Positions 1 to 32,855 of a DNA stretch of 32,855 bases are shown here, one piece after another (positions within the stretch are counted from its first letter, which is position 1; each line of letters opens with the position of its first letter). A program made the translations under genes and the position numbers. The DNA is from Ignavibacteria bacterium (GTDB lineage Bacteria > Bacteroidota > Ignavibacteria > Tepidaquicellales > OLB5), in the NCBI GenBank assembly GCA_030835005.1, contig JAUQWT010000226.1, positions 1-32,855 of the forward strand. The letters are read 5' to 3'. A model generated the notes under the pieces. It ran no database searches and had not been told where the DNA came from. It saw nothing but the letters and a program-made list of their open reading frames with translations.

Positions 1-1
1 T

Positions 2-1066
2 GACGCCAAAATTATTGGTACAGATGAAAATACAGATCTAGCTGTGATCAAAATAGAGGCAAATGATCTCCCGGTGATGTCTCTTGGAAATTCAGATAAT
101 ATACAGGTTGGCGAGTGGGTACTTGCAATAGGAAATCCGCTTGGACTCAATTATACTGTTACTGCCGGCATAGTTTCTGCACTTGGAAGAAATATCGGGA
201 TAAACGGCGGCGGATATGCAATTGAGAATTTTATTCAAACCGATGCCGCAATCAATCCGGGTAACTCAGGCGGCGCGCTGGTTAATGTCAGTGGCCAGCT
301 TGTTGGCATCAATTCTGCAATTAAAACTAATACAGGCTACTACCAGGGATACGGTTTTGCAATACCTGTTAACATAGTTAAGACGGTTACACAGGAGCTT
401 ATTAAATCAGGTAAGGTTGTAAGAGGGTATATTGGAGTACAGATTCAGACTGTTGATGAAACTATGGCAAAAGGTCTTGGTTTAGATAAATCCAAAGGTG
501 TACTTGTGCAAAGTGTACAAAAAGGTGGCGGCGGTGATGAAGCGGGTCTTGAAGCCGGCGATGTTATACTTGCTGTTGACGGCAAAGAAGTAAATGCTTC
601 AAATGAGCTGCAGGTGATAATCAACAGTAAACGCCCCGGGGATATTGCAAAACTCACGATTTTCAGAGACGGCAAGACGATGGAAAAAGACGTTACCCTG
701 AAACCAAGACTTGATGATGAAAAACAGACATCCCTGAATGAGAAAAAAGACGAAGGAAGCAATAAGGGAGTATCTTCAACCACAGTTAAATCACTTGGAA
801 TCAGCGTTCAAGACGTATCTGCATCCGTAAAGGAAAAGCTCAATATTTCCGGAGGAGTTGTAGTTACGGAAGTTGATAAGTTCTCCGATTCATTCTTAAG
901 GGGTGTACAAGAAGGTGTTGTTATTATTGAAGCTAATAAAAAGAAGATAAACAATGCGGGTGATCTTGATGAAGCACTAAGCGGTAAAAAAGCAGGAGAC
1001 TCAATTCTATTGAAAGTTGTAGATAAGAGCGGTACAGAACGCATTATTGCTGTGAAAATTCAATAA
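2..1066 (+). CDS. HtrA/DegP-like trypsin-fold serine protease with two C-terminal PDZ domains (5' truncated by window edge)
   Basis: Frame is open from base 2 ([20 protein letters not shown]...). Catalytic-Ser motif [11 protein letters not shown], followed by two PDZ-like segments ([12 protein letters not shown]..., [12 protein letters not shown]...). Confidence 0.93.
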
Positions 1067-1078
1067 TTCATGTGTTTT

Positions 1079-1117
1079 GCGTGGGAATCGCTATTTTTGG
1101 TGATTTCCACGCTTTTT
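1079..1117 (+). terminator. Rho-independent terminator after the HtrA-like gene
   Basis: GCGTGGGAATC (1079-1089) pairs with GATTTCCACGC (1102-1112, one G-U), followed by TTTTT. Confidence 0.8.
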
Positions 1118-1147
1118 AAATATCACGGGTTTCCAGTATGTATTATA

Positions 1148-1178
1148 TTGACATTAGAAACAAATTTCATTAATTTTG
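1148..1178 (+). promoter_or_regulatory. Bacteroidota-type promoter
   Basis: TTG (1148-1150), N20, TAATTTTG (1171-1178). Matches the -33/-7 (TTG / TAnnTTTG) consensus, 22 bp before the 1200 ORF. Confidence 0.65.
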
Positions 1179-1199
1179 TTGGAAGTATTAAAAAGGTAA

Positions 1200-1571
1200 A
1201 TGAAAAAAGTTTACGTAGCCATATTATTTAGTCTATTTTTTGTCTTCGGCACTTTAACAATGGGCGCCGATAATAAAGAACAGCTTATGGATTTCAAGGG
1301 TAATCCCGATAAGTTCGAACTCAATCAGAATTATCCCAATCCATTCAATCCATCTACGTTACTTTCTTACAACCTCAAGACCGACGGCAATGTGAAATTA
1401 ACAGTATTTAACCTTGTCGGACAGTCAGTGCGGATCTTAGTCGATGGCTATCAAACAGCCGGAGAGTACGAAGTTCTATTTGATGCAAATGAGCTTCCCG
1501 CGGGCGTTTACCTCTATAAACTACAAGTCGGTGATTATTCCTCGGTAAAGAGGATGACGCTGGTTAAGTAG
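1200..1571 (+). CDS. Small secreted protein: signal peptide plus T9SS type A C-terminal sorting domain
   Basis: N-terminal hydrophobic signal MKKVYVAILFSLFFVFGTLTMGA; NYPNPFNPSTLLSYNL...GVYLYKLQVGDYSSVKRMTLVK is a canonical Por/T9SS sorting domain. Confidence 0.88.
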   Translation: MKKVYVAILFSLFFVFGTLTMGADNKEQLMDFKGNPDKFELNQNYPNPFNPSTLLSYNLKTDGNVKLTVFNLVGQSVRILVDGYQTAGEYEVLFDANELPAGVYLYKLQVGDYSSVKRMTLVK

Positions 1572-1610
1572 TTTACTTAATACTTACTTACATTATTTTA
1601 TAACTTATTC

Positions 1611-2549
1611 ATGGGGGTAGCTCAATTAATGACTAAAATCATTACGCGGTTTGTGTTTACAATTTTCGCAATTTTACTTTCTTCTTCAGTTGTCCTTGCA
1701 CAAAATAATAACTTATTCGTTATAGATGGCTTCGGAGATCACACACTTCCAGGATGGTATTCTGGCGGAGATCTTTCAATGAAGTATTCTCATTCTCAAG
1801 ATAATCTTGAAAACGGGTATGGCGTAATTTCTTCTTCAAACAAAACAATTACACCGAACTCTTTTGCAGGGCTTATCAGGAAAGAGTCTAAATTACAGGT
1901 AGCTGAGGATAATATCCTTTCTGTAATGCTTCAGGGCATTAATAATGATATGACAACAACCGTACAGGTATTGTTCGATAAGAATAACGACGGTAAGTAT
2001 GACGAAGCTACTGATGCTCGCCTTGAATCCAAGCCGCTAAGCCTGAATTTCTCGGGTTGGAAAGAAGTTCATTTTAACATCAACCAGAGCGAGTTTAAGG
2101 TAGTATCAAAAGACAAAGAAGATGATTTTTCGATACTTGAGCAGGAAGCCTTAGGCATCCAGTTCACATTCCAAACAGGAAAAGATTTTGCATCGGGCAC
2201 AGTTGAAACCGGTGTTGCTATGATTGCCGAGAGATACAGCAAAGAACTGAAGCAGGAAACTGCGCAGACTGAGATGAATTCCGGCGAATCTTACTTTAAC
2301 GCTAAGAACTATCCAAACCCGTTTAACCCTGAAACAAAGATCAACTATACTTTAAAAAATGCAACAAGTGTAAAGATAACAGTTTATGACCGTCTTGGCC
2401 GTGAAGTAGTTGTTCTTGTTGATGAAAGCCAGTCCGAGGGCGAGCATTCAGTTACATTCAATGCATCAAGCCTTCCTTCAGGAGTTTATTTCTACAGGAT
2501 CAAAACAAATGAATATGTTGAAGTAAAGAAAATGGTATTTACTAAATGA
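1611..2549 (+). CDS. Secreted protein with T9SS type A sorting domain (start may be the ATG at 1629)
   Basis: Signal peptide (MTKIITRFVFTIFAILLSSSVVLAQ) and C-terminal YPNPFNPETKINYTL...YFYRIKTNEYVEVKKMVFTK; N-terminal domain not recognised. Confidence 0.88.
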   Translation: MGVAQLMTKIITRFVFTIFAILLSSSVVLAQNNNLFVIDGFGDHTLPGWYSGGDLSMKYSHSQDNLENGYGVISSSNKTITPNSFAGLIRKESKLQVAEDNILSVMLQGINNDMTTTVQVLFDKNNDGKYDEATDARLESKPLSLNFSGWKEVHFNINQSEFKVVSKDKEDDFSILEQEALGIQFTFQTGKDFASGTVETGVAMIAERYSKELKQETAQTEMNSGESYFNAKNYPNPFNPETKINYTLKNATSVKITVYDRLGREVVVLVDESQSEGEHSVTFNASSLPSGVYFYRIKTNEYVEVKKMVFTK

Positions 2550-2551
2550 CG

Positions 2552-2593
2552 AAGTCATCCTGAGCAGTTTGCCGTGAAGCAAATGCGAAGGAT
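2552..2593. repeat. Dispersed-type intergenic repeat (GTCATCCTGAGC...GAAGGATCC)
   Basis: gaagtcatcctgagcagtttgccgtgaagcaaatgcgaaggatcc resembles the widespread 'GTCATCCTGAGCGAAGCGAAGGATC' class of intergenic repeats. Only one copy is in this window. Confidence 0.5.
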
Positions 2594-2620
2594 CCATACA
2601 GATTATCAGATTTAAGATTA

Positions 2621-2648
2621 AAGGCACTCAGTATGAGTGCCTTTTTTG
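2621..2648 (+). terminator. Rho-independent terminator
   Basis: AAGGCACTCA GTA TGAGTGCCTT: perfect 10-bp stem followed by a T-run. Confidence 0.85.
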
Positions 2649-2754
2649 TTTTATTGTTTTTTTTTGACCTAACCTCTTCACGAGTCTACGTCTTAACGGA
2701 GTCGTGGACCGACCTCTTTCTAAATGAAGAGGGAGAAAAGAATTAGACCTCTAG

Positions 2755-2773
2755 CCCACGACTTTAGTCGTGG
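2755..2773. repeat. Short perfect palindrome, REP/IS200-like hairpin
   Basis: CCACGACT (2756-2763) TT AGTCGTGG (2766-2773). Confidence 0.55.
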
Positions 2774-2797
2774 AGTAAATTGAAAGCAATAGAAGCC

Positions 2798-2815
2798 AAA
2801 CCACTTCAGTGGTTT
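2798..2815. repeat. Short perfect palindrome, REP-like hairpin
   Basis: AAACCACT TC AGTGGTTT. Confidence 0.55.
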
Positions 2816-2850
2816 TATATTCCAATTTTTTAATGGATGCATCGCGGAGT

Positions 2851-2882
2851 TTATCCCGCACTTGTTGCGGGCTCAGCATGAC
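2851..2882. repeat. Dispersed-type intergenic repeat with hairpin (reverse strand: TGTCATGCTGAGCCCGCAACAAGTGCGGGATAA)
   Basis: CCCGCA CTTGT TGCGGG stem, flanked by GCTCAGCATGACA, the reverse complement of a common 'TGTCATGCTGAGC' intergenic repeat. Confidence 0.5.
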
Positions 2883-2958
2883 AAAGCAAATTCTTTTCAT
2901 TGCTCCTGATTGTTCATTCTGTTATTTTTATATTCTAAACTAAAATTAAATTACCACA

Positions 2959-3768
2959 ATGAAGATTCCTATTTACACAGTCGATGCATTTACATCAAAG
3001 CCTTTCAAAGGAAATCCCGCAGCAGTCTGCGTATTAAGTGAACCAATTGGCGACAGCCTCATGCAGAACATTGCCTTTGAACTCAATCTAGCCGAAACAG
3101 CATTTGTTTGTAAAGAAAAAGATAAAGAAAGTTTCAGCCTTAGATGGATGACACCTGTGAGTGAAGTCGATCTCTGCGGACATGCAACTCTTGCTGCATC
3201 ACACGTTTTATGGCAAACCGGAGTATGCAGCAAAGAGGAAACCATTAGTTACAATACAAAAAGCGGAGTACTTAAAGCGAATTATTACAATGGAGAGATC
3301 GGGCTTGATTTCCCAGCAATTCCACAAAAGCAGATCGAATATCCAAAAGAACTTATTGAAGCAATCGGCGGAGTAACACCAAAATATGTGGGCATGACTA
3401 AATGGAATTACCTCATCGAGCTTAATAGCGAAAGCGATGTAAGAAACCTAAAGCCGAACTTTGATATCATGCTGCAACTTCCCGGCTGGGGAACCATCAT
3501 AACAGCAAAAGCAGATGAAGGCAATCAAGATGGCTTCGATTTTATCTCAAGATTTTTTGCGCCTGAAAAAGGTATTCAGGAAGACCCTGTAACCGGTTCT
3601 GCTCACTGTGCGCTTGCGCCGTACTGGCAAATGCGTTTGGGTAAGGATTCATTCAAAGCTTACCAGGCATCAGAACGTGGGGGAGTGTTAGGTGTAAAGG
3701 TTACGGGGGATAGAGTCATGCTGACAGGAGAAGCTGTTACTGTGATAAGTGGAGAGATAAACGTATAG
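2959..3768 (+). CDS. PhzF family phenazine biosynthesis-like isomerase
   Basis: YTVDAFTSKPFKGNPAAVCVL, DLCGHATLAASHVLW and EDPVTGSAHCALAPYW are PhzF family motifs. Confidence 0.95.
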   Translation: MKIPIYTVDAFTSKPFKGNPAAVCVLSEPIGDSLMQNIAFELNLAETAFVCKEKDKESFSLRWMTPVSEVDLCGHATLAASHVLWQTGVCSKEETISYNTKSGVLKANYYNGEIGLDFPAIPQKQIEYPKELIEAIGGVTPKYVGMTKWNYLIELNSESDVRNLKPNFDIMLQLPGWGTIITAKADEGNQDGFDFISRFFAPEKGIQEDPVTGSAHCALAPYWQMRLGKDSFKAYQASERGGVLGVKVTGDRVMLTGEAVTVISGEINV

Positions 3769-3858
3769 CAGAATCGCGTTTGTAAAAAGTGAAATTCAAA
3801 AATATATTGCGATTGAACTTGAAAACATAGGAAAATTGATTTTTATTTTTCAGTTTTC

Positions 3859-3889
3859 TTGACACTCATAATATTTTTTTGTAAGTTTG
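3859..3889 (+). promoter_or_regulatory. Bacteroidota-type promoter driving the ABC-exporter leader
   Basis: TTG (3859-3861), N20, TAAGTTTG (3882-3889). Confidence 0.7.
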
Positions 3890-3950
3890 TAATAACACTA
3901 ACTAACGACATTTAATAACTAAACCACGGGGATGAAAACCAGGAAATAAT

Positions 3951-4061
3951 ATGACAAACTTCATCACAACATATATGGTGACTATCACATCACCCATTTT
4001 CAAAGCTCTCGTGGGAGACGTTTGTCCGGCGGTTAGCGTTAAACGGAGGTTTAAGGGATAA
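3951..4061 (+). CDS. Putative 36-aa leader peptide MTNFITTYMVTITSPIFKALVGDVCPAVSVKRRFKG (absent from supplied ORF track)
   Basis: ATG at 3951 preceded by AGGA (3941-3944). TAA at 4059-4061 lies in the apical part of the antiterminator. Five Thr and three Ile codons in the first 17. Confidence 0.55.
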   Translation: MTNFITTYMVTITSPIFKALVGDVCPAVSVKRRFKG

Positions 4062-4088
4062 AACCTCGAATAAATAAGAGTTTAAGCA

Positions 4089-4129
4089 AACCGCGGACAG
4101 ATCAAAAATGATGTTCGCGGTTTTTTTTT
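4089..4129 (+). terminator. Intrinsic terminator of the leader
   Basis: AACCGCGGAC-AG-ATCA-AAAA-TGAT-GTTCGCGGTT followed by a T-run; 14 paired positions with one 2-nt bulge. Confidence 0.85.
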
Positions 4130-4150
4130 AGAGTAAATTAAGTTAAATAT

Positions 4151-4231
4151 TTGCGAGGAGCACTTGCTACGAAGCAATCTCAAAAGTAGTCACGCAATAA
4201 GATTGCTTCGGGTACTAAAGCACCCTCGCAA
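4151..4231. repeat. Long dispersed-type stem-loop repeat (TTGCGAGGAGC...CGAAGCAATCT...AGATTGCTTCG...CCTCGCAA)
   Basis: Outer arms TTGCGAGG 4151-4158 / CCTCGCAA 4224-4231; inner arms CGAAGCAATCT 4170-4180 / AGATTGCTTCG 4200-4210, all perfect. Confidence 0.75.
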
Positions 4232-4246
4232 AAAAGAAGAATAAGA

Positions 4247-6145
4247 ATGAAAAGTTTAAAAAAATTATTTGAAATCTTAGGAAAGTGGAAATACCAGTAC
4301 ATTTCCGCAGGTGTTTTATTGATAATATCAGTTGGTTTCCGCTTAATGGAGCCGAAAGTTCTGCAGATAGCTGTTGATAAAATAATCAGCATTTTCGTTG
4401 CAAAACAAAGCCTGCCGGTTAGTGAAAATGACTTTGTCACAAACAATCTGTACAAACTGCTTCCGGAGCTGAAAATTGAAAATGCGGGAATTATACTTGT
4501 TTATCTTGGTGTAATTTTTCTAGCAATAGCGCTCTTCAGAGGTATAACAATGCTCACCTCAAGTGCAATTGCAGCATCATCAACTGAAAAGGCGATGAAG
4601 CAGCTTAGGGATAAATTGTTTTCCCATTTGCAGCATCTGCCGATGGAATATTTCGGCAAGACACCAACAGGCGAACTCATCCAGCGCTGCACAGGTGATG
4701 TTGAAACGCTCAGGAAGTTTGCCACAATGCAAGTAACTGAAACAATAAGGCTAGGCGCAATATTTGTTGGCGCGTTTGCAATGATGTACATGGTAAATCA
4801 TACATACGCGTTCATTGCGATCTGCCTCTTCCCGATAGTGATATCGGCATCTTACTTCTTCTTTAAAAAAGAAGGTGAGATTTGGACAAAGCATGAGCAT
4901 GAGCAGGATAAGCTAACTGCGCTTGTTCAGGAAAATCTTTCAGGTATACGTGTAGTTAAAGCATTTGCGAAGGAAAACTATGAAATCGATAAGTTCACCA
5001 GGCAGAATGAACAAAAACGCAAATGGGGTTTAAGATTACTGAACCTGCATGCAATTTACTGGCCAAGCAGTGATGTAATGGTTTACCTTCAGCTTGCAAT
5101 AAGCATTTTTGCTGGCGGTTATTTTGTGCTGAATAACAGAATTACTATTGGAGAGTACACGGCATTCTTCACTTACGCGGCATATGTAACCTGGCCTATG
5201 AGAAGGCTTGCACAACTTGTAAGCGAAATGGGAATGACTCGTGTGGCGATCGACAGGATTTATTCGATACTTAACTACAATCAGGAAGATTATGAAGGAT
5301 TTGATAACGGCGGTAAAGACCTTCAAGGACTGATTGAATTTGAGAATGTTCACTTTAAATATGAAGAAGATGAAAAACCAGTATTGAACGGAGTCAGCTT
5401 TAAGATCGGTGCAGGCGAGAAAGTTGCCCTGCTTGGCCCCACAGGAGCCGGCAAATCAACTATCATATCACTGCTGATGCGCTTCTATGATCCCATAAGC
5501 GGAACGATCAGAATTGACGGCAGGGATATCAGAGAATACTCACGCCCGTTCCTAAGAAGCAAAATTGGAGTAGTATTACAAAAACCGTTTTTGTTCTCAA
5601 CTTCGATCAAAGAGAACATTGCATATTCCAAGCCTGATACTCACATTGATGAAATTGTCGAATCGGCAAAGGTTGCAAATGTCCACAAGATCATCAAAGA
5701 GGCTTTCCCGAACAGTTACGATACTGTTGTCGGCGAAAAAGGAGTAACGCTCTCCGGCGGACAGAAACAGCGCGTAACATTGGCAAGGACAATACTAAAA
5801 GATCCTGATATACTTGTGCTTGATGACTCCACTTCATCGGTTGATACTGAAACCGAGTTTGAGATCCAAAGAGCGCTTAAAGGAGTTACCGAGGATAAAA
5901 CTACGATCGTCATTGCGCACCGCGTAACATCTGTTCAGGAGTGCAGCAGAATAATTGTACTGGATAAAGGGAGAGTCATAGAGACGGGCACGCATGAAGA
6001 GTTGATTGAGAATGATAAATTCTACAGAAAAATATACGATATCCAGGTATCAATAGAAGATGAGATAAACAGAGATATTGAAAGCTCATCTGAAATAAAA
6101 AGTAAAAAGGCAAAAGTGAAAATAGAATTGGATTCAGTTGCATAA
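4247..6145 (+). CDS. ABC exporter, ATP-binding/permease subunit (TM287/BmrC-like, degenerate Walker B)
   Basis: Six-TM ABC domain; Walker A GPTGAGKST, signature LSGGQKQR, Walker B ILVLDDSTSSVD (D where the catalytic E is expected), H-loop IAHR. Confidence 0.95.
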   Translation: MKSLKKLFEILGKWKYQYISAGVLLIISVGFRLMEPKVLQIAVDKIISIFVAKQSLPVSENDFVTNNLYKLLPELKIENAGIILVYLGVIFLAIALFRGITMLTSSAIAASSTEKAMKQLRDKLFSHLQHLPMEYFGKTPTGELIQRCTGDVETLRKFATMQVTETIRLGAIFVGAFAMMYMVNHTYAFIAICLFPIVISASYFFFKKEGEIWTKHEHEQDKLTALVQENLSGIRVVKAFAKENYEIDKFTRQNEQKRKWGLRLLNLHAIYWPSSDVMVYLQLAISIFAGGYFVLNNRITIGEYTAFFTYAAYVTWPMRRLAQLVSEMGMTRVAIDRIYSILNYNQEDYEGFDNGGKDLQGLIEFENVHFKYEEDEKPVLNGVSFKIGAGEKVALLGPTGAGKSTIISLLMRFYDPISGTIRIDGRDIREYSRPFLRSKIGVVLQKPFLFSTSIKENIAYSKPDTHIDEIVESAKVANVHKIIKEAFPNSYDTVVGEKGVTLSGGQKQRVTLARTILKDPDILVLDDSTSSVDTETEFEIQRALKGVTEDKTTIVIAHRVTSVQECSRIIVLDKGRVIETGTHEELIENDKFYRKIYDIQVSIEDEINRDIESSSEIKSKKAKVKIELDSVA

Positions 6146-6183
6146 TAACTATTGCCAATTAAAGAATTCTATGAAAGTATATA

Positions 6184-8013
6184 ATGTCACAACTAAGAGA
6201 CAAACAATTCAAAACTAAAGGAGCGCTATGGCCTTTCTTAAAGCGCTTATTAAAATACAGTTTCCGCTATCCCAAGTGGGTTGCCGGCTTCATAGGCTTT
6301 GTGCTTCTTGTTGCGCTTGTAGAAGCTGTTTACCCGCTTGTATGGCTTAATCTGATCGATACGGTAATTGTACCTGCAGTTGAATCATACAAAACAAACG
6401 GCTTTGTGAAGGATATCGATTCCGGCATTCTCAGAAATTACGGCTTTATCTTCGCCGGGCTGGGATTAGTACTCGCAGGCGGAGTATTCGGTTTCATCAA
6501 CTTTGCTGGGCGGATCCAGGAATATGTAATGTATGATATAAGGCAGGAGCTTTTTATCAAGCTGCAGCAGCTTTCGTTCTCATACTTTGATAAATCCGCA
6601 GTAGGCTGGCTGCTATCGAGGATATCTTCCGATACGGTAAAAGTGACTGAACTTATTTCATGGACGATGATCGAGGCAATATGGGGAACGGGAATGATAA
6701 TTTTCTGTGTAACATCCATGTTCATCTATAACTGGAAGCTAGCAATAATTATCACGCTTGCCATTCCCGTATTAATGCTTGTTTCTATAAAGCTCAGAAT
6801 GCTGATTCTCAAATATTCCCGTGAAGCAAGGAAATACAACAGCGAGATGACTGCAAGATTTAACGAACACATTAACGGTGTTGAAGTAAACAAAAGCCTT
6901 GTTCAGGAGGACAGAGTGAGTGAGAACTTTAAAGATCTTAGCGAAAAGATGAAAGTGTCATCATACAAAGCCGCGTATTACCAGGCAATTTTCATGCCGC
7001 TGATAATTTTCGGGGGATCGCTTGCTGCTGCATTTGTGATCTATTACGGTGGCTCGATGGCAATTGCAGTACCAGCAGCAATTACTATTGGCACACTAGC
7101 TGCATTTTTCGGGTATGCAACAATGATATTTGAACCGATTCTGGATATATCAAGATTCTATTCACAGGCGCAGAATAGTATTTCGGCAGGGGAGAGAATA
7201 TTTTCTCTAATAGATACCAAAGCCGAAATAGTGAATATTACGGGTGCAGGAGAGTTCGGCAGAATAGAGGGTGATATAGAATTTGATAATGTTTCATTCC
7301 ATTATGAAACAGGTAAACAGGTTCTGCAGGACTTGAATCTGAAAATAGAAGCCGGTACTTCTGTAGCTTTGGTCGGTGAAACCGGCGGCGGTAAATCAAC
7401 AATAATCAACTTGATATGCAGGTTCTACGAACCAACAGGCGGCAGGATTCTGATAGATGATACTGATTACAGGAAAATGACAATGGAAAGCCTGAGGAGC
7501 CAGCTTGGAGTAGTACTGCAAACGCCGCATCTGTTTTCCGGTACAGTTCGCGAGAATATTATGTATGGATATGAAGGTGCGACCGACATGGAAGTAATAA
7601 ATGCTCTGAGTACTGTCGGAGCCGAAGAGTATGCATATAGGCTTGATGAACAGGTCGGCGAAGGAGGCGAGCAGCTTTCGATGGGTGAGAAACAGCTTAT
7701 ATCATTTGCCCGGGCAATACTTGCAGACCCCAGGATATTCATAATGGATGAAGCAACATCTTCGGTTGATACAATTACCGAGGCAAAGATCCAGAAAGGT
7801 ATTTCCGGGATCATGGAAGGAAGAACTTCAATAATTATTGCGCACAGGCTTTCGACAATTAAAAACAGCGACAGAATTCTTGTAATTAATAAAGGTAGAA
7901 TAATTGAAGACGGAAGCCACAGAGAATTGATGATGAGTAAGGGAGTTTATTATAAACTGTACACAAGACAGCTTAGGGCAGAAAGGGAAAAGGAAGTCAT
8001 AAATGCGGCATAA
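6184..8013 (+). CDS. ABC exporter, ATP-binding/permease subunit (TM288/BmrD-like partner)
   Basis: Walker A GETGGGKST, non-canonical signature LSMGEKQL, canonical Walker B IFIMDEATSSVD, H-loop IAHR. Confidence 0.95.
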   Translation: MSQLRDKQFKTKGALWPFLKRLLKYSFRYPKWVAGFIGFVLLVALVEAVYPLVWLNLIDTVIVPAVESYKTNGFVKDIDSGILRNYGFIFAGLGLVLAGGVFGFINFAGRIQEYVMYDIRQELFIKLQQLSFSYFDKSAVGWLLSRISSDTVKVTELISWTMIEAIWGTGMIIFCVTSMFIYNWKLAIIITLAIPVLMLVSIKLRMLILKYSREARKYNSEMTARFNEHINGVEVNKSLVQEDRVSENFKDLSEKMKVSSYKAAYYQAIFMPLIIFGGSLAAAFVIYYGGSMAIAVPAAITIGTLAAFFGYATMIFEPILDISRFYSQAQNSISAGERIFSLIDTKAEIVNITGAGEFGRIEGDIEFDNVSFHYETGKQVLQDLNLKIEAGTSVALVGETGGGKSTIINLICRFYEPTGGRILIDDTDYRKMTMESLRSQLGVVLQTPHLFSGTVRENIMYGYEGATDMEVINALSTVGAEEYAYRLDEQVGEGGEQLSMGEKQLISFARAILADPRIFIMDEATSSVDTITEAKIQKGISGIMEGRTSIIIAHRLSTIKNSDRILVINKGRIIEDGSHRELMMSKGVYYKLYTRQLRAEREKEVINAA

Positions 8014-8041
8014 TTATCATTAATTGAAATGAAAGTAAATC

Positions 8042-8803
8042 ATGGAAAGTAAATATAAATACAACGAAGCAACAGTAAGGTTCTATGATGTAGTGTATGA
8101 GGATTTCGGACACTTGAAAAAGGGACTTGAGTTTTATTCACAAGAGATAAAAAAAGCTGGCGGTTCAGTACTTGAAGTTGGCGCCGGGACAGGCAGGATA
8201 TTTATTCCGGCACTGAAACAAAGTGCTGATATTTATGGCATTGATCAAAGTGAACTGATGATTGAAAAACTTAAAAGTAAACTTGATCCGGCGGAGCATT
8301 ACAGGATAAGCCAGCAGGATGCAAGGAATTTCAATCTTGAAAAGAAATTCAAATTGATAGTTTCCCCGTTCCGGGTTTTTCAGCATTTGCTCACAGTCGA
8401 AGATCAATTGATGGCTTTAGGCAGGATTTACGATCACCTAGAAGCGGGCGGTTATTTCATTTTTGATCTTTTCAGGCCTAGCTTAACAAGGCTTGTAAAC
8501 GAGGTTAACGACTCACTTGAATTTGACGGAGAATATGAGCCCGGCAAAAATCTCAAAAGGTATTACTCGGTTAAGCCGGATTATCTCAACCAGCAGCAGA
8601 ATGTTGAATTCAGATTCGTTTGGGATGAAGACGGCGAAGAAAAGACTTCAACTTACGCATTTCCAATGCGGTATTACTTCAGGTTTGAAGCTGAGCACCT
8701 GGTCGCGAGGGCAGGATTTAAGCTTGAGCATATCTACGGAGATTTTGATAGAAATGAGCTGTGCAATAAATCAAATGAATTTGTATTAATTTGCAGAAAG
8801 TAA
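8042..8803 (+). CDS. Class I SAM-dependent methyltransferase
   Basis: Motif I VLEVGAGTGRIFIPAL; motif II region YGIDQSELMIEKLKSK. Confidence 0.88.
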   Translation: MESKYKYNEATVRFYDVVYEDFGHLKKGLEFYSQEIKKAGGSVLEVGAGTGRIFIPALKQSADIYGIDQSELMIEKLKSKLDPAEHYRISQQDARNFNLEKKFKLIVSPFRVFQHLLTVEDQLMALGRIYDHLEAGGYFIFDLFRPSLTRLVNEVNDSLEFDGEYEPGKNLKRYYSVKPDYLNQQQNVEFRFVWDEDGEEKTSTYAFPMRYYFRFEAEHLVARAGFKLEHIYGDFDRNELCNKSNEFVLICRK

Positions 8804-8805
8804 GA

Positions 8806-9819
8806 ATGTATAAGACAATTTCAATATCGGATCTGGATATTAAGGGTTGGGCTGAATATTACAGGCTATCACAATCATTTGATTGTGTGAGCAGCATTGA
8901 TATCACAAAAGCCGCATTAGAAATTGATAGTTATAAAAAGAGCAGGTATGATGATCTTGAATTGAATAAGGACCTGAATCAGAATGAAAAAGTTATTTTT
9001 GATAACGATACTGCAATAGGCTGGCTTGTTTACAGAATTGACAGGGGCGGGTCCTCATTTGCATTCAATACTGTTCATGAGCCTGTTCCGTCTGATTTCA
9101 TGAATCTCATTCTAAAGATAATTTATGAATTTATATGTGAAAGAAATGAGAATTCTTCTAATTTCTGGACGTATGATGCGGCAAAGATTGATGCTATGAA
9201 GAGTATTTCTGCTCCAGTGTTTGAAGAAATGATGATCTCAAGAATATCAAGAAACGATATGGATAAGGCATTTTATAATCAGATAATTAAACAAACGGAT
9301 ATTTCAGGCTATGAGTTAAGATTCTACAACAATGTACCTGAAGAACTGCTTGATAAATATGTTCAGCTCCGCAATGAAATATCAGAAGACATGGCGAACT
9401 TAAAGCCTGTGAAACATCTGAACAAAAAATGGTCAAAAAATGATTTTACCCGCAGTGCCGAAATAGATAAACTTCAGGGTGCAACTATGAATATGCATAT
9501 GCTGCTTGATGAAGCAGGCGAAATTGCAGCATTCTGCTCGCTTTATACAGATGAGGACAAGCCTGAAATCATAAGGCAAAGCGGGGGATTGACTGCAGTT
9601 GCAAGAGATCACCGCGGAAAAGGTTTTGCCTCATATCTTAAGGCAAAGATGTATCTAAAACTGCTGGAAGAAAACCGGGACTTTAAGTTTGTAGAAACCG
9701 ATACCATGCCGTGGAATACTTATATGTACAGAATAAATGAGAGATTCGGATTTAAGCCTTTTGAGTATGGTTTTGACTTCAAGCTAACAAAAGAGTTCTT
9801 AAAAAATTATCTAAACTAA
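8806..9819 (+). CDS. GNAT-fold N-acetyltransferase-like protein (TTG at 8791 is an alternative start)
   Basis: C-terminal GGLTAVARDHRGKGFASYLKAKMYLKLLEEN (GNAT acetyl-CoA binding motif) and TMPWNTYMYRINERFGFKPFEYGFDF. Confidence 0.8.
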   Translation: MYKTISISDLDIKGWAEYYRLSQSFDCVSSIDITKAALEIDSYKKSRYDDLELNKDLNQNEKVIFDNDTAIGWLVYRIDRGGSSFAFNTVHEPVPSDFMNLILKIIYEFICERNENSSNFWTYDAAKIDAMKSISAPVFEEMMISRISRNDMDKAFYNQIIKQTDISGYELRFYNNVPEELLDKYVQLRNEISEDMANLKPVKHLNKKWSKNDFTRSAEIDKLQGATMNMHMLLDEAGEIAAFCSLYTDEDKPEIIRQSGGLTAVARDHRGKGFASYLKAKMYLKLLEENRDFKFVETDTMPWNTYMYRINERFGFKPFEYGFDFKLTKEFLKNYLN

Positions 9820-9829
9820 ACAACAAATA

Positions 9830-10912
9830 TTGACAACACAAAACGGTCTTAGGAATTTTGGATGGAATGATTTTTTTGAAGCAAATTTTTCGGAATTTGC
9901 CGGCGGAGAGTTTATACCTGCAAGAGTAGCTGTAGAGCACAGGAATTATTATGAATTGTATTCGGCAATTGGAGAGCTGACTGCTGATAAAGCCGGAAAG
10001 CTTTTCTACAGCGCACTGGATGGCAGCGCTTTGCCCGCTGTTGGTGACTGGCTTGCAGTGAAGCCGGTTGCAAATGAATCAAAAGCAGTCATTCATGCAG
10101 TTTTGCCAAGGCTCACCAAGTTTTCGAGAAAGAAAGCGGGCGCAACTACCGAAGAACAGATCGTTGCAGCAAATGTGGATTCGGTATTCATTATTTCTTC
10201 ACTTAACCAGGAGCTTAATTACAGAAGAATTGAGCGATACTTGACTCTTGCCTGGGAAAACGATGTTAAGCCGGTAGTAATATTAAGTAAAGCAGATCTT
10301 TGTGAAGACATATATGGCAAGCTAGCCGAAACGCAAGCAGCACTCATTGGAACTGATGTTCACGTTGTAAGCGCCAAAGAAAGAGCCGGTATTGAGGAGC
10401 TGTATGTTTACTTTGAAGGCAATAAAACCGTTGCAGTAATAGGATCATCGGGTGTGGGAAAATCCACACTTATAAACAGCCTGCTTGAGCGCGAGAAGAT
10501 GGATGTTAGCGATATAAGTCTGTATAAAGATAAAGGACGGCATACAACTACTCACAGGGAGCTTTCAATTGTTCCAGGCGGGGGAGTGATAATGGATACA
10601 CCGGGAATGAGGGAAATACAGCTCTGGGAAGGCGGCGAAGGGCTAAGCGAGCTTTTTGATGATATTGAACAGCTAACACTTGAATGCAAATTCTCAGACT
10701 GCAAGCATGATTCCGAGCCCGGATGTGCAATTCAAGCCGCAATCTCAGCAGGTACCCTCGAAGAAAGCCGGTTCAAAAGCTATAAAAAGCTGCAAAATGA
10801 GGTGAATTACATTGCTCGCAAGCAGGATAAGAAACTGCAGATAGAAGAGAAGAAGAAATGGAAAAAGCTGATAAGTGAAGGGAAGAAGAGGAGCGAAGAA
10901 AAGAGGAAATGA
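9830..10912 (+). CDS. rsgA: Ribosome small subunit-dependent GTPase A (TTG start)
   Basis: Circularly permuted GTPase: LSKADLC before GSSGVGKSTLINSLL and DTPGMREIQLW; C-terminal CKFSDCKHDSEPGCAI zinc-site motif. Confidence 0.93.
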   Translation: MTTQNGLRNFGWNDFFEANFSEFAGGEFIPARVAVEHRNYYELYSAIGELTADKAGKLFYSALDGSALPAVGDWLAVKPVANESKAVIHAVLPRLTKFSRKKAGATTEEQIVAANVDSVFIISSLNQELNYRRIERYLTLAWENDVKPVVILSKADLCEDIYGKLAETQAALIGTDVHVVSAKERAGIEELYVYFEGNKTVAVIGSSGVGKSTLINSLLEREKMDVSDISLYKDKGRHTTTHRELSIVPGGGVIMDTPGMREIQLWEGGEGLSELFDDIEQLTLECKFSDCKHDSEPGCAIQAAISAGTLEESRFKSYKKLQNEVNYIARKQDKKLQIEEKKKWKKLISEGKKRSEEKRK

Positions 10913-10943
10913 ATAATTTAACTTTATTCCCTGAGTATTATGT

Positions 10944-10971
10944 AAAAGGCAGGTTAACAATCCTGCCTTTT
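10944..10971. terminator. Bidirectional terminator between convergent rsgA and S41 peptidase genes
   Basis: AAAAGGCAGG ttaacaat CCTGCCTTTT. Confidence 0.8.
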
Positions 10972-11008
10972 ATGAAATGAAATGATGATTCTTTGAAGCT
11001 AATACCAA

Positions 11009-12361
11009 TTAATTGCTTCTCGCGGATTTATCAGTATGGCCATCATCATAAATGCCAATTAATTCTGTAACTTTTCCTGTGCCATCCTTTACAAATTTGA
11101 CCCTAAACTCTGAAAGATCCTTAAGCATAAAAGTACTCTCATCAATCGGGATCAACTGGTACTTGATCTTACTTCTGCCTGTATAATAAAGTATGCCATT
11201 TTCAAAAGTAATTATCCTTTTATCGTAAGTGCCAGCATAGCTTTTTAAAATGTTCTCTTCAATTTTAACAGGATCCATAACAGCCTGCAGTGAAACGATC
11301 ATCCACTCGTAACCGCTTTTCTTTTTTGGGTCTTTGGTTTTCTCAGCAAGATTCTGAAGAGCCAGAACCTTTGACTGATCAAGTGCTAGTTCAGATTTGA
11401 CCGGGTAGTCAGGAAAGACTCCCGTGCCTTCCCAGTTTGTTTTGGTTATCGGATTTATTGCTCTTCCGGTAGAGATAAACACAACCAGGCTGGAATTAAC
11501 AGGGAACAAGTCTCCCGGATTCGCACCTCCTCCGGTAGTTTCCCCCACAATTGTGCCTCTTTTAAGGTTCTTCAGATTATATGAAAATTCTTCGGCACCG
11601 GAAAATGTGTAATTGCTGGTAAGCACAAATACGGGAACATCAGGCATTTTTTTACCATCAATCTTTCTCAGCGTCCAGAATTCCCTCGTTTCATCAGCGG
11701 GACGGAAATAAAGATCATTCAAATGAACCGGTTCATCACCGAACAAATAACTGCACAACAATTGAACACAGGCAGGGTCACCGCCTCCGTTATTCCTAAG
11801 GTCAAAAATAAGTGCGTCTGTGTTTGAAACAAAATCCATTACTGATGCAATTGTTTCTCGGGCATATTCAGAAGGTGCAAAATGCCTGAAATCAATATAT
11901 CCGATATTGCCATCAAGTATTTCAACTTTCTTAAAACCAAAATTTTCTTTTTTCAGTTCTTCTATGTATTTCCGTTCTTCGTCTGCAGCAGGACCGTTTT
12001 TTTCTCTATTCAGCAATACCGCTGCTTCTTCTGGAGTATATTTAACGCGAAGATGTTTATCATGACTGATTGATTGTATATCTTCGGTCAAAATTTCTGC
12101 GAATTTGTAAACATTATCAATATTTTCGTAGGCTCCAGACTTCAATCTTGATTTGACATAGTCTTCCATTTTCTTTGAAGTTTCAGGAAAAATGTAATTG
12201 TCCCACAACAGCTTTGATATCTTATTTACAGACTGTTCTTTAAACTTCCTGTCAATAATGCTGTTACTACTGGTTTCCACGGGCTGAGTGTAAACAATTT
12301 TCATCATGATAGTTGAAAGTATTAACATTACAATGAGAGTAGCCGGTTTATTTTCAAGCAT
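11009..12361 (-). CDS. S41 family (C-terminal processing/tail-specific protease-like) peptidase
   Basis: GNIGYIDFRHF...DALIFDLRNNGGGDP...VFVLTSNYTFSGAEEFSYNLKNLKRGTIVGETTGGGANPG, the S41 catalytic region. Confidence 0.9.
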   Translation of the reverse strand: MLENKPATLIVMLILSTIMMKIVYTQPVETSSNSIIDRKFKEQSVNKISKLLWDNYIFPETSKKMEDYVKSRLKSGAYENIDNVYKFAEILTEDIQSISHDKHLRVKYTPEEAAVLLNREKNGPAADEERKYIEELKKENFGFKKVEILDGNIGYIDFRHFAPSEYARETIASVMDFVSNTDALIFDLRNNGGGDPACVQLLCSYLFGDEPVHLNDLYFRPADETREFWTLRKIDGKKMPDVPVFVLTSNYTFSGAEEFSYNLKNLKRGTIVGETTGGGANPGDLFPVNSSLVVFISTGRAINPITKTNWEGTGVFPDYPVKSELALDQSKVLALQNLAEKTKDPKKKSGYEWMIVSLQAVMDPVKIEENILKSYAGTYDKRIITFENGILYYTGRSKIKYQLIPIDESTFMLKDLSEFRVKFVKDGTGKVTELIGIYDDGHTDKSARSN

Positions 12362-12416
12362 AATATTTATTGATTTAATTAATTATATGATGCTATTTGA
12401 ACTGAAAAAGTTGCAT

Positions 12417-13373
12417 TTATTTCAAGTCCAATTCCATACAGATCGTTGATCTTTCATATTTTGATATATGATTGTATTCGGTCTGAACAAACCCGAGTCT
12501 TTTATATAAATTCATGGCTGGAATAAGCTTGTAATTGGTTTCAAGAAATAGTTTTCCCGCCTTTTCCTTTTTCGCCTTGTTAATTACTGCTTCTGCAAGT
12601 TTTCTTCCGATCTGCCTGCCTTGCGCTTTTTGAGTAACAGCCATCTTGGCAAGCTCATAGGTATTATCTTCATGCTTAATTAGTGCAACTGTCCCTACAA
12701 TTTTATCTCCAATTGACTCTCTTGCAAAAAATATTGTTCCGCCCTTTTTCATGATTTCGCTTTCAGGATCATTCAGAACTTTCTTATCTTCATCTTCAAT
12801 ACTGAAATACTTCTCCAACCATTCGTAGTTCAGATCCCGAAAACTGGACTTGTACTGTGGTGAATATTCAATTATCTCGACAGACTCTTTTTGTATCTGC
12901 TTTATCTTCTGGCTGACGCGTGTGAACATATCTTTTTCATTCAGTGCAGTTTCTATTTTATCAATAACCAGCAGCATATCATAGCCGGTTTCGTCAAACA
13001 GTTCACGAAGCGCGAATACAAATCCATCCAAGACTGGTTCCAGCGTAGGCAGTAATTCCAAACCTTTTGAGGATAGCTCAAGCATTTTTTTTCTCGTATC
13101 CTCTTTATGCTTCACTACCCTCACTAAGCCTTTTTTGAGGAGGATGTTCACAATTTGTGTTACTGCGGGTTGAGTGTATCCTAATTCTACTGTGATGTCT
13201 GATATGGAGAGAGGCGACCTTAAACTCAACAGGTAATAAGTTGCAAACCATCTCGGCTCAAAATCGATATTGAGAGATTTGTATGTTTTTGCTGCATCCT
13301 GAAGGAATCTGTCTGTCAGAAGCCTTAACCTTGTACCAAATGCGACTTCACCCAATTGTTTTACAAGATTCAT
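12417..13373 (-). CDS. MarR-family HTH regulator fused to GNAT acetyltransferase
   Basis: N-terminal winged helix (LSISDITVELGYTQPAVTQIVNILLKKGLVRVVKHKEDTRKKMLELSSKG) and C-terminal GNAT (MAVTQKAQGRQIGRKLAEAVINKAKKEKAGKLFLETNYKLIPAMNLYKRLGF). Confidence 0.92.
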   Translation of the reverse strand: MNLVKQLGEVAFGTRLRLLTDRFLQDAAKTYKSLNIDFEPRWFATYYLLSLRSPLSISDITVELGYTQPAVTQIVNILLKKGLVRVVKHKEDTRKKMLELSSKGLELLPTLEPVLDGFVFALRELFDETGYDMLLVIDKIETALNEKDMFTRVSQKIKQIQKESVEIIEYSPQYKSSFRDLNYEWLEKYFSIEDEDKKVLNDPESEIMKKGGTIFFARESIGDKIVGTVALIKHEDNTYELAKMAVTQKAQGRQIGRKLAEAVINKAKKEKAGKLFLETNYKLIPAMNLYKRLGFVQTEYNHISKYERSTICMELDLK

Positions 13374-13387
13374 GATTTAATATTATT

Positions 13388-13411
13388 ATTTATATAAGCA
13401 CTTATATAAAT
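13388..13411. promoter_or_regulatory. 24-bp perfect palindrome, candidate MarR operator
   Basis: ATTTATATAAG CA CTTATATAAAT, located just downstream of the -7 element of the marR-GNAT promoter. Confidence 0.65.
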
Positions 13412-13416
13412 GCTTT

Positions 13417-13447
13417 CAAAAATATGAAAAAAAAGTTAATTTGTCAA
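13417..13447 (-). promoter_or_regulatory. Bacteroidota-type promoter for the MarR-GNAT gene
   Basis: Reverse strand: TTG (13447-13445), N20, TATTTTTG (13424-13417). Confidence 0.65.
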
Positions 13448-13604
13448 GTTCCTCAAGCCTAATTGATACGAAAATATTCATTTTGCAGTATTTTCTTATA
13501 TTTTTTTTTCGTATTTTTGTAAAATGCTGAAAATTTCCCCTCCGAACTATAATTTCAATCTAAAGAAAAGAATTGATAAAACACTATAATAGCAGGAAAA
13601 CCAA

Positions 13605-15428
13605 TTGAAAAAATTGAATCACAACGAAAAAATTAGAAATATTGCAATAATAGCACATGTTGATCATGGAAAAACGACGTTAGTAGACCATATGTTCAGG
13701 CAAAGCGGCATGTTCAGAGATAATCAGGAAGTCGAAGACAGGGTAATGGACAGTATGGATCTTGAGCGCGAAAGAGGTATCACTATATCAGCCAAAAACT
13801 GTTCAGTAGTGTGGAACGGCGTAAAGATCAATATTCTGGATACACCGGGACATGCTGATTTTGGAGGAGAAGTAGAGCGCGCATTAATGATGGTGGATGG
13901 AGCAATTTTGCTTGTTGATGCTTCTGAAGGGCCGCTGCCCCAGACAAGGTTTGTTTTGAAAAAAGCACTTACCTCTGATAAAAAGATAGTAGTGGTTGTA
14001 AACAAAATTGACAGAAAAGATGCACGTGCAAAGGAAGTACTCGATGAGATTTACAGCTTGTTTATGGATCTTGACGCAACCGAGGAGCAAATTGACTTTC
14101 CTATACTTTATGCCATAGGCAGACAGGGAATTGCACAAGAAACTCTGGAAACGCCGGGAGTTGACCTTGCACCGCTCTTTAATATGATTGTGAGTGAGAT
14201 CCCCGGACCGACTTACAGCGAAGAGGAGCCTTTTCAATTGCTGGTAACTGATCTTGACTATTCTGATTATATTGGCAGGCTTGCAATAGGAAAAGTTGCA
14301 AATGGTACTGCACATATAAACGACTCTTTGGTTTGTATTAATGAAGAGGGCAGGCAGAATCCACTGAAGATCACGAAACTACAAGTATATGATGGCATAA
14401 AACTTAAAGAAACTGAAACCATTGAAGCTGGTGAAATTGCTATCCTGGCTGGTATAGAAAATGTTCATATAGGTGATACAATTTGCGCAAAGGATAATCC
14501 GAAAGGATTGAAGAGAATTGTTGTTGACGAGCCGACAATATCAATGGTCTTCGCAATAAATACTTCTCCATTTTCCGGGATGGACGGAAAGTATGTTCAG
14601 TCTGCAAAGCTTAAGGAAAGGCTATTTAAAGAGACTCTAAGAAATGTTGCACTTAAATTTGAGGAATCTGATAGCGCTGATACTTTCATCTTGAAGGGCC
14701 GGGGCGAATTTCAGATGGTTATCCTTATAGAAACCCTTCGCAGGGAAGGTTATGAAATGAGTGTGGGAAGGCCGCATGTTATTTATAAACAAAAGGACGG
14801 AAAAAAACTGGAGCCTATCGAGCATCTCTTCATAGATTGTGAAGAAAGCTATGTAGGTGTTGTAACAGATAAGCTATCCCGCAGAAAAGGAAGAATGGTG
14901 AATCTTGTGAATCATGGAACTGGAAGAGTTAGGGTTGAGTTTACTATTCCTTCACGCGGACTAATAGGGTATCGCAACGAGTTTCTGACAGATACCAAAG
15001 GAACAGGGATAATGAATTCGTATCTTGAAAGCTACGAAGAGTACAGAGGTGATTTCCCTATCAGGACAACAGGGTCACTTGTTTCTGATAGACAGGGTCA
15101 GACTACCGGATATGCTTTATTCAACCTTGAACCTCGCGGAACATTATTTTGCGCCCCTGGAGAAAGTGTTTATGAAGGAATGATAGTTGGCGAACATAAC
15201 AGGGATAATGATCTGAACGTGAATTCGTGCAAACCGAAGAAACTTTCTAATATGCGTGCTTCAAGCAAGGATGAAAGTATCATTTTGACCCCTGTTACAC
15301 CAATGACTCTTGAAAAAGCGATCGAGTTCATCAATGATGACGAAATAGTTGAAGTTACCCCTAAGAATATCCGGTTGAGAAAGGTTATTCTTGCAGCTCA
15401 GAAAAGAGATAATTCGTCAAAATCTTGA
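13605..15428 (+). CDS. typA: Translational GTPase TypA/BipA (TTG start)
   Basis: RNIAIIAHVDHGKTTLVDHMFRQSG, DTPGHADFGGEVERAL, VVNKIDR; full-length TypA architecture and length. Confidence 0.96.
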   Translation: MKKLNHNEKIRNIAIIAHVDHGKTTLVDHMFRQSGMFRDNQEVEDRVMDSMDLERERGITISAKNCSVVWNGVKINILDTPGHADFGGEVERALMMVDGAILLVDASEGPLPQTRFVLKKALTSDKKIVVVVNKIDRKDARAKEVLDEIYSLFMDLDATEEQIDFPILYAIGRQGIAQETLETPGVDLAPLFNMIVSEIPGPTYSEEEPFQLLVTDLDYSDYIGRLAIGKVANGTAHINDSLVCINEEGRQNPLKITKLQVYDGIKLKETETIEAGEIAILAGIENVHIGDTICAKDNPKGLKRIVVDEPTISMVFAINTSPFSGMDGKYVQSAKLKERLFKETLRNVALKFEESDSADTFILKGRGEFQMVILIETLRREGYEMSVGRPHVIYKQKDGKKLEPIEHLFIDCEESYVGVVTDKLSRRKGRMVNLVNHGTGRVRVEFTIPSRGLIGYRNEFLTDTKGTGIMNSYLESYEEYRGDFPIRTTGSLVSDRQGQTTGYALFNLEPRGTLFCAPGESVYEGMIVGEHNRDNDLNVNSCKPKKLSNMRASSKDESIILTPVTPMTLEKAIEFINDDEIVEVTPKNIRLRKVILAAQKRDNSSKS

Positions 15429-15515
15429 TGTCGAATTAGAGTACAATATATTATTAATAATTGTTAAATTGCGAAAGTATTCATCAACTAACTTAAATAA
15501 AACATATTAAACAGA

Positions 15516-17213
15516 ATGAAATTCAGCAATATTCAGTACACTCGCCCCAACATCTCCGAATTCCAGGAAAGATTTCTTCATCTGGTTTCTTTATTTGAAA
15601 ATTCAGATAGCTTCGATGAACAGGATGCCCTGATAAGAAATATTAACGATATGAGAATGGAGTTTATGACGGTTTGCACATTAGCGAATATAAAATACTC
15701 TATTGATACTACTGATAAAGAATTTGAAGAAGAACAGAATTTCTATGACGCAAACATGCCTGTTTATGACAGCATGGTACACAAATATTACAGTTCTATT
15801 GTCAATTCTAAATTCAGAAAAGAACTTGAAGCAAAGTGGGGCAAACAGCTATTTGATGTAGCAGAAGTATCGCTTAAAACTTTCGATCCGGTAATACTGG
15901 AAGACCTGAAGCGCGAAAATGAATTGAGAACAGATTACACAAAGCTGCTTGCATCAGCGAAAATATTTTTTGATGGTGAAGAAAGAAACCTGCAAGGGCT
16001 CGTTCCGTATATGGAATCGACCGACAGGGAAATCAGAAAAGCGGCTAATGAAGCTAAATGGAAATTCTTTGCAGATAATGCTGAAGAATTTGACAGGTTA
16101 TACGATGATATGGTTAAAGTCCGCGCAGGAATGGCAAAGAAACTTGGCTATAAAAATTTTGTACAGATGGGTTATGACAGAATGGGCAGAACCGATTATA
16201 ATTCTGAAATGGTGGCTAATTTCAGAAAGCAGGTAGAAGAATTTATTGTACCGGTAGCAGTCAAGTTAAAACAAAAGCAACAGAACAGGCTGGGGCTGGA
16301 TTCATTTAAGTATTACGATCAGCCATTAGATTATAAATCAGGCAATGCCAAGCCGCATGGCTCTCCAGATTGGATCGTGAATTGCGCCAAGAATATGTAT
16401 TCTGAGCTTTCTCCTGAAACAAATGAGTTCTTTAATTTCATGCTTGATAATGAAATGATGGACCTAGTAAACAAGAAAGGTAAAGATACAGGCGGATACT
16501 GCACATTTATAGAAAAATATAAAGCACCGTTCATATTTTCGAATTTTAACGGAACAATGGGTGATATTGAAGTTTTGACCCATGAAGCAGGGCACGCATT
16601 CCAGGCTTACTCAAGCCGTAATTTTGAAATTCCTGAATATTTCTTCCCAACTTCTGAAGCTTGTGAAATACATTCAATGAGCATGGAATTCCTGACCTGG
16701 CCGTGGATGAATTGTTTCTTTAAAGACCAGACTGAAAAATTCAAGTATTCTCATTTGAAAGGTTCATTGATTTTCGTTCCTTATGGTGTGACTGTAGATG
16801 AATTCCAGCATTGGGTTTACGAGAATCCGGATGCAACACCGAAGGAAAGAAACCAGGCATGGTTGAGAATCGAGAAAAAATACCTGCCATATATTGATTA
16901 TGATAATAATGAGTTTCTTGAAAACGGCGGAAGATGGCAGCAGCAGCGGCACATATTTACAAGTCCATTCTATTATATTGACTATTGCCTGGCTCAAATC
17001 TGCGCTTTCCAATTCTGGAAGAAATCAATTGATAACCGTGAAAAGGCACTGGAAGATTATTTAAGACTTTGTAAAGCAGGCGGGAGTCTTTCTTTTCTTG
17101 GACTTGTCAAGACGGCCGATCTGATCTCTCCGTTTGATGATAATTGCATGGAATCATTTGTTGGCGAAATAGACAGATGGCTTGAAAGCTTCGACGATCT
17201 TAGTGTAAACTAG
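15516..17213 (+). CDS. M3 family oligoendopeptidase
   Basis: HEAGHAFQAYSSR (HExxH) with C-terminal SEACEIHSMSMEFL; PepF-like length. Confidence 0.93.
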   Translation: MKFSNIQYTRPNISEFQERFLHLVSLFENSDSFDEQDALIRNINDMRMEFMTVCTLANIKYSIDTTDKEFEEEQNFYDANMPVYDSMVHKYYSSIVNSKFRKELEAKWGKQLFDVAEVSLKTFDPVILEDLKRENELRTDYTKLLASAKIFFDGEERNLQGLVPYMESTDREIRKAANEAKWKFFADNAEEFDRLYDDMVKVRAGMAKKLGYKNFVQMGYDRMGRTDYNSEMVANFRKQVEEFIVPVAVKLKQKQQNRLGLDSFKYYDQPLDYKSGNAKPHGSPDWIVNCAKNMYSELSPETNEFFNFMLDNEMMDLVNKKGKDTGGYCTFIEKYKAPFIFSNFNGTMGDIEVLTHEAGHAFQAYSSRNFEIPEYFFPTSEACEIHSMSMEFLTWPWMNCFFKDQTEKFKYSHLKGSLIFVPYGVTVDEFQHWVYENPDATPKERNQAWLRIEKKYLPYIDYDNNEFLENGGRWQQQRHIFTSPFYYIDYCLAQICAFQFWKKSIDNREKALEDYLRLCKAGGSLSFLGLVKTADLISPFDDNCMESFVGEIDRWLESFDDLSVN

Positions 17214-17257
17214 TTTTTGTGATGTTCAGATAATGGATCATTGTTAAAAATTTTTTG

Positions 17258-17290
17258 AAGCCCGTCAATAAAAGGACGGGCTTTTTTTTT
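17258..17290 (+). terminator. Rho-independent terminator
   Basis: AAGCCCGTC aataaaag GACGGGCTT followed by T-run. Confidence 0.88.
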
Positions 17291-17349
17291 CGTCCTATGA
17301 CATGTAATGAAAAAACCGTATTTTTTCGGATCAAATTTTAAAGAAATCG

Positions 17350-17814
17350 ATGCTTGACAAACTACGGAATTATACACAGATATACAATCTTTGGATGAAC
17401 AAAGGCTCGACTAAAGAAACAGCAATTGAGCTAACTCTTCAGCAGCTTGATGCACTTGAAGAGATTACCGGTGATGATGATTCATGGGAGCGGTTGTTGG
17501 AGATAGCCGGTAGAGGAAGAAGGCACGATGCGTGGCTTGCCTCAGACTGGCCTTCAGGTTTTGATGAGCTGGTTTTGTGTGTTCCTTTGTGCAAACTTGT
17601 TGATTGGGATTGTGCTTCCTGCACAATAGGTTCCCGCCAGGAAAATAATTCATGTTCACATGATTATTCCGTTTTTGGATATATTGGTGAACTTGTAATT
17701 GCCGGCAGTAGAGCTGAATTGATCTCGCAAATTGAAAATGCAAGAAAAATGCTTCGAGATGAAAGATTTGTCTGGAATATTCACAAATGCGAACTTGAAA
17801 CAAGGGGATCATAA
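17350..17814 (+). CDS. Hypothetical protein with Cys cluster (C-X3-C-X6-C-X2-C-X10-C)
   Basis: Intact 154-aa ORF, stop overlaps the next start codon; segment CVPLCKLVDWDCASCTIGSRQENNSC. Confidence 0.75.
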   Translation: MLDKLRNYTQIYNLWMNKGSTKETAIELTLQQLDALEEITGDDDSWERLLEIAGRGRRHDAWLASDWPSGFDELVLCVPLCKLVDWDCASCTIGSRQENNSCSHDYSVFGYIGELVIAGSRAELISQIENARKMLRDERFVWNIHKCELETRGS

Positions 17815-17990
17815 TGGAACATTTTTTTGCCTGTCCATACTGCTTACAGGAAATTTCAATGATTTTGGATTTGTCAGTTGAAAGACAATCTTATGTTGAA
17901 GATTGCGAAGTCTGTTGCCGCCCAATACTGCTGAATTATGAATCGGCGGATGGTGAATTAATAACATTTGAGGCAGAAAGAACTGATTAA
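17814..17990 (+). CDS. 58-aa CPXCG-type cysteine-rich protein (missed by the supplied ORF track)
   Basis: MEHFFACPYCLQEISMILDLSVERQSYVEDCEVCCRPILLNYESADGELITFEAERTD; CPYC...CEVCCRP; TAATG overlaps at both ends. Confidence 0.85.
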   Translation: MEHFFACPYCLQEISMILDLSVERQSYVEDCEVCCRPILLNYESADGELITFEAERTD

Positions 17991-18304
17991 TGAAAAGCGA
18001 AACCGAGCAGGTTTACGAAATAATTTCAGGTAATTTTGAGCTTGAGAACCGCGATGTTCTTACACTTGAAGACGTGAAAAAAGTGTTGGCTGAAAGGATC
18101 TTTTATCTGCTTGAGAAAAATGTGGAATATCTTGTTCAGATAATTTACAGAATTGACCTGAACCAGGAAAAGGTAGATAATATCTTCGCAAATGAGTCTA
18201 AAGAGAGTATTTCAGGCCTGCTTGCGGATGCAATTATTGAGCGTCAATTGAAAAAAGTTCAAACGAGGATGAAATATAAAAGTGAAAGGAAGAAAATTGA
18301 ATAA
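17990..18304 (+). CDS. Hypothetical protein
   Basis: 104-aa ORF translationally coupled to both neighbours; no family recognised. Confidence 0.7.
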   Translation: MKSETEQVYEIISGNFELENRDVLTLEDVKKVLAERIFYLLEKNVEYLVQIIYRIDLNQEKVDNIFANESKESISGLLADAIIERQLKKVQTRMKYKSERKKIE

Positions 18305-19457
18305 GAAATATGATTCAATAGAGACCAAACTAATCAGAGCAGGTGAAATGTCTCCCAGGATAATGGGTTCGGTAAGCATGCCTGTGTTCCAGTCATCAAC
18401 TTATGAATATGGAGGTGAAGAGGGTTATGATGCAATAAGATATATCAGGCTTAACAATACCCCGAATCATTTGGTACTGAATGATAAACTTGCTGAATTA
18501 GAAAATGCTGAGGCAGCAATAGTCACTTCAAGCGGAATGGCTGCAATATCTACTTCTCTTCTTTCAGTACTTAAAAAAGGAGATCATCTCCTTGCTCAAA
18601 ACAGTCTATATGGGGGTACTTTTGATTTTATAACTAAGGATCTAAACGACTTGGGAATTGAATTTGACCTGATAGATGCTGATGAACCTGATACTTGGGG
18701 TAAGAAACTGAGATCAAATACAAAGGCAATTTATGTAGAATCAATTACAAACCCTTTAATGATGGTAAGCGATCTTAAATCTGTGGTGGAGTTTGCAGAA
18801 AAGCACAATCTTGTTTCACTGATTGATAATACATTCACAAGTCCTGTATTATTCAGGGCTGCAGAATTTGGGTTTGATATTTCACTCCACAGTTGTACAA
18901 AGTATATGAACGGGCATAATGATATTGTTGCCGGAGCTGCAATTGGGAAAGAAAAGTACATAAAAAAAATAGTTCATAAACTCGGTCATTTAGGCGGTAC
19001 TTTGGATCCGCATACTTGTTTCCTGCTTCACAGGGGATTAAAAACTCTTGCTTTAAGAATGCGCTATCAGTGTGAAAGTGCCCTGAAGATCGCAGAGTTC
19101 CTTAAGACAGTAAGCACTGTAAAGAAAGTTAATTATCCAGGTCTGGCAAGTGATAAGTATCACTCCAGAGCAAAAGAATATTTTTCTGGGTTTAGCGGCA
19201 TGATGAGTTTTGAGTTAGAAGGCGGAGTTGAAAAAGCGCTGAGGTTCATCAATAATCTATCTATACCTGTATATGCCCCAAGCCTTGGCGGTGTTGAATC
19301 ACTTATCGTAATTCCCTTTAAAACGTCTCATGCCGGTCTGACTGCTGAAGAGCTGTCAAATCAAGGTATATCTGAGGGGTTGATCAGGTTCTCAGTCGGG
19401 ATTGAAAGTACTTCCGATTTAATTGATGACTTGAAAACTGCATTTGATAGTCTGTAA
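18282..19457 (+). CDS. Cys/Met metabolism PLP-dependent enzyme (cystathionine gamma-synthase / gamma-lyase family), GTG start
   Basis: SSTYEYGGEEGYDAIRY, SSGMAAISTSLLS, SLIDNTFTSPVLFR, SLHSCTKYMNGHNDIVAGA (PLP lysine). Confidence 0.93.
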   Translation: MKGRKLNKKYDSIETKLIRAGEMSPRIMGSVSMPVFQSSTYEYGGEEGYDAIRYIRLNNTPNHLVLNDKLAELENAEAAIVTSSGMAAISTSLLSVLKKGDHLLAQNSLYGGTFDFITKDLNDLGIEFDLIDADEPDTWGKKLRSNTKAIYVESITNPLMMVSDLKSVVEFAEKHNLVSLIDNTFTSPVLFRAAEFGFDISLHSCTKYMNGHNDIVAGAAIGKEKYIKKIVHKLGHLGGTLDPHTCFLLHRGLKTLALRMRYQCESALKIAEFLKTVSTVKKVNYPGLASDKYHSRAKEYFSGFSGMMSFELEGGVEKALRFINNLSIPVYAPSLGGVESLIVIPFKTSHAGLTAEELSNQGISEGLIRFSVGIESTSDLIDDLKTAFDSL

Positions 19458-19533
19458 ATTATTATAAATAAAAGGTTTAATCTAAGTGAATCACTGTCAC
19501 AGCTGACAATTTTTTTTGTCTAAGTGTTTAATC

Positions 19534-20424
19534 ATGGTAAATCCATTTACAGAAAAATACGGTACTGATACCACCGATAATGAACTGATTTCCAAAGCTC
19601 TTAAAGGAGACAGGAAATCTCTTGAGGATTTGATCTATCGTCACCAGGCATGGATATATAATGTCGCACTGAGGATGGTTTTTTATCCTCAGGAGGCGGA
19701 GGATGTTACTCAGGAAATATTGATCAAGATCCTCACCAAACTATCGACGTTCAGGGGTGAGAGCAGTTTCAGGACGTGGGTTTACAGAATTGTTGTGAAC
19801 CAGGTATTGAATATGAAAAAATCAAAAGGTGAGAGAGTTCATGCGGATAATTTTGATGACTACTGGAAGTTGATTGAAAAAGTACCGGATAATGAACTGC
19901 CAAATAAGGATGCTTACTCTGTTGAAATGGATACACTTGTGAATGAAGTTAAGGTAAGCTGTATGTCGGGAATGCTTCTATGCCTTGATCGTGAACAAAG
20001 ACTCATCTATATACTCGGAATTATTTTCCAGGTTACAGATAAAGTCGGGGCAGAGATCATGGAGATAAGCCGTGATAATTTCAGGCAGAAACTTTCCAGG
20101 GCAAGGAAGCAAATGTTTAACTTTATGCACGATAAATGCGGCCTTATGAATAAAAGTAACCCTTGCAGATGTGAGAAGAAAACCAAAGTTTTGATCGAAA
20201 GCGGGTATGTAAATCCAAAGAAACTTCTGTTTAACATAAATTATGTCTATAGTGTCGAAAATGCCGCTGAGGAAAAGTCCGAGAGGTTTGATGAGCTTCT
20301 TGACAGCAAAGCGGCCAAATTGTTTCGTGAAAACCCGTTTCAGGATCCGCCGAATTTTGTTGATGCTTTAAGAGAAATTCTTGAACATAAAGAGTTCAGA
20401 GAAATTTTTAATTTCACAAACTGA
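19534..20424 (+). CDS. ECF-type sigma-70 factor with C-terminal extension (TTG at 19516 is an alternative start)
   Basis: Region 2 (DLIYRHQAWIYNVALRMVFYPQEAEDVTQEILIKILTKLSTFRGESSFRTWVYRIVVNQ) and region 4-like helix (VGAEIMEISRDNFRQKLSRARKQM), then CGLMNKSNPCRCEKK and about 80 more residues. Confidence 0.88.
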   Translation: MVNPFTEKYGTDTTDNELISKALKGDRKSLEDLIYRHQAWIYNVALRMVFYPQEAEDVTQEILIKILTKLSTFRGESSFRTWVYRIVVNQVLNMKKSKGERVHADNFDDYWKLIEKVPDNELPNKDAYSVEMDTLVNEVKVSCMSGMLLCLDREQRLIYILGIIFQVTDKVGAEIMEISRDNFRQKLSRARKQMFNFMHDKCGLMNKSNPCRCEKKTKVLIESGYVNPKKLLFNINYVYSVENAAEEKSERFDELLDSKAAKLFRENPFQDPPNFVDALREILEHKEFREIFNFTN

Positions 20425-20466
20425 GTGTGCATATTGAAGTCACATTTTAAAAATTAATCATAATAA

Positions 20467-21879
20467 ATGAAGAGAACTTTCTTATTTGTTTCAGCCCTCC
20501 TTTTAATGACATTTTCAGCCGGATCGACTGTAATAAATGTACCCGGCACTCAGGCAACCATTCAGGCAGGTATTAATGCCGCAGTAAACGGAGACACTGT
20601 GCTGGTTGAACCCGGAACTTACTTCGAAAATATAAATTTTCGCGGGAAGAACATTGTTGTAACAAGCAGATACTATCTCACACAGGATCCTGCGACAATC
20701 AACAGTACAATAATTAATGGCAGTACTCCTGTTGACCCTGATACGGCGAGCTGCGTTATTATTGCAAATTATGAAGATTCAACTACGGTACTTCAGGGAT
20801 TTACAATTACCGGAGGCACAGGTACAAGGTGGGATGATGAACATGCTCTTGGCAATAGATTCAGGGAAGGCGGTGGTGTCTTAATTCAATATGCCAAACC
20901 AATTATTCAGAACAATATTATTAGGAATAATCAGGCGATTAACATAGTTGGTGCGGTTGGTGCAGGCGGCGGCGGGATCAGGATGGGTGACAGCAATCCA
21001 ACAGTGATAAATAACATAATTATGCAAAACCAGGGCAGGTATGGTCCCGGAATTGTACTGAATTATTCAGGCGGTACTTTTAAGAATAATATAATCATGC
21101 TTAATACCGGGGGACAGAATTATGGCGGCGGCGGAGCGTTCTGGATACTTTCAACTTCACCCGTAGGACCCCGAATAATTGAAAATAATACAATAATTAA
21201 CAATACAACTACTTCAGGTTGTGGAGGTATACTTTGTAATGGTACAATTATCACAATAAGAAATAATATCATAAGAGGAAATGCTTCAACAAATTCAGGA
21301 CAGATCGATCCGGTTGGAGGAACTGTTACTGCAACATACAATAACATACAGGGTGGTTTTGCAGGTGCCGGAAACATTAACCTGGACCCCGTTTATGCTG
21401 ACTCTAACTACATTCTTTCACCATCATCTCCGTGTGTCGATAAAGGGGATTCCAGCACAATTTATAACGATCTTGCAGATCCAGTTAACCCAACACTGGC
21501 CAAATTTCCTTCAAGGGGCGGATTGAGGAATGATATGGGAGCATACGGAGGGCCTCTCACAAAGATTCTCACAAATCTGCTTATTGGCATTCCACCCATA
21601 GGTTCAGAGTTGCCGGCTGAATTCTCTTTATATCAGAATTATCCGAATCCGTTTAACCCGAATACAAAGATAACTTTTGATCTCCCATTGAACGATCATG
21701 TCACTTTAAAAATATATGATGCTGCGGGTAAGGAAGTATCAGTATTGGTTAATGAATTCAGGCAAGCAGGCAGATATGCAGTAGATCTTAACTTAACCCA
21801 GTTTTCTTCAGGAATATATTTTTACAGGCTCATGAGCAGAAATTTTTCAATTACAAAAAAGATGATATTGGTTAAATAA
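20467..21879 (+). CDS. Secreted right-handed parallel beta-helix protein with T9SS type A sorting domain
   Basis: INVPGTQATIQAGINAAVNGDTVLVEPGTYFENINFRGKNIVV..., multiple NNII/NNT repeats, C-terminal NYPNPFNPNTKITFDL... Confidence 0.9.
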   Translation: MKRTFLFVSALLLMTFSAGSTVINVPGTQATIQAGINAAVNGDTVLVEPGTYFENINFRGKNIVVTSRYYLTQDPATINSTIINGSTPVDPDTASCVIIANYEDSTTVLQGFTITGGTGTRWDDEHALGNRFREGGGVLIQYAKPIIQNNIIRNNQAINIVGAVGAGGGGIRMGDSNPTVINNIIMQNQGRYGPGIVLNYSGGTFKNNIIMLNTGGQNYGGGGAFWILSTSPVGPRIIENNTIINNTTTSGCGGILCNGTIITIRNNIIRGNASTNSGQIDPVGGTVTATYNNIQGGFAGAGNINLDPVYADSNYILSPSSPCVDKGDSSTIYNDLADPVNPTLAKFPSRGGLRNDMGAYGGPLTKILTNLLIGIPPIGSELPAEFSLYQNYPNPFNPNTKITFDLPLNDHVTLKIYDAAGKEVSVLVNEFRQAGRYAVDLNLTQFSSGIYFYRLMSRNFSITKKMILVK

Positions 21880-21904
21880 CACGCATTAAAATTCAATGAT
21901 TAAG

Positions 21905-21932
21905 CCGGGCAGTAATTTGCCCGGTTTTTTTT
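21905..21932 (+). terminator. Rho-independent terminator
   Basis: CCGGGCA gtaatt TGCCCGG followed by T8. Confidence 0.88.
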
Positions 21933-21937
21933 CAGAC

Positions 21938-22744
21938 TCACTTTCCTGCAGAAAGCATGTTTAACGGGCCGAATGATGTTAATAGTACCCAAACCAGCCA
22001 TAATCCGATTACAAGCGGAATAGTGGCTTTTGCATTTACTCCGGAAATCTTCGCCAAACCGATACCCAGAACAACAAGATACCAGAAATTCAATATGTCA
22101 AAATTAGCAATGAACCTCAGCATCGTACTTCCAACAGTTTCTTCGCTTACAAGCAAAACCGGTCCGATGTTTGCCATCAATCTACCCGTAAAGATCGCAA
22201 GTACAGTATCCACTACAAGCTGTATTGCAGTAACAATTCCGGATAGACCAACCACATTCATAACGTCTTTATAGGTAACTACACCTTTTAGAACCCTAAG
22301 CGAACCCCAATAAATCAGCGATTTCAGGAAGAAGAAAACCAAAGTGACAAACAAAGTGCCAACAGTGCCGAAAACTATCATCATACTGCCGCCCATGATC
22401 TTTTGTGATTGTTCTATCCTTTGGTTGGCCTCTTCACGCGTCAAGCTGCCTTCTTTCACTGCCTTATCAAGCTGCTCATTCATTGCCGTTTTTTGCTTAT
22501 CCCTTATCTGTGAAGATAGTTCTTCATCGCGCAAAACCAGAAATCCTGAGATTACTCCAACAATAATCAACAACAGAAGCGGAACGAGCCAATAATTCTT
22601 TCTGGCGGAAAGTTTAACCATGCTGAACGTTTCGCCGGGTTCTGTAAAAACACCGGCCATTGCATCACCCAGTGAAATTTCGGGTACAACATTATTGGGC
22701 TGCACTTCATCAGAAGTATTTTGCGAATTGTTATTTTCTTCCAT
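21938..22744 (-). CDS. YIP1-like multi-spanning membrane protein
   Basis: Several hydrophobic helices; N-terminal ...GDAMAGVFTEPGETFSMVKLSARKNYWLVPLLLLIIVGVISGF resembles bacterial Yip1-domain proteins. Confidence 0.7.
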   Translation of the reverse strand: MEENNNSQNTSDEVQPNNVVPEISLGDAMAGVFTEPGETFSMVKLSARKNYWLVPLLLLIIVGVISGFLVLRDEELSSQIRDKQKTAMNEQLDKAVKEGSLTREEANQRIEQSQKIMGGSMMIVFGTVGTLFVTLVFFFLKSLIYWGSLRVLKGVVTYKDVMNVVGLSGIVTAIQLVVDTVLAIFTGRLMANIGPVLLVSEETVGSTMLRFIANFDILNFWYLVVLGIGLAKISGVNAKATIPLVIGLWLVWVLLTSFGPLNMLSAGK

Positions 22745-22750
22745 GTAAGT

Positions 22751-23473
22751 TCAAATTAAATTGTTAAAGATGTCTTCAAATTTGAAGAAACCCCTCTTAC
22801 CATTTATAAATTTCGCTGCTAGGATCGCTCCTTCAGCAAAACCACGGCGTGACTTAGCGTTATGCTCTATTATGATTGAATCAGAATCACTTTCAAAAAC
22901 AAGTTTATGGTTGCCAACTACATTTGTGATCCTCTTGGAAATGATATTCAATTCAGATTCAGAAGGATTTGGATTATCATTCGTAATTGATTTCTTTTTA
23001 CCCAATGATCCTAAAACATAATCAGCAATCCTTATTGCAGTACCGCTGGGTTTATCAAGTTTTTGAGTGTGGTGCGTTTCTTCAATACCCGCGTCATATT
23101 GATTGAATTTGTTAAGCAGTACAGCAGCCTCTTTTACAATTTGAAAATACAAATTTACACCAACTGAGAAATTGCTGGCATATACAAAACCGGTTTTATA
23201 TTTGAAAACTATCTCCTTGACTGCATCGATTTTATCATACCAGCCGGTGGTTCCGCATACTATGTTTATACCCTTTGAAGCCAGAAATTCGATATTATCT
23301 AAAACACTTGCAGGATTTGTGAACTCGATAGCAACATCGGGAATATTTTCAAGATGCGTTCGCGGCGGATTTGAAATGTCAAATGTTCCAACTAACTCAA
23401 ATTCCCCGGGTTTCAGCAATGACTCGATCATCCTGCCCATTTTCCCATATCCAACAAGTGCAAGTTTGATCAT
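22751..23473 (-). CDS. dapB: 4-hydroxy-tetrahydrodipicolinate reductase
   Basis: LALVGYGKMGRMIE, VCGTTGW, ASNFSVGVNL, EETHHTQKLDKPSGTA. Confidence 0.93.
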   Translation of the reverse strand: MIKLALVGYGKMGRMIESLLKPGEFELVGTFDISNPPRTHLENIPDVAIEFTNPASVLDNIEFLASKGINIVCGTTGWYDKIDAVKEIVFKYKTGFVYASNFSVGVNLYFQIVKEAAVLLNKFNQYDAGIEETHHTQKLDKPSGTAIRIADYVLGSLGKKKSITNDNPNPSESELNIISKRITNVVGNHKLVFESDSDSIIIEHNAKSRRGFAEGAILAAKFINGKRGFFKFEDIFNNLI

Positions 23474-24912
23474 TATGCTATGAGCTTCCCTTCTTTCTTA
23501 GTTGTGCCTTCAAAAAGGCCGGTATCTGAATTAGTGTTTTCAAAAAATTCTTTGTGCAGGTTTGTCATTGTCTTTAAAAAATCCTTCTCCTCAATCAGCA
23601 ATGAAAAGCTGTGTTTATTGTAGCCGAATAAAACGGAATCCGCTTTAACACCCGGATTTGAAATAAATATTCTTTGTTCAAAATTCTCTATCGAACTGAG
23701 GTCGGATCCAACAAGTGTGATAAGTATTTTTTTACTGACGATCTCACAATCAGATATCTCTGAAAATTCGTTTTTCAGTTCATCATAATGAATTTTTGTA
23801 TAAGCGCTTTCAGCCATTACAATTATGATAGAATTACTGGAAGAAAGAAGCAAGTCTATTTGCGGCTTGTGACGCGCCAAAATGTTAAGCATCATTTCCC
23901 AGAAAATGAACTGGCCCAATGTTTCCTTTGGCTGTACCCTTAAAACTATTATATTCTTTTTGTATGTAACTGATTTAACCAGTTTCGGGTAGCTTAATTT
24001 AGAGCTTACTATTGTACCGTTTGAAGCAGTGTTCTTTGAATTGAGGATCTTTATCGGTATGTCCTTTTTAAGTGCCGGTTTGACTGAGTTCTTGTGCAGG
24101 ACTTTAGCCCCAAAATTGGAAAGTTCTTCCATTTCTTTAAATGAGATTTCAGATAATTTCAAAGAGTATGGAATTATATTGGGATCAGCAGTCAGTACTC
24201 CGTCAACATCTGTCCAAATCTGTATTTCTCCTGCATCAAGAAGCGAACCGTATATTGCGGCTGAAAAATCCGAGCTTTCTCTTCCCATTGTTGTTGTTAT
24301 GCCATCCTCTGTAGAAGCAATAAAGCCCTGAGCAAGTATTGTTTTACCTTTTTCGAGAAGAGGTTTTAGTAAAGAATCCGCGTTAGCTGCAGAGATTTCA
24401 AAATCGGGATATGCCCGGGAGAAATCATTATTTGTTTTGATGATCTTTCTTGAGTCAATAAGTTCAACATCAAGGCCGGCATTTTTCATAGCGTGAAATA
24501 TGACAGTACTTGACATCAGTTCCCCAAACGAGCGAAATGTGTCCAGTGTTCTTAATGAAAGTTCATTAATTATAGAAAGTCCTCTAATCAGCTCTGCAAT
24601 ATGCCTGTGATAAGCTATTACCTTTTCAACAGCCTCAGATTTAAGCTTCGAATCATTAACCAGGTCGTTAATTATAACGTGATGCCTGTTAATTATTTCT
24701 TCAAGTGAGCTTTCTGCTTCTGCCGTTTTGGATTCTGAGGCGTATTTTGCAATGTTCTCAAGAGCAGTAGTAGCTTTGGAAATAGCCGAAAGTACAACAA
24801 CTTTCCGGCCCTTAGTATTCCTGACTATATTTATTACGTTAGTTATCGAAGCACTATCCTGCACAGAAGTGCCTCCAAATTTTAAGACAACCAGGTCATT
24901 TCGTTTAGCCAT
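23473..24912 (-). CDS. lysC: Aspartate kinase
   Basis: VVLKFGGTSVQDS, GFIASTEDGITTTMGRESSDFSAAIYGSLLDAGEIQIWTDVDGVLTADP. Confidence 0.93.
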   Translation of the reverse strand: MAKRNDLVVLKFGGTSVQDSASITNVINIVRNTKGRKVVVLSAISKATTALENIAKYASESKTAEAESSLEEIINRHHVIINDLVNDSKLKSEAVEKVIAYHRHIAELIRGLSIINELSLRTLDTFRSFGELMSSTVIFHAMKNAGLDVELIDSRKIIKTNNDFSRAYPDFEISAANADSLLKPLLEKGKTILAQGFIASTEDGITTTMGRESSDFSAAIYGSLLDAGEIQIWTDVDGVLTADPNIIPYSLKLSEISFKEMEELSNFGAKVLHKNSVKPALKKDIPIKILNSKNTASNGTIVSSKLSYPKLVKSVTYKKNIIVLRVQPKETLGQFIFWEMMLNILARHKPQIDLLLSSSNSIIIVMAESAYTKIHYDELKNEFSEISDCEIVSKKILITLVGSDLSSIENFEQRIFISNPGVKADSVLFGYNKHSFSLLIEEKDFLKTMTNLHKEFFENTNSDTGLFEGTTKKEGKLIA

Positions 24913-24922
24913 TTTGAATATT

Positions 24923-25516
24923 CTATTTATATAAGTTATTTTTCTTTATGAATAATTCCACTTCATTCGGAACCAGGTACTTAATTGATTTTTCTTCTGC
25001 GATCCTTTGCCTGATATCTGTAGAAGAAATATCAATTGACTTTACCGGAACAAAAACTGCCTTTGAAGCAAATTCGTTTTCAACCTGCTGAATAACATAG
25101 CCCGGGCGGTTAATAACAATTACTTCAGAAAGTATAAATAGTTTACCGGGATCTTTCCATGTATGCAGTTCTATTAACTGATCCATTCCAATAATTAAGT
25201 ATAGTTTGACCTGCTCATTTATATATATTTCCCTCAATGCAATAAGTGTATCTACAGTATAACTCTTTGTGCTTCTTTTGCTCTTTAATTCAATATCCGA
25301 GATCTCAAAATTATCATTTCCCTCAATTGCAAGTTTAACCATTTCAAATCTTTTAGAGGCTTCAACTAATCCTCCGGATTTCTTATGCGGCGGGTCTGCC
25401 GAAGGGATAAACAGCACCTTATCAAGATGCATTTGCTCTCTTACATCTTCAGCAGTGATCAAATGTGCCGTGTGAACCGGATTGAATGTGCCGCCGTATA
25501 TCCCTATTCGTTTCAA
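24923..25516 (-). CDS. nadD: Nicotinate-nucleotide adenylyltransferase
   Basis: RIGIYGGTFNPVHTAHLITAEDVREQ...FIPSADPPHKK...ISSTDIRQRI. Confidence 0.93.
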   Translation of the reverse strand: MKRIGIYGGTFNPVHTAHLITAEDVREQMHLDKVLFIPSADPPHKKSGGLVEASKRFEMVKLAIEGNDNFEISDIELKSKRSTKSYTVDTLIALREIYINEQVKLYLIIGMDQLIELHTWKDPGKLFILSEVIVINRPGYVIQQVENEFASKAVFVPVKSIDISSTDIRQRIAEEKSIKYLVPNEVELFIKKNNLYK

Positions 25517-26637
25517 ATTAATAGCACCTCTTCATAAACCCGGCTGATCTTCGGTACTAACTCCGATACATCATACCCAGTCGATTCGATCAAAGCATTC
25601 TGTGCTATAGTTTCCTTCAATACGGGATTCTGGTAAAGTGCAGAAATCTTCTGAAACAAGTCGTCCATATCTAAAGGATTCACCGTTAGAGCAGAATAAC
25701 CCGGTTTCATTATCTCCAGCAATTCCGGATAGTGGCTGCAGATCACAGGCAGGCGAGAAGCCATTGCCTGGAGCACAACCACGGGCAATTGATTACCAAT
25801 ATAGGGAAAGACAAAAATATCAAAAACGAAAAGCAATTCTTCTGCTGCCAATGTGTTATTGAAGAACACTATATGATCTTCAATTTTAGACTCTCGGGCC
25901 AGGTCCTTCATTTGCCCCATATAGCGTCCGTCTCCACAAAAAACAAAACGCATTTTCGGATATTTTCTGATAAGAAAATATGCCGCTTGGATTATCACCT
26001 TTTGGTTGCTGAATTCATTAAACTCTGAAATATTGCCAACTACAAAATTATCCGGCTCAAAGCCAAGCTCCCTTCTCAGATTTTCATTACTTTTTCTGTT
26101 TGCATAATTTCCGATATTTATGCAAGGAGGTATTACCTCCGTTTTGTTTCTGCCGGCAATCCTGTTTTTTACAGCACACAGGTATTCATTATGTGATTCA
26201 CAAATTGCCATATCTGTGTATTGGGTCAGATATTGTTCGATAGTTTTATCGAGATTTTTTTTAATCAAACCGCGGTCAATTTGAAATTCGATACCGTGAA
26301 AAGTATGAACACATTTTAGATCCTCAAGTCGTTTTTTAACTGATCTGCTGTAAATCCCTGCAGAATGACCATGAGAGTGTATCAAGTCATACTTTTCAGA
26401 ATTAACCAGTGACAATAATGTCTTGATGTATTTTGACCTTAACAGATCATTGATCTTAACGGGTATATACTCTGCGTCGGCATCTTTAGCTGCTTCAGCA
26501 ATCTTATCATCTTTATTAGAAGAGATCGAAACTTCAAATTTCGATTTATCGATATTTTTAGCAATAGCAATAATGTTTGCAAGTCCATTTACCGAACTGC
26601 TGCTATTGATAAGCTGAAGTATTTTGCGTCTGTTCAA
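25513..26637 (-). CDS. Glycosyltransferase family 4 / GT-B glycosyltransferase
   Basis: HSHGHSAGIYSR, RFVFCGDGRYMGQMKDLARES, FPYIGNQLPVVVLQAMASRLPVICS. Confidence 0.88.
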   Translation of the reverse strand: MNRRKILQLINSSSSVNGLANIIAIAKNIDKSKFEVSISSNKDDKIAEAAKDADAEYIPVKINDLLRSKYIKTLLSLVNSEKYDLIHSHGHSAGIYSRSVKKRLEDLKCVHTFHGIEFQIDRGLIKKNLDKTIEQYLTQYTDMAICESHNEYLCAVKNRIAGRNKTEVIPPCINIGNYANRKSNENLRRELGFEPDNFVVGNISEFNEFSNQKVIIQAAYFLIRKYPKMRFVFCGDGRYMGQMKDLARESKIEDHIVFFNNTLAAEELLFVFDIFVFPYIGNQLPVVVLQAMASRLPVICSHYPELLEIMKPGYSALTVNPLDMDDLFQKISALYQNPVLKETIAQNALIESTGYDVSELVPKISRVYEEVLLI

Positions 26638-26726
26638 TTATGTTCCTGATTTCCCAAAATAACAATTATTAAGCTTTGAATTAAGTGAAATGTGAATAAC
26701 CGATTATCTTATTACTCAGAATTACA

Positions 26727-26760
26727 CTAAAAAAGCCGCCTCATTTCATGAAGCGGCTTA
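26727..26760 (-). terminator. Terminator of the PrsW gene (reverse strand)
   Basis: AAGCCGC...TCAT ttc ATGA...GCGGCTT with an A-run on the left (U-run on minus strand). Confidence 0.75.
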
Positions 26761-26789
26761 AAAATCTCATTTGAAAAAAAAACCACATA

Positions 26790-27788
26790 CTACGGCTTTT
26801 GCTGATTATAATACAATAAAGTGTAGATCCTGTTTCTCAGAGTATCGACTTCACGAATATATACCGTTTGAGACTTTGATTTCATGTTCTTAAGCTGATT
26901 CTTGCGAATAGCAAGTTTAATCGCAGACTTAACATAGTCCTTCTGATTAACATGACCCGGAAGCCAACCTTTTTTGAAGCGCTTTGAAGTAAACGGCAAG
27001 TGTACTAAATGCTCCCTTGGAATATGGCCCATAGAATTTACCTCTTCAGTCAATTCCCTTAAGATGATCTTTCCCTCATTATGAACTGCAAACTGGAATA
27101 CCGTAAATATCACTATTACTGAAAGTATCATGAACGCAAACCCGATCAGTGCAGTTGAATTAAAGCTTACAGTCAGGTTCCACATAAAATGCATAAATAT
27201 CGCTATTGAAAGACCTAAAGGAATAATGGTTAACTTTGCGAACAGACCTTTGAATTTTGCGTAGCCAATTGCAGCTCCAAAAACAGCCTGAGTGCAGCAA
27301 TGCAGAACAGCCGAAAAAAGCGTCCTGATAATTATCAGTACGAACAGACCAACATAATCCTGCGGAAAGCTCAGGAAGTAAAGAAAATTCTCAGTCATAC
27401 CGAATCCAAGCCCGACTGCTCCCCCATATACTGCGCCATCTACGGGTCCATCAAAATGGCGGCTGAAAGCGATCATTAAAAGAAATATACCTTTGGTCGA
27501 TTCCTCCACTATTGGTGCCACAATAACTGCGCCAGCCAGATTGTTAAGTGTCCCGGCATCGGAATCATTGGCAAACTGGAAAATAAACTCGGATATACCG
27601 AGCCCCATAATTATACTTCCTATTATGCCGAAAACTACTGCTCCTGTAGCTCCCCAGAAAAAATTCAGGCTGACAAGCCAGAATGGTTCGCGTTCATAGC
27701 GGTCCATCAGCCAAATAACAACAAGGTACATTATCATTGGGACAACAGAAAAGAAGCCGGCCAAAAACAAATGTATAAATGGATTCAT
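26790..27788 (-). CDS. PrsW family intramembrane metalloprotease
   Basis: IVAPIVEESTKGIFLL (EExxK), GFGMTENFLYF, LFSAVLHCCTQAVFGAAIGYAKF, HFMWN in a multi-TM protein. Confidence 0.88.
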   Translation of the reverse strand: MNPFIHLFLAGFFSVVPMIMYLVVIWLMDRYEREPFWLVSLNFFWGATGAVVFGIIGSIIMGLGISEFIFQFANDSDAGTLNNLAGAVIVAPIVEESTKGIFLLMIAFSRHFDGPVDGAVYGGAVGLGFGMTENFLYFLSFPQDYVGLFVLIIIRTLFSAVLHCCTQAVFGAAIGYAKFKGLFAKLTIIPLGLSIAIFMHFMWNLTVSFNSTALIGFAFMILSVIVIFTVFQFAVHNEGKIILRELTEEVNSMGHIPREHLVHLPFTSKRFKKGWLPGHVNQKDYVKSAIKLAIRKNQLKNMKSKSQTVYIREVDTLRNRIYTLLYYNQQKP

Positions 27789-27810
27789 GTTTTTTGCAGT
27801 AAAATTAAGT

Positions 27811-27841
27811 CAAATATAATTAAACATTTGTGAATTAACAA
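27811..27841 (-). promoter_or_regulatory. Bacteroidota-type promoter for prsW-like gene
   Basis: Reverse strand: TTG (27841-27839), N20, TATATTTG (27818-27811). Confidence 0.68.
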
Positions 27842-27861
27842 TTAATGTAAGGGTTCTTATA

Positions 27862-27892
27862 CAAAAAAAATACCCCCAGTTTCGGGGGTATT
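27862..27892 (-). terminator. Terminator of the upstream T9SS gene (reverse strand)
   Basis: AATACCCCC agtttc GGGGGTATT with A-run on the left. Confidence 0.85.
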
Positions 27893-27914
27893 AAACTTCA
27901 AACGAAACAATGAA

Positions 27915-29237
27915 CTATTTTACAAGTATCATTTTTTTAGTTTCAACGAAACTGCCTGCTGTTAAGGTATAGAAGTAAATACCAGAAGAGAAAGCGCTCA
28001 TATCAACTGTTTCAATATAATTTCCAGCTGACATGTTTCTGTCAACAAGCGTCATGACTTCTGAACCAAGGTTGTTATAAATCTTCAAAGTAACCATTCC
28101 TGAAGTAGGAATTGAATACTTGAACGAAGTTGACGGGTTAAACGGATTAGGATAATTCTGCCCTAAGTTGAATGATTCCGGAGTAGTTGTATTACCCGGG
28201 TCAATTCCAACCGGAGGACCGTATCTTAAAATAACACCACCGCCACAACCTGCAAAACCAAGAGTGGGACTCAAGAACTGCATGTGCTGTATTCCAGTGG
28301 TTACCGGAACAGTTTCTTCAGTCCAGGATGTTCCTAAATTTGATGTCCTGAACATTCTGTAACCAACACCTTCGTTTATGACCGCTCTGATAACGTCTGA
28401 ACCATCTTTCATGCCATGCATGTTAATTGCTGCAAATGTGATGACTCCGGACGGATTTGTTACAACCGACCAGTTTGCTCCACCATTTGTGGTTTTTCTC
28501 AGGTTACTGCCATTAGAACCGGCCATTCCTGAAGTAGCGTTTACAAAAGCAATTGCCTGATAATATAATCCAGCAGCTCCGCCTGTTCCGGCGACGACTG
28601 AATTATTCCATGTACCATTAAAGCCGGTTGTAGTATAGTATATTTTAGCTGTAGTGGCATTAGAAACTGTGTTTGCAGAACCAATCCAATAAGTTGAAGT
28701 ATTTACCCAATCCCATGCATTGATAACGCCAAATTCATTTGTTGCAAGAGGAGCACCTGGTGCCAGTACCCAGTTAGTTCCGCCATTGGTTGTTGTTCTA
28801 AACTGGTACGGCTGACCGTTTCCGGTTGGATCACCCTGGTACACTCCGTTATTTGCATCAAACATCTTAATACCGTTGCTAAAGCTTCCGGCTAATGAAA
28901 ATTGCAGTACCCAGTTTGTGCCGCCGTTAGTAGTCTTGTAGATTGAACCGGCTACTGTACCAACCCAGCAAGTGTTTATATCCAGCGCCGAAATACCATA
29001 AAGATTACCGGCTAAACCTGAGCTAACATTAGTCCAGTTAAAGCCACCGTTTGTAGAGCGTCTTACGCCTGCACCATCTCCGCATACCCAAATAGTATTC
29101 CCATCCACTATTGAAATCGAATTAATGTTAAAGGCTGGAGCGGGCAACGTAGCGATCTGCACCCATGACTGACCGAAAGAAATGGCTGGGGCAGCCACAA
29201 AAAAAATGATGAAAAGCTGTAACAATTTTGACTTCAT
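27915..29237 (-). CDS. Secreted Ycf48/BNR-type beta-propeller protein with T9SS type A sorting domain
   Basis: Repeated KTTNGGTNWV / RKTTNGGANWS motifs; C-terminal NYPNPFNPSTSFKYSIPT...KKMILVK. Confidence 0.88.
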   Translation of the reverse strand: MKSKLLQLFIIFFVAAPAISFGQSWVQIATLPAPAFNINSISIVDGNTIWVCGDGAGVRRSTNGGFNWTNVSSGLAGNLYGISALDINTCWVGTVAGSIYKTTNGGTNWVLQFSLAGSFSNGIKMFDANNGVYQGDPTGNGQPYQFRTTTNGGTNWVLAPGAPLATNEFGVINAWDWVNTSTYWIGSANTVSNATTAKIYYTTTGFNGTWNNSVVAGTGGAAGLYYQAIAFVNATSGMAGSNGSNLRKTTNGGANWSVVTNPSGVITFAAINMHGMKDGSDVIRAVINEGVGYRMFRTSNLGTSWTEETVPVTTGIQHMQFLSPTLGFAGCGGGVILRYGPPVGIDPGNTTTPESFNLGQNYPNPFNPSTSFKYSIPTSGMVTLKIYNNLGSEVMTLVDRNMSAGNYIETVDMSAFSSGIYFYTLTAGSFVETKKMILVK

Positions 29238-29320
29238 TTGTATTTCTCCGTTTATGTTTTTTGGAGATCAAAGATACTTCTTTTTAGATTCAAGAAAAAT
29301 GATGAAAGTCATATAAAAAA

Positions 29321-29352
29321 AAGTATCCCTGCCATTCATAGCCGGGATACTT
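29321..29352. terminator. Stem-loop terminator between the two T9SS propeller genes
   Basis: AAGTATCCC (29321-29329) / GGGATACTT (29344-29352), flanked by A-run and TTTT. Confidence 0.7.
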
Positions 29353-29403
29353 TTAAAAAAAGGCGTTTTTCAACAGAAAAAAAAGAAAAACGTACTATTG
29401 AAA

Positions 29404-30756
29404 CTATTTCACTAACATCATTTTCTTTGTTTCTTTGAAGTTACCTGCGGCCAAAGTGTAGAAATAAGTGCCTGAAGAGAAACTGCTCATATCAACTGTT
29501 TCTACATAATTACCCACTGCAAGATCGCTGTTAATAACTGTTTTTACTTCCGCTCCAAGGCTATTATAGATCTTTAAAGTTACTAGCCCTGCTGTTGGAA
29601 CTGAGTATTTTATTGTTGTTGAAGGATTAAACGGATTCGGGTAATTCTGCTGCAATGCGAATTCATTTGGAATAGAAGTGTTACCAGGATCTATACCAGT
29701 ATTTGTAGCATCAATTAACTTTATAACACTTCCGTCAGAACCTGCAACAGCATATGCATATACTGTTCCGCCCTGGAATACAAGATCCATTCCGGTCCAG
29801 CCGTTCAAACCGGCAATTATCATTGTTGACCAGGTCAAACCTCCATCGATGCTTTTCCTGATACCGTTAGTTCCTGTTTGTGCTGTTAGGTAAACTACAT
29901 TTGTGCTTGGAACCCATTTCATTATACATACTGCGCTAAGCACTCCGCCAACGCCCTGAGTTGTCCATGAAGAACCATTTGTAGTTGAGCGGTTTATGTT
30001 TGGAAGTGACGCACTGGTAGCCCCTAAAATCACTGTACCGGCGCTGTTCATAGTAAAACCGGATGTGAACGGATTTGCACCGCCCGGAACAGTCAAAGTA
30101 CCCATATTGAATGAAGTTCCGCCGTTGGTTGTAAAACACACTCTTGAGAAACCGCTGATGCCATGCCCAAAATGAGTATTACTTGCAACAAAAACTGAAC
30201 CTGCAGCACCTGTCGTTCCGCCAACAGTTGTCTGTGAAGTTGTCCAGTTTGCTCCGCCATTTGTCGAAATAGCTATAAACTGCCCACCTGCTGAAGGCTG
30301 GTCACTTTGCGCATAAATAAAACTGCGGTTGGTTGGCGAGCCTGCAATACCGTTCCAGAAGCCAACAGATCCACCTGTTGATAGAACATTAGTCCATGAA
30401 GCACCGCCATCAGTTGTTCTCCAGATCTTTGCGTTTCCACCAAGTCCACCAATTGCGCCGCCATCACCAACAAGAGCTGTGTTTGCGTCAACAACCCAAA
30501 TAGCATAAAACTCCGGACCGGTTAAACTGCCGGTAACGTTAACAAAGTTAACACCACCATTGGTAGTTTTGTAAACTTTCGGAGCGCCGCCTGTTCCTCC
30601 GCATACCCATGCATTGTTCTGGTCAAGAACAGATACATATGGATACGGCCCAAGACCTGACATTTGCAAAGAACCTGCGCAATAGGTCCACTGGGAATAA
30701 CTCTCTGCTGCAAAAACCAGCATTAATGCCAATACAAAAAGTTTGAAATGTTTCAT
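29404..30756 (-). CDS. Secreted Ycf48/BNR-type beta-propeller protein with T9SS type A sorting domain (paralogue of 27915..29237)
   Basis: KVYKTTNGGVNFV, WRTTDGGASWT motifs; C-terminal NYPNPFNPSTTIKYSVPT...KKMMLVK. Confidence 0.88.
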   Translation of the reverse strand: MKHFKLFVLALMLVFAAESYSQWTYCAGSLQMSGLGPYPYVSVLDQNNAWVCGGTGGAPKVYKTTNGGVNFVNVTGSLTGPEFYAIWVVDANTALVGDGGAIGGLGGNAKIWRTTDGGASWTNVLSTGGSVGFWNGIAGSPTNRSFIYAQSDQPSAGGQFIAISTNGGANWTTSQTTVGGTTGAAGSVFVASNTHFGHGISGFSRVCFTTNGGTSFNMGTLTVPGGANPFTSGFTMNSAGTVILGATSASLPNINRSTTNGSSWTTQGVGGVLSAVCIMKWVPSTNVVYLTAQTGTNGIRKSIDGGLTWSTMIIAGLNGWTGMDLVFQGGTVYAYAVAGSDGSVIKLIDATNTGIDPGNTSIPNEFALQQNYPNPFNPSTTIKYSVPTAGLVTLKIYNSLGAEVKTVINSDLAVGNYVETVDMSSFSSGTYFYTLAAGNFKETKKMMLVK

Positions 30757-30865
30757 TGTGATTTTTACCTCCAGTAATTCTCCTTCTGGGGAGAGGTTTT
30801 ATTAGTTAAATAGTTGTGATATTTGCCAAATGTAATTATCAAATATATAAAATACAACATAATTA

Positions 30866-32293
30866 TTATTTTTTCAGAAATTCATGGATGCGGTTTATGG
30901 AACTTCTCTTTCCCAATACTTGCAACAATTCGAATATTCCCGGACTGATTGTAATTCCTGTCAGTGATAACCTCAGTATATGAATTAACTGTCCTGCTTT
31001 TACGTTATGCTTTTCAGCGAAATCTCTCAAATGTTCTTCAAGTTCTGCACTGGTCCAATCATTTATGAGACCTAATTCAGAGGCATATTTTTTAAAAACA
31101 GGCTGAATTTCGATGTTCCAGTATTTATGCAGTCCTTTCTCATCATAAGTCGCCGGGGCAACGAAGAAATATTTGCCAAATTCAACAAAATCATTAACAG
31201 TACTAACGCGTTCTTTCATTAGTGAAATAACATTTTCAACGTACGTCAGGTTCTCAATAGATGAGTTATCGAAATCCGTCAAGTTCATTTCCCGTAATTT
31301 ATTCAACACAAGTTCTGCAATCACCAAAGGATCAGAGACTTTTAAATATTCAGAATTGATCCAACCGAGTTTCTTCATATCAAAAACGGCCGAACTTTTG
31401 TTTACCCTTTCAAATGAAAATTCATTGATGGTCTCTTCTTTTGAAATGACCTCTTTGTTCCCTTCAGGTGCAAATCCAAGAAGTGTCAGAAAATTGAATA
31501 ATGCATCTGCTAAGTAACCCTTTTCCTTGTATTCCTCAACGGAAACAGGGTTCCTTCTTTTGGAAAGTTTCTTCTTTTGTTCATCCAATATCATCGGCAA
31601 GTGAGCAAACTCAGGAACTTCCCAGCCCAAGGCATTATACAATAGCACTTGTTTTGGTGTGTTTGATAAATGATCATCACCTCTTATAACGTGAGAGATC
31701 TTCATGTCATGATCGTCAACAACTACTGCAATCTGATAAACAGGAGAGCCATCTGAGCGGAGGATTACGAAATCATCGATCTCAAGATTATTAAATGCAG
31801 TTTTACCATGAACAATATCGTTAAATTCTGTAATTCCATCGGGAACCTTGAATCTGACGGCATATGGTTTGCCTTCGTCAAGGTACTTCCTGACGGTTTC
31901 AATACTGAGATTCAAGGATGCCCTGTTGTACTTAAACTGCTGCTTATTGGCTAATGAATCTTTACGCATTTGGTCAAGCTCTTCCTGTGATTCAAAAGCA
32001 TAATATGCCTTTCCCAACTTCACTAGTTCGTCGACAACACTAATATGTCTGTTAATATTTAATGCCTGGTAAACGATCTCTTCATCGGGATCCAATCCAA
32101 GCCAATGCATACTACGGAGAATCTGTTCCGAAAGCTCGCTTTTGCTTCTTTCCGGGTCAGTATCTTCAATCCTTAACAGGAATTTGCCGCCCTTATTTCT
32201 TGCAAAAAGCCAGTTGAAAATAGCAGTTCTTGCTCCGCCTACATGTAAAAACCCCGTTGGTGATGGGGCAAACCTTACTCTAACTTCTTTCAT
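30866..32293 (-). CDS. gltX: Glutamyl-tRNA synthetase
   Basis: VRFAPSPTGFLHVGGARTAIFNWLFARNKGGKFLLRIEDTDPERS; KKLSKRRNPVSVEEYKEKGYL (KLSKR motif). Confidence 0.96.
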   Translation of the reverse strand: MKEVRVRFAPSPTGFLHVGGARTAIFNWLFARNKGGKFLLRIEDTDPERSKSELSEQILRSMHWLGLDPDEEIVYQALNINRHISVVDELVKLGKAYYAFESQEELDQMRKDSLANKQQFKYNRASLNLSIETVRKYLDEGKPYAVRFKVPDGITEFNDIVHGKTAFNNLEIDDFVILRSDGSPVYQIAVVVDDHDMKISHVIRGDDHLSNTPKQVLLYNALGWEVPEFAHLPMILDEQKKKLSKRRNPVSVEEYKEKGYLADALFNFLTLLGFAPEGNKEVISKEETINEFSFERVNKSSAVFDMKKLGWINSEYLKVSDPLVIAELVLNKLREMNLTDFDNSSIENLTYVENVISLMKERVSTVNDFVEFGKYFFVAPATYDEKGLHKYWNIEIQPVFKKYASELGLINDWTSAELEEHLRDFAEKHNVKAGQLIHILRLSLTGITISPGIFELLQVLGKRSSINRIHEFLKK

Positions 32294-32340
32294 TTGCTAT
32301 TGACTAAACAGAATTTATAAAGTATCTTAATAGTTGGATG

Positions 32341-32371
32341 TTGAAAAGTCCCACAAAAATAAGTATTTTTG
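32341..32371 (+). promoter_or_regulatory. Bacteroidota-type promoter for the MerR gene
   Basis: TTG (32341-32343), N20, TATTTTTG (32364-32371). Confidence 0.68.
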
Positions 32372-32395
32372 TATTAAATCATAAGAATTAAATTT

Positions 32396-32855
32396 ATGGC
32401 TATGAAAAATTTTTCAATGAAGAAACTGTATTATTCCATCAGCGAGGTGAGCAGGATTTGTGATCTGGAGCAGTATGTCCTGAGATATTGGGAAACAGAG
32501 TTTGAGCAGCTTAAGCCTGCAAAAAACTCATCCGGCAACAGAATATACACAAATAAAGATATAAAAATGATTCTTTTAATAAAGAAGTTGTTAAAAGAAG
32601 AGAAATATACAATTGAGGGTGCAAAAAAGATCCTGAAGAATTATGTTATTGGTGATGACGGCACGGAAAAGGCAGACATGAAGGTTCTTGACGTTCAAAA
32701 ACAGAAGGCAGGGGAATTGAGTTTGTTTGATAGCCACGGTTCACAAACCGATAATGCAATTATGGATGATGGTGAAAGAGGCGGAGATAAAATGGTTGAT
32801 GATTTGAAGGAACTTAGAAAATTTCTGGAGGAATTGTATAACCAGCTTGAAGATT
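32396..32855 (+). CDS. MerR family transcriptional regulator (3' truncated by window edge; absent from ORF track)
   Basis: MAMKNFSMKKLYYSISEVSRICDLEQYVLRYWETEFEQLKPAKNSSGNRIYTNKDIKMILLIKKLLKEEKYTIEGAKKIL, a typical MerR HTH; open to window end. Confidence 0.9.
   Translation, partial: MAMKNFSMKKLYYSISEVSRICDLEQYVLRYWETEFEQLKPAKNSSGNRIYTNKDIKMILLIKKLLKEEKYTIEGAKKILKNYVIGDDGTEKADMKVLDVQKQKAGELSLFDSHGSQTDNAIMDDGERGGDKMVDDLKELRKFLEELYNQLED

Follow-up and report, generated by a model that had tools for sequence, protein, structure and literature searches.

Does translation of a short leader ORF decide whether RNA polymerase enters an ABC exporter operon in an Ignavibacteria bacterium, and if so, what does the translating ribosome sense? 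The window analysed here is the whole 32,855-nt stretch of contig JAUQWT010000226.1 (assembly GCA_030835005.1, a metagenome-assembled genome of 443 contigs with 6% contamination). The initial annotation had described positions 3859 to 4246 as a ribosome-mediated attenuator with a Thr/Ile-rich leader peptide, which would respond to translation-inhibiting antibiotics or to the charging of Thr- and Ile-tRNA. We compared this leader with its relatives in the same class. The observation was confirmed and the interpretation was partly supported: the attenuator layout and the exporter hold in the relatives, the helix proposed at the start of the ORF and the Thr/Ile signal do not.

Anatomy of the leader

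Promoter, leader ORF, antiterminator, inner helices, stop codon in the apical loop and terminator with U-run were all found at the positions first assigned to them (Table 1). The promoter is of the Bacteroidota type, and the TTGACA / TAnnTTTG pair is also present upstream of most orthologous leaders. Four segments of the leader can form mutually exclusive helices: segment 1 with segment 2 (1:2), segment 2 with segment 3 (2:3, the antiterminator) and segment 3 with segment 4 (3:4, the terminator). The antiterminator encloses two inner helices, GC(g)TTAAAC with GTTTAAGC and GAGGTTT with AAACCTC, and the leader stop codon (4059-4061) sits in its apical loop. In the window the predicted energy is -29.0 kcal/mol for the antiterminator hairpin and -16.9 kcal/mol for the terminator. 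These elements exceed chance expectation: the leader fold has a z of -3.1 against shuffles, and pairing of the ORF arm with the terminator arm has a z of -4.4 (p 0.003) against dinucleotide shuffles, the same test giving p<=0.05 in 32 of the 34 orthologous leaders.

Table 1. Features of the attenuator and the exporter operon in the window
Feature	Position	Strand	Basis
Promoter, Bacteroidota type (TTGACA; TAAGTTTG; TTG-N20-TAAGTTTG)	3859..3889	+	sequence
Segment 1, 5' UTR, can pair with antiterminator 5' arm; candidate anti-antiterminator	3893..3911	+	
Leader ORF, 36 codons, MTNFITTYMVTITSPIFKALVGDVCPAVSVKRRFKG	3951..4061	+	length conservation, pN/pS
Segment 2, antiterminator 5' arm TGTCCGgCGGTT, inside ORF (codons 25-28)	4023..4034	+	co-variation with 4089-4099
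Antiterminator hairpin, inner part	4036..4087	+	helices 4036-4044/4080-4087 and 4046-4052/4062-4068
Segment 3, antiterminator 3' arm = terminator 5' arm, AACCGCGGACA	4089..4099	+	pairs with 4023-4034 or 4113-4122
Segment 4, terminator 3' arm (4113-4122) and U-run (4121-4129, nine U)	4113..4129	+	
Imperfect palindrome TTTGCGAGG..CCTCGCAAA, between terminator and exporter gene	4153..4231	.	fold z -4.9
ABC exporter half-transporter 1	4247..6145	+	Walker B ...LVLDDSTSSVD, degenerate
ABC exporter half-transporter 2	6184..8013	+	canonical ...FIMDEATSSVD; signature LSMGEKQ degenerate
Downstream genes of the probable operon	8042..10912	+	Pfam; recurrent behind the ABC pair in relatives
Methyltransferase	8042-8803	+	Pfam
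GNAT acetyltransferase	8791-9819	+	Pfam
RsgA GTPase (30S-assembly)	9830-10912	+	Pfam

Two further elements were noted. An SD-like GGAGG (4045-4049 in the window) precedes the stop of the leader by 4-5 codons, both in the window and in most relatives, even where the codons differ, and was considered as a candidate pausing or re-initiation signal. The palindrome downstream of the terminator was rejected as a part of the switch because it is absent or different in the relatives, which carry palindromes of other sequence in its place; no second copy of it was found in the assembly.

Distribution of the leader and the exporter

With the first ABC protein as query we searched 391 genomes from the class and took matches with E below 1e-200 as orthologues. 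By this threshold 31 of the 391 genomes hold the exporter, the next best matches being paralogues near 1e-116. The leader layout was found upstream of the exporter pair in 34 of 34 loci from these 31 genomes, which belong to three families, and the leader was re-found in relatives by a covariance model. The search for homologous leaders that the initial annotation had proposed returned both the ORF and the co-varying alternative helices upstream of orthologous ABC pairs.

The 34 loci consist of one for each of the 31 genomes and three more from the window's assembly, where leader and exporter recur on other contigs (C217, C333 and C431 of G000; protein identity about 82%, a PhzF neighbour in at least two). 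Since at least two of the extra copies keep the same gene order and the assembly has 6% contamination, the copies probably come from related species. Within the 391-genome search, genomes of the order that lack the ABC orthologue lack the leader too, and a terminator-based pattern scan of the same genomes gave only three places unlinked to this exporter. A search at the level of the phylum detected no orthologue outside the window's genus in that sample.

Conservation and co-variation of the alternative helices

The geometry of the leader is well preserved. The antiterminator arm starts at ORF codon 24-29 in 29 of 34 loci, and all 34 carry the stop codon inside the antiterminator hairpin and a terminator hairpin with U-run. 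The distance from the stop codon to the terminator 5' arm is 24-36 nt in all loci (27 nt in the window). The antiterminator hairpin is at least as stable as the terminator in 32/34 loci; it is slightly weaker in the remaining two (L056 and L081).

We then examined the alignments for compensatory changes by shuffle tests that were uncorrected for kinship among the 34 related loci. With the ORF-arm register and bulge fixed by hand from a conserved TCCG core, 90.4% of the cells in the antiterminator alignment were paired and four pairs had changed on both sides, as many as in only 2 of 500 shuffles; the covariation score was reached by 0/500. For the terminator, 95.3% of the cells were paired, four changes were double-sided and again none of 500 shuffles reached the covariation score. 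The most divergent family member (G014) has all its arms rebuilt (GTCTGtCGGC/GCCGCAGAC/GTCTGCGG) and retains both antiterminator and terminator pairing.

Pairing energies were also compared between true and permuted combinations of arms. The 1:2, 2:3 and 3:4 pairings were each better in the true combinations (p=5e-5 each), and the control regions gave no excess. For 1:2 the own pairing amounted to -14.2 kcal/mol vs -10.7 kcal/mol for swapped partners (p=5e-5), and the early ORF and upstream controls showed no such difference. Combined over the 34 loci, 1:2 pairing has a p of about 1e-23, uncorrected for relatedness; it is not significant in the window alone (p=0.19) and is missing in G014. In most members of family f2, for example, the helix pairs TCACGGA with TCCGTGG. 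The window's genus is divided: one half uses CTAACCAG and CTGGTTAG, the other CTAAC..GGAC and GTCC..GTTAG. A G-U pair is kept in most antiterminators, presumably because the U must also pair with an A of segment 1.

The initial annotation had placed the competitor of the antiterminator arm at the start of the ORF, in the helix 3953-3959/4020-4026 (GACAAAC/GTTTGTC). This helix is present in the window with 7 of 7 pairs, but it is not conserved as a switching helix: 5/7 pairs remain in the closest relative and 3-5/7 in others, and the early ORF pairs with the arm more weakly in true than in swapped combinations. The conserved competitor is instead the 5' UTR segment at 3893-3911, our candidate anti-antiterminator. 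We concluded that, at the level of sequence comparison, the parts of the leader are conserved, its mutually exclusive pairings co-evolve, codons 5-16 of the ORF are under selection (see below) and the whole is linked exclusively to the exporter operon.

Proposed mechanism

From this comparison we consider it probable, with good confidence, that the leader is a trp/BmrB-like ribosome-mediated transcription attenuator that controls the ABC exporter operon through exclusive 1:2, 2:3 and 3:4 helices, normal translation leading to termination and early slowing to readthrough. The layout expected of such an attenuator, with a leader ORF, an antiterminator that overlaps it, a terminator and a stop codon within the antiterminator hairpin, is borne out by the compensatory changes in relatives. 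Termination and readthrough in cells, and the direction of ribosome control, are what we infer from it.

During normal translation the ribosome would pass segment 2 and reach the stop codon inside the antiterminator hairpin. The 2:3 helix could then not hold at the time segment 4 is made, 3:4 would form, and transcription would stop at about 4125 with the exporter OFF. If ribosomes slow down or stall within the first 16-19 codons, segment 2 would stay free, 2:3 could form ahead of the synthesis of segment 4, and RNA polymerase would enter the exporter genes (ON). If the leader is not translated at all, segment 1 could take segment 2, and this would favour 3:4, giving the OFF state as in trp.

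The likely role of the 1:2 helix is to hold RNA that is not translated in the OFF state. For induction, a stalled ribosome would presumably have to prevent 1:2 pairing with a segment 1 that lies upstream of the ORF. This segment is 58-40 nt away from the ORF and outside the footprint of a stalled ribosome, and the trp logic, in which the ribosome covers segment 1, is therefore not directly transferable. Alternatively, 1:2 may be a hairpin that serves pausing or timing. If no effective 1:2 helix formed, readthrough would be the default for untranslated RNA; bmrB behaves in the opposite way, its expression falling when the start codon is removed (PMC4191407).

Leader peptide and nature of the signal

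Two evolutionary criteria, constant length and a pN/pS below 1, mark the leader ORF as translated. It has 36 codons in 15 of 16 leaders of the window's family (f1) and 35 codons in the other one; the lengths in the rest range from 34 to 56. The pN/pS was 0.45 for codons 5-16 (site bootstrap 0.24-0.71) and 0.84 for codons 17-23, and the shifted frames gave 1.2. Selection on codons 5-16 thus acts at the protein level, which argues that translation of the N-terminal part matters.

What slows the ribosome could be a specific nascent-chain arrest. Drug-responsive arrest peptides exist in the Erm and MsrD leaders, and codons 5-16 (I..YM[VI]..[TS]AP) may likewise encode an arrest peptide that stalls ribosomes shortly before segment 2 and only in the presence of its cognate drug, which might be a substrate of the exporter. 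This would be a special form of the attenuator proposed above, and we hold it as a tentative possibility. It agrees with selection confined to codons 5-16 and absent from codons 17-23, with the position of codons 5-16, where a stall would leave segment 2 (from codon 24-25) free, and with a Pro located 11 codons before the arm in 15/16 f1 and 4/15 f2 leaders. Against it, the motif fades outside f1 while the RNA device persists, and a general sensor of slow translation fits equally well. The leader peptides outside the window's family are only weakly alike, and for this reason a specific arrest motif is no more than a candidate.

A macrolide stall at the +X+ motif (KRR, codons 31-33) was rejected: a ribosome there covers segment 2 and favours termination, so that induction would be unexplained. 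The RR (CGGAGG) in f2 is partly an RNA-level feature and is replaced in several members.

The initial annotation had also suggested an amino-acid attenuator, in which the leader would sense Thr- and Ile-tRNA charging as thrL does. The window itself has eight Thr/Ile among codons 2-20, as this reading would predict. Thr accounts for 14.8% of codons 2-24 in the window's family, 7.3% in the more distant set and 5.1% in the background; the distant leaders have the same RNA device. Ile reaches 13% in the distant leaders vs 7.8% in the background, in ORFs that are AT-rich, and four leaders (L080 and L082-L084) contain just 2-3 Thr/Ile of 19 codons. The Thr/Ile codons are thus not conserved outside f1, where the rest of the device is kept. 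The operon, made up of the exporter and ribosome-related genes, contains no genes of Thr/Ile biosynthesis. Since Thr is enriched only in the window's family, we consider sensing of Thr/Ile-tRNA very unlikely.

Two explanations do without ribosome control. The terminator might be a constitutive one behind a small expressed peptide gene, with the exporter transcribed from its own downstream promoter. The terminator is strong, and a gap of variable length (13 to 238 nt) that contains palindromes lies between it and the exporter gene, as would suit such an arrangement. The antiterminator arm co-evolves with the terminator arm, however, and in several relatives the U-run and the start codon of the exporter are just 13-31 nt apart, a distance too short to hold a second promoter; we give this explanation very little credence. 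A riboswitch that binds a ligand, or a leader that binds a protein, with an ORF present by chance, could also have a terminator and an antiterminator. This explanation is highly improbable given no Rfam match to a riboswitch or any other family at the gathering or a relaxed threshold, an ORF constant in length (36 codons) with pN/pS below 1, and the lack, between UTR and arm, of any conserved unpaired core resembling an aptamer, the ORF excepted.

Exporter genes and operon partners

The heterodimeric ABC exporter proposed downstream of the leader is supported by its genes, which encode adjacent half-transporters with asymmetric catalytic motifs, one site being degenerate, in all of the 20 genomes examined. 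Comparison with solved structures of bacterial heterodimers gave TM287/288 for both halves and YheH, a BmrCD subunit, for the second half. Genes for the methyltransferase, the GNAT protein and RsgA follow the ABC pair in many relatives, and RsgA is present in most of the operons.

Other genes were found within the operon in some relatives. An RtcB-family RNA ligase gene lies between the two ABC genes in three loci (L093, L094 and L102; G013, G014 and G034). In L097 (G027) RsgA is followed by an Lsa-like ribosome-protection ABC-F (NF000355, 429 bits vs a cut-off of 380), about 7.1 kb downstream of the ABC1 start. Three f2 loci (L095, L096 and L100) encode a protein of about 1060 aa, by eye a tricorn/S41-type protease, between ABC2 and the methyltransferase or RsgA gene.

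The partners RsgA, RtcB and Lsa-like ABC-F point, by association only, to translation inhibitors as the signal. Of the two signals first suggested, translation-inhibiting antibiotics or translation stress would be the better-supported one.

Comparison with known attenuators

Most is known about leader-peptide attenuators in Proteobacteria, Actinobacteria and Firmicutes. In the literature searched we found no description of one in Ignavibacteria, and together with the Rfam result this agrees with the earlier remark that the device is apparently undescribed. The comparative support is unusually good: three alternative helices co-evolve, and the association with a single exporter operon is complete. 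The leader gives experiments a point of entry into the sensing of drugs or translation stress in a lineage that is largely uncultured, and its geometry is unlike those of BmrB and trp.

A second attenuator of the same design was observed before a RIO-type kinase gene in three genomes (L113, about 1554-1690, L114 and L115; G037, G017 and G020). All three leaders have a 23-codon ORF, an ORF arm GCATCCGC/GCGGATGC and a terminator CTGCGGATGC..CTCCGCAG. As in the exporter leader, the ORF arm pairs with the terminator 5' arm, and the terminator is followed by the gene; unlike in the exporter leader, the arms are of other sequence and the segment-1 candidate, GGATGTC, is at the ribosome-binding site. 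It is conceivable, though we would not rate it as likely, that lineage-specific leader-ORF attenuators of Ignavibacteria with a 5' UTR anti-antiterminator form a general translation-stress circuit (exporter, RsgA/RtcB/ABC-F ribosome-rescue cargo and, in some genomes, a RIO kinase), in which the exporter leader would encode a new drug-responsive arrest peptide in codons 5-16.

Like E. coli trpL and thrL, the exporter leader combines a leader ORF with exclusive 1:2, 2:3 and 3:4 helices. It differs from them in that segment 1 is upstream of the ORF and not inside it, in having no conserved run of regulatory codons, and in preceding no biosynthetic operon. The PA5471.1 leader of armZ (MexXY) in Pseudomonas aeruginosa, for which attenuation relieved by ribosome-targeting antibiotics has been proposed (PMC12057347), shares a leader peptide and the control of drug efflux, a comparison of design and not of sequence; it controls the anti-repressor of an RND pump, unlike the leader described here.

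Another close counterpart is BmrB-bmrCD of Bacillus subtilis, an attenuator of a heterodimeric multidrug ABC exporter that is induced by ribosome-targeting antibiotics (PMC4191407). Both have a small leader ORF, an antiterminator in competition with an intrinsic terminator, a heterodimeric ABC exporter and a predicted anti-antiterminator (PMC4191407). In bmrB the coding region of the leader contains the terminator, whereas the terminator here begins 27 nt past the stop (24-36 nt across loci). The Ignavibacteria leader, known from its sequence, further differs in that the stop codon is in the antiterminator loop, the candidate anti-antiterminator is in the 5' UTR and the host belongs to a different phylum. 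We concluded that ribosome-mediated attenuation of drug exporters is known, and that the Ignavibacteria example, with a geometry unlike those of BmrB and trp, is new relative to the literature searched.
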